DNA from: Leptolyngbya sp. CCY15150
Lineage (GTDB): Bacteria; Cyanobacteriota; Cyanobacteriia; RECH01
Direction: 5' to 3'
Length of the DNA: 64,000 nucleotides
Assembly: GCF_016888135.1 (NCBI RefSeq)
Contig: NZ_JACSWB010000147.1
Span: 1 to 64,000, forward strand
In this document: positions 1-64,000 of the stretch, piece by piece
Layout of the letters: the number at the start of each line of letters is the position of its first letter
How positions within the stretch are numbered: the stretch's first letter is position 1
The notes under the pieces: model-generated
Databases searched by the model: none
Told to the model about the DNA's origin: nothing
The model's input: the letters and a program-made list of their open reading frames with translations, nothing else
Translations under genes and position numbers: made by a program

Positions 1-132
1 TATTGAGAACAGTGTCAATAGATTGGTTGAAAAAGCTCATTCTTTCGTTCAGGATTCGACAGATTGGGCAAGCTACTGGTCAAAATGAGAATTGCTGTCT
101 TTCACCTACAGCAATGATATGCGGACTCATAT

Positions 133-218
133 GTATAACGTTCCCGACCAGCGGCGGCAGATAGCCTTGAACTCAGCACCAGCAGATTTCGTTCGTCCGC
201 TGCCGTGAAGTGTTAGCC
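133..218 (-). other. attC-like recombination site ending the HEPN cassette
   Basis: Read on the minus strand, the 86 bp begin with an R''-like box GGCTAAC (218-212) and end with an R'-like box GTTATAC (139-133). Imperfect complementary arms lie inside: ACGGCAGCGG near the left end pairs with CCGCTGGTCGGG near the right end, leaving an unpaired base on one side. This is the form of an integron attC site. The stop codon of the HEPN-like gene (232-234) lies 13 bp before the R'' box, as is usual for the last gene of a cassette. R' departs from the GTTRRRY consensus at one position, so the call rests on structure and context. Confidence 0.7.
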
Positions 219-231
219 TGCGCAACACGCC

Positions 232-900
232 TCAACGTCTATCAGTTTTGCCTGATGGCATTAGCTTTTGTAGCACAGCTTCTGTTGTATCAACAAAAGT
301 TAACGTTGCCCCAATATGGTCATCTGATTGTTGTAGTGTTGGTTTTGTTTTAACAGCTATTTCATGACAATAAATATGTCGAGAGCGAAAGACGCTTTGT
401 ATATCCTCTATCAGATGCTTAGCTATATCTTCAAGAGGTTCAAACTCATCATATTCAATCTTTTTAATCAAATCAAAGAAATCATCGCCTATGATCTTTG
501 ACATGATTCTATTTATATCTTCTAAATTACTTATAGATGGAAGATGCGAGATAAACTCTCCAATTGATACCTTTTCGCTATCCAGTCTTATGATAGTTTC
601 TATGTCTAATTTAATATTCTCTAATTCCTTAACATTATCAATAAATGGTGACCCATAATCGATAAGATCTCTTATTGATGCGCGAAAATAACCTTCGATA
701 CAAGCCACGCTTCCAATAGAAATATATTTTAATAATTCTACTCTTATATCTCGGTCAATCTGTTTTTCTGACCTGAGAAAATCAAACGAAGTCATAATTA
801 GAGAATATCTCTTATGAAATTGCTCATGTCGAGTCGTTCGTCGAAGGGTACGAGAACGTTTCTCCAAGATCTCCTGAATATAATCACGCTTTTTAGCCAT
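232..900 (-). CDS. HEPN-like protein carried in an integron cassette
   Basis: A 222-residue soluble, mostly alpha-helical protein. Near residue 173 it carries R-H-I-Y-C-H, an R-x4-H motif like the active site of HEPN ribonucleases, within the context RSRHIYCHE. An upstream helix with SVACIEGYFRASIRDLID (about 63-80) resembles the first helix of HEPN families of the RiboL-PSP/MAE_28990 type. HEPN proteins are commonly RNases in toxin-antitoxin and phage-defence systems; that role here is inferred. The gene is AT-rich compared with the surrounding genome and reads leftward between two attC-like sites, so it is probably a mobile cassette gene. The cassette has about 150 bp of leader before the ATG. 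No cognate antitoxin gene is visible in the cassette. Confidence 0.6.
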   Translation of the reverse strand: MAKKRDYIQEILEKRSRTLRRTTRHEQFHKRYSLIMTSFDFLRSEKQIDRDIRVELLKYISIGSVACIEGYFRASIRDLIDYGSPFIDNVKELENIKLDIETIIRLDSEKVSIGEFISHLPSISNLEDINRIMSKIIGDDFFDLIKKIEYDEFEPLEDIAKHLIEDIQSVFRSRHIYCHEIAVKTKPTLQQSDDHIGATLTFVDTTEAVLQKLMPSGKTDRR

Positions 901-1042
901 TTAATTAGTTTCCATCAATTTACTAAATTGCCTATAACGATAAGCAGATACTCATAGCTATAGGTATAGATGAGGATCTAATTTGGAGACGCAGAAAGTA
1001 CACAGATAAGCCGCATGTATAGTTCGCACCAATAGCTCAACA

Positions 1043-1129
1043 GGCTAACGTTCTGGTTGAGCGGCTGTAAGTAACCTTTGCATCCACACCGAGATCTTGT
1101 AGAAGTCCGCTCCAACCAGGTTGTTATGC
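1043..1129 (-). other. attC recombination site ending the DUF4760 cassette
   Basis: On the minus strand the 87 bp run from R'' GCATAAC (1129-1123) to R' GTTAGCC (1049-1043). The inner arms CTGGTTGGAGCGG and CCGCTCAACCAG pair almost perfectly and leave one extra G unpaired on one strand. This matches the extrahelical-base feature by which integron integrases choose the bottom strand of attC. The TAA stop of the DUF4760-like gene (1126-1124) sits inside the R'' box, a well-known trait of integron cassettes. The crossover would fall after the G at 1049, which begins the next cassette. Confidence 0.85.
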
Positions 1130-1738
1130 CGCATTCTTCCACCGATGATACATTATTTCCAAATTTGAATATATGGAACCTCTTTGTGATTTTGCCCTCC
1201 TCTCATTGATCCAGAGTTCAAACAGCAAATAGTAATCCATGACAATACCTTGATAAAACTCACGAAGAACTTCCTCGTCTAAAAGTTTTTTGTTCGTCAA
1301 TATTGCTATTTCTTCAAAAAAGTTAAATGTATTGACTAATGCTGCTTCTTTGCCATTCCCAGTATTTAGAGCAACATTAAGGGCTTTGAGGCGCTCCTCT
1401 ACTGGGAGATTAGATAGTATTTTTGCAAGTTCAACAGTAACTGCTTTCGTCTCAGAAAAATCAGGAGAATTCCATCGCTCAGTTAGTTCAATTGCTCTAG
1501 TCAACTTTGAAAATTCGACATTTTGGGTTAAACCCTGAGCAATATAAACAACACTGATGACCGTTGCTGTAGAAGAAAGAACCGTGGCTGTAAAAGTTAG
1601 CAACTCTCGCTCATTCGGGAAACGCCAGAAAAGAGTTATTAAAACCACAGAAATAAATAGAGCAACAATACCAACCCAAACAACAACTCCAGCTTTGATA
1701 GCAGAGAAATCAATGGCTCTGTTTCTACGACTTTTCAT
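1124..1738 (-). CDS. DUF4760-like membrane protein carried in an integron cassette
   Basis: A 204-residue protein with two predicted membrane helices near the N-terminus (about residues 16-38 and 46-68), followed by a helical cytoplasmic domain. The C-terminal half (ERWNSPDF, NFFEEIAILTNKKLLDEE, then a final YSNLEIMYHRWK) has the pattern I associate with DUF4760 proteins. Their function is unknown to me. It is the first gene left of the integrase remnant, reads away from it, and its stop codon lies in the R'' box of the attC at 1043-1129. By position it would be the first cassette of the integron. The ATG at 1738 is the only reasonable start. Confidence 0.7.
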   Translation of the reverse strand: MKSRRNRAIDFSAIKAGVVVWVGIVALFISVVLITLFWRFPNERELLTFTATVLSSTATVISVVYIAQGLTQNVEFSKLTRAIELTERWNSPDFSETKAVTVELAKILSNLPVEERLKALNVALNTGNGKEAALVNTFNFFEEIAILTNKKLLDEEVLREFYQGIVMDYYLLFELWINERRAKSQRGSIYSNLEIMYHRWKNAA

Positions 1739-1796
1739 CTTGAAGCTAACCTAACAGCTACTGTTCTCTACCTTGACTACTTCAAGATTATGTCTT

Positions 1797-1819
1797 CACC
1801 AATAGCTTAATGGCAACTT
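1797..1819 (-). other. candidate attI junction or start of the first cassette
   Basis: The 23 bp at 1797-1819 closely match 1027-1049, the start of the second cassette. Both read CACCAATAGCT, then a variable few bases, then GGC(T)AAC. At 1043-1049 the GGCTAAC is the R' box of a good attC. By analogy GGCAAC at 1812-1817 may mark the attI/first-cassette junction, giving a first cassette of about 770 bp. The core GTTGCC is a poor match to GTTRRRY, so this is tentative. Confidence 0.35.
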
Positions 1820-1879
1820 GACCTTATATGCCAAGAGATAACTTTCATGCTACCGCCCTCACCGAAGACTTGCGGCATA

Positions 1880-2150
1880 ACTATTGTTTATACTGAACTT
1901 CCCCCCTCTGATCGGCATAACACCTCCCATAGGGATGATTAGCCAGACCACAACTGAATATCACCTCCTCCAGAGAGGATTAGGCTGAAAATTGTCTGTA
2001 TAACCACCCTACTTGGGGTGTTATACAGATCTTAATCAGTCTATACACCTATATAGGGGTGATTATGCCGATGAGATGCTTGATAACACCCCTATTAGGG
2101 TAGTTATGCATACCGAGATCCGTATAGTACGCTCATTTCAGGGTGTTATG
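1880..2150. repeat. array of palindromes spaced every 41-42 bp between integrase and cassettes
   Basis: At least five imperfect dyads are centred near 1929, 1971, 2012, 2053 and 2095, with degenerate copies near 1888 and 2137. The general form is TAAC-ACCC(C)-TAT-(G)GGGT-GTTA, often flanked by GC/TGC and GC bases. The best copy (1996-2027) has CTGTATAAC and GTTATACAG as outer arms. The dyads are about 23-33 bp long with 8-18 bp between them, and the period is close to four helical turns. Individual copies differ at many bases while keeping pairing. The ends (GCATAAC / GTTATGC) resemble attC R boxes, but the dyads are far too short to be ordinary attC sites. No CRISPR-like unique spacers are present. 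Confidence 0.75.
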
Positions 2151-2204
2151 CGGCTATCTTCAGACAATCTTCACGATCAGCCCAGGATCAACGCATGTAG
2201 TATT

Positions 2205-2220
2205 TAGTACATAAGTTCTA
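2205..2220 (+). promoter_or_regulatory. LexA (SOS) box upstream of the integrase remnant
   Basis: TAGTACATAAGTTCTA matches the cyanobacterial LexA-box consensus RGTACNNNDGTWCB (as I recall it) at every defined position (2206-2219). It ends 18 bp before the ATG of the integrase remnant and abuts the ribosome-binding region. Integron integrase genes are under LexA control in several bacteria, so the placement is biologically sensible. Confidence 0.65.
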
Positions 2221-2238
2221 TCTGGAGATTCCTGGCTT

Positions 2239-2433
2239 ATGATCGATCCTCGACCCAGAAAACTCTTGGATCAAGTCCGCGATGCGATTCGGCTGAAGCA
2301 TTACTCCTATCGAACAGAGCAGACCTATGTCGGTTGGATTCGGCGCTACATCATTTTTCACAACAAGACCCATCCCAAGGATATGGGTGCCCCTGAAGTT
2401 GAATCTGTTCTAACCTATCTGGCAGTCGATTGA
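2239..2433 (+). pseudogene. integron integrase (IntI-like), truncated N-terminal fragment
   Basis: The 64 codons give an N-terminal SAM-like core-binding domain typical of integron integrases. Visible parts are KLLDQVRDAIRLKHYS, YRTEQTYVGWIRRYIIFHN and GAPEVESVLTYLAVD. A full IntI has about 320 residues with a catalytic Arg-His-Arg-Tyr domain, which is missing. Homology appears to continue for about six codons after the TGA (QVSTST, compare the family's VAAST), so the TGA probably arose from a CGA codon. Beyond about 2451 the similarity ends, and queC starts at 2572, so the remainder was deleted. A GGAG lies about 11 bp before the ATG. The gene reads away from the cassettes, the normal layout of an integron. 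Confidence 0.85.
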
Positions 2434-2571
2434 CAAGTGTCTACATCAACATCGCCCCCCAACGCCACTCCCATAAGTTGAAGCAGATGCGCCGGTAGCT
2501 TGAACGATCGCCCTTGTCGGAACCCGTCTCCACGCGCTAGGCTACAAACGCTTATATGGAGTAATGCGATC

Positions 2572-3279
2572 GTGACAGCTCAACGTTCCCCCAAAGCCGT
2601 AGTGTTGCTTTCTGGCGGCTTAGATTCTGCCACCGCTGCCGCCCAAGCGATCGCCGATGGCTATGAAGCGATCGCCCTATCGTTTCAGTATGGACAACGG
2701 CATCAGCGAGAACTAGCGGCAGCTCTGCAAGTGGTGCGCCATCTCGGTATCCAGCAGCATTTTATGTTGGATGTGAACTTAGGGCAGTGGGGCGGTTCGT
2801 CGCTCACCGATGCGGCTATGGCCTTGCCTCAGGATGGAGTGCAGTCTGGGGTGATTCCGAATACCTACGTGCCGGGTCGGAATACGGTGTTTATTGCCCT
2901 GGCGCTGTCGTTGGCGGAGGCGCAGCAGGCGGAGGCAATTTATCTGGGGATTAATGCGGTAGATTATTCCGGCTATCCCGATTGTCGTCCAGATTATCTA
3001 GCGGCGTTTCAGCAGTTAGCTAATCTGTCGTCCAAGGTAGGATTAGAAGGTAAGGCTCCTCGGTTAGTGGCTCCCTTGGTGGAAGACAGTAAGGTGGATA
3101 TTGTACGGCGGGCGTTGGCGCTGGGGGTGCCGATTCACCAAACGTGGTCTTGCTATGAGGGGGGAGAGCAGCCCTGTGGACGCTGTGATTCCTGCCGAAT
3201 TCGCGATCGCGCTTTAATCGATGCGGGGCGTCCAGATTTGGCTAGTGCAGTAGGGCGATCGCAGATGTCGATGCGCTAG
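2572..3279 (+). CDS. queC: 7-cyano-7-deazaguanine synthase
   Basis: QueC converts 7-carboxy-7-deazaguanine to preQ0 with ATP and ammonia, in queuosine synthesis for tRNA. The N-terminus holds the PP-loop [13 protein letters not shown], and the C-terminus has the zinc-binding cysteines [15 protein letters not shown]. The start is placed at GTG 2572 (protein of 235 residues beginning [16 protein letters not shown]). A GGAG lies ten bases upstream, and the longer reading frame adds residues unlike the family. The 3' end overlaps the convergent GTPase gene by 4 bp. The gene stands directly downstream of the broken integrase. Confidence 0.93.
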
Positions 3280-4808
3280 GACAGATTGGTGGGGTCATCG
3301 GTGGGGGATGGGACTAGGTTATCTAGGTGAGCGATCGCATCTTGTACGAAAGCCTGCATGAAGCGATCGCGCCGATGGAGCTGAAACTGCTGTTGCACCA
3401 CGTCGGTCATGCCGCCATCGCCCCAGTCTTGTCCCTGTTGGAAATAGGTAATAAAGCTATAGCCAGCGATACGGGTAAGATAGGCGGCGGTGGCTCCCTG
3501 CACGGCCCGCCCCACCAGGAAGGTGGCCACGTTGGTTTGCAGCGCCACGGACAGTAGCTCGATGGCTCCCTTGAGGATACCCAGCCCCGCCAAGGTTTTC
3601 ACCAACGCCAGCGCCAGCGCCTTCCCCGACTCTAGGTCTAGGTCGCAGCCATAGACTTGCCCGAGGTCAACAATCATCTTGGCATTGACCGCCGCTGCAG
3701 CCACCAGGTCTACCCCCGGCAAGGGCGTAGCGGCAATCACGCCGGCCCCAATCCATTGATAGCGATCAACAATAGCTTCGGCCCGCTGGCGACGTTCTTG
3801 GTTCAGCCACTGGCGGGTCTCGTCGCTGAGCCGTTGGGACTGCAGCAAAATGTTGTCGGCAATTAAATCTTCGCCGTCGTTGCGAAGGATGGTGGCTAGG
3901 CGCTGCATCAAGGGCTCTAGCATGGGTTCGGGCGTCACCCATTCGCCAGTGTTGAGGCGTACAGGCCGCGGCTGGGCAGCGATCGCCACGATATCCTCTG
4001 GAGCTATCTGGTCGGCCAGTCGTTGCTGGATCTGCTGAAGCAGGGTGGCGAGGTCAGATTCTGGGTACAGATCAAGTTTGTTGAACACCAACACCAAGCG
4101 CTTGCCCATCTCTAGGAGCGATCGCACGACGGCATATTCCGACTGCCGCAGGTCATTGTCCACGACAAACAGTAATAGGTCTGCTTCGGCAGCTAATTGG
4201 CGCACCTGTTGCTCCCGTTGGGTACCCATGACGCCCGTTTCGGCAAGCCCCGGCGTGTCGGTCAACTGCAGACGCCGCTGCAGGCCCCGCAGGCGCAGGC
4301 CATAGGTTTGATTATCCACCGTGGTGCCGATGGGCGCAGCCATCTGCCCGCCCACGCGGCCAATGAGACCGTTCACCAGCGATGTTTTGCCCGCCGACCC
4401 AGTGCCAAACACCACCATATGCAGCGATCGCCCTTCTAGATCCTGGCCAATAGCCTGGGAGCGATCGCGCAACACTTGACGGGTAACCTCGTCCTGCACC
4501 TGTTCCACCTGCTGCTGTACCCCAGCCAGAACGGCTTGGGCTGCAGATGCTTTGTTCGTAGGAGCCACGGGTGGTCGCTTGACCCGCTTGCGTTGGCTTG
4601 CCTGCCACCAGCGCCATAGGGGATAGATCAGCAGAGCGATCGCCCCCAGCAACAATCCCAGGACGAGCACCAGGAATAGGTTGGCCAACAGGGGAGACAG
4701 TAGGGCCAGATCGGCATACAGACCAGCGACACTAGCCAGCGCAATCAGGATCGCCCCTAATGCCAGGACGATCAGACCGATCTGGATACTCCACGGAAGG
4801 CGAGACAT
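3276..4808 (-). CDS. membrane-associated GTPase with DUF697 domain
   Basis: A 510-residue protein. Two hydrophobic segments (about 8-31 and 38-65) are followed by a basic/coiled stretch and then a GTPase domain. G1 is GTGSAGKT (135-142), G3 is DTPG (184-187) and G4 is NKLD (243-246). The C-terminal third ([19 protein letters not shown] and following hydrophobic helices) is the DUF697 region seen in YcjF-like and cyanobacterial Era-like GTPases. It probably works at the inner face of the plasma or thylakoid membrane; substrate and partner are unknown. It is transcribed alone, convergent with queC. Confidence 0.85.
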
Positions 4809-4960
4809 GGATGCTAACCTAGCGGACAGTGAGTCTGTGGCGGCAACAAAAAACGTCGGACGCCCACGTATCTCCCAAGCAGATGCTGTGCGATGGCTTC
4901 CGACATTTCATGAAGTGCAAACTCTAGTTTAAGACAGAGATCACATGTCGCGTTCAGGGA

Positions 4961-5248
4961 TTAGCCTGCGCGCATTCCACCTCGGCGGTTGCCGCCTCCG
5001 CTGTTCTCTCTGGGTTTTGCCTTATTCACCCGTAGCTCACGGCCGAGCCACTCTGCGCCATCTAACTCTGCAATGACAGTGTCTTCCACAGAATCTTCTT
5101 TCATCTCGATGAAAGCAAATCCACGCTTCCTGCCTGTTTCACGGTCAGTGGGAAGGCTGATGCGAGAAACCTCGCCATATTCAGCAAATACTTCTTGCAG
5201 GTCTTCTTCGGTTGCCTGAAAAGACAGGTTGCCAACGTAAATAGTCAC
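4961..5248 (-). CDS. RRM RNA-binding protein (cyanobacterial Rbp type)
   Basis: A single RNA-recognition motif of 95 residues. RNP2 is IYVGNL near the N-terminus and RNP1 is KRGFAFIEM in the middle. A short Gly/Arg tail (SGGGNRRGGMRAG) follows. Cyanobacterial Rbp proteins bind RNA; many are cold-induced and some localise mRNAs to thylakoids. The start is the GTG at 5248, with GGAGAGG a few bases upstream; a TTG 12 bases earlier would precede any usable ribosome site. The gene is monocistronic with a long divergent intergenic region upstream, in keeping with the long leaders of this family. Confidence 0.92.
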   Translation of the reverse strand: MTIYVGNLSFQATEEDLQEVFAEYGEVSRISLPTDRETGRKRGFAFIEMKEDSVEDTVIAELDGAEWLGRELRVNKAKPRENSGGGNRRGGMRAG

Positions 5249-5838
5249 GATCCTCTCCAAACCAAATCAGTACATCTACAATTCGGAGAGAACATAAGGA
5301 CTGCGTATCACAATTCTCGCTCTGCTGCCGAACCTTTCTTGCGTGCAATCATATCCTATCTACGCAGAAATGGCAGTAGAGTTTTTGTTAAATTTTTGAA
5401 ACATTCACAAAAACGTCGCCGTACCAAGCATTACGGTCGCGTCATGGGGTGAATTGGAAGCGTTTGAGGAGACAACCACAACAGGTGATACAGCGCACCG
5501 CGTTATGTAACGTAGATTTCATTGTAGCAGCACATGTAGAGCGACTCCGAATTCTGCTGGGCCAGATATGGAGGTCTTAACCTATTTTTCATCTTTTGGG
5601 CGATCGCCTCAGCCGGAAGCGATCGCTAGAATCATCACTGGAATAGGTGTCTAGTTGTATCATTCTCTATCCTTTTATGAACGGCTCCATGGTTTTGTAA
5701 CGTGCCTAACCATATCTCTCGCTAACCCCTGCAAAATTCAGACTAGCGTTGGGCTGAGGCTCTGGTGTCAGGATGGGTGCGATCGCCGATCGGCTCCAAG
5801 CATGGCAAAGGCTACGGGATTAAAACAAGGAGTTGTCG
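5249..5838. other. gene-free divergent region between the RRM gene and dihydropyrimidinase
   Basis: About 590 bp hold the leaders and promoters of the two divergent genes. I see HIP1 octamers near 5599 and 5621 and no convincing ORF. The part near the RRM gene would be its leader. Confidence 0.5.
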
Positions 5839-7251
5839 ATGAGCCAAGTGGTGATTCAGGGTGGACGGATTGTAACGGCGGTGGATGACTACGTTGCCGA
5901 TATTTTGGTGGAGAATGGCAAGGTCGAGGCGATCGCTCGCCACTTGGACGTACCGGGGGCTGTGTGTCATGACGCGACCGGGATGCTGGTGATTCCGGGG
6001 GGTATTGACGTCCATACCCATATGGAAGGCCCCCAGGGGCCAGCGATGAACTGTGATACCTATGAGTCGGGTACCTATGCGGCGGCTTTTGGCGGTACAA
6101 CGACAATCGTTGACTTTGCCTATCAAGGTCGGGGAGAAAGCGCTAAGCATACGCTGGATGAACGCCTGGCCTTGGCAGAGCCTCAGGTCTGTATCGACTA
6201 CAGCTTCCACATGGTGCTCACGGATATTAATCCGGATGTGTTGGCAGAGTTGCCGGATTTGATTAACCAGGATGGGATATCCAGCATCAAAATGTACATG
6301 GCCTATCCCGGCACCTTGATGGTGAGTGATGCAGACATTTTTCGCACCATGCGCGCCGTAGGAGACCATGGCGGTATGGTGAATCTCCATGCTGAGAACG
6401 GCCAGGTGATTCAGGTGTTGATTGATGAGGCGTTGGCCCAGGGCAATACGTCACCGAAGTACCATGCCCTCACCCGCCCCCGGATCATGGAAGCGGAGGC
6501 TACCCATCGGGCGATCCGCATCGCTGAATTGGCGGAGATTCCGGTGTATATCGTACATCTCTCTGCTCCAGAAGCCCTGGCGGCGGTGGTGGAGGCCCGC
6601 GATCGCGGCATTGAGGCGTTTGCCGAAACCTGTCCCCACTATTTGTTTCTCCACAGCGATGAGTATGAACGTCCTGGCTTTGATGCAGCTCAGTATGTGA
6701 TGACGCCGCCGCTGCGGGATCATCATTGCCACCATGATCTATGGCGAGGGTTGCGGTTTGATGATCTGCAACTGGTGGCCACGGATCACTGTCCGTTTTG
6801 CATGAATGAACAGCCTCTGGGCGTACGCTTTTCCAAACAATTGGGCCGCGACAATTTCAACAAGATTCCCAATGGGGCTCCTGGAGTGGAAGATCGTTTG
6901 GTGCTGCTCTATGACGGCGGTGTGCGCACGGGCAAAATTTCCCTGAATCGCTTTGTGCAGCTCACGGCCACGGCCCCTGCCAAGATGTTTGGCCTGTTTC
7001 CCCGCAAGGGCACGATCGCGGTGGGCAGTGATGCCGACTTGGTGATCTTTGATCCAGAGGAACAGCATGTGATTAGCGCCAGCTCCCACCATTCGCGGGT
7101 GGACTATTCCATGTTTGAAGGGCGGCAGGTGACCGGCAAGGTGAAGAAGGTGTTTGTGCGAGGACGGCTGCTGGTGGATGGCGATCGCTGGTGTGGGGAA
7201 GCGGGCTATGGCACCTTCCAAAAGCGAGCGGCCTCGGGACGGATTCTGTGA
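5839..7251 (+). CDS. dihydropyrimidinase / D-hydantoinase
   Basis: A 470-residue cyclic amidohydrolase that opens dihydropyrimidine or hydantoin rings. The metal ligands of the family are in place: H59 and H61 (DVHTH), the carboxylated-lysine site K151 (SSIKMYMAY), H184 (NLHAENG), H240 (YIVHLSA) and D316 (ATDHCPF). The ATG at 5839 is chosen because AAGGAG ends six bases before it; a TTG at 5833 overlaps that site. Cyanobacterial members may act in pyrimidine degradation. Neither dihydropyrimidine dehydrogenase nor beta-ureidopropionase lies nearby, so the true substrate cannot be fixed from context. Confidence 0.9.
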   Translation: MSQVVIQGGRIVTAVDDYVADILVENGKVEAIARHLDVPGAVCHDATGMLVIPGGIDVHTHMEGPQGPAMNCDTYESGTYAAAFGGTTTIVDFAYQGRGESAKHTLDERLALAEPQVCIDYSFHMVLTDINPDVLAELPDLINQDGISSIKMYMAYPGTLMVSDADIFRTMRAVGDHGGMVNLHAENGQVIQVLIDEALAQGNTSPKYHALTRPRIMEAEATHRAIRIAELAEIPVYIVHLSAPEALAAVVEARDRGIEAFAETCPHYLFLHSDEYERPGFDAAQYVMTPPLRDHHCHHDLWRGLRFDDLQLVATDHCPFCMNEQPLGVRFSKQLGRDNFNKIPNGAPGVEDRLVLLYDGGVRTGKISLNRFVQLTATAPAKMFGLFPRKGTIAVGSDADLVIFDPEEQHVISASSHHSRVDYSMFEGRQVTGKVKKVFVRGRLLVDGDRWCGEAGYGTFQKRAASGRIL

Positions 7252-7483
7252 TTTCTGTAGCGATCCTGGAGCCCCCTGAAACCTGAGAACGGCATTTGCA
7301 GTCATGACCCTTAGGAATGTGAGTCCTGAGAAGCAGGGGCGATCGCTCCCCATCGAGGGCGATCGCCGCTACCATCAGTGTCATAGCAATCCGTTATCCT
7401 GCCCATGCCTAGCCCAATGAGCTGGGTCTATTCATCCTCTGGATAGCAGGAAAAGTCTTGATGAGCCGTTACTAAAGAATCCT

Positions 7484-8413
7484 ATGGCAGCCACAGCGTC
7501 GTTTCGTTCCCTTGGGTCTTATCTCAAGCGCCTGTCCAAACCCCTGATCGTCGGCAGTATGGCGATCGCCCTCAGTTTGGGCGCATCTCCGGCTTGGGCT
7601 GGAGACCCCTTCCGCACCAGTGACCCTCGCAGCATTGGCGATCAAACCGAAGCAGCCTTCCGCGCCATGTTTGAGCAGGGTAATTATGTAGAAGCCGGTC
7701 GCTTACTAGAATCTGCTGAAGACGATGAACCCATGGCCCATGCCATGGTGGCTTCCCTGGCCTACCTAGAAGAGGATTGGGATACCATGGGCAGCCGTGC
7801 TACCCTCACCCGTGAGGCGGCGGAAGCTTTGGTGGAGACAGATCCTTTACGGGGCAATCTCTATATGGCCGTGGGGCATTTCATGGAAGGAGCCCATGTG
7901 ATTATGACCCAAGGCACCCTGCGGGGCTCACCCACAGCTTTGATGAAACTACAGAATGTTTTTAGCCACATCAATGCGGCTGAAGCAATTGATGCCACCG
8001 ATCCAGAATTGAACCTGGTCAAAGGGTTTATGGACTTGATGATTGCGGTGAACCTGCCCTTTGCTGATCCAGAAGATGCCATTAGCCGCCTAGAAAACTA
8101 CGCTGCGCCGCCCTACGTAGCCCAGCGCGGCATTGCGGTGGCCTGTCGTGATTTGGATGACCATGGCTGCGCTACGACCGCCATTGATCGAGCGATCGCT
8201 GCGGCTCCCAATAATCCAGACTTGTACTATCTCAAGGCGCAAATTTTAGTGCAGCAAGGGGATGAAGCGGCCAGCCTTGAGTTTTTCGACCTGGCCCTGG
8301 AGAGCCGCGATAATTTCCCCACGGCCCTCGGCAACCAAATTGCCTGGGAGCGTTGTCGTACCAATAATCGGGTGACGGACGGTAATCAAAATTGCGATCG
8401 CCTACGTCGCTAA
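7484..8413 (+). CDS. exported TPR-repeat protein (Sll0314-like)
   Basis: A 309-residue protein with an N-terminal signal peptide: basic start, hydrophobic stretch LIVGSMAIALSLGA, and a likely cleavage after SPAWA near residue 39. The rest is alpha-helical with tetratricopeptide-like repeats. The clearest is in the C-terminal third (AIDRAIAAAPNNPDLYYLKA and the following EFFDLALESRDNFP). It resembles periplasmic cyanobacterial proteins of the Sll0314 type, whose function I do not know. It stands alone between dihydropyrimidinase and the convergent recR. Confidence 0.8.
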   Translation: MAATASFRSLGSYLKRLSKPLIVGSMAIALSLGASPAWAGDPFRTSDPRSIGDQTEAAFRAMFEQGNYVEAGRLLESAEDDEPMAHAMVASLAYLEEDWDTMGSRATLTREAAEALVETDPLRGNLYMAVGHFMEGAHVIMTQGTLRGSPTALMKLQNVFSHINAAEAIDATDPELNLVKGFMDLMIAVNLPFADPEDAISRLENYAAPPYVAQRGIAVACRDLDDHGCATTAIDRAIAAAPNNPDLYYLKAQILVQQGDEAASLEFFDLALESRDNFPTALGNQIAWERCRTNNRVTDGNQNCDRLRR

Positions 8414-8473
8414 CGAAGTACTGGGATTCATCGATGTTCCACTAGTGCCCTGAACTGGTCTTAACCATCGGGA

Positions 8474-9088
8474 TTAATCGATTTCCCGGCGGCCTTCTAA
8501 GGCCCGCGCCAGGGTAACTTCATCGGCATATTCTAAATCACCGCCCATCGGCAGGCCAAAGGCAATGCGGGTCACCTTGGTGAACGGTTTCAGCAACTGC
8601 CCAAGATACAGCGTCGTGGTTTCCCCCTCGACGCTGGGGCTGATGGCGATGATCACTTCTGACACCTGCTGCTGGCTCACGCGGCGAATGAGCGGCGCAA
8701 TGTGCAGTTGATCGGGGCCAACGCCATCCATAGGAGAAATCATGCCGCCGAGGACATGGTACTTACCGCGATACTCGCGAGTTTTTTCTAAGGCGATCAC
8801 GTCTCTAGAATCGGAGACTACGCAAATGGTTTGGTCATCCCGCGAAGGCGCACGACAGATTTCACAAACCGGATCTGCAGATAGGTGAAAGCAGATAGAA
8901 CATAGACCAATCTGCTGCCGAGCTGCTACCAAGGCTTCGGCAAGGGCCTGAACCTCAGTTTCTGGTCGTTTTAAGATGTGTAGAGCTAGCCGCTGAGCTG
9001 TTTTGGGGCCAATGCCAGGTAGGCGCTGGAACTGTTCAATCAAGCGGGCTAAGGGACGTGTGTAAACCGTAGCTGTTCCTCCAACCAA
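8474..9088 (-). CDS. recR: recombination mediator protein RecR
   Basis: RecR helps RecF and RecO load RecA at single-strand gaps. Present are the N-terminal helix-hairpin-helix ([19 protein letters not shown]), the C4 zinc finger ([16 protein letters not shown]) and a Toprim domain ([26 protein letters not shown]). Family members begin at or just before [12 protein letters not shown]. No ATG or GTG occurs there, because the valine codon is GTT. TTG at 9088, with AAAGG four bases upstream, is therefore the best start, giving 204 residues. An ACG start after GGAGGA cannot be excluded. Confidence 0.93.
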
Positions 9089-9160
9089 TGCCTTTCAAAT
9101 CATAGCGGGCGATCGCCCCTGTTTTCCAACCCAGAGCGATCGCCCGTTTTCATCCATAAA

Positions 9161-9194
9161 CATAGCGCATGCCCAGCAAAGAACACGCGCTATG
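9161..9194 (-). terminator. likely psbA terminator
   Basis: CATAGCGC (9161-9168) and GCGCTATG (9187-9194) form an 8-bp stem starting 30 bp past the psbA stop. On the minus strand the stem is followed by TTT. The T tract is short, as is common in cyanobacteria. Confidence 0.55.
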
Positions 9195-9223
9195 ACGTTA
9201 GCCTAATTTAGCGAACGGTGGAA

Positions 9224-10282
9224 TTAACCGATTTCAGGTGCATCCACAGCAGCCAAGTCAAGCGGGAAGTTGTGAGCATTACGCTCGTGCATGACTTCCA
9301 TACCTAGGTTGGCGCGGTTCAACACGTCTGCCCAAGTGCCCACTACACGACCTTGAGAGTCGAGAACGGATTGGTTGAAGTTGAAGCCGTTCAGGTTAAA
9401 CGCCATGGTGCTGATGCCCAGAGCGGTGAACCAGATGCCGACCACCGGCCATGCACCCAAGAAGAAGTGCAGGGCGCGAGAGTTGTTGAACGAAGCATAT
9501 TGGAAGATCAAACGACCGAAGTAGCCGTGAGCCGCAACGATGTTGTAGGTTTCTTCTTCTTGCCCGAACTTATAGCCGTAGTTCTGAGACTCGGTCTCGG
9601 TCGTCTCACGCACTAGGCTGGAGGTCACCAAGGAACCGTGCATCGCCGAGAACAGTGAGCCACCGAAGACACCAGCCACACCCAACATGTGGAAGGGGTG
9701 CATCAAGATGTTGTGCTCGGCTTGGAACACGAACATGAAGTTGAAGGTGCCGGAGATACCCAAGGGCATACCGTCGGAGAAGGAACCTTGACCAATCGGG
9801 TAGATCAAGAACACAGAGGTTGCAGCAGCCAAGGGAGCGCTGTAGGCAACGCAGATCCAAGGACGCATACCCAAGCGGTAGGAGAGTTCCCACTGACGTC
9901 CCATGTAGCAGAAAATGCCGATCAGGAAGTGGAAACAAACCAACTGGTAAGGGCCGCCGTTGTACAACCACTCATCAAGGGAAGCTGCTTCCCAGATGGG
10001 GTAGAGGTGAAGACCAATGGCGTTGGAAGAAGGCACAACCGCACCGGAGATGATGTTGTTGCCGTAGATCAACGAACCTGCAACAGGCTCGCGGATGCCG
10101 TCGATGTCAACGGGAGGTGCTGCCACGAAGGCAATGATGAAACAGATGGTAGCGGTGAGCAGGGTAGGAATCATCAAGACGCCGAACCAGCCTACATAGA
10201 GGCGGTTATCGGTGCTGGTGACCCAGTTGCAAAACCGCTCCCATACATTAGCGCCATCGCGCTGCTGTAAGGTTGTAGTCAT
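9224..10282 (-). CDS. psbA: photosystem II reaction-centre protein D1
   Basis: D1 binds P680, pheophytin, QB and the Mn4CaO5 cluster in thylakoid photosystem II. The 352 residues keep family numbering exactly. Key residues include Q130 (the D1:1 or low-light form; high-light forms have E130), TyrZ Y161, D170, E189, H190, H198, H215, S264, H272, H332, E333, H337, D342 and A344. All ligands are present, so this is a working D1 and not a rogue or chlorophyll-f-synthase form. The C-terminal extension after A344 is only eight residues (AVDAPEIG), while many cyanobacterial D1 precursors carry sixteen. AAGGA lies about 11 bases before the ATG. Over 500 bp of gene-free DNA upstream suits a strongly regulated promoter. 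Confidence 0.98.
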
Positions 10283-10686
10283 AATGCAATAAGTCCTTGT
10301 TGAGGTATGTAATTAAAGAAAAATGATGCGCCAAGCGTGAATAGCTCGACGTACTGATCATCATATTTGTTGATCCGTGATCTTCTGAACTAAACTACAT
10401 TGTTTTTGACAAAGGTTTATATTCAGAAACATGAACCTTTGAATTCACGTCCTACTGAATTAACGGAATTTCGTTGTTCTAGCATCAGGTTATTAAGGGA
10501 GCGATCGCTTCGACGTTAATCAATTCAAATGGTTAATATCATCCATGTTCTTTGTTAAGAAGAAATGCTAGCGCTGCAATATTTAGCAATATATGTTTAC
10601 TTGTCTCGGAGTTGGAGTGAGCTAGGCGTTGAAGGGGATGGTGCATCCTAGGGTTGACATCTAGCTTCTGCTAAGTGGGAGGACGT
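10283..10686 (-). promoter_or_regulatory. psbA upstream region
   Basis: About 400 AT-rich bases precede psbA and contain no ORF I trust. A TTGTCA element on the minus strand (10413-10408) could be a -35 box, but I cannot place a convincing -10 hexamer at proper spacing. The promoter is therefore assigned only to the region. Confidence 0.4.
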
Positions 10687-10734
10687 CATGAGGCTTAGAG
10701 CCTTGAGCGACGTCGAAAGGCTCTAAGCCTCATG
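10687..10734. terminator. perfect 18-bp inverted repeat, possible terminator of the PanE-like gene
   Basis: CATGAGGCTTAGAGCCTT (10687-10704) and its exact reverse complement (10717-10734) flank a 12-base loop that is itself partly palindromic (GACGTC). It starts about 60 bp beyond the stop of the minus-strand reductase gene, so it may end that transcript. There is no T tract on either side. It could equally be a small mobile palindrome. Confidence 0.5.
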
Positions 10735-10796
10735 AACAGAGGGCTGAGCGGATTCGAAACCCGGCAAGTTAGCCTCATTGAGTTGAGTTCGCCCAC

Positions 10797-11744
10797 TCAA
10801 GCCCCTTGATTTCGTTGATCCAAAAACTGTAGCTGTTGATAAAGCATATGTGTCAACGGGACGGGCACTTGTTTAGCCTGAGCCGCGATAATCGGCTGTT
10901 TGAAAATGGCTTGCAACTCCAGCGGACGCTGTTCGTCATAGTCAATTTTCATGCTGGTGCGGTAGGGTTTCATATGCTCAGTATGGTCAATATTCTGCTG
11001 AATATAATGGTCATCCAAAACTCGACCATAGGCAGCAGCCACGGCAATCACTTCCTGCATCAATGCGATCGCTAATTGACGCGCATGGGGGTCAAAAATC
11101 ATCTCGCTGGTGCTGGCATTGAGGACAACAGAGAGACCATTGAAGGGAATATTCCAAATCAGTTTTCTCCAGCGAGCCCAGAGCAAATCTTCCGTTTGAT
11201 CAATGGGAATTCCCGCCTGTTCAAAATCTTGAGCGATCGCTTTCAACCGTTCTGTGATGCCCCTAGCTGCATAGTTTGACCCGTAGTCACCTAGGGCAAT
11301 CTTTTTGTAATCCAAATGGCGAATATGCCCCGGCCCAACTTTGTTGGAACAGATGAAACAAAGCCCGCCCATCACCCGATCTGCCCCGACAATATCTGCC
11401 ACGTAGGGCTCTACGTCTAATCCGTTTTGCAGCACCAGAACCACGCCATCGGGCTTGGTGACGCTAGGCAGCCACTGGGGGAGCAGGTGATTCTGAGTCG
11501 TCTTTAACGCCACCACAACCACATCGCAGGGGGGCATGGTGGCTACACTGGCATGGGCCTGTACCTCAGGGAGAATCACATCGCCATCAGCAGACTCCAC
11601 AACAAGACCATGCTGCCGAACATAGTCATAATCCCGGTGCAGCAGGTAGTGAACCTCCAGACCTGATTGCTGCAACTGTGCTCCATAAAATCCGCCTAGG
11701 GCACCCGTCCCCAGAATGGCATATCGACGTTTAGACTGTGGCAT
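10797..11744 (-). CDS. ketopantoate reductase family protein (PanE/ApbA-like)
   Basis: NADPH-dependent reduction of 2-dehydropantoate to pantoate for coenzyme A is the usual reaction. The Rossmann motif GTGALGGFYG sits at the N-terminus. VALKTTQN and VLQNGLD follow, and the C-terminal helical domain has the family's WARWRKLIWNIPFN with the catalytic lysine. The start is set at ATG 11744 (MPQSKRRYAILG); the longer form from 11771 adds nine residues before the usual family start, and neither has an ideal ribosome site. PanE-like proteins are often paralogues of uncertain substrate, so no symbol is given. Length is 315 residues. Confidence 0.85.
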   Translation of the reverse strand: MPQSKRRYAILGTGALGGFYGAQLQQSGLEVHYLLHRDYDYVRQHGLVVESADGDVILPEVQAHASVATMPPCDVVVVALKTTQNHLLPQWLPSVTKPDGVVLVLQNGLDVEPYVADIVGADRVMGGLCFICSNKVGPGHIRHLDYKKIALGDYGSNYAARGITERLKAIAQDFEQAGIPIDQTEDLLWARWRKLIWNIPFNGLSVVLNASTSEMIFDPHARQLAIALMQEVIAVAAAYGRVLDDHYIQQNIDHTEHMKPYRTSMKIDYDEQRPLELQAIFKQPIIAAQAKQVPVPLTHMLYQQLQFLDQRNQGA

Positions 11745-11815
11745 ACCTGCGATCGCTGAACAACAACCCATCTTCTATATCCTAGGTGTTGCTATGGCTA
11801 GGGATAGAAGGTGCG

Positions 11816-12520
11816 CTAGTTTTTAGGGTAATCGAGTTCTTGGCGCACACTCAAGGCGATTTGCAGGGCGTCGTTCAAAAACTGTTGATAGTCGCTGGCT
11901 TCTGCTGGTAGTTGAACGGCTTGTAGAGTAATTAGGTTGGTTTCAATATTTTCAAGGAGCTCTTGTCGTCGCGCCAAAAAGCGCTGGTTTTTGCGAAGAA
12001 TTCGATCGGTCATGATCGCACAAACTAGATTTTCGCGGGTGATGGTCAGGGCTTGGAGAAGTTGGGATTGTTGCTCAAGAGACTGGCGAGACGCATGATG
12101 AGACTCTAGCTCTTGAAAGATTTGAATCGATTGAATGATGTCGTTATAGCGATCCACATCGAGCAAAATGCGATCGAGGGATCGATAGCGGTGCGATCGC
12201 CACCAAAACAAACCATTCATGCCTAGAAACACAATCAACGCTGTACCAAAGCCTACGGTAAAGAAGGCGATCGCATCCTGATTGTTGATCAAGAGCCAGC
12301 TTGTATTGCGCAACACTAGCAAGACAATGGGAATGCAAAAAATAGAGGTGATCATCAGCAAGATCACCTCAGTTATAGCTAGGTCTAAAAAAGCCCGAAA
12401 GGATTTGAGACTAGAAGGTCGAAATGAGAAGTTGATCCAGGCTTGTGAGAAATGAAGTTTTGTGAGAGTTTCAAGTTCATCCTGGGTGAGCTGTAACTCT
12501 TTTAAATTCAGCGTGTCCAT
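11816..12520 (-). CDS. conserved cyanobacterial membrane protein of unknown function
   Basis: I do not recognise the family. The 234-residue protein has a short N-terminal cytoplasmic part (DELETLTKLHFSQAWINFSF) and two strong membrane helices (about residues 36-60 and 75-100). A long alpha-helical, probably coiled-coil tail rich in Gln and Leu follows to the C-terminus. The ATG at 12520 (MDTLNLKELQ) is preferred over an upstream TTG. It lies downstream of another membrane-protein gene on the same strand, 175 bp away, with a palindromic repeat between them. Confidence 0.7.
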   Translation of the reverse strand: MDTLNLKELQLTQDELETLTKLHFSQAWINFSFRPSSLKSFRAFLDLAITEVILLMITSIFCIPIVLLVLRNTSWLLINNQDAIAFFTVGFGTALIVFLGMNGLFWWRSHRYRSLDRILLDVDRYNDIIQSIQIFQELESHHASRQSLEQQSQLLQALTITRENLVCAIMTDRILRKNQRFLARRQELLENIETNLITLQAVQLPAEASDYQQFLNDALQIALSVRQELDYPKN

Positions 12521-12563
12521 GGTGGCGCTGCCTAGGATGTCAAGGACTAGTTGCAAGTTTTTT

Positions 12564-12598
12564 CAAAGCCCTTCGCCCGGCTTGGGAGAGGGGCTTTG
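12564..12598. repeat. dispersed palindromic repeat
   Basis: CAAAGCCC (12564-12571) and GGGCTTTG (12591-12598) form a stem around TTCGCCCGGCTTGGGAGA. The same kind of sequence recurs in other orders at 15009-15043, 17768-17870 and 58502-58576. Such CCCTCTCCCAA-type palindromes are common intergenic repeats in cyanobacteria. This copy lies between two minus-strand genes and could attenuate readthrough. Confidence 0.6.
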
Positions 12599-12695
12599 AG
12601 GTTGGGTTTTCAACCATGCCCAATCTATATATACAAGCCCATTCTACGGGCTATTGATCAGTCATAGATGACATGAATTGCTTAAGGCTCTAGTG

Positions 12696-13526
12696 TTAGT
12701 AGTTGAATAGAAAATGGAGCAGTGTCTGAATAACATTGATATAAAAGTTGCCGCCAATATCAGGACGGAAAAGTTGGAAGGGTTCTCCGGGAGCCCCAAA
12801 AAATGGACGCAATGTCCAACCCAGTTGGCTACCTACAAGACCATAGAGGATTAACCAAGCTTGCAAAAGTTTTCTGCGGCTATCCTGCAGCTTATTTGCA
12901 CTAGTTTCCTTCGTCTTGATTCTGCTATCTTGGTTGTCTTCAATGGCAATAATCTCATCGGTAAAATCATGGCGATCTTCTGACGATGTAGATTGAGAGG
13001 CAGGTAGGGGAGCGATCGCTTGTTCTGCTGTAGACGGCAACGTTTGAGGAACGGTTAGAGACAGCATGCCTTCGTAGAAAAGCTTGACGCCTACAAAGCC
13101 AGTCACCCCAAAAAATGCCACGTTTAGCAGAAGAAAAAAGTCATAGTCTGGTACTGAAATTAGAAAAAATAGCGTGACGGGCGCAAAACTAAAGAGCAGA
13201 ACACTAATGACCGCCATGTTGGTGAGCATCAGCGTTATATATTGCCCAAACGATAGTTTTGAGCCAAACAAAATGTCGAAAAAATAGAGCGTTGGCAAAC
13301 AAATAACTAGCGTAATTAAGTAGAGAGCTGGCAATTTTATAGCGGAAGCAATTAACTGTAGCCAACTGCTTGATGATCCAATAATGGCACCATAAACTGC
13401 AAAAAATATGCAGCTTGATACGAGTAAAGCAATGATTTTTCTTTCTAAGCGAACTTCGTTTTGAATGTCGTTTAAAAAGGCATCGCGATCGCGTAAAAGT
13501 CCCAGCAACACCGCAAAGTACTTCAC
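12696..13526 (-). CDS. conserved cyanobacterial multi-pass membrane protein
   Basis: A 276-residue protein with four to five predicted membrane helices in residues 30-165 (for example LPALYLITLVICLPTLYFF). A polar linker (about 175-215) and a last hydrophobic segment with GSQLGWTLRPFFGAPGEPF follow. That closing motif is conserved in cyanobacterial proteins sometimes labelled actin-binding WH2 domain protein, a label with little functional support. Its function is unknown. It is co-oriented with the membrane-protein gene downstream and may share a transcript with it. Confidence 0.75.
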   Translation of the reverse strand: MKYFAVLLGLLRDRDAFLNDIQNEVRLERKIIALLVSSCIFFAVYGAIIGSSSSWLQLIASAIKLPALYLITLVICLPTLYFFDILFGSKLSFGQYITLMLTNMAVISVLLFSFAPVTLFFLISVPDYDFFLLLNVAFFGVTGFVGVKLFYEGMLSLTVPQTLPSTAEQAIAPLPASQSTSSEDRHDFTDEIIAIEDNQDSRIKTKETSANKLQDSRRKLLQAWLILYGLVGSQLGWTLRPFFGAPGEPFQLFRPDIGGNFYINVIQTLLHFLFNY

Positions 13527-13688
13527 TCAGGCATCCTCTAAAACTAGGTTATTCTTCCCGGATAATCTGGCAGGCGAACGGACATGATCGCTGTAGAGTC
13601 GTTCATGACTACATCCGGTGATTCTCTATTTCCGGGGAGTGTCTAGAAAAAGGCGGTCTGTTGGGACGGGATGCTCTTGTAACCTTGC

Positions 13689-14216
13689 CTATAGCGATCG
13701 CGCTTTAGGAGATCGTAGGCCCTGCCAGAGATATAGTCCACCGGAAATCCAGGTGAGCAGGACGGCTAGCCAAAAGACTCCCATTGACAGAGGATGCCAT
13801 ACTAAAGGTAGGGGTGTAATTAAAAGGGCGATCGCCACAATTTGGGTCACGGTTTTGAGTTTGCCCCAGAGATTGGCTCCCGAGACTTGGGCTTGATTGA
13901 CTCGCCATCCGGCAATGGTCAACTCACGGGCAAGGATCAGAAAAACTCCCCAGGCGGGTACCTCGCCTAGTTCAACCAAGGCTAGGAGAGGTGCTAAGAC
14001 TAAGAGTTTATCGACCAAGGGGTCTAAAAACTTCCCCATTTCACTGATTTGATTCAACCGGCGAGCCAGGTAGCCATCCAGCCAATCTGTACCTGCCGCC
14101 ACGAGAAAAATACCAAGACTAATCCATCGCAGCAGTTCTGTGGGCTGATGCAGGGTATACAGCAGGAGGGGTACACCTAGCAACCGTGACACCGTGATCC
14201 AATTGGGAAGGGTCAT
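13689..14216 (-). CDS. pgsA: CDP-diacylglycerol-glycerol-3-phosphate 3-phosphatidyltransferase
   Basis: This membrane enzyme makes phosphatidylglycerol phosphate, the precursor of phosphatidylglycerol, which photosystem II requires. The CDP-alcohol phosphotransferase signature D-x2-D-G-x2-A-R-x8-G-x3-D-x3-D is intact (DWLDGYLARR, then GKFLDPLVDK). Several membrane helices follow. The start MTLPNWITVSR at 14216 matches the family; the longer frame adds eight residues. Length is 175 residues. Confidence 0.93.
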   Translation of the reverse strand: MTLPNWITVSRLLGVPLLLYTLHQPTELLRWISLGIFLVAAGTDWLDGYLARRLNQISEMGKFLDPLVDKLLVLAPLLALVELGEVPAWGVFLILARELTIAGWRVNQAQVSGANLWGKLKTVTQIVAIALLITPLPLVWHPLSMGVFWLAVLLTWISGGLYLWQGLRSPKARSL

Positions 14217-14688
14217 AACGTGAGGGGGAGAGGCTGACAAGGACTGAACAAGGCTTGATTGATACAGGGTGTGGCGCTAGATTCCATAACGTTCTGACTC
14301 AGAAGTATCAAGAAATTCGAAGAATTGTCAAATGTTGCCCAATCCCCATAGGAGCGCCCACTCTCCTGTGATAAATCTGTAGGAGACGGATGAAAATGTG
14401 GCGGAGATTCTAGATGCAACCCCGATGGCTAGCTGTCCTGTCCTCATCCTTTTTGAGCGTTAGGTGACTCAACTATCGACCTACGTCTCCGGCTATTTTG
14501 AACCAGTAATCATCACTACTCCCGTCCAACAATGTACATGATGGATGACCTCTAGCAGGTAAATGTCCTGCGTCGTCCGTCGCGCCATAGAGATTTTAGT
14601 CCACATCATCGCCTCTAGCTCTTAGCGATAAGGGCTCGACGTCCGGTGTGTTCGCGTTTCAGACCTACTGCAACTTTAGGATCGCCTC
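14217..14688. other. gene-free divergent region
   Basis: About 470 bp between pgsA and a small divergent gene. I find no RNA gene, repeat or credible ORF. Promoters of both genes should lie here. Confidence 0.4.
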
Positions 14689-14874
14689 ATGAATTATAAA
14701 GAACGACTTAACCCTTGGCTCTTGGTGGAACTGCTACCCGGTCACCGCGTTCCGGTTGGGCGGTTTCGTAGCCAGTCAGATGCAGAGGGGCACCTCAAAT
14801 CGATTCGCAATCGAATGCCAAGTAGCGATTTTGCCGTGATTTTTGATTGTCATCCCAAGCCTGAGGCTCAGTAA
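14689..14874 (+). CDS. small conserved cyanobacterial protein
   Basis: The 61 residues begin MNYKERLNPWLLVELLPG and hold RFRSQSDAEGHLKSIRNRMP, ending with a beta-strand-like FAVIFD. I have the impression of short cyanobacterial proteins with the same WxVxxLLP...GRFRxxxDAEGHLxxLRR pattern, of unknown function. An AGGA stands seven bases before the ATG. It is compact and soluble with no metal ligands. A 12-bp stem-loop about 135 bp downstream may end its transcript. Confidence 0.65.
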   Translation: MNYKERLNPWLLVELLPGHRVPVGRFRSQSDAEGHLKSIRNRMPSSDFAVIFDCHPKPEAQ

Positions 14875-15008
14875 GCTTCTCCGTTTCAGGGCTGTAATAG
14901 GTCTATTGGTCTCGTGGCATCATCTGCTGATTGACGGATCGATCAATCTTTTCCCCTGATCCTCAGCACCGTTTCCCACCAGCGGAACAAGACAATGACA
15001 GGTATTTT

Positions 15009-15043
15009 CAAATCCCCTCTACCGTCTTGGAAGAGGGGATTTG
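15009..15043. repeat. palindromic repeat / possible terminator
   Basis: CAAATCCCCTCT (15009-15020) and AGAGGGGATTTG (15032-15043) pair perfectly around an 11-base loop, followed by AGGTTTT. It belongs to the same family of palindromes as 12564-12598. It lies between the small plus-strand gene and convergent argD, so it could terminate either. Confidence 0.6.
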
Positions 15044-15158
15044 AGGTTTTGCCTGTCAATCAGGGATTGCTCGGCTGAAAGACCCGATCTCTCATCTTTG
15101 CTATCGCTGGGAAACCCTCAGATGATGACTACGTTCGGTCGGTCAATCGGTACTGCCT

Positions 15159-16424
15159 TTAGAGCAGGGAAGCGATCGCTCGACGGACGGCATTGAGAGC
15201 CTGATCGATCTCGGCTTCGCTGACGATCAAGGGTGGCACAAACCGCACCACCTTGGGCCCGGCTGGCACCAGCAGCACACCTTCATCAATGGCCGCTTTA
15301 ACAATGGCAACGGAGGTTAAGTCGCTGTCATCGGCAATCTGCAGGCCATTGATCAGCCCCCAGCCGCGTACCTCTTGGATGAGATGGGGATAGGTTTGGG
15401 CGATCGCCCTCAGCCCTGCCCGCAACTGCTCACCCCGCGCCACTACATTAGCGAGAATATTGTTTTGCTCTAGCGTTTGGCATACGGCAAGGGCCACCGT
15501 GCAGACCAAGGGATTGCCGCCAAAGGTGCTGGCATGATCCCCGGCTTGGAAGACATCACAGTGGGACTTGCAGAGTAATGCGCCGATGGGCACACCGCCG
15601 CCCAAGCCCTTAGCTGAGGTGAAGATATCTGGCTCAATTCCTAGGTTTTCGTAGCCCCAATAGCGGCCCGATCGCCCCATACCCACCTGCACTTCATCCA
15701 AGATCAGCAGGATGCCTTTTTGATCACACAGTTCGCGCACCCGCTGGAAGTAGGCCAGGTCGCCAGGACGCACGCCACCTTCGCCTTGTAGGGCCTCCAG
15801 CATGATGGCTGCCACCCGCCGCGCACCTTGGTCAAGGTCAGCGATCGCCTGCTCTAGGGCTTGAATGTCGTTGTAGGGGACATAGTGGAAGCCAGGCACA
15901 AGGGGGCTGAAGTTCTTTTGATATTTGGGCTGTCCTGTGGCGGTAACGGTGGCTAGGGTACGGCCGTGGAAGCTGGCTTGGGCCGTGAGAATCACCGGTT
16001 CCTCAATGCCTAAGACGGTATGGGCATATTTGCGGGCGAGCTTAATGGCTCCTTCGTTGGCTTCGGCACCAGAATTGCAGAAAAAGGCGCGATCGGCGCA
16101 GGAGTGTTCCACCAACCATTGGGCAAGCTGCCCCTGGGACGGCACATAGTAAAGATTGGAAACGTGGTGCAGCGTGCGAATTTGCTGACTGATGGCCTCA
16201 ACCATGGCTGGATGGGCATGGCCGAGGGTGCAGGTGGCGATGCCCGCCACAAAGTCCAGATACTCCCGCCCGTTGGTATCCCACACGCGACACCCCTCAC
16301 CTCGCTCTAGGGCCAATGGAAAGCGCCCGTAGGTGGACATGACGTATTGATCGAAGTCATCCGGCGTAAAGGACGTCGGGGCTGTGCCGAGCGATGGCAC
16401 AAGGGTTTCTGGACTCACGGGCAT
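15159..16424 (-). CDS. argD: acetylornithine aminotransferase
   Basis: A PLP enzyme of arginine synthesis that converts N-acetylglutamate semialdehyde to N-acetylornithine. Class-III aminotransferase features are complete: NSGAEANEGAIKLARKY (118-133), D243 in LILDEVQVGMG, which contacts the pyridine nitrogen, and the Schiff-base lysine K272 in FTSAKGLGGGVPIG. The 421 residues are a little longer than average because of an N-terminal extension. The ATG at 16424 sits very close to GAGGA; a GTG two codons on has better spacing and may be the real start. Confidence 0.93.
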   Translation of the reverse strand: MPVSPETLVPSLGTAPTSFTPDDFDQYVMSTYGRFPLALERGEGCRVWDTNGREYLDFVAGIATCTLGHAHPAMVEAISQQIRTLHHVSNLYYVPSQGQLAQWLVEHSCADRAFFCNSGAEANEGAIKLARKYAHTVLGIEEPVILTAQASFHGRTLATVTATGQPKYQKNFSPLVPGFHYVPYNDIQALEQAIADLDQGARRVAAIMLEALQGEGGVRPGDLAYFQRVRELCDQKGILLILDEVQVGMGRSGRYWGYENLGIEPDIFTSAKGLGGGVPIGALLCKSHCDVFQAGDHASTFGGNPLVCTVALAVCQTLEQNNILANVVARGEQLRAGLRAIAQTYPHLIQEVRGWGLINGLQIADDSDLTSVAIVKAAIDEGVLLVPAGPKVVRFVPPLIVSEAEIDQALNAVRRAIASLL

Positions 16425-16826
16425 TTCCTCAACAATGTTCCATGCTTGCCAAGTTGGCAGGCCAGTTAATCATTGATCTTAGGGCAAACTATCGGGAAAT
16501 CGCTATCCGTCTACCTACGACTTTTATCGTGTTTGTGATGAAATGGTTATTTTCCTGACCGGGTCTGCCTTAGACCTTAGGCTAGATCGGTTAAGTGGAG
16601 AGATTTAGAGGGCGATCGCCTCCTCCGTCGCGCTAGGCTCTGTTTTAAAACCTGCTAAACCCCTTGATCTTTCGTACGAGAGAATCAGGGTTTGGATGAG
16701 CTTTAAAACAAGCCCTAGTACTCCGAAGCGGAAGTAACCCGCCTCGTTGCTAAGGTGGGAACCCTCGCGTGTCCTGGACGTCCTTTTCGTTCTTCTGTCT
16801 TCGTTCTTCTGTCTTGCAGTACCAGT
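16425..16826. other. gene-free region with a palindrome and a 14-bp tandem duplication
   Basis: About 400 bp without a gene. Near 16640-16710 an imperfect inverted repeat (TTTTAAAAC ... AACCCCTTGAT ... ATCAGGGTTT ... TTTAAAAC) surrounds a central CGTACG. At 16787-16814 the 14-mer TCGTTCTTCTGTCT occurs twice head to tail. The stem would lie downstream of nothing on the plus strand and upstream of argD on the minus strand. Confidence 0.5.
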
Positions 16827-17699
16827 CTACAAATACTTGTCCAGCAGCAGCCCTAGGCGCTGTTTGGCGGATTCTGGAGCATGGTCTAAGGGCGTGAGAA
16901 TGGCGTACTTTAAGGCGGAGTGAGCCTCTGATCCGGGGGGATGGTGCGCTAACCGCCGCACGGTTTCTTGAATCACCCGCTGGGCATTCTGGGCATTTTT
17001 GGTTAAATTACCGATGACCATATCCACGGTGACGCTGTCGTGGTCGGGATGCCAGCAATCGTAGTCGGTGACCAAGGCCAGGGTGGCGTAGGCAATCTCC
17101 GCCTCGCGGGCTAGCTTGGCTTCTGGCAGGTTGGTCATGCCAATCACCGACGCGCCCCAACTGCGATAGAGGTTGGATTCTGCCTTGGTGGAAAAGGCGG
17201 GGCCCTCCATGCAGACATAGGTGCCGCCCTGATGGAGGGTGACGTTATCAAGCTGCAGACTGGCGATCGCCTCTGCCAACACTTGGGAAAGCTTCGGGCA
17301 AATGGGGTCGGCAAAGGCCACATGGGCCACAATGCCTTCGCCAAAGAAGGTGGATGCTCGATTTTTGGTGCGATCGATGAACTGATCCGGGAGCACCATA
17401 TCCAGGGGTTTCATGTCGGCCTGCAAGGATCCCACCGCTGACGCCGAGATCAGGTACTCGACCCCCAGTTGTTTCATAGCGTAGATATTGGCGCGAAACG
17501 GCAGTTCCGAAGGCAGCAGGTGGTGATGGCGGCCATGACGGGCCAAGAAAGCCACAGGAGTTTGGTCGAGGGTGCCAACTCGGATCGCGTCGGAGGGGGC
17601 TCCAAAGGGAGTTTCTATGTGGATCTCTTGGAGATCGGTGAGGGCGTCCATTTGATAGAGCCCGCTGCCGCCAATAATGCCGATCGCTGCACGCACCAT
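16827..17699 (-). CDS. mtnP: S-methyl-5'-thioadenosine phosphorylase
   Basis: MtnP phosphorolyses methylthioadenosine to adenine and 5-methylthioribose-1-phosphate in methionine salvage. The purine-phosphorylase signatures are visible: [10 protein letters not shown] at the start with the phosphate-binding GGSG, then [33 protein letters not shown] and [22 protein letters not shown] near residue 220 holds the Asp that selects adenine. The start is placed at ATG 17699 ([11 protein letters not shown]), giving 290 residues; the frame extends 13 codons further. It is a single gene with palindromic repeats upstream. Confidence 0.93.
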
Positions 17700-17767
17700 A
17701 GTTGCTTCTTGGGTTGAATGATTGGGTTGAAGGGTCAAGCGGTGTAAACCGGGTGTATCCCACTTTT

Positions 17768-17870
17768 GTAGCCCTCACCCTACATCCCTCTCCCAAGTCG
17801 GGCGAAGGACTTTGAATCTAGCTCCCCTTCCCGTTTTTGAGGGAGAAGGGGTTGGGGGATGTAGAGCTTG
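17768..17870. repeat. dispersed long palindromic repeat
   Basis: CTACATCCC near 17778 and GGGATGTAG near 17856-17864 are the outer arms. Inside lie CTCTCCCAAG, GAAGGACTTTGAATC, CTCCCCTTCCCG and GGAGAAGGGGTTGGGG. The element is of the CCCTCTCCCAA class found repeatedly between cyanobacterial genes and three more times in this window. It lies in the upstream region of mtnP and downstream of holB's neighbour. Confidence 0.6.
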
Positions 17871-17947
17871 CGCTTCCCGAAGGGTGGGTCAACTTGCGAA
17901 ACTGGGATGCTCCCTGTGAACCTGTCCAGACCTTGCCTGAACTCTGG

Positions 17948-18916
17948 CTATTGTACAAGCTCTAGGAGATTGAGCAAGGTGACATCCCACACCAATCGAG
18001 GCTGAACGAAGGTGAGTAAACAGCGCCGGGCTTGTTCTAGATGAGGGAGAGCGGCGGCCTGCTGGTGGGTGTACCAAAGTTTTTGCTGCCAATAGTCCAC
18101 TAGCCATAGCTGAGTTTCTGGGGGCTGGGCGGCTAGGGTGCGGGCTAGCTCCAAGGCGGATCGCAGGGTGGTGGGCAGGGTGGCGATCGCCTCCAAAATC
18201 TCGGGAGGAATAGTTTGCAGTTGCTGCCAGTTGGCGATCGCTTCCCCAGGACTGCCCTGGGCTAGGGCGAGAATATCCGGTTGCTCTAGCAGTTCTGTCT
18301 GGCCGACCTGGGTCAACACCTGAGCGATCGCCGTTGGCTCCAGTCGCCGAAAGGGAATGCTCTGGCAGCGGGAGACGAGGGTGGGCAATAGCGAATCTAG
18401 GCTAGGGGCAATCAAAATCAACGTAGCTCGACCGGGCTCTTCTAGGGTTTTGAGCAGGCCATTGGCGGCCGCCTCGGCCATGGTATTGGCGTCGTCTAGG
18501 ACGATCACCGAACGGGGCGCTTCCAGGGGCGGGCGACCGAGAAACTGAGCAATGCGGCGAATTTGTTCGAGGCGAATTTGAGGCGGTGTGCGACGTTTAA
18601 CGCCCTGCTCCTCCGCTTCTGCCGCCGTCAGCAATTGCCCTTGGTGGAGATAGGTGGGCTCCACCCACAGCAGGTCAGGATGGTTGCCCTCGGTAATGCG
18701 CTGACGTAGATGGGAGGCGCGATCGCTGCCATCTTGGTTCTGTAAGCCTCCCTGAAGCAAGCATTCGGCAAACGCCCGCGCCGCCAAGCGCCGACCAATG
18801 CCCGGTGCTCCCACAAACAGATAGGCCGGCGCAACCCGCTCTTGGGCGATCGCTGCGGTCAGGAGTTGAACGGCTTGGGGTTGTCCAATCAGCCCGGAAA
18901 ATGGGTCGGATACCAT
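17948..18916 (-). CDS. holB: DNA polymerase III delta' subunit
   Basis: Part of the clamp-loader complex of the replicase. The AAA+ region begins FSGLIGQPQAVQLL. Its Walker-A equivalent is the degenerate GAPGIGRRLAAR, as expected for delta', which does not hydrolyse ATP. IVLDDANTMAEAAANGLLKTLEEPG and LVSRCQSIPFRRL follow as in the family. The zinc module is missing: no cysteine cluster lies between Walker A and B. The ATG at 18916 (MVSDPFSG) is chosen. Its 5' end overlaps tmk by 28 bp, so the two are translationally coupled. Confidence 0.92.
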   Translation of the reverse strand: MVSDPFSGLIGQPQAVQLLTAAIAQERVAPAYLFVGAPGIGRRLAARAFAECLLQGGLQNQDGSDRASHLRQRITEGNHPDLLWVEPTYLHQGQLLTAAEAEEQGVKRRTPPQIRLEQIRRIAQFLGRPPLEAPRSVIVLDDANTMAEAAANGLLKTLEEPGRATLILIAPSLDSLLPTLVSRCQSIPFRRLEPTAIAQVLTQVGQTELLEQPDILALAQGSPGEAIANWQQLQTIPPEILEAIATLPTTLRSALELARTLAAQPPETQLWLVDYWQQKLWYTHQQAAALPHLEQARRCLLTFVQPRLVWDVTLLNLLELVQ

Positions 18917-19572
18917 TGGCTTAACCATCGCAACATGGCGGCTTGGATGTGCTGGGCAACGGTCACTTCATCCGACATGGCGTCAATCTGTTCAACGGGG
19001 TAGGTCGCCTGGGCAAACACCTGGCTAAAGCCCTGGCGTACCCGTTGATGAAACGCTAGGCTGGCCTGCTCCATGCGATCGCTCTCTCCCCGCGCCTGGG
19101 CCCGACCTAACCCTACGTCGACTGGAACATCCAGCCACAAGGTTAAGTCACTAACTAGACCGCCCGTAGCAATTTGATTGAGCTGATCAATCAAGGTCAG
19201 GTCTAACTTGCGCCCATAGCCCTGATAGGCCACCGTGGAAGCACTGTAGCGATCGCATAAAATCCACACTCCCGCCGCCAATCGAGGCTTGAGCCAATGG
19301 TCTACATGCTGGGCCCGGTCGGCTGCATAGAGCAATAGTTCTGAGCGATCGCTCAGGGGTTCTTCTGGAGATGTATCCAGCAGAAGTTGGCGAATGCGTT
19401 GCCCCGTGAGAGTGCCCCCTGGCTCCCTCGTCACCACAATATCTGTGATCTGCCCCTCTGCTTGCAGAGACTGCACTGCCGGTAATTGGCATAACCAGCG
19501 ATGGAGGTAGCGAAGCTGCGTCGTTTTGCCGCCGCCCTCTCCTCCTTCCATCACAATCAACTTGCCTGTCAT
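18889..19572 (-). CDS. tmk: thymidylate kinase
   Basis: Tmk phosphorylates dTMP to dTDP. The P-loop is EGGEGGGKTTQL at residues 9-20, a slight variant of the usual EGxDGAGKTTQ. TREPGGT, LLYAADRAQHV and CDRYSASTVAYQGYGR are the DR(Y/H) and substrate-binding motifs. LDVPVDVGLGRAQARGESDRME is the lid region. Start at ATG 19572 (MTGKLIVMEGG), 227 residues. It is the first gene of a tmk-holB operon, a common arrangement in bacteria. Confidence 0.94.
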   Translation of the reverse strand: MTGKLIVMEGGEGGGKTTQLRYLHRWLCQLPAVQSLQAEGQITDIVVTREPGGTLTGQRIRQLLLDTSPEEPLSDRSELLLYAADRAQHVDHWLKPRLAAGVWILCDRYSASTVAYQGYGRKLDLTLIDQLNQIATGGLVSDLTLWLDVPVDVGLGRAQARGESDRMEQASLAFHQRVRQGFSQVFAQATYPVEQIDAMSDEVTVAQHIQAAMLRWLSQWYPTHFPG

Positions 19573-20080
19573 GCCGCGCTGTGCAATTTCCGCCAATCGT
19601 TTGAAAAATGAGCTCGTCTATAATACTCTAAGGCCACGCAGGTCTTGAATAGTCTACCAACTGAACAAATCAACGAATTCAACGGATTCCATAGACGAAC
19701 TATCCCGGCCAGGTCTCTGTTGTGGTGAACGGTCTACTAAGGATCCATCCCCCCATACTCATATCGACCCTTGAGTAAACCCTGTTTTAGCAAAACTCGT
19801 TAAGGTGGAGTTGAGGGTCTGTCTGCTCTATATCCTTCGACATCCTGGGGAACCTGGCGTAGCACGCTAGCGATGAATGTTCGGTGTACCACCTTGCTGA
19901 TCCCATGGTCCTATAAGGTTCCTGTTGATCACTGGTTGAGGTCTCTCTTGTTAGATTCTATGGGCGCTGAACGGTGGCATCTCCTCGCGACGATTATCAC
20001 ATTGATTAGTTGCTCTTGCCCGTAGCAAATGCTTGCATAGAGCTAGATCCAGTTTTTAGTCCGCTTAGCCGGAGTCACTT
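19573..20080. other. gene-free divergent region
   Basis: About 510 bp between tmk and the divergent small gene. A 50-codon frame from about 19872 has no ribosome site and is not credited. No repeats or RNA genes were recognised. Confidence 0.4.
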
Positions 20081-20434
20081 ATGGCACGTTATACAAGTTT
20101 ATTTACTCTTGAAACCCCCGCAGAACGCTTTTCCGTGATGCTGGCGGAGGTGCTGATGATATGCAACTTCGATATTATTTACGACACGGGTGACTATTTG
20201 ATGGCTCGGGAAGTGCCGGGATCCGTGGTTTTTGGCAAGCTCGTAACGGTGGAAGCCCTCATCGATCGCAATGTGACGACAGCGACGGAGGTACGCCTCA
20301 AGCTAGTCATTAAAAATGAAGAACTGCCGCTGCACACTCAAAACCACTGCCGCGATATGTTTGACCACGTCAATCAAGCGATCGCCGATCATCGTCAATG
20401 GAAATTGGTGGAATATGCCTCAACCCCAGCCTAG
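20081..20434 (+). CDS. conserved cyanobacterial protein of unknown function
   Basis: A 117-residue soluble protein with mixed alpha/beta character: MARYTSLFTLETPAERFSVM, then strands around FDIIYDTGDYLMARE and TEVRLKLVIKNEELPLH, and a C-terminal helix. I believe similar short proteins are widespread in cyanobacteria, but I know no function. Two possible terminator stems follow it. It has no membrane segment and no metal site. Confidence 0.65.
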   Translation: MARYTSLFTLETPAERFSVMLAEVLMICNFDIIYDTGDYLMAREVPGSVVFGKLVTVEALIDRNVTTATEVRLKLVIKNEELPLHTQNHCRDMFDHVNQAIADHRQWKLVEYASTPA

Positions 20435-20498
20435 GCATAGCGCTTGAGAAGCTGAGTCTAAACCTGTTGGCAGCCATGGTGCAATCTTGATCGTACCG

Positions 20499-20534
20499 CC
20501 CTAGCCATGGATAGATGAGTCCCGACGGCTAGGG
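20499..20534 (+). terminator. possible terminator stem
   Basis: CCCTAGCC (20499-20506) and GGCTAGGG (20527-20534) form an 8-bp stem with a 20-base loop, 65 bp beyond the small gene, followed by CCGTTCTT. The T run is weak. Confidence 0.4.
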
Positions 20535-20676
20535 CCGTTCTTCATGGTGAACGGGTCGAACCTGGGTTCGATAATGTTAATGAGGCCACGATGGCTGAGT
20601 AGGATGCGTTCGGCGGGTGTAGCCGTAACGCATCAAAGCTTGCGAGAGGATGCGTGACGATAATCCTGATTCTCTA

Positions 20677-20747
20677 GTAGGTTGGGTCAGCGTCACTCAA
20701 CGAAGTCTAAGCTGGTGCTGGGGTTCATGTTGCTCAACCCAGCCTAC
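20677..20747. repeat. cyanobacterial GTAGGTTGGGT inverted repeat
   Basis: GTAGGTTGGGTCAGC at the left and GCTCAACCCAGCCTAC at the right are near-complementary arms around about 40 bases. Such TAGGTTGGGT palindromes are widespread repeats in cyanobacterial and other genomes. The position, in a long gap between convergent genes, is typical. Confidence 0.6.
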
Positions 20748-20884
20748 GCAAAAGTTGTCAGCCAACCAGATTGAAGGTGCCGTTGTTCTACCCATAACGG
20801 CACCCGTGATTCTATAAGTTCAGCCTAGAGTTGAGGATCACCTACCTGCCTCATGACGCCTCAACGCCGCTTCAGCTCCTCCTG

Positions 20885-20917
20885 CCGATGGAGCCATCAT
20901 CAAGCTGGCTCCATCGG
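20885..20917 (-). terminator. bidirectional terminator of the FHA gene
   Basis: CCGATGGAGCCA (20885-20896) and TGGCTCCATCGG (20906-20917) are perfect 12-bp arms with a 9-base loop. The stem lies about 70 bp past the FHA gene stop on the minus strand. On the plus strand it is followed by CTATTTAAA. Confidence 0.65.
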
Positions 20918-20988
20918 CTATTTAAACGAGACTATCGGAACAAAAACGTTTTGATCCTTGCCCACAGGTGATTGAGATCTCTCATCAG

Positions 20989-21462
20989 TCATATGATTCT
21001 TAGATCCGTATCCGGTTCATCCGAGTCATCATCATCATCGTCATCCCCATCCACCATGTTGGGGCTGATCAGGGTGATGTCAAATTCATCGGGTGGCACG
21101 GTGGAAACCGCATCCCGCTTGAGAGAGTAATAAAGAGCGTAGACCTGTGGGCCAAAGATCACCTTATCTTCGTCTTCAAGGTCATGGGCCTGAACTTTGC
21201 GGCCGTTGATCAACAGCCCATTGGCGCTGGGTTTACCCTTAAGATTGCCATCAACAATTCGATAGTAAAAACTGCCATCATCGTTCGGCAACTGCACGAG
21301 GGTGGCGTGGCGGCGCGAGACAAATTGAGAGACTAACCGAATATCACACTTAGGATCACGACCAATCGAATACACCGGACTATCCAAAGTGAACTCTCGC
21401 CGTCCTTTATTGTCTTCTATGATCAGTAGGTGATTTTGGTGAGGTTCTGAAGGCATGGACAA
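20989..21462 (-). CDS. FHA-domain protein
   Basis: A 157-residue protein with one forkhead-associated domain, which binds phosphothreonine peptides. The recognition residues are present: G34-R35 in YSIGRDPKCDIRL, S49-R-R-H52, and N81-G82. The C-terminus is a very acidic tail with seven consecutive Asp (VDGDDDDDDDSDEPD). It presumably reads Ser/Thr kinase signals in the cytoplasm; no kinase gene adjoins it. A 12-bp stem downstream is the likely terminator. Confidence 0.88.
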   Translation of the reverse strand: MSMPSEPHQNHLLIIEDNKGRREFTLDSPVYSIGRDPKCDIRLVSQFVSRRHATLVQLPNDDGSFYYRIVDGNLKGKPSANGLLINGRKVQAHDLEDEDKVIFGPQVYALYYSLKRDAVSTVPPDEFDITLISPNMVDGDDDDDDDSDEPDTDLRII

Positions 21463-22083
21463 CTGGTAGTGCGACTACTAACTAAACGTAGGTTTTACTG
21501 AAAAAGGCATACTTATAATAGACACCCCATGGGCGATCTGCACCCTCCTAGGTCAGCAGATGTACATCAGCGATCGGAGATGGGGCATCACATGTCAGAG
21601 GCTTCTGGATTCTAACCTCTGAATTCTCTTTTCTAACTGTACTCCTAGTCCCGTTGAACAGATCAAGATGTACCGATTATTCATGATCCTGCTGGAACGT
21701 TCCTACCATGGGCAACCCAAGATAGTCTGGTTCTGGCTGGGGGATAGAGCTTTAGGCCTCAGCAGAGGGTTGACTCATCTCAACCTAACATTCTCACCTC
21801 GGCTTCTGCTGCGAGAGTGGTACTAAATTGTGGTTGTACTAAATTGTATAAGCACTGGCGCTAAATGGATGACTGAGATGCGCTATGCCCCGTAGCTTCT
21901 CTTTCCCACCCTGGTGTTGAATAAGCCCACGTTGCACAAGCCTACAGTGAACTGACTTGGAAGGCTCGTCTGAATGTTCTCCCATACCCTAACCCGAGAT
22001 CTGCTTTAGCCGCATCTAACTTGACTATTACAGCAGGTTTCACCTGTATCTGGACTAATTCGCTTCCTAATGCATGGTTAGGT
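21463..22083. other. gene-free region
   Basis: About 620 bp between the FHA gene and the end of the copper ATPase gene. I see no ORF with a ribosome site, no tRNA and no strong palindrome. Confidence 0.4.
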
Positions 22084-24468
22084 TTATGGCTTGTCTATCG
22101 TGGAATGGCGATACAGCAGAAGGGAATTGGACACCACCGTAATGGAACTGAAGGCCATGAGGGCTCCAGCCGTAGGTGGACTGAGTAGAATGCCGAACCC
22201 TGGTAGCAACACTCCCATTGCCAAGGGGATGCCGATTAGATTATAGGCTAACGCCCAACCTAGGTTTTGGCGAATGGTGTTGAAGGTGGCTTGGCTAAGG
22301 CGAATGGACTCGACGACGTCCATGAGGCGATCGCGCATGAGGATAATATCGGCGGTTTCGATCGCCACCTCGGTTCCTGAATGGAGGGAGATGCCAACGT
22401 CGGCTTGGGCCAGGGAAGGTGCGTCGTTGATGCCATCTCCAACCATGGCGACTCGTTGTCCCTTGGCCTGTAGCTGGGCGATCGCGTCGGCTTTGGCATC
22501 GGGGCGGACACCGGCGAGAACCTGGTGGGGTTCTAGGGCCAGTTGCTCAGCCATGACTTGGGCTGAAAGGGCGCGATCGCCGGTGATCATCATGACGGTG
22601 AGGCCCATCTGCCGCAGCCGATCTAGGGTGGCCCGCGCATCGCTCCGTAGTTCGTCAGCGATGGCAATGAGACCCACGGTGGTCTGGTCTAGGGCAACGT
22701 ACACGATGGTTTTACCTTGACGGGCAAGCTGATCGGCCAGTTGCTGGGTGGCAGGGGCGATCGCCACTTGTTCTTGGCTCAACCAGTCCGCAGTGCCTAG
22801 GCGCACGACCTGATCGCCGAAACGAGCCACCACGCCGGAGCCGGGGTAGGTTTGCACGTCTTGAACGGTCAATCGCGATAGCGCTTGGGCATCGGCCGCC
22901 TCGCAGATCGCCACAGCTAGGGGATGACGGGTGCCTGCTTCTACAGTGGCAGCGATCTGCAGCAGATACTCAGCGGTGATCTCGGTGGTTTGGGGGAGGC
23001 AGTCGGTGACGGTGGGATGCCCGGTGGTCAAGGTGCCGGTTTTATCAAACACCAGGGTGGTGAGCTGATGCACCTTTTCCAGCACATCGCCACCTCGCAA
23101 TAACAAGCCGCGCTCTGCCCCCATCCCCGATCCCACGAGCAGAGCCGTGGGGGTGGCCAGACCTAGGGCGCAGGGGCAGGCAATCACCAAGACTGCGATC
23201 GCCAGTTTGAGGCTCAGTAAGAGGGGGGAAGCGGCGGTGGGGGTGATCATGGCAGCGAGCCCATGCTGCATCATATGGTCTGAACCCTGTAAGACCATGG
23301 GCCAGAGGCGGGTGCCCAAGCCATACCAAAAGAGGAAGGTCAGGCTAGCGATCGCCATGATGCCGTAGGTGAAGTAGCCCGCCACCGTATCGGCCAGGCG
23401 CTGGATTGGCGCTTTACGGGTTTGAGCGGTTTCAACGAGCTGAATAATCTGCGCCAGGGTGGTGTCTTTGCCAATGCGGGTGGCCTGAATGGCGATCGCT
23501 CCTGATTGGTTGAAACTCCCGGCTACAACCCGATCCCCCGGACGCTTGACCACCGGCATTGCCTCGCCGGTGAGCATAGACTCATCCACTGTGGTTTGCC
23601 CTAGAATCACCTCGCCATCCACTGGCAGCTTGTCTCCCGGCAGCACCTGCAGCCATTGCCCAACCTGCACCTGCTCAGCGGGGATCTCCTGGTGGTCAGC
23701 GGTGAGCGATCGCTCTAGGTCGGAGCGATCGACCACTAGCCTTGCGACCGTCGGACGCAGGGCCAATAGGGCACGAAAGGCCTTAGCTGCCCGTTGCCTT
23801 GCTCGCTGTTCTAAGGTTCGTCCCAGGACAATAAAGCCCACCAGCATGACGGGCTCATCAAAAAAGCATTCCCAGCCCAGTTGGGGCAGCAGGAGGGCCA
23901 GCACACTGGTGCTGTAGGCGGTGACCGTGCCCAAGCCCACCAGGGTATTCATGTTGGGCATCCATCGCCGCAGTCCTCGCCATCCGTCCACCAAGATCGG
24001 TCGTCCAGGGCCGAGCAGGGCTAAGGTCGCTAATCCCCCGTGAAAGCCGATGCTGCTGAGTCCCGGTATGCTGGGAAACCCTAGATGATCAAGGTGCCCT
24101 AGGGTAGACAGCAGCAGTAAGAGCGTGGCGATCGCCAATTGCCAGGAGGAGCGATCGCTCTCGGTGGTGTCAGGAGATGCCACCGATGGGCCAGAGTCAG
24201 CAGCTTGGCGCACATAGCTGGGAAAGCCCGCCTCGGTGAGCTGCGTAGCCAGGGTCTGCTCCACAACGGCTCCATCACATTCCACCAATGCTGTTTCGGT
24301 GACCAAGTTCACCGTGGCGCTCACAACTCCGTCGCACTGCTGGAGCTGGTGTTCCACCGCACGCACGCAGCCTGCACATTTCATGCCGCCAACATCCAAC
24401 ACAAGGGTGCGGGGCTGATCGGTTAGTAAGGTCTTAGATGCCGGAGCAGAATTGGGAGCCGTTTGCAT
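22084..24468 (-). CDS. copper-transporting P1B-type ATPase (CtaA-like)
   Basis: A 794-residue copper pump. The N-terminal heavy-metal-associated domain has GMKCAGC (C31, C34). Eight membrane helices are expected. The transport motif CPC is at 431-433 in [14 protein letters not shown], and the phosphorylation site is D475 in [12 protein letters not shown]. The actuator motif TGEA is near 300 and [14 protein letters not shown] is in the C-terminal third. Cyanobacteria have CtaA (plasma membrane) and PacS (thylakoid), which supply plastocyanin and cytochrome oxidase. The [14 protein letters not shown]-terminus and the length favour CtaA over the shorter PacS. It is monocistronic, with no copper chaperone or regulator next to it. 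Confidence 0.9.
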
Positions 24469-24869
24469 AACTGTAAAAAAATCCGTATGAATAGCACAAC
24501 CCTAGACCGGATGGTTTCACCCTTGCTGCCGATAGGGGTGCCAACACACCAACCGCTGGACAGTGGCGCATCTACTTTGAGCTTAAAAGATTTCGGACGG
24601 TCTTACCCAAGATCGCAACGGTTTCTTCAGGCTTACCCAGGTTAGAAGATCTGCTGGATGACGCCATCACTACCAGGAGGCTCCCGCGCAGGTGCATCAC
24701 CTCGTACAATGAAGGTCGGTGTTGTCCTGCCTGCTGTTTTGGGAGATGCGCTTGATCCCCCGCCGGTGTCGAGTAGGGTGACGCCAGATTCTCCCTCTCC
24801 GAACGAAGGCTAGCTAGGAACCAGTCCGATCGGTGAGGTTGCTGCCCGTTATGCTGTTAAGTCGCGTTT
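24469..24869. other. gene-free divergent region
   Basis: About 400 bp between the ATPase gene and hisA, which diverge. No operator of known type and no small gene was recognised. Confidence 0.4.
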
Positions 24870-25643
24870 ATGGATATTATCCCAGCTATTGACCTGCTGA
24901 ATGGACAATGTGTGCGCCTCTACCAGGGCGACTATAGCCAGTCAGAAGTGTTTGATGAACATCCGGTCGCCGTTGCCCAATCCTGGGTTGAGCAAGGGGC
25001 TACCCGTCTCCATTTAGTTGATCTAGATGGGGCCAAGGCCGGCCATCCGGTGAATCAAAAAGCGATCGCTGCCATCCTCAAGGCAGTAGATGTCCCGGTG
25101 CAGGTGGGCGGTGGACTCCGCGATCGCCAAAGTGTAGAACAGCTCCTAGATTTGGGCGTTCAGCAGGTGATTGTGGGCACCATCGCCGTTGAGCAGCCAG
25201 ATAGGGTTGCCCAGCTTTGCCAAGACCTGCCCCAGCGCATCATCGTGGGGATTGACGCCCGCAATGGCAAGGTGGCTACCCGAGGCTGGCTAGAAACTTC
25301 AGAAATTGACGCGATTGATCTGGTAACCCGCATGTCTGCTGCGGGGGCCAGTGCCATTATCTATACGGATATTCATCGAGATGGCACACTGCAAGGCCCG
25401 AACTGTGACGCCCTGCGAGAGGTGGCGATCGCTAGTCCTGTGCCGGTGATTGCCTCCGGAGGCATTAGCCACACTCGTGATTTGCTCAGCCTGCTGGGGC
25501 TAGAGTCCCTAGGGGTCACGGGTGTCATTGTCGGACGCGCTTTGTATACCGGTGCGCTGTCCCTGCCCGAGGCGATCCGCGCTGTGGGTTCCGGTCGCTG
25601 GCAAGATGTGCCCCCCGATCTAGGATCATCTGCCCTGGCCTGA
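24870..25643 (+). CDS. hisA: ProFAR isomerase (histidine biosynthesis)
   Basis: HisA isomerises ProFAR to PRFAR, the fourth step of histidine synthesis. The (beta/alpha)8 barrel shows the catalytic Asp8 in [15 protein letters not shown] and the second catalytic Asp in [16 protein letters not shown]. The phosphate-binding glycines are in [10 protein letters not shown] and IASGGISH. The 257 residues are normal length. It is isolated from other his genes; hisD lies 4 kb further on the other strand, as usual for scattered his genes in cyanobacteria. Confidence 0.96.
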
Positions 25644-26217
25644 TCTTTAGGTTCAGCCCAGGCTGAGTTCGCCCTAGGGAGCGATCGCCTGGGCCGAGGT
25701 TCACAATTCAGAAAACCCATGGATCGCTGTAAGGGCCAAGGATTGCTCCTAGGACATCTCGACTAGAGCACGATTTCAGAGCATCGGTGATTACAGCGCG
25801 CAAGCCAGAATGGTATGCTGAACAAACTGTAGCCTAAGTCACGAAAATAGGCTGATCCACAGCCTATTGGCATGACCCAATAAGGCTGGGAGCTAAGACC
25901 TGTTGAACGGAACTTAGCAGGTTCTCTCCTGGTTTGCTACGGTGTATAGAAGGTTTTAGAGCTGAACGACCCTGCTACAGAATCCTCCTAGTTCCTCATT
26001 CAGACGGGCTGAACATCAAGGATACCTAGCGTTAGGAACCTTGGACAAGAGTCTGGATGATGCTCGATGAAGGGAGGATAAACCATAGCGTCCCGGTTCA
26101 GCGCATCGAGGTTTTCCGTATCCGTATCGGCATGGGTGACCTGGCGTGCAGCTTTATCTAGATGGCTCTCATTCAGTGCAAAAGCTAGCAAGATGAACTA
26201 TGAGGAGGGGAGGAATT
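25644..26217. other. mostly gene-free stretch before the antiporter
   Basis: About 570 bp. A 63-codon minus-strand frame (26000-26191) begins with TTG, lacks a ribosome site and shows no family pattern. The promoter of the small ORF and antiporter pair should lie at the right end. Confidence 0.35.
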
Positions 26218-26337
26218 ATGATGAATAGTCTTGCCTTCCCTGATTGCATACCTGTTGTTACGTCTAGTATTCAGGACAGCCTCAGCATGTCGCAGCGTTA
26301 TCGACCTCATTACTTAACGGTTAGCCCGTTTGCCTAA
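26218..26337 (+). CDS. putative 39-residue leader ORF of the antiporter gene
   Basis: A short frame begins ATGATG and encodes MMNSLAFPDCIPVVTSS through to YLTVSPFA. GGGGAGGAA directly precedes it, a strong ribosome site with about 4 bases to the first ATG. The stop ends 5 bp before the antiporter ATG, so translation could be coupled. The peptide matches nothing I recognise and lacks a membrane helix. It may be a leader peptide controlling expression or a small subunit. Confidence 0.45.
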   Translation: MMNSLAFPDCIPVVTSSIQDSLSMSQRYRPHYLTVSPFA

Positions 26338-26342
26338 GGTCT

Positions 26343-28442
26343 ATGGACGCACCCTTTGAGATCACGATACAGATGGTGATGACGATCATCGCCGGCATCA
26401 GCGCCCAAGTGGTTGCTGATTATCTCAAGGTTCCTAGTATTGTCTTCCTGCTGCTGTTTGGCATTGTGCTGGGTGCAGACGGTATTGGGTTGCTGCATCC
26501 TCAAGTCTTGGGGACAGGGCTGGAGGTCATCGTGGCCCTCTCTGTTGCTGTCATTCTTTTTGAAGGTGGCTTAAGCCTGCAGCTTAAAGAGTTGGGCAAG
26601 GTGTCGGGCAGCCTTCAAAATTTGGTCACGATTGGTACCTTAATTACCCTCATTGGTGGAGGTATGGCCGCCCACTGGCTGGGGGAATTTCCTTGGTCGT
26701 TGGCCTTTTTATATGCCGCGTTGGTGGTGGTGACGGGCCCCACAGTGGTCGCACCTTTGCTCAAGCAAGTGAAGGTCGATCGCCAGATTGCCACCCTGCT
26801 GGAAGGGGAGGCCGTGTTGATTGACCCCGTGGGAGCTATCCTCGCGGTGGTGGTCTTAGATGTCATCCTCAATGGTGACGCAGATTTTCTCTCGGTTGTG
26901 AATGGGTTGATTCTGCGCCTAGGCATTGGCGTGGTCATCGGCATGATCGGGGGATGGCTGCTGGGCTTCATTTTGAAGCGGGCAAATTTTTTATCCGAAG
27001 AACTCCGAAGCCTAGTTGTCCTTGCCGGCTTGTGGGGCCTGTTTGGCCTCGCCCAAACCATTCGCAGTGAGGCTGGACTGATGGCCACGGTGGTGGCGGG
27101 TATTGTCCTGCGGGCTTCCTCGGTGCCAGAAGAACGGCTGATTCGTCGCTTTAAGGGGCAGCTCACGATCCTAGCGGTATCCGTGCTCTTCATCCTCCTG
27201 GCAGCAGATTTGTCCATTGCCAGTATTTTTGCCCTAGGTCGCGGAGCGGTCTTCACGGTAGCTGTGCTGATGTTTGTGGTGCGGCCGCTCACGGTGTGGA
27301 CGTGTACCTGGACAAGCACGCTCAACTGGCGGCAAAAGCTATTTATTTCCTGGGTAGCTCCCAAGGGCATTGTCTCGGCGTCGGTTGCCTCTTTGTTTGC
27401 CATCCTGTTGACCGAGCGGGGGATTAGTGGTGGAGATGCGATCAAAGCTCTGGTGTTCCTGACCATTATTTCCACGGTGTTGCTGCAGGGGCTGACAGCC
27501 CGCTGGGTGGCCAAACTTCTGCGGGTGAATTCAACCGAGGTGACGGGTGCCATTATTGTGGGCTGTAATCCCATCAGTCGCCTGATCGCTCGGCTGTTTC
27601 AGGAGCGGGGCGAAACCGTCGTGCTGATTGACACCGATCAGGAGGCTTGTCGAGAGGCTGAGCGGGAAAACCTCACGGTCTTTGCCAGAAGTGCCCTCGA
27701 TACGGATGTGTTGGAAGAAGCCGGACTATCCACGGCGGGCACGTTCTTAGCGATGACTAATAATGGTGAGGTGAACTCTGTCTTGGCTCAGCGGGCAGCA
27801 GAAGAGTTTCAGCCCCCGCGAGTGTTAGCGGTGGTTCCTGGTGATGGCAAGACCAGCAATGCCGATCCTCAACCGAATAAAGCTGGCAAGGCGAATAAAT
27901 CTCCTAACCCTACGACGAACAAAACTAGGGTTCAGACTGCGTTCATGGACTTCATGCCGTTCAAAACCTGGAACCGCTATGTGGATGATGATGCGGTGAA
28001 ACTAGGGGAAACGACGTTGCGAGAACCGGGGTTGCTCTTTCAGCAAGCTCACCTGCGAGCGCTGACCCGGTCGGGTGAGTTGGTACCGCTGCTGCTGGAT
28101 CGGCAAAATCAGCTTCAGGTGATCCCCGCTTCGGAGGAGTTTCAAGCGGGCGATCGCATCATTTATCTTTTGCATGATCCCCGCCCTAAACTCTTGAAGC
28201 GGTTATCGGGGGGCACGAGTCCATCACGGCTGGCCATTGAGAAGCTGCCAGCCGTGGAGGAAATTCCCATGCCCATCGCGCCTCCTGAACAGGAAAGTAG
28301 CCCGCCCGCCGATAGCCTTGAGACGCCGACAACGCCTGGGGCAGGTTCAGCATCTAGCCCATCTACCCCGGATCCAGCGGAGGAGGAATCTGCAGCAGAA
28401 TCGGTGGCGACGCCTACCGACCCTAGTACTTCCTCTGAGTGA
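26343..28442 (+). CDS. CPA1-type sodium(potassium)/proton antiporter with cytoplasmic RCK-like domain
   Basis: A 699-residue protein. About 12 membrane helices cover residues 8-390, with the exchanger signatures ALSVAVILFEGGLSL, VVTGPTVVAPLL and GEAVLIDPVGAIL (acidic ion-binding Asp). A Rossmann-like TrkA-N/RCK domain follows from about 400 (IIVGCNPISRLIARLFQERGE, then VVLIDTD). A Ser/Pro/Lys-rich insertion of about 35 residues interrupts it, and a TrkA-C-like part comes near 550-610. The last 80 residues are Pro/Glu/Ser-rich and disordered. It likely regulates ion balance and pH in response to a nucleotide or ion. The tail and insertion are unusual. It is the main gene of a two-cistron unit with the 39-residue ORF. 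Confidence 0.88.
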   Translation: MDAPFEITIQMVMTIIAGISAQVVADYLKVPSIVFLLLFGIVLGADGIGLLHPQVLGTGLEVIVALSVAVILFEGGLSLQLKELGKVSGSLQNLVTIGTLITLIGGGMAAHWLGEFPWSLAFLYAALVVVTGPTVVAPLLKQVKVDRQIATLLEGEAVLIDPVGAILAVVVLDVILNGDADFLSVVNGLILRLGIGVVIGMIGGWLLGFILKRANFLSEELRSLVVLAGLWGLFGLAQTIRSEAGLMATVVAGIVLRASSVPEERLIRRFKGQLTILAVSVLFILLAADLSIASIFALGRGAVFTVAVLMFVVRPLTVWTCTWTSTLNWRQKLFISWVAPKGIVSASVASLFAILLTERGISGGDAIKALVFLTIISTVLLQGLTARWVAKLLRVNSTEVTGAIIVGCNPISRLIARLFQERGETVVLIDTDQEACREAERENLTVFARSALDTDVLEEAGLSTAGTFLAMTNNGEVNSVLAQRAAEEFQPPRVLAVVPGDGKTSNADPQPNKAGKANKSPNPTTNKTRVQTAFMDFMPFKTWNRYVDDDAVKLGETTLREPGLLFQQAHLRALTRSGELVPLLLDRQNQLQVIPASEEFQAGDRIIYLLHDPRPKLLKRLSGGTSPSRLAIEKLPAVEEIPMPIAPPEQESSPPADSLETPTTPGAGSASSPSTPDPAEEESAAESVATPTDPSTSSE

Positions 28443-28541
28443 ATGATCTGGGAGTCCGGCTTGGCTATCTGGCTTGGCTATCTGGGAGGCGATCGCCCCT
28501 CCAGATAGGGTATGCGTCGGGACGAGATCACACCGCAGCCA

Positions 28542-29444
28542 TCACACTGAGGACTCTGTTTTCAGCTCGGAGATCACCTGCTCTAGCTGGTGGCTATTGG
28601 CCCGGTAAACTTCGTTGCAGAAATGACAGGTGGCCTCTGCGCCATCATCTTTAACAATCATGTCCTTAAGTTCGTCTTCACCCAGCAGCTTCAAGGCTCC
28701 CAACATCCGCTCAAAAGAACAGCCGCAGTGAAAGTTCAGCATCTGGGTGCCGGGCAAATGCACGAGCCCCATGTCGCCTAGGAGCTCTTCAAAGATCTGC
28801 GGCAAGGTTTTCGATGCCCGTAGCAGCGGCGTAAATCCTGATAGAGCAGACACTCGCGCCTCTAGTTTTTCCACGAGGGCCTCGTCCTGGGCTGCCTTGG
28901 GCAACACTTGAATCAGAAGTCCCCCTGATGCCGTCACTCCTTCTGCGCTGACAAAGACGCCCAAGACTAAGGCTGAGGGAGTTTGCTCGGAGTTCACCAA
29001 ATAGGCGGTGATATCATCCCCAATTTCCCCTGAGACGAGATTTACGGTACTGGAGTAGGGATAACCGTAGCCTACGTCTCGCACCACATAGAGGTAGCCA
29101 TTGCGGCCCACAGCGGTGCCCACGTCTAATTTGCCGCGATCGTTAGGGGGCAGTTCTACGGAAGGACAATCCACATAGCCGCGTACGGTGCCATCCAGAC
29201 CCGCATCAACAAAAATTCCCCCCAAGGGGCCATCACCGTTGATGCGAATGTTCACCCGAGATTCTGGACGCTTCATGCTAGACGCTAGGAGCAGACCGGC
29301 AGACATGGTGCGTCCTAGGGCGGCTGAGGCTACATAGGATAGGTTGTGTCGCCGCCGGGCTTCGTCTGCCAAACGGGTGGTGATAACGCCAACGGCCCGA
29401 ATCCCTCCATCGGCCGCGGTTGCTCGAATTAACTGATCTGCCAT
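28542..29444 (-). CDS. hslO: redox-regulated chaperone Hsp33
   Basis: Hsp33 is a holdase activated by oxidation and heat. The N-terminal domain (MADQLIRATAADGGIR; LLASSMKRPESRVNIRINGDGP) and the C-terminal zinc switch are present. The four zinc cysteines are in FHCGCSF and TCHFCNEV. Length is the normal 300 residues. AGGG stands six bases before the ATG at 29444. It is divergent from the next gene. Confidence 0.95.
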   Translation of the reverse strand: MADQLIRATAADGGIRAVGVITTRLADEARRRHNLSYVASAALGRTMSAGLLLASSMKRPESRVNIRINGDGPLGGIFVDAGLDGTVRGYVDCPSVELPPNDRGKLDVGTAVGRNGYLYVVRDVGYGYPYSSTVNLVSGEIGDDITAYLVNSEQTPSALVLGVFVSAEGVTASGGLLIQVLPKAAQDEALVEKLEARVSALSGFTPLLRASKTLPQIFEELLGDMGLVHLPGTQMLNFHCGCSFERMLGALKLLGEDELKDMIVKDDGAEATCHFCNEVYRANSHQLEQVISELKTESSV

Positions 29445-29611
29445 AGGAACCCTACATAGTTCGTAACAATACTAGTTTTTATTCTACGGTGTGAGTCTGG
29501 GTGTTCGCTGGAGAGATCTCCCTCTAGGATGAAATGAGGGAGCGATCGCCCTAGTGGTGATCCTTGCTTTAGGGCAGGTTGCTCCCTCAGTCCACCAAGA
29601 CAGGATTCACC

Positions 29612-30013
29612 ATGCTCGGAACATTTCAGCGAAGCGACCTCCGTATTGAGATCAATGCATCGAGTACCGCCATTCGAGACAGCCTGACCCAAGGGGCACA
29701 GCTTCGTCGATGGCTGTATCCCCAGTCCTTGTCGATAGGGGATACGGATACCCTCACCCTAGGCAGCACCTTTACAAGCTGGATTGGCCCAATCACCCTT
29801 CAGCATCAAGTTATTCTCTTGGGCGATCAGACCCTACAACTGCTCATGAGCCAAGCGGTGGACGGTGTTCATGAATGGCAATGGGGGGATGGCTGGGTTC
29901 AGTCGAGTTTGGCAGGCGTTTCTATCTTGCCGCTCAATCTGGCGCAAACCCTTAATATCTGGCGGTTGCGAACATTTCTAGAAGCCCAGCAACAGGTGGT
30001 CAGCACCCCATGA
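29612..30013 (+). CDS. conserved cyanobacterial protein, possible SRPBCC fold
   Basis: A 133-residue protein starting MLGTFQRSDLRIEINAS. The alternation of strands (LRIEINAS, TLGSTFTSWIG, ITLQHQVILLG, TLQLLMSQAV, HEWQWGDGWVQSSL) and the closing helix suggest a START/SRPBCC-like fold. No specific function can be given. The ATG at 29612 is chosen; 11 codons of open frame precede it without a ribosome site. It converges with hisD, with 8 bp between stops. Confidence 0.6.
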   Translation: MLGTFQRSDLRIEINASSTAIRDSLTQGAQLRRWLYPQSLSIGDTDTLTLGSTFTSWIGPITLQHQVILLGDQTLQLLMSQAVDGVHEWQWGDGWVQSSLAGVSILPLNLAQTLNIWRLRTFLEAQQQVVSTP

Positions 30014-30021
30014 GCGATCGC

Positions 30022-31344
30022 TTAGGGATCTTGGGGATCGTCGGCGTCTTCAACGCGTCGTTTGACCGAGTCGGCATGGGAGGGCAGCCCTTCACAGGTG
30101 GCCAGGAGGTCAATGGCGTCGGCAACTTTGCGCAGTGCTGTGGGGGAATATTGAATCAGGCTGGAATGCTTCATGAAGGTTTCAACCCCCAAGGCAGAGG
30201 CGTAGCGCGCTGCACCGGAGGTGGGCAGGGTATGGTTGGGACCGGCCAGGTAGTCGCCGATCGCTTCTGGGGTGGAGGAGCCGAGGAAAATAGCTCCGGC
30301 ATGGCGGACACCCTCGATCAAGCCCCAGGGATCGGTGACTTCCAGTTCTAAATGCTCTGGGGCAAATTCGTTGGAGAGTTCTATCGCCATATCCAGGGAG
30401 TCTACAACCACAACCAAGCCATAGTGGGCGATCGCTTTTTCCGTAAGCAGTCGGCGGGGATGGTTGACTAACTGCCGCTCAACTTCAGCAACCACCTGTC
30501 GTCCAAGGCTGACGTCTGTGGTGATCAAAATGGCGGCGGCCATGGGATCGTGCTCGGCCTGGGCTAGGAGATCAGTGGCAACATACACTGGATTGGCAGA
30601 CTGGTCGGCAATCACCAGCACTTCTGACGGCCCTGCTAAGGAATCAATGCCCACGGTGCCATAGACCAGCTTCTTAGCCAGCGTCACATAGATATTGCCT
30701 GGCCCGGTAATCACGTGAACGTTGGGGATGGTTTCCGTGCCGTAGGCCAGGGCCGCGATCGCCTGAGCCCCACCCACGCGATAGATTTCCTGAACCCCAG
30801 CCTCCTGCGCCGCCACCAAAATGGCAGGATTCACGGCTTTTTCCGGGCCCGGCGGCGTCACCATGACGATGCGAGGCACCCCCGCCACTTTGGCCGGTAC
30901 CGCATTCATCAAGACCGTGCTGACGTAGGAAGCCCGCCCCCCAGGAATATAGAGACCTGCCCGGTCTACCGGCGTGTAGCGCTTGCCGAGCACCACGTTA
31001 TCTTCGCCAAACTGTACCCAGCTCTTAGGTACTCGCTGGCGGTGAAACGCTTCAATGTTGCGACGGGCTAGCTGGATAGCATCTAGCAGTTCCTTGGACA
31101 CCTGTTGATAGGCAGCATCCAACTCAGAACCGCTCACGCGTAAGTCTTCCAACTTCAGGGTGCGTTGGTCAAACTCTTCGGTGTAGTGGATCAAAGCGCG
31201 ATCGCCCTGTCGTTGAACAGCTTGAAGCACCTCTCGCACAGTGGCTTCTTTGTGGATGATCTGCTCATCATGGGTGCGATCGCAAATTCGCCGCAATTCT
31301 GTTCGCGCTTCTGAAACCTGGTTGATAATTCGAAGCATTGCCAT
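30022..31344 (-). CDS. hisD: histidinol dehydrogenase
   Basis: HisD oxidises histidinol to histidine in two NAD-dependent steps and is zinc-bound. Seen are [62 protein letters not shown] (catalytic Glu/His region) and [14 protein letters not shown]. Length 440 residues agrees with the family. ATG at 31344 or 31338 are both possible starts. It is not next to other his genes. Confidence 0.96.
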
Positions 31345-31630
31345 GCAGAGTTAAAACGGGCTAAGGAAAACGATAGGGCTTGCTGTGGCGCTCCTACCGA
31401 TAGGTTGGTCACAGCAAACATGCTTAGGGGGCTTCTGAGCAAGTTGGGCGCTCAATCACCTTCACCAGTGACGGAGTAACCCCTCTGTTGTCTAGCTTAA
31501 CTCGGATTTTCTCTCAATCATGGTCATTTCCCTGACAACCTTGGCAGAATTTACGCGAGATGGAACATCTTTTGTTATGATAGATTTTCGCCAAAGTTGT
31601 GATCACTTACACCTAAATTAGATTCGAGCC

Positions 31631-31930
31631 GTGGCAAACATCAAGTCTGCAATCAAGCGCATTAACATTACGGAGCGCAATCGCCTCCGGAATAAATTCT
31701 ATCGTTCAGCATCCAGAACGCTGATCAAGCGGTACTTTACGGCTTTAGATGCCTATGCTGCCAATCCGACGCCGGAAGCCCAGCAAGAGGTAGAACAACG
31801 CATCTCCGCTGCCTACAGCAAAATCGACAAGGCCGTGAAGCGGGGCGTGCTCCATAGCAATACAGGTGCTCGTAGAAAGGCACGTCTTGCTAAAGCCCTG
31901 AAGGAAAAAATGGCGACTGCCTCATCCTAG
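31631..31930 (+). CDS. rpsT: 30S ribosomal protein S20
   Basis: A small basic helical protein of 99 residues ([51 protein letters not shown]) that binds 16S rRNA. The start is GTG. A TATGAT at 31576-31581 could be its -10 element, about 45 bp before the start; no matching -35 box was found. It diverges from hisD and precedes tatD and the rpo operon, as in other cyanobacteria. Confidence 0.96.
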
Positions 31931-32061
31931 CCCTTGCTCGCTAGCACTAGGTAGCTCCTGCTCCGCACCCCGTCTGGATTCTGCCGATCTACGTCGAGAA
32001 TCATTCTGAACGTTGTGTCTCACCTCTAGTTGTTCTCCACGGAGATTTTGTCTGTCCATCT

Positions 32062-32871
32062 ATGCAGTTGATTGACACCCACGTTCATCTAAACTTTGAG
32101 AGTTTCCAAGCCGATTTGCCCGATGTTGCCCAAGCCTGGCGAGATGCTGGTGTTGTCCGATTAGTGCATTCCTGTGTTGAGCCATCAGAGTTTCCTAGAA
32201 TTCAGGCGATCGCTGATGGGTTCCCAGAAATTTCCTTTGCTGTGGGACTCCATCCTCTCGACGCCGACAAGTGGACCGATCAGACTGCCGCTCAAATTCG
32301 GGATTTAGCTCAGTCTGATCAACGGGTTGTTGCCATTGGAGAAATGGGCCTGGATTTCTACAAAGCAGATGACCAGGATCGGCAGGTTGAGGTCTTTCGC
32401 TCTCAGTTAGCGATCGCCCACGACCTAGGGTTGCCCATCATTGTCCACTGTCGAGATGCTGCCGTAGCCATGCAGCACATTTTGATAGAGTTTTTTGAGC
32501 ATGTTGGATCCGTGTCGGGCGTGATGCATTGCTGGAGCGGCACTCCAGAAGAAACGCAAGGGTTTCTTGATTTAGGGTTTTACGTCAGCTTTAGCGGCAT
32601 TGTGACGTTTAAAAACGCACACCAAGTTCAAGCTTCAGCCCAGCATGTACCCAGCGATCGCCTGTTGATTGAAACAGATTGCCCTTTTCTGTCGCCCGTG
32701 CCCAAACGCAAGGAACGGCGTAACCAACCGGCTCATGTACGGTTTGTCGCTGAAAAACTAGCCGAGCTGCGAGGTGTCTCTCTGGAGGCGATCGCCACCC
32801 AGACCACTCAAAACGCCTGTAGACTGTTTGGCATAACTGTTCCTGACGTCTATGCCAACGCTAAAGGTTAG
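32062..32871 (+). CDS. tatD: TatD-family metal-dependent hydrolase
   Basis: A DNase-like TIM-barrel amidohydrolase of 269 residues. Metal ligands are the N-terminal DTHVHLNF, E in GEMGLDFY, H in IVHCRDAA, H in MHCWSG and D in [10 protein letters not shown]. The closing [12 protein letters not shown] is typical. The enzyme is linked to DNA repair and quality control; its in vivo substrate is not settled. It lies 130 bp after rpsT and may be co-transcribed with it. Confidence 0.93.
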
Positions 32872-33388
32872 TCATCTGTGATTTACCGTTGCTGACCACC
32901 ATCATAGAAATTCGGCCCATATTTTTCGGTTAGAGTCAAGTTATTGGGGCATAATAGTAAAACCAGTTTATGTCTGTATGACCCGGCTAGGTGATCGCAT
33001 GGGGGCTGCTCTTTCTAAGATCAGTGCCCGCTGTTATGTTTTGTGATAGAGCTGTCATCACGTTTGCTGTTAAGGAACTTGATGCTAACCAAAGGAATGG
33101 CCCAATTCCTAAACTTCTTCGTTAATCTATGGTTGGGATGCCTGTCCGATCTAAAGCCTACCTACGTGCCCTTGCTTATTACTGACCCAACTATTACCCG
33201 ACTATTGCTTTTACGCCGTGAAAGTTGCTATTTATATTTGACCCGATTTGCTTGGCGATCGCATCATCCGTGAGTTTGACGAGATCAGTCTCTACAGGAT
33301 TGTAGGGTCTGAATTTTTGTGTTGACGACACTCACCCACCAAGAGTAATCTTGACCACCCATAGGGCGTGACTTGCTTGAGGAGACGC
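32872..33388. other. leader region upstream of rpoB
   Basis: About 515 bp. A 76-codon frame at 33043-33273 has no ribosome site, begins with GTG and shows no protein-family pattern, so it is not counted. The rpo operon promoter is placed near the right end. Confidence 0.45.
33322..33351 (+). promoter_or_regulatory. candidate sigma-70-type promoter of the rpo operon
   Basis: TTGACG (33322-33327), an 18-bp spacer and TAATCT (33346-33351) lie 38 bp before the rpoB ATG. GAGGAG then sits about 7 bases before the start codon. The hexamers are near consensus; no other promoter was seen that close. Confidence 0.45.
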
Positions 33389-36300
33389 ATGACTAATTTA
33401 ACCCAGACTTCACCCGCCTTCACTCTACCAGACCTAGTTGAGATTCAGCGGGCTAGTTTCCGTTGGTTTCTTGAAGAAGGATTGATCGAAGAACTCAATA
33501 GTTACTCCCCGATTACAGACTACACCGGGAAGCTAGAACTTCATTTTCTTGGTCACAACTACAAACTCAAGCGCCCGAAGTATGATGTCGATGAGGCTAA
33601 GCGGCGGGATAGTACCTACGCCGTTCAGATGTATGTCCCCACTCGGCTGATTAACAAAGAAACGGGTGAGATCAAGGAGCAGGAAGTCTTCATCGGTGAC
33701 CTACCGCTGATGACCGATCGCGGTACCTTCATCATCAATGGAGCAGAGCGGGTTATTGTTAACCAAATTGTGCGTAGCCCTGGGGTCTACTACAAGGCGG
33801 AAACGGACAAAAATGGCCGGCGTACCTACAATGCCAGTCTCATTCCTAACCGAGGCGCATGGCTGAAGTTTGAGACCGACAAGAATGACTTGGTCTGGGT
33901 ACGGATTGATAAGACTCGTAAGCTATCCGCCCAGGTCTTGCTCAAGGCCCTAGGCTTGAACGATAGCGAAATCTTTGATGCCCTGCGCCATCCTGAGTAT
34001 TTCCAAAAGACCATCGACAAAGAAGGGCAGTTTAGCGAAGATGAAGCTCTCATGGAGCTGTATCGCAAGCTGCGTCCGGGTGAGCCGCCGACGGTGTCTG
34101 GTGGACAACAACTGCTAGAATCTCGCTTCTTTGATCCTAAGCGTTACGACCTTGGACGGGTGGGTCGCTACAAGCTCAACCGCAAGCTGCGCCTGAGTAT
34201 TCCTGACACCATGCGGGTGCTGACGCCTCAAGATATCCTGGCGGCGATCGATTATCTGATCAACCTAGAGTTTGATATCGGCACCATTGATGACATCGAC
34301 CACTTAGGCAACCGTCGAGTGCGATCGGTGGGTGAGCTGTTGCAAAACCAGGTGCGTGTTGGTCTCAATCGCCTAGAGCGGATCATTCGGGAACGGATGA
34401 CCGTGTCAGATGCCGAATCGCTGACCCCAGCCTCTTTGGTGAACCCTAAGCCCTTGGTGGCTGCCATCAAGGAATTCTTCGGCTCTTCCCAGCTTTCCCA
34501 GTTCATGGATCAAACCAATCCTCTGGCAGAGCTGACGCACAAACGCCGTCTCAGTGCCTTGGGCCCAGGTGGTCTTACCCGGGAGCGGGCGGGCTTTGCC
34601 GTGCGAGATATTCACCCCTCTCACTATGGACGGATTTGTCCGATTGAGACGCCAGAAGGCCCGAACGCTGGTCTGATTGGTTCTTTGGCAACCCACGCGC
34701 GCGTCAATGCCTATGGGTTCATTGAAACGCCGTCGTATCCGGTAGAAAATGGCCGGGTGCTGAAGGAGCAAGCGCCGCTCTATATGACCGCGGATGAAGA
34801 GGACGACCTGCGGGTGGCACCGGGGGATATTCCCCTGGATGAAGAAGGCTACATTTTGGGTGAAACCGTACCGGTACGCTACCGGCAGGAATTCACTACC
34901 ACCACCCCCACCGAGGTGGACTATGTAGCGATTTCTCCAGTACAGATTATTTCTGTCGCCACATCCCTGATTCCCTTCCTAGAGCACGATGATGCGAACC
35001 GAGCCTTGATGGGCTCGAACATGCAGCGGCAGGCCGTCCCCTTGCTACGCCCAGAGCGTCCCCTGGTGGGAACTGGGTTGGAGGCGCAGGCTGCCCGTGA
35101 CTCGGGGATGGTGATTCTCTCGCGAGTGGATGGGGAAGTCACCTATGTGGACGCTACCCGGATTGTGGTGCGCGATGATCAGGGGCAGGAGATTGAACAT
35201 ATTGTTCAGAAGTACCAACGCTCCAACCAAGATACTTGCTTGAACCAACGCCCTATTGTCTTTGAAGGCGATCGCGTGGTGCTCGGCCAGGTCTTGGCGG
35301 ATGGTTCTGCCACGGAAGGGGGTGAGATTGCCCTCGGTCAAAACGTCATCATCTCCTATATGCCGTGGGAGGGATACAACTATGAGGATGCAATCCTTAT
35401 TAGCGAGCGCTTGGTGTATGAAGACGTCTACACCTCGATTCACATTGAAAAGTATGAAATTGAGGCACGTCAGACCAAGCTTGGCCCTGAAGAAATTACC
35501 CGAGAAATCCCCAACGTTGGTGAAGATGCCCTGCGTCAGCTTGACGAAACGGGGATCATTCGGATCGGGGCATGGGTAGAGGCTAGCGACATTTTGGTGG
35601 GTAAGGTGACGCCTAAGGGCGAGTCTGACCAGCCACCGGAAGAAAAACTGCTGCGCGCTATTTTCGGGGAAAAAGCCCGAGATGTGCGAGATAATTCCCT
35701 GCGAGTGCCCAACGGTGAGAAAGGCCGGGTTGTGGATGTCCGCGTCTTTACCCGCGAGCAAGGGGATGAGCTGCCGCCGGGGGCCAACATGGTGGTTCGG
35801 GTGTATGTGGCCCAGAAGCGGAAAATTCAGGTGGGCGACAAGATGGCTGGACGCCACGGCAACAAAGGGATTATTTCCCGAATCTTGCCGATTGAAGACA
35901 TGCCCTATCTGCCTGATGGAACCCCCATTGACATTGCTCTTAACCCTCTAGGGGTGCCGTCTCGGATGAACGTGGGTCAGGTCTTCGAGTGCCTATTGGG
36001 TTGGGCTGGCCACAACCTCAATACTCGCTTTAAGGTGACGCCGTTTGACGAAATGTATGGGCAGGAAGCGTCCCGCAGCATCACCCATGGCAAACTGCTG
36101 GAGGCTCGGGAAGAAACGGGTAAAGACTGGATCTTTGATCCAGAGAATCCTGGCAAGATCCAAGTCTATGACGGGCGAACAGGCGAGCCGTTTGATCGTC
36201 CGGTGACGGTGGGTACGGCCTACATGCTGAAGCTGGTTCACTTAGTGGACGATAAGATTCATGCTCGCTCAACGGGGCCATACTCCTTGGTGACTCAGCA

Positions 36301-36697
36301 GCCCTTGGGTGGTAAGGCTCAGCAAGGTGGTCAGCGATTTGGCGAAATGGAAGTTTGGGCGCTGGAAGCCTTTGGTGCATCCTATACCCTGCAAGAGCTT
36401 CTGACCGTGAAGTCGGATGATATGCAGGGACGCAACGAAGCCCTCAATGCCATTGTCAAAGGCAAGGCCATTCCTCGTCCAGGTACCCCTGAATCCTTTA
36501 AGGTTTTGATGCGAGAGCTGCAGTCCCTCTGTTTAGATATTGCTGCTCACAAGCTTGAAACCAATGAAGACGGCAGCAGCCGCGATGTGGAAGTGGATCT
36601 CATGGCAGACGTTAGTAGTCGTCGAGCTCCATCTCGTCCCACCTACGAATCAGTGTCCCGTGAGGAAGACACTGAAGAAGTTGGAGAGCAACTCTAG
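33389..36697 (+). CDS. rpoB: RNA polymerase beta subunit
   Basis: The catalytic beta subunit of RNA polymerase. The start is ATG 33389 ([20 protein letters not shown]), just after GAGGAG; upstream ATG codons are not preceded by one. Signatures include the rifampicin region ([23 protein letters not shown], shown here in parts: [13 protein letters not shown], then [12 protein letters not shown]), [16 protein letters not shown] and [13 protein letters not shown] near the C-terminus. At 1,102 residues it is the short cyanobacterial form without the large beta insertions of proteobacteria. It opens the rpoB-rpoC1-rpoC2 operon. Confidence 0.98.
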
Positions 36698-36853
36698 GAG
36701 AGGGGCGATCGCCCGGCTACGGTATTCCCTAGACTAAGAGCTTGTCTCCTTCGTTTGGGATAACACCATGGCCCAGCTTGCAGCGATCGCCTACCTCCAC
36801 GATTATCTCTGTCCCAGTTCCTCTGTCAGCACTATTAAAGGAAGTGATCACGG

Positions 36854-38728
36854 ATGCCCAAAATAGAGCAACGGTTCGACTACGTCAAAATTGGGCTGGC
36901 ATCGCCCGATCGAATCCGGCAGTGGGGTGAGCGCACCCTGCCCAACGGCATGGTCGTGGGTGAGGTGACCAAGCCCGAAACCATCAATTACCGAACGCTC
37001 AAGCCTGAAATGGATGGCTTGTTCTGCGAGCGGATTTTTGGCCCCGCTAAGGATTGGGAATGCCACTGTGGCAAATACAAGCGGGTGCGCCATAGAGGGA
37101 TTGTCTGTGAGCGCTGCGGTGTAGAGGTGACAGAGTCACGGGTGCGCCGCCACCGCATGGGCTATATCAAGTTGGCTGCCCCGGTTGCCCACGTTTGGTA
37201 TCTCAAGGGAATTCCTAGCTACATGGCAATCCTGTTGGATATGCCCTTGCGGGATGTGGAACAAATTGTCTACTTCAATGCCTACGTGGTGTTAAGCCCA
37301 GGCAATGCCGATAACCTGGCCTACAAACAGTTGCTGACGGAAGATCAATGGATCGAAATTGAAGATCAGCTGTACAGCGAAGATTCTGATCTGTCTGGCG
37401 TAGAAGTTGGGATTGGCGCTGAAGCCCTCCAGCGACTTCTAGAAGATCTGAACCTCGAAGCTGAGGCAGAGCAACTGCGGGAAGAAATTGCCGGTGCTAA
37501 GGGGCAAAAACGCGCCAAGTTGATTAAGCGCCTGCGGGTGATTGATAACTTTGTGGCTACCGGTTCCCGACCAGAGCACATGGTGCTGAATGTGATTCCG
37601 GTGATTCCGCCGGATCTCCGTCCCATGGTGCAGCTCGACGGGGGACGCTTTGCAACCTCAGATTTGAACGATCTCTATCGTCGGGTGATTAACCGAAATA
37701 ATCGCCTAGCCCGTCTCCAGGAAATTCTGGCACCGGAAATCATTGTGCGCAACGAAAAGCGCATGCTCCAGGAAGCTGTGGATGCGTTGATTGATAACGG
37801 TCGGCGGGGGCGTACTGTCGTTGGCGCTAATAACCGTCCTCTGAAGTCCTTGTCTGACATCATTGAAGGGAAGCAAGGACGATTCCGGCAGAACTTGCTA
37901 GGGAAACGGGTAGACTACTCCGGTCGTTCGGTGATTGTGGTGGGGCCCAACCTGAAGATGCACCAGTGTGGGCTGCCGAAGGAAATGGCCATTGAGCTAT
38001 TCCAGCCCTTCGTCATTCACCGCTTGATTCGTCAAGGTCTAGTCAACAATATCAAGGCGGCTAAGAAGCTGATCCAGCGTAATGATCCCAGCATTTGGGA
38101 TGTGTTGGAAGAGGTGATTGAAGGACACCCGGTGATGCTGAACCGGGCACCGACGCTGCACCGTTTGGGGATTCAGGCCTTCGAGCCAATTTTGGTGGAA
38201 GGACGAGCGATTCAGATTCATCCTCTAGTTTGTCCGGCCTTCAACGCTGACTTTGATGGAGACCAAATGGCGGTGCATGTGCCGCTCTCCCTAGAAGCTC
38301 AAGCGGAGGCTCGCTTACTGATGCTGGCTTCGAACAACATTCTGTCGCCGGCAACGGGGCGTCCGATTGTGACCCCTAGCCAAGATATGGTGTTGGGCTG
38401 CTACTATCTCACCGTGGACAACCCCAAGCAGCAACTGGGCAGTGGGCGTTACTTCTCTAGCATGGATGACGTGGTGATTGCCTATGAGCAAAAGCAGGTG
38501 TCTCTCCATGCCCATGTGTGGGTACGGTTTGATGGGCCGGTTGATAGCGGCGAAAAGGAAGGAGAACCCCTAGAGGAGTCTCGCACCGACGAAGGAATCA
38601 CCACTCGGGTGTACAAATTCCGACGGGTGCGTGAGGATGCAGAGGGCAATATTATTTCTCAGTATGTTCGAACGACGCCGGGGCGCATCATTTACAACAA
38701 AACGATTCACGACGTTTTGATGACCTAG
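36854..38728 (+). CDS. rpoC1: RNA polymerase gamma subunit (N-terminal half of beta')
   Basis: In cyanobacteria and chloroplasts beta' is split; rpoC1 encodes the N-terminal part. The zinc cysteines C70, C72, C85 and C88 ([10 protein letters not shown] ... IVCERCGVE) are seen. The Mg-binding catalytic loop NADFDGDQ is at 464-471, and [18 protein letters not shown] precedes it. The 624 residues are typical. AAAGGAAGTG precedes the ATG. It lies 156 bp after rpoB and 92 bp before rpoC2. Confidence 0.98.
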
Positions 38729-38820
38729 GGGCTGTCGTACAGGGTTTGGCGACGGAGCGATCGCCCATCACCTAGGGGCGATCGCATCAGATGCATTGTT
38801 TTGAGGGGCAAGGGAGAACC

Positions 38821-41800
38821 ATGGCAGATCAACAACCAACTCAGCAGTTAGAGCAAAAGCCGGTTTTTTATAACCGCGTGATCGATAAGAAGCAGTTGCG
38901 GAATATTGTGTCTTGGGCCTTCACCCACTACGGTACGGCTCGCACAGCCCAGATGGCCGATGAACTGAAGGATCTGGGGTTTAAGTATGCGACCCGAGCT
39001 GGGGTATCGATTAGCGTCGATGATCTAGAAGTACCGCCCAGTAAGCGGCAACTGCTGGAGGCTGCGGAGGAAGAAATTCGCACCACCGAGTCTCGATACA
39101 CCCGTGGTGAGATCACGGAAGTTGAGCGCTTCCAAAAGGTGATTGACACTTGGAACAGCACCAGTGAGGAGCTGAAGGATGAGGTGGTTCGCCACTTCCG
39201 TTCCCGAAATCCTCTCAACTCGGTCTATATGATGGCGTTCTCCGGAGCCCGGGGGAATATCTCTCAGGTGCGTCAGTTGGTGGGGATGCGCGGACTGATG
39301 GCGGATCCGCAAGGGCAGATTATTGACTTGCCGATTAAGACCAACTTCCGGGAAGGACTGACGGTAACGGAATATATCATTTCGTCCTACGGTGCCCGTA
39401 AGGGATTGGTAGATACCGCCCTGCGAACGGCTGACTCGGGTTACCTCACCCGTCGGTTGGTGGATGTGTCTCAGGATGTGATCATTCGGGAGCTAGACTG
39501 CGGTACGCAGCGCGGTATTCCAGCTCGCAGTATGACCGATGGGGAACGGGTGTTGATTCCCCTGAAGGATCGACTGCTGGGTCGGGTGATGGCAGAAGAT
39601 GTGCTGCATCCTGAAACCGGTGAACTGATTCTGGCTCGCAACCAAGCTGTTTCCGATGAAATTGCCGAGTTGATTGGCGAGGCCAAGATTGAGCGGGTCG
39701 TGGTGCGATCGCCCCTTACCTGTGAAGCAACGCGTTCTGTCTGTCAGCATTGCTATGGCTGGAGCTTGGCTCATGCTGAAATGGTGGATCTCGGCGAGGC
39801 CGTTGGCATTATTGCGGCTCAGTCTATTGGTGAACCTGGTACCCAGCTCACCATGCGTACCTTCCACACCGGTGGGGTGTTCACTGGGGAAGTGGCTCAG
39901 CAAGTGCGGGCACCTTTCAATGGTGTGTTGCGCATCGACAAGAGCAAGAAATTCCGGGTTCGCTCCTTCCGCACCCGCCACGGTGATGACGCCATGATTG
40001 TGGAAAGCAACATGGATGTGGTGGTTGAACAGGGCGATCGCAAGAAGAAGCTAGCGGTGGCGGCAGGCTCCATTCTCTTTAAAGATGATGGCGACCCGGT
40101 GAAGGAAGGGCAGATTATTTCGGAAATGTCGGCCACTGGCCGCACGCGCCAGATTACGGAGAAGGCCACCAAGGATGTTGCCTCGGATCTCGCGGGTGAA
40201 GTTCGCTTTGCGGATTTGATTCCGGAAGAGAAGAAAGACCGGCAGGGCAACACGACGCGCATTGCCCAGCGGGGTGGCTTGATCTGGGTGCTGGCTGGGG
40301 AGGTCTATAACTTGCCCCCTGGTGCAGAGCCTGTGGTGAAAAATGGCGATCGCATTGGCCGCAGCGATATCCTTGCAGAAACCAAATTGGTGACCGAGCA
40401 AGGTGGGATTGTCCGTTTGCCCCAAGATCCTGCCGGTAAGAACAGTCGGGAGGTTGAAATTATTACCTCATCGGTCTTGCTGGATCAAGCCAGTGTGACC
40501 GTGGAGAGCTTCCAAGGACGGGAGCATTACGTAATTGAAACCAACAGCAACCAGCGTTTCTCCCTGATTGCTACGCCGGGAACCAAGGTCACCAATGGTC
40601 AAGTGGTGGCAGAATTGGTGGATACTCGCTACCGCACCCAAACCGGTGGGATTATCAAATACGCCGGTGTGGAAGTTGCTGCGAAGAAAGGAAAAGCTAA
40701 GCAGGGCTACGAGATCATCAAAGGTGGTGTGCTGCTTTGGATTCCTGAAGAAGCCCACGAGGTGAATAAAGACATCTCCCTGCTGTTGGTGGAAGACGGG
40801 CAATATGTTGAAGCGGGCACAGAAGTGGTGAAAGACATCTTCTGTCAAAGCAATGGGGTGGTGGAAGTTACTCAGAAGAATGACATTCTGCGGGAAATTG
40901 TCATCAAGCCAGGAGACTTGCACCTGGCCGACAACCCCGAAGAGGTGATGACTAAAGATGGTTCTCTAGCTCAGCCGGGGCAAGAAATTGTACCGGGTCT
41001 GTCGGTGGATGAGTTGCGCTACATCGAGTATGTAGAAACTCCAGAAGGAGCTGCTCTCTTGCTGCGTCCTGTGACAGAATTTACGGTGCCAGATGAGCCG
41101 TCTGTCCCCAGTCAAGAGTCGATCAACGAAGATTCTGGACAGTCTATTCGCCTCCGAGCTATTCAGCGTATTCCCTACAAAGATGGCGATCGCGTCAAGT
41201 CTGTCGAAGGGGTAGAGTTGCTGCGCACGCAGTTAGTGCTAGAAATTGACCAAGACGCTTCCCAACTGGCTGCAGATATTGAATTGGTGCCGGATGAAAC
41301 CGATCCAGACACCATGCGCCTGCAGTTGGTCATTTTGGAATCCTTGGTGATCCGTCGAGATATCGTTGCAGACCAGACCCAAGGCAATACCCAGACTCGC
41401 ATTTTGGTGCAGGATGGCGATCAAATTGCTCCTGGTGCTGTCGTAGCCCGCACGGAAATCCAGTGTAAGGACGGCGGTGAAATTCGCGGGATTCGCCAAG
41501 GCGTGGAAGCGATTCGCCGTATTTTGGTGGTTCGTCAAGATGATCTCTTTACCGTGGATACGCAAGGACAGTCGCCTCGGGTTAAGGTGGGTGATCTGCT
41601 GGTCTCCGGTGCCGAGATTGCCGAGGGCGTCATTCTAGAAGAATCGGGACAGGTCATTGAAACCCGTGATGCAGAGATTGTCTTGCGCATTGCTCGACCC
41701 TATCGCGTCTCATCAGGTGCGGTACTCCATATTGATGATGGAGACTTGGTACAGCGGGGAGACAACCTGGTGATTCTGGTGTTTGAGCGCACCAAAACCG

Positions 41801-42960
41801 GAGACATCATTCAAGGGCTACCTCGGATTGAGGAATTGCTGGAAGCCAGAAAGCCCAAGGAAGCCTGCGTTCTAGCTAATCGTCCTGGCACTGCTCAGGT
41901 GATCTATAGCGATGATGACGTGGGTGAAGTGAAAGTCATCGAAGATGACGGGGTGATTGCGGAATATCCCATTCGTCCTGGACAAAACGTGTTGGTGGTG
42001 GATGGACAGCGCGTGGCGGCAGCAGAACCGCTGACCGATGGGCCTGCCAATCCCCATGAGATCCTGGAAGTCTTCTTCCGTCTCCACCGCGAATCCAGCA
42101 GCACCCACGAAGCTGCCATGATCAGCCTAGAGCGGGTACAAACGTTCTTGGTGAATGAAGTGCAGTCTGTTTACCAATCTCAAGGGATTGATATTTCAGA
42201 CAAACACATTGAAGTGATCGTGCGTCAGATGACCTCCAAGGCGCGGATTGACGATGGGGGTGATACCACCATGCTGCCCGGTGAATTGGTAGAAATCTAC
42301 CAGATCGAGCAGGTGAATAGCGCCATGGCAATTACGGGTGGGGCTCCGGCTGACTACACCCCTGTATTGCTAGGGATTACGAAAGCCTCGTTGAATACTG
42401 ACAGCTTCATCTCAGCGGCAAGTTTCCAAGAGACAACAAGGGTGCTCACAGAAGCTGCCATTGAAGGCAAGTCTGACTGGCTACGGGGGCTGAAGGAGAA
42501 CGTGATTATTGGTCGTCTGATTCCAGCGGGGACGGGCTTCAATGCTTACGAGGATATGCCAGGGGTGGAACCTGATCCTAGCCAAGAGCCCAGCGTCTTT
42601 GACGAAAGCCTGGATCTGCAGGATGTGGTGCTAGACGATCGCACAGCTCGCACCTATGAGCTGGAGGGTGGTCTAGATGTTTTCCCGGCAGATATTGCTC
42701 GTAATCGAGGACAGTTTCCTTCCAATCGCCCCAACTACAACCTTGGCGGTGATTTCCAAGATGATGACTATTCTCAAGTCATTGATGATAATTCCCAAGT
42801 CATAGATGATGGCACCAGCGTCGATGACAACTCCCAAGTCATGGATGATGGCGACAGCGTGGATTCTGAGCCCACGATGAATATCGGCCCAATCATGGAT
42901 GATGAGCCGGTCATGGATGTTAAGCCCGCCATGGATCTCGATGTAGACGACGACATGTAA
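38821..42960 (+). CDS. rpoC2: RNA polymerase beta' subunit (C-terminal half)
   Basis: The 1,379-residue C-terminal half of beta'. The start is ATG 38821 ([18 protein letters not shown]) behind [27 protein letters not shown] and [19 protein letters not shown] belong to the trigger-loop and bridge-helix regions. [19 protein letters not shown] marks the point where the long cyanobacterial SI3 insertion (beta-rich repeats, about 370-1000) begins. The last 60 residues are an acidic low-complexity tail (SQVIDDN and SQVMDDG units) not needed for catalysis. A terminator follows 60 bp after the stop. Confidence 0.98.
42770..42957 (+). repeat. short in-frame repeats coding the acidic RpoC2 tail
   Basis: The unit CAAGTCAT-x-GATGAT occurs three times (near 42776, 42797 and 42836), and related GTCGATGA/GATGATGG units lie between. 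It encodes repeated SQVIDDN / SQVMDDG peptides. Such repeats can expand or contract by slippage. Confidence 0.7.
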
Positions 42961-43020
42961 CCCGTTCTTGGTTAACCCGCGTCCTTCCTAATTTCATGGC
43001 TTTGGACGCGATCGCCGTTA

Positions 43021-43057
43021 GTCCCTTCGATATACGCATGTAGTCGGAGGGACTTTT
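43021..43057 (+). terminator. rpo operon terminator
   Basis: GTCCCTTCGA (43021-43030) pairs with TCGGAGGGAC (43044-43053), with a loop of 13 bases. TTTT follows directly. It lies 60 bp after the rpoC2 stop and fits an intrinsic terminator. Confidence 0.75.
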
Positions 43058-43329
43058 CCATGGATAGGCAGGGGAGCGATCGCCTCCCTGTGGACTCTGG
43101 ATGCTGAATAAACAGCTATGGACTAAGCCATGGCCTAGATGAATAGTTCAAGGCGTAGACCGTTGCACCTAGGGTTTCTCGATGTTCCCCATAGAAGGAT
43201 GCCAAGGTCTGCCAGGCTGAGGATTGGTCAAGCAGTTGAGATCTCAAGCTACCCTAGAAGTAACGATTAGTTGGCATTACTTCGCCGCTAGCCTTGTATG
43301 TCCGTCTTTCTATATGCCGCTGCATCCCT

Positions 43330-43692
43330 ATGACAACGTCTGAGTCTGCTTCACCGCAACTGCCTCAATCGTCCCATCATCACGCATCAGAGCCTGGCAG
43401 TGCCCATGCAGCCCATCCCCACGTTCATGATGAGGAATCCCTGCGCCGCATTATCAATCGGCTTTCCCGTGTCGAAGGACATATCCGTGGCATCAAGATG
43501 ATGGTGCAGGAGGGGCGGCCCTGTCCGGATGTGCTGGTGCAAATTGCCGCCATTCGTGGGGCTTTAGACCGCGTGGCACGCATTATTCTGGATGAGCACC
43601 TCACCGAATGTGTGGGGCGAGCCGCTCGCGAAGGAAATATTGATATTGAGATTGAAGAACTCAAGGCAGCCCTCGATCGCTTTCTGCCCTGA
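43330..43692 (+). CDS. CsoR/RcnR-family metal-sensing repressor, InrS-like
   Basis: A 120-residue DNA-binding repressor of the DUF156 fold. The metal site includes C65 (GRPCPDV), H90 and C94 (DEHLTEC). The N-terminal extension has seven His (HHH at 16-18, then H26, H29, H31, H33), as in the nickel sensor InrS of Synechocystis. Copper-sensing CsoR proteins usually lack it. This points to nickel, but copper cannot be excluded. RLSRVEGHIRGIKMM is the conserved basic helix. The ATG at 43330 (MTTSESASP) is chosen. No efflux gene is next to it, and the regulated target is unseen. Confidence 0.82.
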   Translation: MTTSESASPQLPQSSHHHASEPGSAHAAHPHVHDEESLRRIINRLSRVEGHIRGIKMMVQEGRPCPDVLVQIAAIRGALDRVARIILDEHLTECVGRAAREGNIDIEIEELKAALDRFLP

Positions 43693-43931
43693 AGCGTGAG
43701 TTCGCCGGAAATCTTCGGCCTTTGCATCCATCCTGATCGGGTTGAAAGATGGGAGATCGGCCGAACCGGGTTGCGAACGGTGTCGATACGGTGTCGATCG
43801 CTGTCTACCATCTAGGCAGGGGGTTCTGGAGCCCTAATGGCATTGAACTCACCTGCCCTCAAGGCGATCGAGGGCTGCAATGGATGTTGAAATGTTGCTG
43901 ATTCATAAGATAAACAAATATATCTTGTTCT

Positions 43932-44414
43932 ATGCCTCGTATTGTTCTAGTCCATCCCCAAATTCCACCCAACACAGGCAACATTGCCCGCACCTGTGCG
44001 GCAACCGAGACGGAGCTGCATCTTGTCGGGCCCCTCGGATTTGAGATTAGCGATCGCCAGCTTAAGCGAGCTGGGTTGGACTATTGGCCCTATGTCAACG
44101 TGACCTACCACGAGTCCCTAGAACAATTTCAGCAGTATCACCAGCAGCAAGGTGGACGTTGGGTCGGCTTTAGCGTGTCGGGCTCTGTAAGCTATGCCCG
44201 CTTTCAATTTGCGGCGGATGATTGGCTGCTGTTTGGCTGTGAAACCGCGGGTTTGCCATCGGATGTGCTGGATGCCTGTGACGCTAGGGTGCATATTCCG
44301 ATGTCGCAACCCCATGTGCGTAGCCTCAACCTGTCGGTGAGCGTGGCGATTGGATTATTTGAAGCTCGTCGGCAACTTGATTTGCTCCACGCAAAGCCCC
44401 ATGTCCGACTATAA
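43932..44414 (+). CDS. trmL: tRNA (cytidine(34)-2'-O)-methyltransferase
   Basis: A SPOUT-class methyltransferase of 160 residues that modifies the wobble base of certain tRNA-Leu species. IVLVHPQIPPNTGNIARTCAA at the N-terminus and the knot sequence LLFGCETAGLPSDVLD and HIPMSQPHVRSLNLSVSVAI are family signatures. The length is normal. It is separated from the metal sensor by 240 bp. Confidence 0.94.
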   Translation: MPRIVLVHPQIPPNTGNIARTCAATETELHLVGPLGFEISDRQLKRAGLDYWPYVNVTYHESLEQFQQYHQQQGGRWVGFSVSGSVSYARFQFAADDWLLFGCETAGLPSDVLDACDARVHIPMSQPHVRSLNLSVSVAIGLFEARRQLDLLHAKPHVRL

Positions 44415-45547
44415 GATGGTTGGATGGCGATCGCTGTAAGGCTTTGTAGAAAAGCACTAGAGCCCTACATTTAAATTTATTCATAGACCGAGGCCCTGAG
44501 AACCTCCGGACAAGACGGTTGCATCGTGAAAAGGTCACTAGGTTTTAAGCGCCTAGGGTTGAAGGTGATCAGGCACGATCGCAGGCGCGTCACGTTCAAC
44601 CTCAGGGACGAGGATCAGGGCGTATCAAACTCAAATCCTGATGTTGGAAACGTCAGGCTGGGTTTTTGATGGGGCCAGCAGGGCTCTCAGACCCAACAGC
44701 AGGCGATCGCGTTTTGCTAAATGGGTCTTAGATCTTGTCCGTTGCCTAGACTACATTCAAAGATCTTTTGCGATAAGAAATCTCTATATTGCACTCGATT
44801 TGAGGCAGCAGATCAAGATTAAATGCGCCTTGGGGCATTTTATGATCAACCAATCCCACATTTAAATTCGATAGCATCTAGGATTTTTAGGGTATGTTAA
44901 AGCAATCAACAGATCTATTCCTTATGGATGAGGATTAAGCTCATAAGCTACTCTGTTCTGTTGCCCAAACCCTGCATTCAGTCTAATGACTTAAGTCATC
45001 GTTGTGAATGAACTTTCTTAAGGTCTCTAGCGCCTAATCCCTAGAACAAAAATTAGTGAACTAGCTGTAGAACCACCGATATACAAGGGCTTGAGTCGCT
45101 TGATTCATGCACTCAGTCGTGGTTTATCGTTGTCATTCCAAACCCAATGGATGTTTGGCTTTATGGGGTGTGTAGTGGATCCGTGCAGAAAAACGATGAA
45201 TGATGTGTTGGCAAAAACGCCACATAATCATGCCTAAAATTGCAGAAAGTGTCTCACAGAGAGCATTCACGCGACTTCTTTTTGCAGCTATCGTTACCAT
45301 TTCCCACGGTTCTATCGACTCAGGTTTTCTGATGCATTAGTTTTACTTAAGCCTACACAGCCTTGAATTTTTGTTGGACTAGTGTAAGCTTGTCTAAGCC
45401 ATAGAAGCAAGGTAATCTTACCTAGGCATGTAGTTTGATTGGTGACCCTGCTCTCATTCTCAGTGTGATCCAAGTCATAGAAGGGCTAGATTGCATCGGC
45501 TGAGTCACTCAAAGACAGTTGAACGCTGGTCATTAGGAGGTCGTTCT
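44415..45547. other. 1.1 kb gene-free region upstream of the LysM/M23 peptidase gene
   Basis: The longest gap in the window. A 74-codon frame (44641-44865) and some shorter ones have no ribosome site. I looked for the conserved core of the ydaO-yuaA (c-di-AMP) riboswitch, common before cell-wall enzyme genes, and did not find it. No tRNA, tmRNA or 6S-like structure was recognised. A long leader or small RNAs are possible. Confidence 0.45.
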
Positions 45548-47797
45548 TTGAAACGAGCATTTCCGCAGAAGGTTAAGCCTCTGCCTAGTTCGCTTTCCGT
45601 TGATATTAATGCGATCGGGCAGAATCAAAAGGCTTCTGTCAGCGGTAGCCGTAGGTCTCGCACCTCTGCCGCGATGCTAGGGCTAGCACTCTCCATGGGT
45701 GCGTCCAGTATTTTATTACCCCGCCATGGAGATGAAGCAGCGGCGGCTGAACCCAAGCCGGCGGAATCAACCACCGCAGCCGCTTCCCCATCATCCCAGG
45801 ACATGAAGTCCAACGCTGGGGCAGACGAAGCTAATCGTTCCGTTTTTCGTGCTGATGAGATATTTGCAGAGCACGTTGTCCGGGAAGGGCAAACACTCTG
45901 GCAAATTTCGAGCTTGTATCAGGTAGACCTCAGTCTGATCACAGCGGCTAATGGGCTAACTCCCAACGCAACGCTGTATGTCGGGCAAGTTGTGCGCGTT
46001 CCGGGCGTGGAAGTAGCGATCGCTGCTCCTAGCACCATTGGATTGAGCGAGTCATCTCGCTTGAGCCAAGCGTCATCTATCCCGGTCGTTCCCCCTGCTG
46101 TTCGGGTATCCAGTCAGTTTAATGATGCCAGTGAACAGGATCGTCAATTGAAGGCTGAGCAAGACGAGGCGCTTCGCTTGCTTCAACAAAAGCGAGAGCA
46201 GCTCCGCACCAGCCTGGAAAGCCTATCCAGCCTTCCAGCTCCCGAGAGAACCTCTGTCACAGCCGGAGAGCAGCTTCCAGACCTAGTAGCAACGGCCCCT
46301 GGAACCTTGCCCCGCTCGCAGACGTTTGGGATTAACGATATTAAGTTAGACGCTCCCTCTGAGGTGAGCCAAGAGAGCAAATTAGATGAGCAACTGCCCG
46401 TCTCGATCGCCTCTTTGCCATCAGGTCAGACTGATCTGACAGACTCCCTCGATCTAGGGCTGACGAATCCAGAACCTAGTACGGCGATTTCTTTCAACTC
46501 TGGGCCGATGATTCCTACGTCAAACGGTCAAGCGTCTGACGTCATCATGCCTAACATGAATGTCACCCATGAAGTGGCCCCCGGCGACACCATTGCCAGC
46601 CTTGCAAGGGCTTACAATGTTACGCCAGACACGCTGGTCACGGAAAATCGCATTGCCAATCCAAACTTTATTTTGGTTGGGCAAGTTCTAACTATTCCAA
46701 CCCCTTCTTCCTCCTCGGTGACGTTGAGCGAAGAGCCTGTCTCCTTGATTGCAGCGGCTCCGACAACACCGGTGTTTTCCAACCCATCGACCTCAAGCCG
46801 TTCTTTGTCGGTGAGCGACGAGTTCCAGCTTGACTTGGGTCAGCCTCAACGTTCATCGAGCGATTCCCTGCAGCTAGACCTACCTGCAGCCTTGCCAGGA
46901 GCAGAGGCACTCATCGTAGCGGATGAACAGGCTGAAACGATCGCTGCTGTTCCTAGTGAAACGGAAATGGCTTCCCAGCCTATGGAATTTTCGATTCCGC
47001 CCACAGCACAGTCTCCGTCCTATTTGGATCAACTGTTGAGTGACGTGGTTTCGTTGCGAGAGCAGTCCCTTGGTGGACAGAACAGCACCACCGTTGCAAC
47101 ACCCTCAATCCAGACCGAGGATGTGGCGTCAGAACCGGCTGAGTCAGATGAGTTAACCCTCGCTGCTCGCTCGGTAAACCTGAGTTCGCCTGAGTTTCAG
47201 CTTGAACCCGTGACGACCGAACAACGTCCTCGGGTGCCGGAAGACGCTGAAGTATCTGATTCTGATTCTACTCCTGAACCAGATTTGGTGGCTGTGGCAC
47301 CTCTAGGTGCTGAGAACTATAGCCCGTTGATCGAACCTATCACGGGACGGATGGTTTCTCCTGAACTGCCTCCTTTGTCTAGTTCAGATCGTTTCCTGCC
47401 TAGCGGAACGGAAGTCTTCAACGGCTATATTTGGCCATCTACCGGAGTGCTGACCTCTGGTTATGGCTATCGTTGGGGACGGATGCACCAGGGAATTGAC
47501 ATTGGCGCTCCCGTTGGCACCCCGATCGTGGCTGCTGCGCCTGGTGTTGTAGAATTCTCCGGTTGGAACTCGGGTGGCTATGGCAACATGGTGGAAATCC
47601 GTCATGCCGATGGCAGTATGACCCGCTATGCCCACAATAATCGCAACCTAGTTCAGTCTGGGCAGAGCGTGGAGCAAGGGCAGCAAATTGCGGAAATGGG
47701 CAGCACGGGCTATAGCACCGGCCCCCACCTCCACTTTGAGGTTCACCTACCTAGCGAAGGAACGGTTAACCCCATGGCATACCTATCTGGTCAATAG
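45548..47797 (+). CDS. LysM-domain M23 peptidase (cell-wall hydrolase)
   Basis: A 749-residue envelope protein. The start is TTG 45548, with a perfect AGGAGG seven bases before it (MKRAFPQKVKP). A transmembrane anchor lies at about 41-57. LysM 1 (about 108-153, HVVREGQTLWQISSLY) and LysM 2 (about 338-386, HEVAPGDTIASLARAY) bind peptidoglycan. A Ser/Pro/Ala-rich linker follows. The C-terminal M23 domain has HQGIDIGAP (H and D) and the metal motif HLHFEVHL. It probably cuts peptide cross-links in septum or wall remodelling. A very strong terminator follows. Confidence 0.92.
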   Translation: MKRAFPQKVKPLPSSLSVDINAIGQNQKASVSGSRRSRTSAAMLGLALSMGASSILLPRHGDEAAAAEPKPAESTTAAASPSSQDMKSNAGADEANRSVFRADEIFAEHVVREGQTLWQISSLYQVDLSLITAANGLTPNATLYVGQVVRVPGVEVAIAAPSTIGLSESSRLSQASSIPVVPPAVRVSSQFNDASEQDRQLKAEQDEALRLLQQKREQLRTSLESLSSLPAPERTSVTAGEQLPDLVATAPGTLPRSQTFGINDIKLDAPSEVSQESKLDEQLPVSIASLPSGQTDLTDSLDLGLTNPEPSTAISFNSGPMIPTSNGQASDVIMPNMNVTHEVAPGDTIASLARAYNVTPDTLVTENRIANPNFILVGQVLTIPTPSSSSVTLSEEPVSLIAAAPTTPVFSNPSTSSRSLSVSDEFQLDLGQPQRSSSDSLQLDLPAALPGAEALIVADEQAETIAAVPSETEMASQPMEFSIPPTAQSPSYLDQLLSDVVSLREQSLGGQNSTTVATPSIQTEDVASEPAESDELTLAARSVNLSSPEFQLEPVTTEQRPRVPEDAEVSDSDSTPEPDLVAVAPLGAENYSPLIEPITGRMVSPELPPLSSSDRFLPSGTEVFNGYIWPSTGVLTSGYGYRWGRMHQGIDIGAPVGTPIVAAAPGVVEFSGWNSGGYGNMVEIRHADGSMTRYAHNNRNLVQSGQSVEQGQQIAEMGSTGYSTGPHLHFEVHLPSEGTVNPMAYLSGQ

Positions 47798-47870
47798 GTC
47801 ATAGATACCATAGCTCTCCCATCATTCTCGTTCTTGACTGGACGAGCATAGCGACAGGAGAGATATAACT

Positions 47871-47906
47871 AAACCGCTCAGCCTTGATCAAGGCTGGGCG
47901 GTTTTA
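47871..47906 (+). terminator. intrinsic terminator shared by convergent genes
   Basis: CCGCTCAGCCTT (47874-47885) and AAGGCTGGGCGG (47890-47901) form a 12-bp stem with a GATC loop. AAA stands before the stem and TTTTAT after it, so it can act on both strands: the M23 peptidase gene and lipA. Confidence 0.9.
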
Positions 47907-47937
47907 TGTAGGGCTGATGCTTGGGGTGGCTCGATGA

Positions 47938-48834
47938 TTAGGAGGGAGCTTGTCCGGCATGGTAGGAACTGCGCACGAGGGGCCCAGATCGGACATGGGA
48001 AAAACCTAGATCACGGGCGATCGCTCCCAATCGATCAAACTCTTCCGGCGGCCAATAATGTTGCACGGGCAGATGGGCGAGGGAGGGCCGCAGATATTGC
48101 CCAAGGGTGAGGCGATCGCATCCAACCTCTCGCAAATCGTGCAAGGCTTCAATAATTTCTGCTTCGGTTTCCCCTAGCCCTAACATTAGCCCTGACTTGG
48201 TGGGCATCGTGGCATCCATGGCTTTGACCTGGGCCAAGACCCGCAGCGATCGCTCATAGTTGGCCCCTCGCCGCACGGGGCCCTGTAAGCGCCGCACCGT
48301 TTCTAGATTATGGTTGTAGCAAGCTGGCTGAGCTTGGACAACGGTGGCAATGCGTTGCTGTTGGGCATCAGCTCCCCCTGTCCCGCCCCAAAAATCAGGT
48401 GTCAACACTTCAATCTGGGTTTTGGGATTGAGGTGGCGCACGGCGGCCATGGTTTGGGCAAACCAACCTGCACCTTGATCGGGTAGGTCATCCCGCGCGA
48501 CGGAGGTGAGCACCACATACTGTAAGCCCAAAAGCTGCACAGACTCGGCTACTTTTTGAGGCTCTTGGGGATCGAGGGGCATGGGGGCATGACCCTTATC
48601 GACTTGACAAAAGCTACAGGCGCGGGTGCAGGTGGGGCCCATTAATAAAAAGGTGGCGGTGCCCTGGGCGTAGCATTCGCCTCGATTCGGACAGCGCCCT
48701 TCTTCACAAATGGTGTGGATGCCGCGCTGTTTAATGATGCGCTGCACGGTGGATAGTTCGCTAGCCCGACCCAGGGGCGATCGCAGCCAGGCTGGCATGG
48801 GAGTAAGCGGCGGAGAGGCAGGCTTTGAATTCAT
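47938..48834 (-). CDS. lipA: lipoyl synthase
   Basis: A radical-SAM enzyme that inserts two sulfurs into octanoyl chains of lipoyl-domain proteins. Both iron-sulfur clusters are evident: the auxiliary cluster C-x4-C-x5-C ([12 protein letters not shown]) and the radical-SAM [44 protein letters not shown] and [14 protein letters not shown] follow. The 298 residues end with RSSYHAGQ. It is transcribed alone. Confidence 0.96.
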
Positions 48835-49137
48835 TCCAGTCGGATCTGTAGGGTGCCTACATTTTATCGAGGAATGCTGGAGTTTGCTTGGGTTCTGTAG
48901 ACCTTGAATTCATACGTGTCACAGAATTCTACGTTTCTGATTACGTTTGATAGCCTGAACCTTGGTGCGGGTACTCTACTGAAAGGGGTTAGTTTCTCTG
49001 TCCTATGCAATCGACAACTGTATAGGTGCAACAGGGACACCCATCCGACACAACTTGCCTTTTTACGGTTTGTGTCAATCTCAGACTAGATGACGCCATT
49101 AACTCAGTCCCCCTATTTCTCCATCAAAGGGTTTCCT
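48835..49137. other. gene-free region before the J-domain gene
   Basis: About 300 bp, AT-richer than the surroundings. Promoters for lipA (minus) and the J-domain gene (plus) lie here. A 16-codon in-frame extension of the J-domain gene from 49090 lacks a ribosome site. Confidence 0.45.
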
Positions 49138-49713
49138 ATGACAACTCAGCCCCTAGCATCTCAGGTTCAAGCTGAGATTACCCGTCTATCGCAACTTCAT
49201 AATGTTGAACCTAATGTTTTCCAAGAGTTTGCCCTTCTAGTTCTTGCCTCAACAACATCGCCGAAGAAAGCTACTAAATCTAAACCTAAAGCTAAGAAAA
49301 TCAAAGCTCTTACCTTGCCACAGCTTAAAGCGGCTGTCCTGGGTTATTTCGAGGCTAAGGATGCCAAGGCTATGCAGCGATCGGGAACCTATAAAATGGC
49401 AACCGATGGCATGGAATCCCTGAATTTTTCTTATAAAGCATCCTGGGAAGTCCTATACCGTAAATTTATTGGTGTCTTGCCCAATGAACGAGATCAGGAA
49501 GGATACGGATGTATTAACGGTATCAATATCTTTGAATATTCCAGACCTTGGGATACCTTTGGACTAAATCCAAAATCTGCAACCACAGATGATATTAAGC
49601 AATCCTATCGATCGTTGAGCAAGATTTATCATCCTGATACTCCAGAAACTGGCGATGCTAAAATATTCGATCGCCTAAACACATTGTATAGAAGTATTTG
49701 TGCAGAGGCGTAG
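49138..49713 (+). CDS. small protein with C-terminal J domain
   Basis: A 191-residue protein. A Lys/Pro-rich basic linker (about 43-58, KKATKSKPKAKK) follows an N-terminal helix. The C-terminal 50 residues form a J domain with HPD at 165-167 (LSKIYHPDTPE). J domains recruit DnaK-type chaperones. The middle part (YKMATDGMESLNFSYKASWEVLYRKF) is not recognised. Start ATG 49138 follows AAAGGG by about 6 bases. It is followed after 2 bp by the HNH protein gene, so the pair is an operon. AT content is higher than in neighbours, which suggests acquisition. Confidence 0.75.
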   Translation: MTTQPLASQVQAEITRLSQLHNVEPNVFQEFALLVLASTTSPKKATKSKPKAKKIKALTLPQLKAAVLGYFEAKDAKAMQRSGTYKMATDGMESLNFSYKASWEVLYRKFIGVLPNERDQEGYGCINGINIFEYSRPWDTFGLNPKSATTDDIKQSYRSLSKIYHPDTPETGDAKIFDRLNTLYRSICAEA

Positions 49714-49715
49714 AT

Positions 49716-50744
49716 ATGGCAAAAGACACATCGAAATTTACGATTCGGGTCGATCAATTAGCTGAAGCCTTGGAGATCAGTCTCGATCGCCTGGTTGAAA
49801 TTATCGATTTTTTCGACTCTGATCCAGATGATGAGTGGCAATTGAAAGAAAATGACCACTTCATCTTCTTAAATAAGAAACAAAATGAGCGTATCTTCTC
49901 TCAGATTGGTGCGTTCGCGATCGCTAAATACATGGACTCCCAAGACACACCGAGTATTTGGGAGAGAATTCGTGAATTTTTAACACGCCATAAGGAAAAG
50001 CTTCGGCAGGCGTTTATCAATCGCAAGATCCATGAAAATTGCAGCTCTTTGACGGTTAGAAATAACCGCCACTTTTTATCAAAGAAAGATGTCGTTAATA
50101 TTCTATGCACAAGCTATCCAAGGATAAACCAAGCATTCGATGCTATTAGGCGATCTGATCGCCCCCTGATTATTGGTGAAGATTTTGATGACATTGATGG
50201 CGTTCGCTACTATTCTCTCAATGGATTTAGTCGATTAAGCCGCGAGTTAGCCACAACTCTGACGATGAAAGACCGGCGGGAGTGGTGCGATGCAGTGGAG
50301 GTCGTGGGCAAGAAAACTCTCAGGCGGATAGTGGATGAACTTGAGGGGCGGAAGCAAGCGATCCAACGAGTGAAAGATCGTGCCAAAACTAGGGATAAGA
50401 GCACTTGCCAGATTACTGGAAGAAAACATACGCCGCATAAAAAAGTGCGTCTTGCAGCTCATCACATGTTTTCTGAATCCCACTATCCTCATCTAGCGAC
50501 TAGTATTGATAACTTGATTACGATGGATGAGGATATCCACCAAGAGTTTCATTCGTGGATGGGTAATACAAAAGTAGCCTGTACGATTGATCATCTGATT
50601 ACATTTGTCTGCGAGCGCTACCCGGAATGCGATGAGGCGATCGATAAGCTTTATGCGGCCAAGAAAATATTGGGCCATCAAACTCCCAAAGGGTCTGAGG
50701 GACAGGCACAGCTTAAGGGAAAAGCAGATGATCAGGCTGCTTAG
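49716..50744 (+). CDS. HNH-endonuclease-like protein paired with the J-domain gene
   Basis: A 342-residue protein. The N-terminal region (MAKDTSKFTIRVDQLAEALE, then LVEIIDFFDSDPDDEW) looks helix-turn-helix-like. The C-terminal part has an HNH-type core: CQITGRKHTPHKKVRL, H249-H250 in AAHHMFSES, N266 in SIDNLITM, and H275/H279 in DIHQEFHSW. Similar proteins occur in other cyanobacteria, I believe, without known function. The ATG at 49716 lies 2 bp after the previous stop. Two nested inverted repeats follow. Possible roles include DNA cleavage in defence or mobile-element biology; this is inference. Confidence 0.7.
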   Translation: MAKDTSKFTIRVDQLAEALEISLDRLVEIIDFFDSDPDDEWQLKENDHFIFLNKKQNERIFSQIGAFAIAKYMDSQDTPSIWERIREFLTRHKEKLRQAFINRKIHENCSSLTVRNNRHFLSKKDVVNILCTSYPRINQAFDAIRRSDRPLIIGEDFDDIDGVRYYSLNGFSRLSRELATTLTMKDRREWCDAVEVVGKKTLRRIVDELEGRKQAIQRVKDRAKTRDKSTCQITGRKHTPHKKVRLAAHHMFSESHYPHLATSIDNLITMDEDIHQEFHSWMGNTKVACTIDHLITFVCERYPECDEAIDKLYAAKKILGHQTPKGSEGQAQLKGKADDQAA

Positions 50745-50773
50745 CTTTGGTGAGCCTTGTCCTGTTATCAGCT

Positions 50774-50858
50774 AAAAAAACGCCCCGGTAGTTCATAGAA
50801 TGTGCCTGTGAGTAGTGATCTTGAACTATCGGGGAAAGTCAGACAGCCGACGTTTTTT
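50774..50858. terminator. nested inverted repeats after the HNH gene
   Basis: CCCCGGTAGTTCA (50783-50795) and TGAACTATCGGGG (50822-50834) form a 13-bp stem with one G-T pair. An outer pair, AAAAAAACG (about 50774-50782) and ACGTTTTTT (about 50850-50858), lies around it. It can terminate both the HNH gene (plus) and the transporter gene (minus). Confidence 0.65.
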
Positions 50859-50904
50859 GAGCCTCTGCCATGGTGGAGTAGGATGTAAAAAAGGAGATAG
50901 GCAG

Positions 50905-53136
50905 CTAGCCTTCGCTGAGTACTTCAGTAAAGGCAAACTTGCCTGAAGCTAAGACAAATACTGTAGTGGGCAGATTAGCCGTGCGCTGCTGTAAGTTGGC
51001 ATAGTACTCTGGATAGTCAGCAACGGCATCAGGAGATGCTATGCCTAGAAAAATCAGGTCGGCTAAAGCTGATGACTCGTGAAGCACCTCGTCGAAAGAA
51101 CGACCATTGGCGACCAGGATCTCTGATAGAGCCGAAATCCGCATATCTTGCACAAGCCTGCGGATATTCTGCTGGGCAGACTTCGCTGCTGTATCATCCT
51201 GCACCATCAACTTCAGGCAAATGTCTACATTGCGCCACGCGATCGTCCTACTCAGCAGGTCAGCCAGCAGCAGCATCAACCCACCGTTAGCCTGCATCCC
51301 TCCCCACCACACATCAATGCGCTGACGGCGGCCAAACCCATCTTTATTTTCTCGCAGAATAATAACGTTGCGATTGCCCTTGTGGGTCTGGGCAATGAGA
51401 TTACAGTAGCTGGCCCGTCGTGACGGGTTTTCGCTGTCTCCAAGCACAATGGTATTGGGTACAAGGGGGCCAATGCCATAGGTTTCAATCAGTTGAACGG
51501 CACCCTCAAAGGGATCTGAGGCTGTGGTGAGGCGCACTAAGGCGCGGATGCCCCGCCGCTCTAGGTAGTCGCGGATGGTGGCTTCCATGGTCGCCTGCTG
51601 CCCCACGTCGCGGGAACCGCTGGGTAAGACACTCGATATGGTCACGAGGCCTCGATTGTGGGTAAGGGCATCGGCTAGCTCGACCAACGACCAGCGGCGA
51701 GACGGGGAGCCGGAAAGGGCGAGAATGTGGGGCCGCCAGTTCTTAGGATCATCAGTGTGATCGAGCTGCAAAATGCCCGTCCGCAGGAGCGCCATCCACA
51801 TACCCCGGCGAGCATCTCCCCAGGTGGCTTCCAGCTCCCGCCGCTGCAGCCAAAAGAAAATGCTGAGGGCGATCGCTGCCGCAACGACCGTGGCAACGGC
51901 ATTAATTAAAAACATGACCGACAAACAGCCCACCGCTCCAAGGAGCGACAGGAACCAGGGAACACGGAAGGTAGGACGATAGGAAGGGCTTTGCAGGAAG
52001 CCTTCAATGCCAGCGGAGATGTTGAGGACCAGGTAAGTTGTGAGGAAAAACATCGTGAGCACAGGGGCGATCAGGTTAAGATCGCCAATGCAAACGGCTG
52101 CTGCGGAGACAAATAACGTCACCGCTGTACCAATGCGGGGCTCATCTTGACGACCGCTACCCGTACCCAGAATTTTCAGGGCGCGCGGCAGGACGCCGTC
52201 CCGCGCTAGGGCTTGCAGGACACGGGGGGCTCCCATAATGCTGCCAATGGCGCTGGATAAGGTTGCTCCCCAGACACCTAACAAAATGGCAGGGCTCCAA
52301 AAGGAGAGCTGCTGCATGATCAACGGTTCATCGATCAGGTTGGCGGTATCGGCTCGATAGGCAAGCAGCAGCGGCAATACCATATAAATGACGTACCCTA
52401 CGCCCACGGCGGCTAGAGTGCCGCTAGGCAAGGCTTGGGTAGGATTCTTTAAGTCCCCAGACATATTAACGCCAGCCATAATGCCGGTCACTGCTGGAAA
52501 AAATACGGCAAACACAGCCCAGAAACTCTGGGTCGTTTCAGGAACGGCCCAAAGTTGCGGTTCTATGTTAGGCAGCGATGGCCCAAAGATTAGAGAGATC
52601 AACGATAGGGCGATCGCCCCCATGATGAAGTACTGCGCTCGAATGGCTAGCTCGGCGGAGGTGAGGGCCAAGATGGCAACGGCGAGGGTGGTTAGCAACG
52701 CAACCACAATCTGATTGAGCCACGGAAACACTGCTGAGAGGCTTTCAGCAAAGCCCAGGGTGTAGAGCGCCACGGAGAAGGCTTGGGCAAAGTATAGGGG
52801 GATGCCTACTGCTCCTCCTGTTTCAATGCCTAGGGAACGACTAATCATATAGTAGGCTCCACCCACGCGAACGACTCTGTCAGTGGCGATCGCACAGACG
52901 GACAGGGCGGTCAAAAACGTGATGGAGGTAGAGAGCGTCACAATAATCAGGGTGCCGAGCAGCCCTACATTGCCTACCACCCAGCCAAATCGGAGGTACA
53001 TAATTACCCCCAAAATGGTCAAAATTGAGGGGGTAAACACGCCGCCAAAGGCTCCTAGCCCTTGGGGTTCCTTCGATGAAGGATCGGGTGGCAGACTAGA
53101 GTCGGGTTTGGGAGACTGGCCAAAGGGTAGCTTCAT
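50905..53136 (-). CDS. SLC12-type cation-chloride cotransporter family permease
   Basis: A 743-residue APC-superfamily carrier. Twelve membrane helices span about residues 28-430, beginning LGAFGGVFTPSILTILGVIMYLRFGW (shown in parts: FTPSILTILGVIMYLRFGW) and GGAYYMISRSLGIETGGA. The PSxxTLGxMYLR-like motif is typical of Na-K-Cl and K-Cl cotransporters. A C-terminal cytoplasmic region of about 280 residues follows, similar to the regulatory tail of that family. Bacterial members transport chloride with cations or amino acids; the substrate is unknown here. It converges with the HNH gene. Confidence 0.82.
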   Translation of the reverse strand: MKLPFGQSPKPDSSLPPDPSSKEPQGLGAFGGVFTPSILTILGVIMYLRFGWVVGNVGLLGTLIIVTLSTSITFLTALSVCAIATDRVVRVGGAYYMISRSLGIETGGAVGIPLYFAQAFSVALYTLGFAESLSAVFPWLNQIVVALLTTLAVAILALTSAELAIRAQYFIMGAIALSLISLIFGPSLPNIEPQLWAVPETTQSFWAVFAVFFPAVTGIMAGVNMSGDLKNPTQALPSGTLAAVGVGYVIYMVLPLLLAYRADTANLIDEPLIMQQLSFWSPAILLGVWGATLSSAIGSIMGAPRVLQALARDGVLPRALKILGTGSGRQDEPRIGTAVTLFVSAAAVCIGDLNLIAPVLTMFFLTTYLVLNISAGIEGFLQSPSYRPTFRVPWFLSLLGAVGCLSVMFLINAVATVVAAAIALSIFFWLQRRELEATWGDARRGMWMALLRTGILQLDHTDDPKNWRPHILALSGSPSRRWSLVELADALTHNRGLVTISSVLPSGSRDVGQQATMEATIRDYLERRGIRALVRLTTASDPFEGAVQLIETYGIGPLVPNTIVLGDSENPSRRASYCNLIAQTHKGNRNVIILRENKDGFGRRQRIDVWWGGMQANGGLMLLLADLLSRTIAWRNVDICLKLMVQDDTAAKSAQQNIRRLVQDMRISALSEILVANGRSFDEVLHESSALADLIFLGIASPDAVADYPEYYANLQQRTANLPTTVFVLASGKFAFTEVLSEG

Positions 53137-53376
53137 GGAAAAACGTCAAGTAAGTAACAGAAACGTGGACAACATTGGCCTTAGGCACTGCTACCTAGGG
53201 TGAAGACCAATGAAGGGTGTCAGGCCCATTTAAGCGCACTCTTCCAGACATCTCCACCTAAATGGCAACGGGTGCATTGTATTGTTAAGCGATCGCCACA
53301 CGCCACATCTAGCCCCTTTGAGTGTTGGTGTTGTTGAATTGTAGGATGACTCTCCAAATGTTTGAAGGAGGTTTCA
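53137..53376. other. short gene-free region
   Basis: About 240 bp between the transporter gene start and the small ORF. It includes one GCGATCGC octamer near 53289 and no structure I recognise. Confidence 0.35.
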
Positions 53377-53502
53377 GTGCTTCCCATTCAAGGTTCATAC
53401 CCTGATTCAGCAACACGGAAAGAGCCAGTAGGAACTCACGCAAAAAAATGGGAATACTACAAACTATCAAGCCCTTGCCAAACATGTTTGAATGCCAGTT
53501 GA
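53377..53502 (+). CDS. putative 41-residue protein upstream of the HNH gene
   Basis: A short frame starts with GTG and is preceded by GAAGGAGG with 5-6 bases between, an almost ideal ribosome site. The peptide runs MLPIQGSYPDSATRKEP ... KKWEYYKLSSPCQTCLNAS, with a C-x2-C motif near the end. Its stop is 18 bp before the HNH start at 53521, so both are likely one transcript. It is not similar to anything I recall. A tiny regulator, antitoxin or a degraded gene are options. Confidence 0.5.
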   Translation: MLPIQGSYPDSATRKEPVGTHAKKWEYYKLSSPCQTCLNAS

Positions 53503-53520
53503 ATTTCAGGAGTTAAAGAC

Positions 53521-54561
53521 GTGCAACGTGCTAACAGCATTGATGAAGTGGTTTTTGAGGAAAACGATACCCAAATCTTCAATATTCCTGATACCAAAAC
53601 TAAACTGTCAACCCTACAAAACTATTTTTTCCCTCGATTGGAAATTTTGCTACGTCATACCCTTGATATTGTGGCACAAGTATATAAAGTGAATCCATAC
53701 GAAAGAATGACCTTTGTCTACTGCCCAAGTCATAGAGATAAAGCGAAGGAGAATCAAGACTTCGGAATAGTTCACATTGGAGTCGCTGCAAAACGAGGTA
53801 AGAAACCACTTGAAATTATCAAGAGAAATGGACAGCCTTTTTTCTTTCATCCAACTTATCTGACGTTCAAAGTGCTACCTAACGGAACAATTCACGCTGA
53901 GTTGCTACCGTTCCGACAAGGAGTTGATGATGCTTATGTAGAAAAGATTTCAGCCATTATTAGAAAGCATAGCAATAGGTTGCTACCTTTGTTGTCGTTA
54001 GCTCACATTTCCCATAGAACTTATAATCGTTCTTCTGAATTTTTACCTTTATATCAAGCAATATCACCTGCGGAAATTGGGAGTGACGGCATCAGGCTTG
54101 TATCACCCAAATACTACTTTCCTGTGAATTCAGATCGTGGCTTCTATGAATTAACGGTTGCGTTCACACTCCTATATGCATTAGCAGAATCATTTATTTG
54201 TATCGGCGAAGGGCAAGAGCCTAAGCTTAGGACAAGACTTCGACAGTTTAGGAGATGGTATGTCCGCATTGGCAATGATGAGAAAAACGTAGAAGAAAAG
54301 CAAGAGAGTCTGGAATTTTTAGAACTATCTGAGCTTAATAGTTATTCTTTTGTGAGAGCAGGTAAATGGTGGGCAGTACTGGCTAGAGATAAATGGAAAT
54401 GTCTTAGCTGTGGTAGATCGGCACGAGAAGACGGAGTTTCATTGGAAGTTGATCACATCATTCCTCGGTCAAAAGGTGGTTCTGATGAAATGACTAATCT
54501 ACAGACTCTTTGCAAGAAATGTAACATTGGCAAAAGCAATAAGGACAGTACGAGGTTATGA
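53521..54561 (+). CDS. HNH endonuclease with long N-terminal domain
   Basis: A 346-residue protein. Residues 292-346 form an HNH domain with zinc cysteines C294, C297, C331 and C334. The D311-H312 pair (VDHIIPRSKGG), N326 and N335 correspond to the H-N-H core. The first 290 residues, including PYERMTFVYCPSHRDKAKEN and VKTISAI-like helical parts, match no domain I know. The start is GTG 53521, with AGGAG nine bases upstream. Base composition is AT-rich against neighbours. It lies beside tRNA-Arg and behind a tiny ORF, a setting common for defence or mobile genes. The target is unknown. Confidence 0.75.
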   Translation: MQRANSIDEVVFEENDTQIFNIPDTKTKLSTLQNYFFPRLEILLRHTLDIVAQVYKVNPYERMTFVYCPSHRDKAKENQDFGIVHIGVAAKRGKKPLEIIKRNGQPFFFHPTYLTFKVLPNGTIHAELLPFRQGVDDAYVEKISAIIRKHSNRLLPLLSLAHISHRTYNRSSEFLPLYQAISPAEIGSDGIRLVSPKYYFPVNSDRGFYELTVAFTLLYALAESFICIGEGQEPKLRTRLRQFRRWYVRIGNDEKNVEEKQESLEFLELSELNSYSFVRAGKWWAVLARDKWKCLSCGRSAREDGVSLEVDHIIPRSKGGSDEMTNLQTLCKKCNIGKSNKDSTRL

Positions 54562-54613
54562 GTGCGATCGCTCCCCTGGTAAAATGCATGGGAACGCCAT
54601 CAAACATCAGAAA

Positions 54614-54687
54614 CGGGACTGGCGCGATTCGAACGCGCGACCTACCGCTTAGGAGGCGGTTGCTCTATCCTGCTGAGCTACAGCCCC
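54614..54687 (-). tRNA. tRNA-Arg (anticodon CCU)
   Basis: The minus strand folds as a complete tRNA of 74 nt. The acceptor stem GGGGCTG/CAGTCCC has one G-T pair, the D stem is GCTC/GAGC, and the anticodon stem ACCGC/GCGGT encloses the loop CTCCTAA with anticodon CCT. The T stem GCGCG/CGCGC surrounds TTCGAAT. No CCA is encoded. It reads AGG codons. Confidence 0.95.
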
Positions 54688-54736
54688 AGGGTTACCGCCC
54701 ATCATAGCAGTAACCTTGGCTGACCATGAAGGCCTC

Positions 54737-55873
<1,137 letters not shown>

Positions 55874-55980
55874 TCATGGTGCCACGGTTCATCGATGGAT
55901 GCTCTTCGCGGGCTGATGGTTTGGCTACCTGTCCCTTGCCTGTTCCTTTTCAACGGCGATCGCCGCTCCGGTCTACACTT

Positions 55981-57873
55981 ATGAGCTATTGCCTCAACCC
56001 CCTATGCCTATCGCCGCAAAATTTGGCTGAAGCGCAGTTCTGCCAAAGCTGCGGTATGCGCCTGCAGGTGAACAATCGCTATCGGGCGATTCGTCCCTTG
56101 GGGCATGGGGGATTTGGCAAAACCTACCTAGCGGTGGATGAACATATTCCATCTCGACCGCCCTGTGTGATCAAGCAATTTTTTCCGGGCAATCTATCGG
56201 GCGATCGCTTAGACAAGGCCACCCACCTGTTCCACGAAGAAGCCAACCGCCTCGATCATCTATCACCCCATCCCCAAATTCCTCACCTCCTGGCCCACTT
56301 TTCGGAAGATCGCTACCACTACCTGGTGCAGTCCTTTGTGGATGGTCAAACCCTAGAGCAAGAGGTTGCCCAGTCGGGGCCGTTCACCGAGGCGCAGATT
56401 CGGCATGTGCTGGGTGATCTTTTGCCTGTGCTGGCCTTCATCCATCAGGCCCAGGTGATCCACCGCGATATCAAGCCCGCCAATATCATTCGACGGCGAT
56501 CGGATCGTCAGTTGGTGTTGGTGGACTTTGGGGCGGCTAAGCTTACCAGCGCTGCGGCACTGCAGCAAACTGGGACGGTGATTGGCAGTGCGGGCTATGC
56601 AGCGCCGGAGCAAACCGGCGGCAAGGCGGTGTTTGCTAGCGATCTCTATAGTCTAGGCGTCACCTGCATTCATCTGTTGACCGATGTGCCTCCCTTTGAT
56701 CTCTATTCCTTCACCGAAGGGGCCTGGATCTGGCGCGACTATCTGCGCAGTCCTATTCATAGTGAGCTAGGCCTGTTGCTGGATCGTTTGCTGCAGCCGG
56801 CCATCAGTCAGCGCTATCAGTCTGCCCAAGAAGCGATCGCTGCCCTGCGCTATGTGAATACGCTGCCGGATATGGGGGAAGAAGCCGTCCTTGGCCCCAA
56901 ACTGCCGCCCCCACCGCCGCCCTCTCGACATTCCACTACCCAACTGCCTGACATCCAGCCGACAATGCCCCTGGCTTGGCGCTGTGTCTATACCTTGGAG
57001 GGTCATGCCAACTCCGTGGCCGCGATCGCCACCAGTCCCAATGGCAAGCTCTTTGCCAGCGGCAGCTTCGACCGCACCATTAAGCTATGGCATTTGGGCA
57101 CCGGTGCCTTGGTGAGCACCTTTGAAGGACATCTATCGCCGGTGCTGTCGGTGGTGTTTAGCCTAGATGGCCGCTCCTTGATTAGCGGCAGTGTAGACGA
57201 CTCCATTCGCCTATGGGACGTGGCTACGGGGCAGCAGTCGTCCACCCTCACGGATACGGCGGCCTCGGTGATGGCGCTGTCGGTGGAAATCAGTCCCGAT
57301 GGTCAAGCCTTGGTGAGCGGCAGTGATGACCATACGGTGAAAGTTTGGCATTTGCAAACCGGTCGCTTGTTGCGCAGTATTCGCCATCCCCGAGCGGTGT
57401 CAGCGGTAGACATTAGCCCCGACGGCAAGATTCTGGTGAGCGGCAGTAATGACAATATTATCTGGCTGTGGAATTTCAGTACGGGTGAACTGATGCACAA
57501 ACTCACGGATCACCAGCGGGATATTAATTCCCTGGCGATTAGCCCCGATAGCAAGATGTTGGCCAGCGGCAGCAGTGACAATACCATTAAGCTTTGGGAT
57601 TTGCGCAAAGGGCGACTGTGGCGAACGCTCACCGGGCATCTAGACTGGGTGCGGGTGGTCTGCATCAGTCCCGATGGCCGTACCTTGGCCAGCGGCGGCG
57701 ATGACTGCACCATTAAGCTTTGGGATCTAAAAACTGGGCGGCTGCGCCATACCTTAGCGGGCTACTGTCATGGTCATCAAAAGGGCGTCAATGCCCTAGC
57801 GTTTAGCCGCGATAATCGTACCTTGATCAGCGGTAGTGGCGATCGCACCATCAAAATCTGGCGCTATCAGTAG
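55981..57873 (+). CDS. Ser/Thr protein kinase with N-terminal zinc ribbon and seven WD40 repeats
   Basis: A 630-residue signalling protein. The N-terminal C4-C9-C21-C24 zinc ribbon (CLNPLC ... CQSCG) precedes a Hanks-type kinase domain. The glycine loop is GHGGFGKTY (41-49), catalytic lysine K65 (CVIKQFF), HRDIKPANI with D163, and DFGAAK (182-187). A Pro-rich linker (PPPPPPS) follows. Seven WD40 repeats (about 344-630) each have the GH...S-P-D-G...SGS.D.TIKLW pattern; repeat 3 lacks the GH. The first ATG with the zinc ribbon is 55981. Cyanobacterial zinc-ribbon kinases of this type are of unknown targets. Confidence 0.93.
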   Translation: MSYCLNPLCLSPQNLAEAQFCQSCGMRLQVNNRYRAIRPLGHGGFGKTYLAVDEHIPSRPPCVIKQFFPGNLSGDRLDKATHLFHEEANRLDHLSPHPQIPHLLAHFSEDRYHYLVQSFVDGQTLEQEVAQSGPFTEAQIRHVLGDLLPVLAFIHQAQVIHRDIKPANIIRRRSDRQLVLVDFGAAKLTSAAALQQTGTVIGSAGYAAPEQTGGKAVFASDLYSLGVTCIHLLTDVPPFDLYSFTEGAWIWRDYLRSPIHSELGLLLDRLLQPAISQRYQSAQEAIAALRYVNTLPDMGEEAVLGPKLPPPPPPSRHSTTQLPDIQPTMPLAWRCVYTLEGHANSVAAIATSPNGKLFASGSFDRTIKLWHLGTGALVSTFEGHLSPVLSVVFSLDGRSLISGSVDDSIRLWDVATGQQSSTLTDTAASVMALSVEISPDGQALVSGSDDHTVKVWHLQTGRLLRSIRHPRAVSAVDISPDGKILVSGSNDNIIWLWNFSTGELMHKLTDHQRDINSLAISPDSKMLASGSSDNTIKLWDLRKGRLWRTLTGHLDWVRVVCISPDGRTLASGGDDCTIKLWDLKTGRLRHTLAGYCHGHQKGVNALAFSRDNRTLISGSGDRTIKIWRYQ

Positions 57874-57965
57874 GCGATTTCAGCAACCGATCTGAATTCC
57901 CTAGTTTCGCGGTTGTAGTCTTGAGGAGATATCGATATTGTGAGTCCGTTGAGATCTTGCCTATC

Positions 57966-58466
57966 ATGACCATTGAAGCGTTTTACGTCCAGCTTGCAGA
58001 CTTGCGCATTCCCATTGCCGTGCTGGTGTTTGCGGCCCCCTGGATCACCTATTTACTCTGCGTGGCGATTCCAGGTAAGACAGAAGAGCCTCTGCTGCTC
58101 AGCATCAATCTAGGGTTAGCGATCGCTGGCTTTTTATTGTTGATTGGCTATTTATCCTACGCGGTCAATATAGGCGGCTGGCGGCTGGTGGTGACGACGG
58201 CGGATCTGCTGCTCTTAGTGTTGCCGCTCTACCACATGCTGGTATCCCTATGGCTGTCGCGACGGCGCTTGCCCCTGCACCTCATCCCAGCCTTTCGTAC
58301 CTTCCAGGGGTTGATCATGATGGCGGCAGCCTTTTTGTTCTTATCCTGGCTAGGAGCACGGATAAGAATTATCTTTTTCTCCTTTGTGCCATTTTCCACC
58401 TTCCTGGTTTTGCTAGCTATTGTGGTGGGCATTGGCTATGCTGGATATCGCAAAATCACCGACTAA
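57966..58466 (+). CDS. small multi-pass membrane protein of unknown function
   Basis: A 166-residue hydrophobic protein. Five membrane helices are evident (for example LRIPIAVLVFAAPWITYLLC; LGLAIAGFLLLIGYLSY; LVVTTADLLLLVLPLYHMLV), and FRTFQGLIMMAAAFLFLSWL follows a basic loop WLSRRRLPLH. No known family can be named. The start MTIEAFYVQ at 57966 is preferred. It lies 92 bp after the kinase gene and may be co-transcribed. A palindromic repeat follows its stop. Confidence 0.65.
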   Translation: MTIEAFYVQLADLRIPIAVLVFAAPWITYLLCVAIPGKTEEPLLLSINLGLAIAGFLLLIGYLSYAVNIGGWRLVVTTADLLLLVLPLYHMLVSLWLSRRRLPLHLIPAFRTFQGLIMMAAAFLFLSWLGARIRIIFFSFVPFSTFLVLLAIVVGIGYAGYRKITD

Positions 58467-58501
58467 TATCAAGTCTTCAAAATGTTGCTTCTTCTAAATG
58501 T

Positions 58502-58576
58502 CGCTACATCGTTTAAGACGCCTCCAAGTCCCTCGCTCTCTGGAAGAGGGATTTAGGGTGAAGGTAACATGTAGCG
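58502..58576. repeat. nested palindromic repeat element
   Basis: Outer arms CGCTACAT (58502-58509) and ATGTAGCG (58569-58576) enclose the inner arms AAGTCCCTC and GAGGGATTT, in 75 bp. It is the most complete copy in the window of the CCCTC/GAGGG class also found at 12564, 15009 and 17768. The terminal inverted repeats are MITE-like. Confidence 0.65.
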
Positions 58577-58622
58577 GGCTATCCAAGAATTGCTATAACT
58601 TGCAGGGTACTGAGATCAATCT

Positions 58623-59954
58623 ATGGTGACGGCGGCCTATTGCTATGGCGATCCCTATCTAGACTCGGCAGAGCAGCCCGATTGGCCCTGCCCCATTGAT
58701 CGTCTCTATCAAGACTGGGGCGATCGCCTGCAGCTTGATCAATTATTCACCGATTGCCGCGCCGGTTTAATCACGTCAATTCTGGTGCGCCGTTTGGGAG
58801 AGTTAGGGGATTCTTTATCTGAAGTGAGCGATCGCCTCGTTGTGCTAGAACAGTTGGGGATTCCCCTCACGCCCCTAGACGATGATCAGCCTCATCCGGA
58901 TAGCCTAGAGCGATCGCAGATGATCGACCTCTTTCGTCAGCTCCAGCAGCAGCAGCGTGGGCGAACGATTCAGCGGGGTCATGCCAAAAATCGGGTGAAT
59001 GCCCTGCCGCCGCCTGGAAAAGCTCCCTATGGCTACCGGCGCGGCAAGGATCGCTACGTCATTGATCGCAGCACAGCTCCCATTGTCAAAGCCTTGGTGG
59101 AACACTTTTTGCTCTACGGCACCCTGCGGGGCAGTGTCCGTCAGATTAATCAACAGTTTGGTAAGAAATTTTCGGTATCCACCGGCCGCCGCTGGCTCAC
59201 CAGTCCGATCTATCGCGGCGATTTGCAGTACCACACCGGGGATGTAATCTCCGATACCCACGCGCCGCTGATCTCCCGCGATGAAGCAGCCCAAATTGAT
59301 CGCCTCATGCGTCGCAATCGCCGTTTGCCGCCCAAAACCGCCAGCGCCCCTCGTTCTCTGGCGGGCTTGGTGACCTGTCAGACCTGTCAGTCGGGAATGA
59401 CCGTGACCCGCGTCAATCGGCGACAGAGCGCTACGGAATACCTCTATCTGCGCCCCATGGCTTGCCCGCGGCTATCGCTCAAGTGCAGCGCCATCGCCTA
59501 CGGGGAGGTGTTAGACCAGGCTATTCAGCGGATTTGTCAGGATTTACCCAAGGCGATCGCTGCCCTAGAGTTGCCGGATATCGACGGACTGCAGCAGGCG
59601 ATCGGTGGACAGATTGCCGTGAAGCAAGACATTCTACAGCGCCTACCCACCTTGGTGGAGCAGGGCATTCTTGATGACCAAACCGCTAGTCTGCGCAGCT
59701 ATACGCTCAAAACCGAACTGTCGGCCCTGCGCGATCGCCAGGCCCAACTGCCGCCTGCCAATCTGAAGGCGATCGCCCAAACCCTGTCGATTCCCCAATT
59801 TTGGCATGATCTATCGGAGTCGGAGCGGCGGGTTTATTTTCGAGAGTTCATTGACCAAATCCACCTGATTCGCTCAGAAGAGGATCCCCAATCCTGGAGC
59901 CTGGATCTCGACTTCATTTTTCAGTCGCTGTATGGCGATCGCCCTCCTTCTTAG
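58623..59954 (+). CDS. degenerate serine-recombinase family protein
   Basis: A 443-residue member of the large serine recombinase family. The N-terminal resolvase-like fold is short (LYQDWGDRLQLDQLF, then LVRRLGELGDSLSEVSDRL). The family's YxRVSxxxQ with the catalytic serine is replaced by AYCYGDPYLDSAEQ, so the nucleophile appears lost. A recombinase domain follows (about 125-200: GKAPYGYRRGKDRYVID, GRRWLTSPIYRGDLQY). A zinc ribbon (CQTCQSGMTV ... CPRLSLKC) and a C-terminal coiled-coil complete it. It is close in layout to XisF-type excisionases and to a cyanobacterial group I believe is conserved at fixed loci. A site-specific recombination role is doubtful. Confidence 0.78.
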   Translation: MVTAAYCYGDPYLDSAEQPDWPCPIDRLYQDWGDRLQLDQLFTDCRAGLITSILVRRLGELGDSLSEVSDRLVVLEQLGIPLTPLDDDQPHPDSLERSQMIDLFRQLQQQQRGRTIQRGHAKNRVNALPPPGKAPYGYRRGKDRYVIDRSTAPIVKALVEHFLLYGTLRGSVRQINQQFGKKFSVSTGRRWLTSPIYRGDLQYHTGDVISDTHAPLISRDEAAQIDRLMRRNRRLPPKTASAPRSLAGLVTCQTCQSGMTVTRVNRRQSATEYLYLRPMACPRLSLKCSAIAYGEVLDQAIQRICQDLPKAIAALELPDIDGLQQAIGGQIAVKQDILQRLPTLVEQGILDDQTASLRSYTLKTELSALRDRQAQLPPANLKAIAQTLSIPQFWHDLSESERRVYFREFIDQIHLIRSEEDPQSWSLDLDFIFQSLYGDRPPS

Positions 59955-60082
59955 TCCGGACGGCTGTGGATCGTGACGGGTTGCGCTATGGGATCGGCCA
60001 GCTCAGCCCGAGCGGTAATCACCCCGTTCTTGCCCAACTCCCCCATAATGAAAACAGAGACAAACCAGGTGGAGAAAACGGC

Positions 60083-60289
60083 ATGGATCGCTCAAAACTA
60101 GTTGCGATCGCCACGGGAGCGGTCGCTGTTTTGCTGAGTGTGGCCTATTTATTGATTGTGCAACTGCTCGATTTTCGGGGCGAGATGAAACCCGCCCCGA
60201 TTACAGAAGAGTCCACCACGCCGGTGGCGATCGTTAGGCTGCCCCTAGTCTCGAATGCGCTCCAGCAGCACCCCTTGGCTATCCTTTAG
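60083..60289 (+). CDS. small single-pass membrane protein
   Basis: The 68 residues begin MDRSKLVAIATGAVAVLL and hold one membrane helix (about 6-28), then FRGEMKPAPITEES and a short polar tail. Similar short proteins with FRGEMxPAP are found in cyanobacteria, as I recall. GTGGAG lies about 8 bases before the ATG at 60083. Its 3' end overlaps the 3' end of gghA by 45 bp on the opposite strand. That overlap makes the last 15 residues suspect as a recent read-through. Confidence 0.6.
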   Translation: MDRSKLVAIATGAVAVLLSVAYLLIVQLLDFRGEMKPAPITEESTTPVAIVRLPLVSNALQQHPLAIL

Positions 60290-62791
60290 CTCAAAAAGGC
60301 GCAGTTCGTCGGGGTCGCTGTCGTCGAGTTCTAGCCCTGGTGTAGCCAGAGCAATGCGCCATTCGCTGAGATCAAGCTGTAGCCAGTCGCCCAGGGTGAC
60401 GTCAATAGGTTTGCCGCCCATATGGGTGACCAGCGCCACCTGCTCTAGCTCGTCATCACAGTCTGCACAGGTGCGCAGACCATAGAATACCGTGCGTTGT
60501 TTATCGCTAATTCGATTAAAGCGATCGCTGCCGCCGAGGTTTTCCGCTAGCCAGGGATGCTGATGCCGATAGTGTCGCACCTGCAGCCCAAAATGGGTTA
60601 AAACCGGATCGACGTCATCCATGTAATGTTTGATATTACAGATGTCGTGGGCATCTTCCATGAAGCCCATGGCGAAGGATTTAAGGGCAGGGACATCCAC
60701 ATGGTTGAGGAAGGGGGCGCGATCGGGATGTTGCAGATCATACATCGCCGATACTTCGCAGTAGTCGGGATTGTCGCCTAGGCAACGTTGACACATGCGC
60801 GCCACCGCGTCGAGGTCATAGTCTGTTTTCAGCAAGGCTTCGCTGAGGGCCGTGCAAAAGGTTTTCAGGGCTTTAAGATCCCTAAATCCTAGTGCCTTGA
60901 GCCGCAGGAAGGCCCAGGGTTGGTCATACAACTCGGGTTCAATCTGCCAATCCAAAAAGCCCACTTCCTCGGCTGCTACCTTGACGCCGTAGCGATCGTC
61001 GGTATTGCGGAAAAACAGCCAGGGAGCCCACATCATGGCGTTGATGAAATCCATGGGCAGCCCTGGACTAAAGCCATAGACCCAGAGTTTCACCGCTGGA
61101 TTATCGTAGGCATTGCGCAGCACCTGGGGCAGGGTTTTGCCAAGATTCCAGTTGATCTTGGCATCCAGGAGAATTTGGTTACCGCGCCGCACGGTGTCGT
61201 GGTTGGCGCAGCCGGTAATCCAATGATCGCCTTGAATTAACACCTCACTCACCCGCTGCCATTTCTTATCCCAAAAGCCTTCTAGGGCTGGGGTATTGTG
61301 GGCAAAAATTAAGGGCCCCCATTGATAAGAGGCGGGCTGGAGTTCGATTAAGTCGCGGTAGGTGGAGGTTTCTTCCCACCCTTCTTGGGGCCAAGGACGA
61401 CCATCTTCAAAAATGGTGAACATCAGGCGCTGACAGCCGTTGATTTCTTGCACCACATCGCTCATGGCTAGGAGATAAGCATCATCCTGTTCCACTAAGC
61501 CGGTGAGGGGATTGAACCAACGGAAATCCTGCCCGCCATCCACGCGAATACCGTCGGCTCCGGTGTTAATCTTGCGGCGCTGCATTTCCAGCAAAATAGC
61601 CCGTACGGTAGGAAGCTGGTGGTTCAGGTCTTGCCCGTACATATTGGGCCCTTTGAGAAACTGGCGGTTGAGCAATTCCTCGCCTTGGTTGTCGGCATGA
61701 CCATAGACCAAGTCGTAGATCACCTGAATGGGCCCGGTGGAAAAGGTGTGTAGGGTGGTGATGAAGTCGATCATCTCGTCGGGGCGCAGGCTGCTGAGCA
61801 GGGCAGGATTAGTGGCTGCTGAGCCGAGGATGGGAACGTCATAGCCCCAGTTATGGGTGTTGGGTTTGCGCAGGGTGACTTGGCGCTGTTCTTGATCCTT
61901 GAAAATGGGATGCTGATCGGTGATCACCTGATCGGAGGTGAGGTCGATGGTCAGGTCGGGTTCATCGGAGTTGGTATTGGAGGCGATCGCAAAAAATTCG
62001 TGGGTGAAGTTATCGCCTTCAATACGGTATTCGATGGTAGGTTCGACGGGCAAAAGCTGCACGGCGTCGTAGCCAATGTAGTTCTCTTCTGCGCCGGTGA
62101 GCGGTAGCCCTTGGTCTAGCTTGTCGGAAATCTGACGATACAAGTCCGTCAACCCTGCTAGATAGCCGGTGGGGGAGGCGGTGGTGATGTGTAGTTGCAG
62201 GATATTACGGGGCGCTGGAACGCGGGGAATGGTGCCTTCTTCGTCACACTGAGAGGTGCGGCGCAGGTAGTCGAGATCGGCGCGCTGCTGCTGGATGGAA
62301 TCCATGTCGTAGAGTTCCGCAGGCGCAAAGACACCGTAGGGCATGGAAACGGCCAGGGGATCGCGAATAATCCGCAGGTAGTGGTGGGGACTGAGGGCCC
62401 GTAGCCAGTAGAACGAGCCGGCCCGATCGCGCCGTCCAGGCTGCATTCCCGCCAACACGCCCCAAATGTATTCTCCCTGCTGCATCAGCGGGATGCGATC
62501 GCACTGGAAGCGTACGGTCTGTTCGGGGGCCTGAAAGTCGATGGCATCTAGGGGGGTGAATATTTCTAGAAAAATATCCCGTTCCGACTGGATGACTTCA
62601 CTGGCGAGTCGCGGTGTCCAGAAGCCAATTTCGGTGAGACCGTCTGGTCGGTAATGGGCTCCCAGTCGCCGTGCCAACTGTTGACTTTTATGAAAATAGG
62701 TTTCATCCGAATCGTTAACGGCGATCGCCCAGTCGAGGAGGGCTTGGGTTTCGTCTTCAACTAAAGCAATCTGAGTGGCAGTGGTGACCAT
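60245..62791 (-). CDS. gghA: glucosylglycerol hydrolase, GH13-like
   Basis: GghA degrades the compatible solute glucosylglycerol to glucose and glycerol after salt stress drops. The 848-residue protein has the (beta/alpha)8 catalytic set of GH13: nucleophile D418 in GIRVDGGQDF, acid/base E462 in FTIFEDGRPW and D532 in CANHDTVRR. The start MVTTATQIALV at 62791 is used because the frame upstream lacks a ribosome site and looks non-coding. It diverges from ggpS, the usual neighbour. The pair identifies salt-response metabolism. Confidence 0.85.
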   Translation of the reverse strand: MVTTATQIALVEDETQALLDWAIAVNDSDETYFHKSQQLARRLGAHYRPDGLTEIGFWTPRLASEVIQSERDIFLEIFTPLDAIDFQAPEQTVRFQCDRIPLMQQGEYIWGVLAGMQPGRRDRAGSFYWLRALSPHHYLRIIRDPLAVSMPYGVFAPAELYDMDSIQQQRADLDYLRRTSQCDEEGTIPRVPAPRNILQLHITTASPTGYLAGLTDLYRQISDKLDQGLPLTGAEENYIGYDAVQLLPVEPTIEYRIEGDNFTHEFFAIASNTNSDEPDLTIDLTSDQVITDQHPIFKDQEQRQVTLRKPNTHNWGYDVPILGSAATNPALLSSLRPDEMIDFITTLHTFSTGPIQVIYDLVYGHADNQGEELLNRQFLKGPNMYGQDLNHQLPTVRAILLEMQRRKINTGADGIRVDGGQDFRWFNPLTGLVEQDDAYLLAMSDVVQEINGCQRLMFTIFEDGRPWPQEGWEETSTYRDLIELQPASYQWGPLIFAHNTPALEGFWDKKWQRVSEVLIQGDHWITGCANHDTVRRGNQILLDAKINWNLGKTLPQVLRNAYDNPAVKLWVYGFSPGLPMDFINAMMWAPWLFFRNTDDRYGVKVAAEEVGFLDWQIEPELYDQPWAFLRLKALGFRDLKALKTFCTALSEALLKTDYDLDAVARMCQRCLGDNPDYCEVSAMYDLQHPDRAPFLNHVDVPALKSFAMGFMEDAHDICNIKHYMDDVDPVLTHFGLQVRHYRHQHPWLAENLGGSDRFNRISDKQRTVFYGLRTCADCDDELEQVALVTHMGGKPIDVTLGDWLQLDLSEWRIALATPGLELDDSDPDELRLFELKDSQGVLLERIRD

Positions 62792-63243
62792 GAAGCAAAG
62801 TTCTGAAGAATGCGGGTAGCAACGTCTAAAAACTTGGAGCAGCCAATGCCCTTGCCCTGGCACTTCCTAAGTCTAGAACGTTGCTCTTGAGTGTACCCTG
62901 CTTGCTCCTATTTGCCCTCTATCCCGTGGGAGATGGTGTTCAGGAATTGTGCAAGGTGTGCAGATGCCACTGGGGTAATGTTGGTGACATGGGAGCCAAG
63001 AACCTCTCCCTGGGATGATGACAGGATGCGAAAGCGATCGGATGATACTGTTACGTCATCTGGTGCAAAAAAACGCTGAGGGGATACCAGATGAAACCGG
63101 TGTATCAGTTATCCATGTTCCGTTATGGTGCAGTCCAACCTAAGACCGGTTGACTACAATGACCCCCAAGAGTATCCGCTGGACGTCTGTTCGACGTCTA
63201 TCGCTCGTGACTCTAGCAGCTTGACCATTTAGGAGAGAACTCC
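62792..63243. promoter_or_regulatory. divergent promoter region of gghA and ggpS
   Basis: About 450 bp between the two genes. In Synechocystis a small ORF, ggpR, acts near the ggpS promoter. A 62-codon frame at 62891-63079 (GTG start, no ribosome site) is the only open one here, and I cannot call it ggpR. AGGAGAG stands about 6 bases before ggpS. Confidence 0.4.
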
Positions 63244-64000
63244 ATGAAATCCTCCCTTGTGATTCTGTATCATCGTGAACCCTATGATGAGGTTTATGAG
63301 AATGGAACACTCCATTACCGCGAGAAGAAAAGCCCTAATGGCATTGTTCCTACCCTAAAAAGTTTCTTTGCCAACGCAGAGCGCAGCACTTGGGTTGCAT
63401 GGAAGCAGGTCAACCCTCGCAAAAAAGAACCGTTTCAAGCTGAAATTAGCCCAGACGGAGCCAGCGATAGCTGTGTGGTGCGGCGGATTCCTCTGACGCC
63501 CGATCAGGTGAAAAACTTTTACCACATCACCTCGAAGGAAGCGTTTTGGCCGATTCTCCACTCCTTCCCCTGGCAGTTCACCTACGACTCATCGGATTGG
63601 GAGAACTTCCAGCACATTAACAAGCTTTTTGCCGATGCTGCCTGTGAAGACGCAGCAGAAGATGCCCTAATTTGGATCCACGACTATAACCTGTGGCTCA
63701 CGCCGTACTACATTCGGCAGAAGATGCCCCACGCTAAGATTGCCTTCTTCCACCACACTCCCTTCCCTGCTGCGGATATTTTCAACATTCTGCCTTGGCG
63801 AGAAGCGATCGTCGATAGCCTGCTGTGCTGCGACCTGTGCGGCTTCCACATTCCTCGCTATGTCGAAAACTTTGTCAGCGCGGCCCGCAGTTTGCGTCCG
63901 GTTGAAATTACCCGCAGAGTGCCGGTGGATCAAGCCTTTACGCCCTTTGGCACAGCTCTGGCTGAACCCGAGGTGACGACTCAAGTTCGCTATGGCGATC
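63244..64000 (+). CDS. ggpS: glucosylglycerol-phosphate synthase (5' part)
   Basis: GgpS joins ADP-glucose and glycerol-3-phosphate to form the phosphate precursor of glucosylglycerol. The frame is open through the right edge (252 codons seen of about 500), so it is incomplete. The GT20-family start SSLVILYHREPYDEV is seen. KSPNGIVPTLKSFF, WVAWKQVNP, HITSKEAFWPILHSFPWQFT, IWIHDYNLWLTP, FFHHTPFP and CGFHIPRYVENF follow in order and match the Synechocystis enzyme closely as I recall it. The ATG at 63244 follows AGGAGAG. Confidence 0.93.
   Translation, partial: MKSSLVILYHREPYDEVYENGTLHYREKKSPNGIVPTLKSFFANAERSTWVAWKQVNPRKKEPFQAEISPDGASDSCVVRRIPLTPDQVKNFYHITSKEAFWPILHSFPWQFTYDSSDWENFQHINKLFADAACEDAAEDALIWIHDYNLWLTPYYIRQKMPHAKIAFFHHTPFPAADIFNILPWREAIVDSLLCCDLCGFHIPRYVENFVSAARSLRPVEITRRVPVDQAFTPFGTALAEPEVTTQVRYGD

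Follow-up and report, generated by a model that had tools for sequence, protein, structure and literature searches.

Is the palindrome at the 3' end of a DUF4760 gene in Leptolyngbya sp. CCY15150 an attC recombination site, and does it belong to an integron? The window analyzed here is the 64,000-nucleotide stretch covering positions 1 to 64,000 of contig NZ_JACSWB010000147.1 (C147), whose end coincides with the start of the window, in a genome of 5.75 Mb in 304 contigs. Read on the minus strand from 2240 down to 1, this end of the window holds, in order, a leader, the core GTTATGC (1881-1875), the DUF4760 gene, the palindrome (1129-1043), a second gene, and a second attC (218-133); the cassette array is cut at window position 1 because the contig ends there. 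A remnant of the integrase gene intI was located on the plus strand at the expected place, and the cassette array diverges from it. We conclude that the element is very probably an attC belonging to a cassette of a chromosomal integron that has decayed in this cyanobacterium. Sequence and structure support this identification, as do covariation, orientation, and context.

The layout of the site was read on the minus strand as GCATAAC-AAC-CTGGTT-G-GAGCGG-A-...-CCGCTCAACCAG-AAC-GTTAGCC (Table 1), and it follows the 3' end of the cassette gene and is oriented like other attCs. The L stem consists of 12 bp with zero mismatches once one G is omitted under the strict pattern described below. This agrees with the preliminary description, which had noted a single unpaired G in one arm; the base is G1113 or 1112 in L'', a G on the cassette strand, and the bottom strand, which would be the one to recombine, has a C there. 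A1106 was unpaired as well, and the second stem past it comprises only two pairs in the window site. The AAC/AAC spacers are unpaired, and the terminal loop is about 35-40 bases long. The R boxes are complementary, with TAAC of GCATAAC pairing with GTTA of GTTAGCC. Each has one base that does not fit the textbook RYYYAAC / GTTRRRY, which is usual here, as 53 of 94 sites in relatives were off by exactly one base in R'' and 50 of 94 in R'. Cleavage of an attC is expected at G^TT in R', which falls here between 1049 and 1048.

Table 1. Features of the integron region in window coordinates.
Feature	Position	Strand	Basis
intI remnant, first 64 aa then TGA	2239..2433	+	PF13495 E 2.9e-17
Leader, palindromic half-sites at ~41-bp spacing, between attI core and intI	1882..2160	.	
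attI core GTTATGC, end of the leader common to other loci at G^TTRRRY	1875..1881	-	
First cassette	1880 to 1049	-	attI core and attC junctions
Cassette gene, DUF4760 protein, 204 aa	1124..1738	-	ORF; PF15956 E 3.5e-19
attC of first cassette, 87 bases	1043..1129	- (bottom strand = window +)	strict pattern, 0 mismatches; covariance model 78.0 bits, E 3.2e-17
R'' box GCATAAC	1123..1129	-	sequence; covariance-model alignment
TAA stop of DUF4760 gene, inside R'' (bases 4-6 of GCATAAC)	1124..1126	-	ORF 1738-1124
L'' arm CTGGTT-G-GAGCGG, extrahelical G 1113 (or neighbour 1112)	1107..1119	-	sequence, fold, strict pattern
Second extrahelical base A (T on bottom strand), after GAGCGG	1106	-	R1 alignment; A1 columns 24-27
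L' arm CCGCTCAACCAG = CCGCTC-AACCAG	1053..1064	-	sequence, strict pattern
R' box GTTAGCC	1043..1049	-	sequence
Second cassette gene, 222 aa	232..900	-	weak below-cutoff match HEPN_RiboL-PSP
Second attC, outer L boxes mismatched	133..218	-	covariance model 53.3 bits, E 5.5e-11

The TAA of the DUF4760 gene was indeed found inside R'' (1126-1124). The preliminary description had taken this stop and the unpaired G together as hallmarks of a functional attC. The attC identity and the extrahelical base on the L'' arm stood, while the stop as a hallmark did not. Among the relatives' sites with an upstream reading frame of at least 60 codons (81 of 94), the stop was the TAA of R'' in 11, lay before the site in 68, and within the site in 2. 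This was nevertheless the commonest single position, every other position accounting for at most 6 sites, and in the own genome it was seen in 7 of the 22 sites (of 26) with such a frame. Because TAAC is part of R'', stop codons often fall there, and one that does is neither a hallmark nor proof of function.

The structural evidence was examined by folding, pattern search, and a covariance model. The bottom strand folded into the hairpin, bulge included, at -14.1 kcal/mol (z -1.94; 5 of 200 shuffles folded as well), and the opposite strand gave -15.4 kcal/mol (z -2.10; 4 of 200). Folding energy as the sole evidence for an attC was rejected as too weak, being mildly unusual equally on both strands. 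A loose hairpin finder, which scored the site at 11.4 with the rest of the window reaching the 10-11 bin, was replaced by a strict pattern (AAC...GTT ends, 12-bp stem, one-base bulge) and then by the covariance model. The strict pattern matched once in the 64-kb window, on the minus strand, and gave 0 matches in 40 shuffles of the window. When the relatives' loci and the own-genome stretches were searched along with the window, 28 matches with 0 mismatches lay on the minus strand and 1 on the plus strand; allowing up to 2 mismatches gave 82 matches, 73 minus and 9 plus, in loci with intI mostly on plus and, in some fetched stretches, on minus. The covariance model (R1) was built from 47 distinct attC-like sites with at most 1 mismatch, all from other genomes (alignment A1). 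Up to an E of 10, it matched the window at the two array sites and nowhere else; an Rfam search at the gathering threshold matched a tRNA alone in the window.

Covariation in A1 was consistent with a paired structure. Of its 1033 cells, 92.0% pair, compared with 72.4% in shuffles, and 202 cells were changed on both sides, compared with 65.3, pair counts that are inflated in columns 11-23 since the sites were chosen for L-stem complementarity. In columns 25-27 with 67-69, which lie outside that selection, 20, 22, and 3 sequences were changed on both sides, and 1, 6, and 5 did not pair.

Integron systems of cyanobacteria have, to our knowledge, received far less study than the ones in Vibrio or clinical bacteria. 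We compared the site with its relatives, most of which come from cyanobacteria of the Leptolyngbya kind. Counting the own genome, R1 matched at E up to 1e-4 in 33 of 39 genomes, and 25 of the 39 contained the IntI N-terminus (E up to 0.001); in all, 106 R1 matches were obtained in 93 of 98 loci. All seven intact integrases tested from attC-bearing loci scored above the TIGR02249 cut-off. We took 94 of the relatives' R1 matches further, 63 of them in loci turned with intI on plus, and among these listed matches 62 of 63 lay on the minus strand, as in the window. Sites that accompany an intact intI in Leptolyngbyaceae and elsewhere among the cyanobacteria share with the window site their ends and orientation, the bulged G, the loop motif, and the length (84-89 bases), and the window site is homologous to them.

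The attI side of the junction was examined with six leader copies of this genome that reach a cassette end, the window's included. In five of the six, the core was AACAATAG^TT (GTTATGC, GTTAGCC, GTTATAC, GTTAGCT, and GTTAGCC), AATAG^TTRRRY-like, with different cassette DNA directly after it; in the sixth copy (L173) the core differs. Judged from these sequences, the cores and the divergence form the pattern left by different cassettes inserted at one attI. Allowing at most 2 mismatches, 18 of 59 cyanobacterial regions had a motif similar to the window's attI upstream of intI, compared with 4 of 59 in shuffles; thus, conservation across the group does not extend to the exact attI sequence. Of the features expected in a complete integron, an attI next to the first cassette was present, and in place of an intact intI there was a 64-aa remnant ending in TGA. 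This remnant matched TIGR02249 at E 1.5e-17 over the first 64 model positions, below the curated cut-off, and its DNA similarity to the copy on contig C292 extends to 2513.

The own genome holds many dead integron copies. Four intI remnants were detected with the 64-aa query, and no intact integron integrase was found in the genome with that query or above the TIGR02249 cut-off. The window leader was repeated with 14 matches. A remnant or leader with an R1 match in matching orientation was present in at least eight places, namely the window, C292, C124, C122, C123 (weak, E 0.27), C218 (weak partial, E 0.09), C207, and C147:107875. There were about two dozen attC-like sites, with at least 31 places at R1 E up to 1, a lower bound since 150 of 1306 first-look candidates were scored. 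Leader copies were noted at C292, C124, C122, C208, C218, C172, C157, and C123, several of them beside an attC and some without intI.

Such widespread decay raises the alternative that the window site is a homologous attC that has itself decayed and is no longer a substrate, which we regard as possible, though unlikely. The missing integrase favours it, as do the mismatched L boxes of many other own sites: the outer L box was perfect in 3 of 26, compared with 46 of 94 relatives' sites, the latter figure being partly raised because the model was trained on sites chosen for L-stem pairing. Against it, the window site is one of those three, had 0 strict mismatches, and scored highest among the 31 matches listed in the genome. 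Mismatch between the outer L boxes was also observed in the sites L032 11088-11173, L033 9326-9412, and L035 7885-7969; these mismatched-arm attCs look as if each combined the halves of two different sites or as if its arms had decayed separately. A plus-strand reading of the second window attC (R'' GTATAAC, R' GTTAGCC) was rejected, as its loop and its model match fit the minus strand only.

A hairpin that terminates transcription or protects the mRNA of the DUF4760 gene would account for a structure at the 3' end of the gene that folds on both strands, and such a role might coexist with attC identity. As an explanation in its own right it is highly improbable, as a long loop caps the 12-bp stem and no T-run follows it, and the AAC/GTT ends, the fixed bulge, the loop conserved across genomes, and the attI junction would be left unexplained. 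A repeat-rich genome and a leader full of palindromes might speak for a palindrome that arose by chance, or for an unrelated dispersed repeat of the REP or MITE type. This reading, which the preliminary description had called improbable as far as chance is concerned, is refuted to near certainty by the absence of strict matches in 40 shuffles, the E of 3e-17 from an independently built model, and the strand bias of 62 in 63. What speaks against the attC reading is the only mildly unusual fold energy, the one-base departures in the R boxes, and the two-pair second stem.

With the site read as an attC, its place among known systems can be considered. Integrons have been reported in Cyanobacteria among other phyla, together with intI pseudogenes and several integrons per genome (PMC2426708, in its excerpted text); broken intI and more than one copy per genome are found here as well, with the difference that this genome has four remnants, at least eight remnant or leader plus attC places (two weak), and no intact copy found. 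A Cyanobacteria-specific attC covariance model was introduced by Ghaly et al. 2021 (PMC8352920) and applied in PMC9176274, as far as the excerpts of these papers go. The window site is of the same phylum and kind as the cyanobacterial chromosomal attCs covered in the excerpt of PMC8352920, with the differences that its match is to the R1 model built here and that the integrase beside it is broken. For mobile integrons, the excerpted text of PMC12901181 gives the R'' consensus RYYYAAC and extrahelical bases (EHBs); the R''-L''-L'-R' layout and extrahelical bases on one arm are common to both, whereas the R boxes of the window site are one base off and no mobile platform or resistance gene is in view. 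Cyanobacterial integrons and their attCs are already published, and the window attC adds one more member. The palindrome is computed as a real attC and placed in a largely decayed, multi-copy cyanobacterial integron system; in itself it alters nothing in the field.

Once single-stranded, the window plus strand (the attC bottom strand) would fold into the hairpin; IntI would then read the paired R and L boxes together with the extrahelical C1112/1113 and T1106, cut at G^TT in R', and join the cassette to attI. Since no intact integron integrase was found in the genome, any attC activity would need one from elsewhere. An IntI encoded by the genome itself has apparently been lost, and the cassette is therefore now probably fixed unless an outside integrase comes.

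The leader between attI and intI is less ordinary than the attC. In 52 of 67 distinct cyanobacterial intI-upstream regions, the strongest self-match beat 30 shuffles, and in 51 it lay at ~41 or 82; in non-cyanobacterial regions the corresponding counts were 3 of 13 and 1 of 13. The half-site TCHSNNTAA, which was read off the same sequences in which it was counted, occurred 255 times, compared with 25.4 in mononucleotide shuffles, and neighbouring half-sites on the same strand were most often spaced by 41 or 40. Inverted half-sites ~41 bp apart were also present upstream of intI in L055, L058, L063, L071, L083, L104, and other loci. Reading the leader palindromes as attC pairs (loose-finder matches at 1915-2109) was rejected, since none matched R1; other candidate identities for them are a LexA-type operator, a CRISPR, and a plain terminator.

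The best-studied attI, attI1, carries two direct repeats upstream of its L-R boxes according to the excerpted part of PMC4792948, whereas the cyanobacterial leader is a long inverted array. We tentatively suggest, with rather less than even confidence in the whole, that cyanobacterial integrons have an extended attI in which alternating inverted half-sites (approximately TCHSNNTAA, resembling TCAGTATAA beside the core) recur at ~41 bp on the same strand, that the array serves as a binding site for IntI or a dimeric regulator, for assembling the insertion complex or for regulating intI and the cassettes, and that in this genome the leader copies outlive the integrase. The half-sites would then be putative accessory sites for IntI or a regulator. 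A literature search by title and abstract opening found no published description of a ~41-bp leader array; if true, the array would matter more than the attC itself. In the window, half-sites were located on the minus strand at 2021, 1980, 1939, and 1888, the last within the attI region.

In a PADLOC search, three cassette proteins, including that of the second cassette gene (232-900), had no match. A plus-strand reading frame ending near 88 (window 1-88) is opposed to the cassettes, and the window also contains what are presumably a psbA-like gene and GCGATCGC repeats.

Follow-up and report, generated by a model that had tools for sequence, protein, structure and literature searches.

What is the array of short, regularly spaced palindromes that lies between an integron integrase gene and its gene cassettes in the window, i.e. 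the whole stretch of DNA analysed here (64 kb from the start of contig C147)? A sequence-only reading had described dyads recurring every 41-42 bp at this place and had considered integrase docking, an operator of a cassette promoter and a new kind of attI as possible explanations.

The attI core and the array of half-sites

The integrase gene in the window is dead. Its remnant matches positions 1-64 of TIGR02249 with 65.6 bits and ends at an in-frame TGA, and the copy of the array in the window is therefore a relic. Short fossils of the intI N-terminus also occur elsewhere in the same genome (L024:1466-1641 and L027:1477-1603, at C207 and C147:107890, respectively, of G000). Thirteen half-sites of the type GTTAKVCNGAA, two of which form the attI core, extend from attI to the dead integrase gene. 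The features of the locus are:

1043..1126, minus strand: probable attC closing the first cassette, inverted repeat TAACGTTCTGGTTG / CAACCAGGTTGTTA
1124..1738, minus strand: first gene cassette ORF, DUF4760 protein (Pfam PF15956, E=3.5e-19)
1870..1881, minus strand: attI R half-site (GTTATGCCGCAA), matrix score 12.1
1887..1898, plus strand: attI L half-site (TTTATACTGAAC), diverging from R at 8 bp like the core of attI1
1910..1921, minus strand: array half-site 1 (GTTATGCCGATC), score 10.8
1938..1949, plus strand: array half-site 2 (ATTAGCCAGACC), score 9.7
1979..1990, plus strand: array half-site 3 (ATTAGGCTGAAA), score 13.8
1993..2004, minus strand: array half-site 4 (GTTATACAGACA), score 13.2
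2020..2031, plus strand: array half-site 5 (GTTATACAGATC), score 11.2
2034..2045, minus strand: array half-site 6 (TATAGACTGATT), score 7.2
2062..2073, plus strand: array half-site 7 (ATTATGCCGATG), score 11.0
2076..2087, minus strand: array half-site 8 (GTTATCAAGCAT), score 6.5
2103..2114, plus strand: array half-site 9 (GTTATGCATACC), score 6.9
2117..2128, minus strand: array half-site 10 (ACTATACGGATC), score 6.7
2145..2156, plus strand: array half-site 11 (GTTATGCGGCTA), end of the lattice, score 11.6
2157..2238, no strand: leader from the array to the integrase gene, spacer-like in its evolution
2239..2433, plus strand: intI remnant, N-terminal 64 residues of an integron integrase followed by a stop (PF13495, E=2.9e-17)

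Several properties identify the left end of the array as an attI. The R half-site (minus strand, from 1870) and the L half-site (plus strand, from 1887) are inversely oriented and diverge at 8 bp, in agreement with the approximately 8 bp expected of such a core. The intI remnant adjoins at 2239, and a cassette ORF and attC-like arms lie leftward; the outer arms of the probable attC, with boundaries set by eye, comprise 1046-1059 and 1113-1126. The insertion point of cassettes is at 1875-1881, where cassette sequence begins and conservation between copies ends at the edge of the R half-site. Crossover should take place after the G of GTT, base 1881. In an alignment of 17 copies of this DNA, TAACTATTGTTTAT was conserved in most of the copies reaching the junction and variable beyond it. 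Conservation extended through AAC (1879-1881) and was followed by a different GTTRRRY-like end in each of these copies, as is characteristic of the crossover point of an integron.

From the core onwards the orientation of the half-sites alternates, with convergent neighbors at 22-23 bp and divergent neighbors at 18-19 bp, resulting in a repeat of 41-42 bp on each strand. Plus-strand sites start at 1938, 1979, 2020, 2062, 2103 and 2145 (spacing 41, 41, 42, 41 and 42 bp), and the lattice spans about 285 bp. Dyad centers lie near 1971-1972, 2012, 2052.5, 2095 and 2136.5; the dyads at the left end are weaker, and the minus-strand site due near 1961, after array half-site 2, is degenerate. An exact-pattern search for the perfect dyad returned no match because the units are degenerate, and Tandem Repeats Finder did not detect the array at a score of 30.

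Within the window alone, the strength of the dyads exceeded chance only modestly, as 7 of 500 dinucleotide shuffles attained the summed score. Because of this weak dyad-only statistic, a second test used a half-site matrix derived from the arrays of other genomes, the window being excluded. With this matrix, matches were most concentrated in the 300-bp segment 1861-2160, which contained 13 of them compared with at most 6 elsewhere in the 64 kb (mean 1.7). The lattice formed a chain of 12 sites, as against three or fewer anywhere else in the window, and nine geometric links, a number reached in none of 100 shuffles (shuffle mean 0.10). The dyads at 41-42 bp between integrase and cassettes are thus confirmed, and as a lattice they stand far above chance. 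The natural unit of the array is the half-site and not the dyad.

The leader evolves like the spacers, with a majority-base frequency of 0.765 compared with 0.850 at the key half-site positions. At 2190-2215 it contains an imperfect palindrome upstream of intI, GTAGTATTTAGTAC, which is conserved among the copies in the genus and present in few other integrons. This palindrome could be an SOS-type operator; as a LexA-type operator it was dropped, because it was found in only 3 of 117 cases and is not general.

Relation to attI1 and other recombination sites

For comparison with class 1 integrons, a matrix was built strictly from 603 half-sites that lie in the arrays outside the core and was scanned over the attI1 region (L219:199-358), in which the L and R boxes were taken from text and DR1 and DR2 were placed according to the published site. 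The four best matches in attI1 were DR1, DR2, R and L. None of 2000 column-permuted matrices recovered all four sites, the best recovering three of them in eight cases. This stricter design, with sites beyond L and permuted columns, was adopted because the best attI1 score of an earlier matrix including the core sites had been attained by 86 of 1000 shuffles. These four regions of attI1 are the ones bound by IntI1 (PMC12901181; PMC3518468). In attI1, R and L diverge at 8 bp, L and DR1 converge at 24 bp and DR1 and DR2 are 19 bp apart, and this shared spacing together with the four-site match indicates that the cyanobacterial array continues the plan of attI1.

The two sites have in common an R-L core whose halves diverge at 8 bp and, between L and intI, accessory half-sites that share the motif of the core (GTTAYGNAGCAG in attI1). 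However, attI1, which belongs to the best-studied integron, has only two accessory sites in direct orientation and measures about 65 bp as a whole, whereas the cyanobacterial form consists of chains of up to 15 sites of alternating orientation. The proposals of integrase docking and of a new kind of attI find support in an array that begins at the attI core and keeps the register of the L box, and in a half-site motif that picks out all four IntI1-binding sites. The array would belong to attI with accessory integrase sites, not to a new category.

Other recombination sites are less similar. The attIA of Vibrio cholerae and other repeat-free attI sites share with the array the place between intI and cassettes and the AAC crossover signature, but attI of the attIA type lack DR-like repeats (PMC8946536), and no lattice was found in 27 gammaproteobacterial integrons. 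The attI2 of class 2 integrons, whose structure is undefined in the literature, has a similarly long interval of about 311 bp from intI2 to the crossover; no lattice was found in the class 2-like locus L221. In phage lambda attP, an example of the accessory-site arrays of tyrosine recombinases, extra recombinase sites outside the core, the arm sites, build a directional complex, and this is the likeness to the present array. The lambda arm sites are contacted by a dedicated N-terminal domain and are unlike the core sites, while the cyanobacterial array and its core share one motif.

The array might instead be an operator, through which a regulator of the host or of the integron acts on the cassette promoter or on intI independently of the integrase. 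It does sit between two divergent transcription units, and repeated operators on a single face of the helix are common. LexA control of intI, known elsewhere (PMC3108266), also counts for this explanation. It offers no account, however, of a motif that finds in attI1 the four sites bound by IntI1, core R and L included, or of the attI L box itself often opening the lattice, as it does in 34 of the long arrays surveyed below. In addition, there was no sigma-70-type promoter match in 1850-2300, which is weak evidence, and nothing in our results points to an operator of the cassette promoter in particular. Hence we regard an operator as improbable.

Occurrence among integrons and dispersed copies

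The sequence-only reading had proposed a search of other cyanobacterial genomes. Among 390 sampled, 125 contained an integrase above the family cut-off, and a recount after removal of 23 duplicate loci was based on 97 cyanobacterial, 47 Chloroflexota and 33 Proteobacteria integrons. A lattice of at least five sites between attI and intI was present in 66 of the 97 non-redundant cyanobacterial integrons, with a maximum of 15 sites, so that the array is general in cyanobacterial integrons and not specific to one strain. Lattices in Chloroflexota were shorter, with at least five sites in 5 and at least three sites in 23 of the 47 integrons. None of the 33 Proteobacteria integrons had five or more sites (maximum 2) with a matrix whose training set was cyanobacterial apart from a few Chloroflexota and which could miss a proteobacterial array of another motif; a motif-free repeat test gave one positive among 27 gammaproteobacterial loci. 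The difference between Cyanobacteria and Proteobacteria had a Fisher p of 2e-13, that between Cyanobacteria and Chloroflexota one of 3e-11.

Control regions farther upstream of the same loci were at background. Averaged over 89 loci, palindrome autocorrelation before intI peaked at 20-21, 40-41, 63 and 82-84 bp and was flat in shuffles, and sequence identity before intI recurred in steps of about 10 bp. The letters of the half-site vary from integron to integron (TTATGCAGAA, TTAGACAGAA, TTAGGCGGAA, TTATCCAGCA and others) while the geometry is common to them: convergent 22-23 bp, divergent 18-19 bp and a period of 40-42 bp. Plasmid pB of Kovacikia minuta CCNUW1, NZ_CP083584, is an example with both an intact intI and an array (L102). 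About a third of the cyanobacterial integrons have no long lattice, and the lattice is therefore not required everywhere. Loci L105, L112, L118, L126, L135 and L136, from the small-genome family f2, have no lattice despite an intact intI; this family seems to have lost the lattice or never had one.

Two further loci were conspicuous in the survey. A proteobacterial MAG (SXND01000079.1, L195) carries a strong alternating array with a period of about 40 bp, 330 bp before intI (z=10), the half-site of which is wholly different (GTCGTCAAGC): the architecture is the same and the motif unrelated. In the Chloroflexota locus L264, an 11-bp tandem repeat (ACATTCGTTG...) occupies the position of the array, 57-145 bp before intI.

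DNA resembling attI and the array, whole or in part, is found at no fewer than a dozen places in the window's genome and at many places in two further species of its genus. Among these copies, the longer ones are 72-84% alike, and no intact intI was found in the three genomes. Copies in the window's genome (L002-L010) lie on contigs C292, C124, C122, C208, C172, C218, C157 and C123; those of the other two genomes, G002 and G003, are loci L029-L048. Mostly without intI and each joined to a different cassette-side sequence, these elements are orphan attI platforms. At one of these loci (L034:1-1780, on contig C181 of G002), a cassette and attC separate two tandem copies of array and attI, which lie about 1.37 kb from each other. 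Both arrays are interrupted in the same region, but not by the same insert, and one of the two inserts resembles a small palindromic insertion element.

Widespread occurrence of the array in unrelated places, which the sequence-only reading had named as evidence against its view, was thus encountered only superficially, since many copies elsewhere in the window's genome have the attI core and stop at a cassette-type junction. Among the dispersed copies the key positions of the half-site were the more conserved ones (0.850 versus 0.800 and 0.773, p=1.5e-4), and of 40 shifted lattices a single one, displaced by 1 bp, equaled the conservation of the true lattice.

A selfish or decaying tandem repeat that has no function and has spread with integron heads would explain why the element is multi-copy in the genus, mostly without intI and with longer copies so alike, and why intI is dead at the copy in the window. 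We nevertheless consider it very unlikely, because the same lattice recurs with different sequences beside intact intI across the class and because key positions are conserved above spacers. Least credible of all is a row of short attC-like hairpins or of stem-loops of a cassette-leader RNA, folding as single strands, for although the TAAC...GTTA ends of the dyads resemble attC outer boxes and the palindromes return every 41 bp, any two inverted half-sites that share a consensus will resemble a dyad, the arms in the window are short and imperfect, and partners do not covary at variable positions.

The last point rests on 76 arrays, in which the likeness within dyads at variable positions was 0.431 for convergent pairs compared with 0.446 for shuffled partners taken from other dyads within one array, and 0.508 compared with 0.483 for divergent pairs, a slight excess attained by 21 of 1000 permutations. 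Partners are hardly more alike than shuffled ones, which argues against attC-like or RNA stems, and the earlier statement that the unit diverges while keeping its pairing finds no support as compensation. The pairing-maintained imperfect palindrome of an attC (R''-L''...L'-R') is likewise absent, the arms being too short. The resemblance of the dyad ends to attC R boxes, pointed out in the same reading, is real, since all of these are IntI-type half-sites; an identity with short attC hairpins is not.

A putative docking lattice for the integrase

Taken together, these results make it likely that the array is an extended attI, with accessory IntI half-sites following one another in register to make up a long docking lattice on one face of the DNA. 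Binding of IntI to the array, and the effect of that binding, are inferred. The putative integrase half-sites would run from the R-L core, where cutting occurs, toward intI, the side on which attI1 has DR1 and DR2. Since orientation alternates about every two helical turns, integrase monomers would come to lie on a single face of the helix and might form dimers across the convergent pairs. Although similar to the core, divergent pairs are one helical turn longer (18-19 versus 8-10 bp) and for this reason should bind integrase without serving as crossover sites. In this way the array could concentrate integrase beside a single cuttable site, and the resulting large nucleoprotein complex may favor attI x attC insertion. 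IntI is known to recognize double-stranded attI by its sequence and to bind cooperatively (PMC4792948; PMC2668188), and DR1 and DR2 are dispensable for attI1 x attI1 recombination, favor attI1 x attC and have been proposed to act as topological filters (PMC8946536). By analogy with their small-scale role, the lattice would stabilize the complex that captures attC. Extending over the interval between intI and cassettes, the array may also dampen or tune transcription.

More tentatively, cyanobacterial integrons may use a large and ordered lattice in which up to about 15 integrase monomers share one face of the DNA, with the crossover at its end and the other pairs blocked by the extra turn, a docking platform with one cuttable end that would differ from the four-site attI1 and the bare attIA and possibly also work in trans at dispersed attI.

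No earlier description of such arrays, and no binding or recombination assay of a cyanobacterial IntI, was found in the literature searched. A lack of knowledge on how attI is recognized has been stated in the literature (PMC4792948). The half-site is now precisely defined as TTAKVCNGA, an attI type found across the class provides a rule for locating attI and the crossover point in cyanobacteria, and the role of DR1 and DR2 becomes testable through the addition or removal of lattice units. Our findings suggest a longer design, ancestral or parallel, to which class 1 attI1 is related as a short form, with Chloroflexota in between. Given a row of up to about 15 putative sites in most of the integrons examined, gene capture probably proceeds via a large assembly of integrase and DNA.
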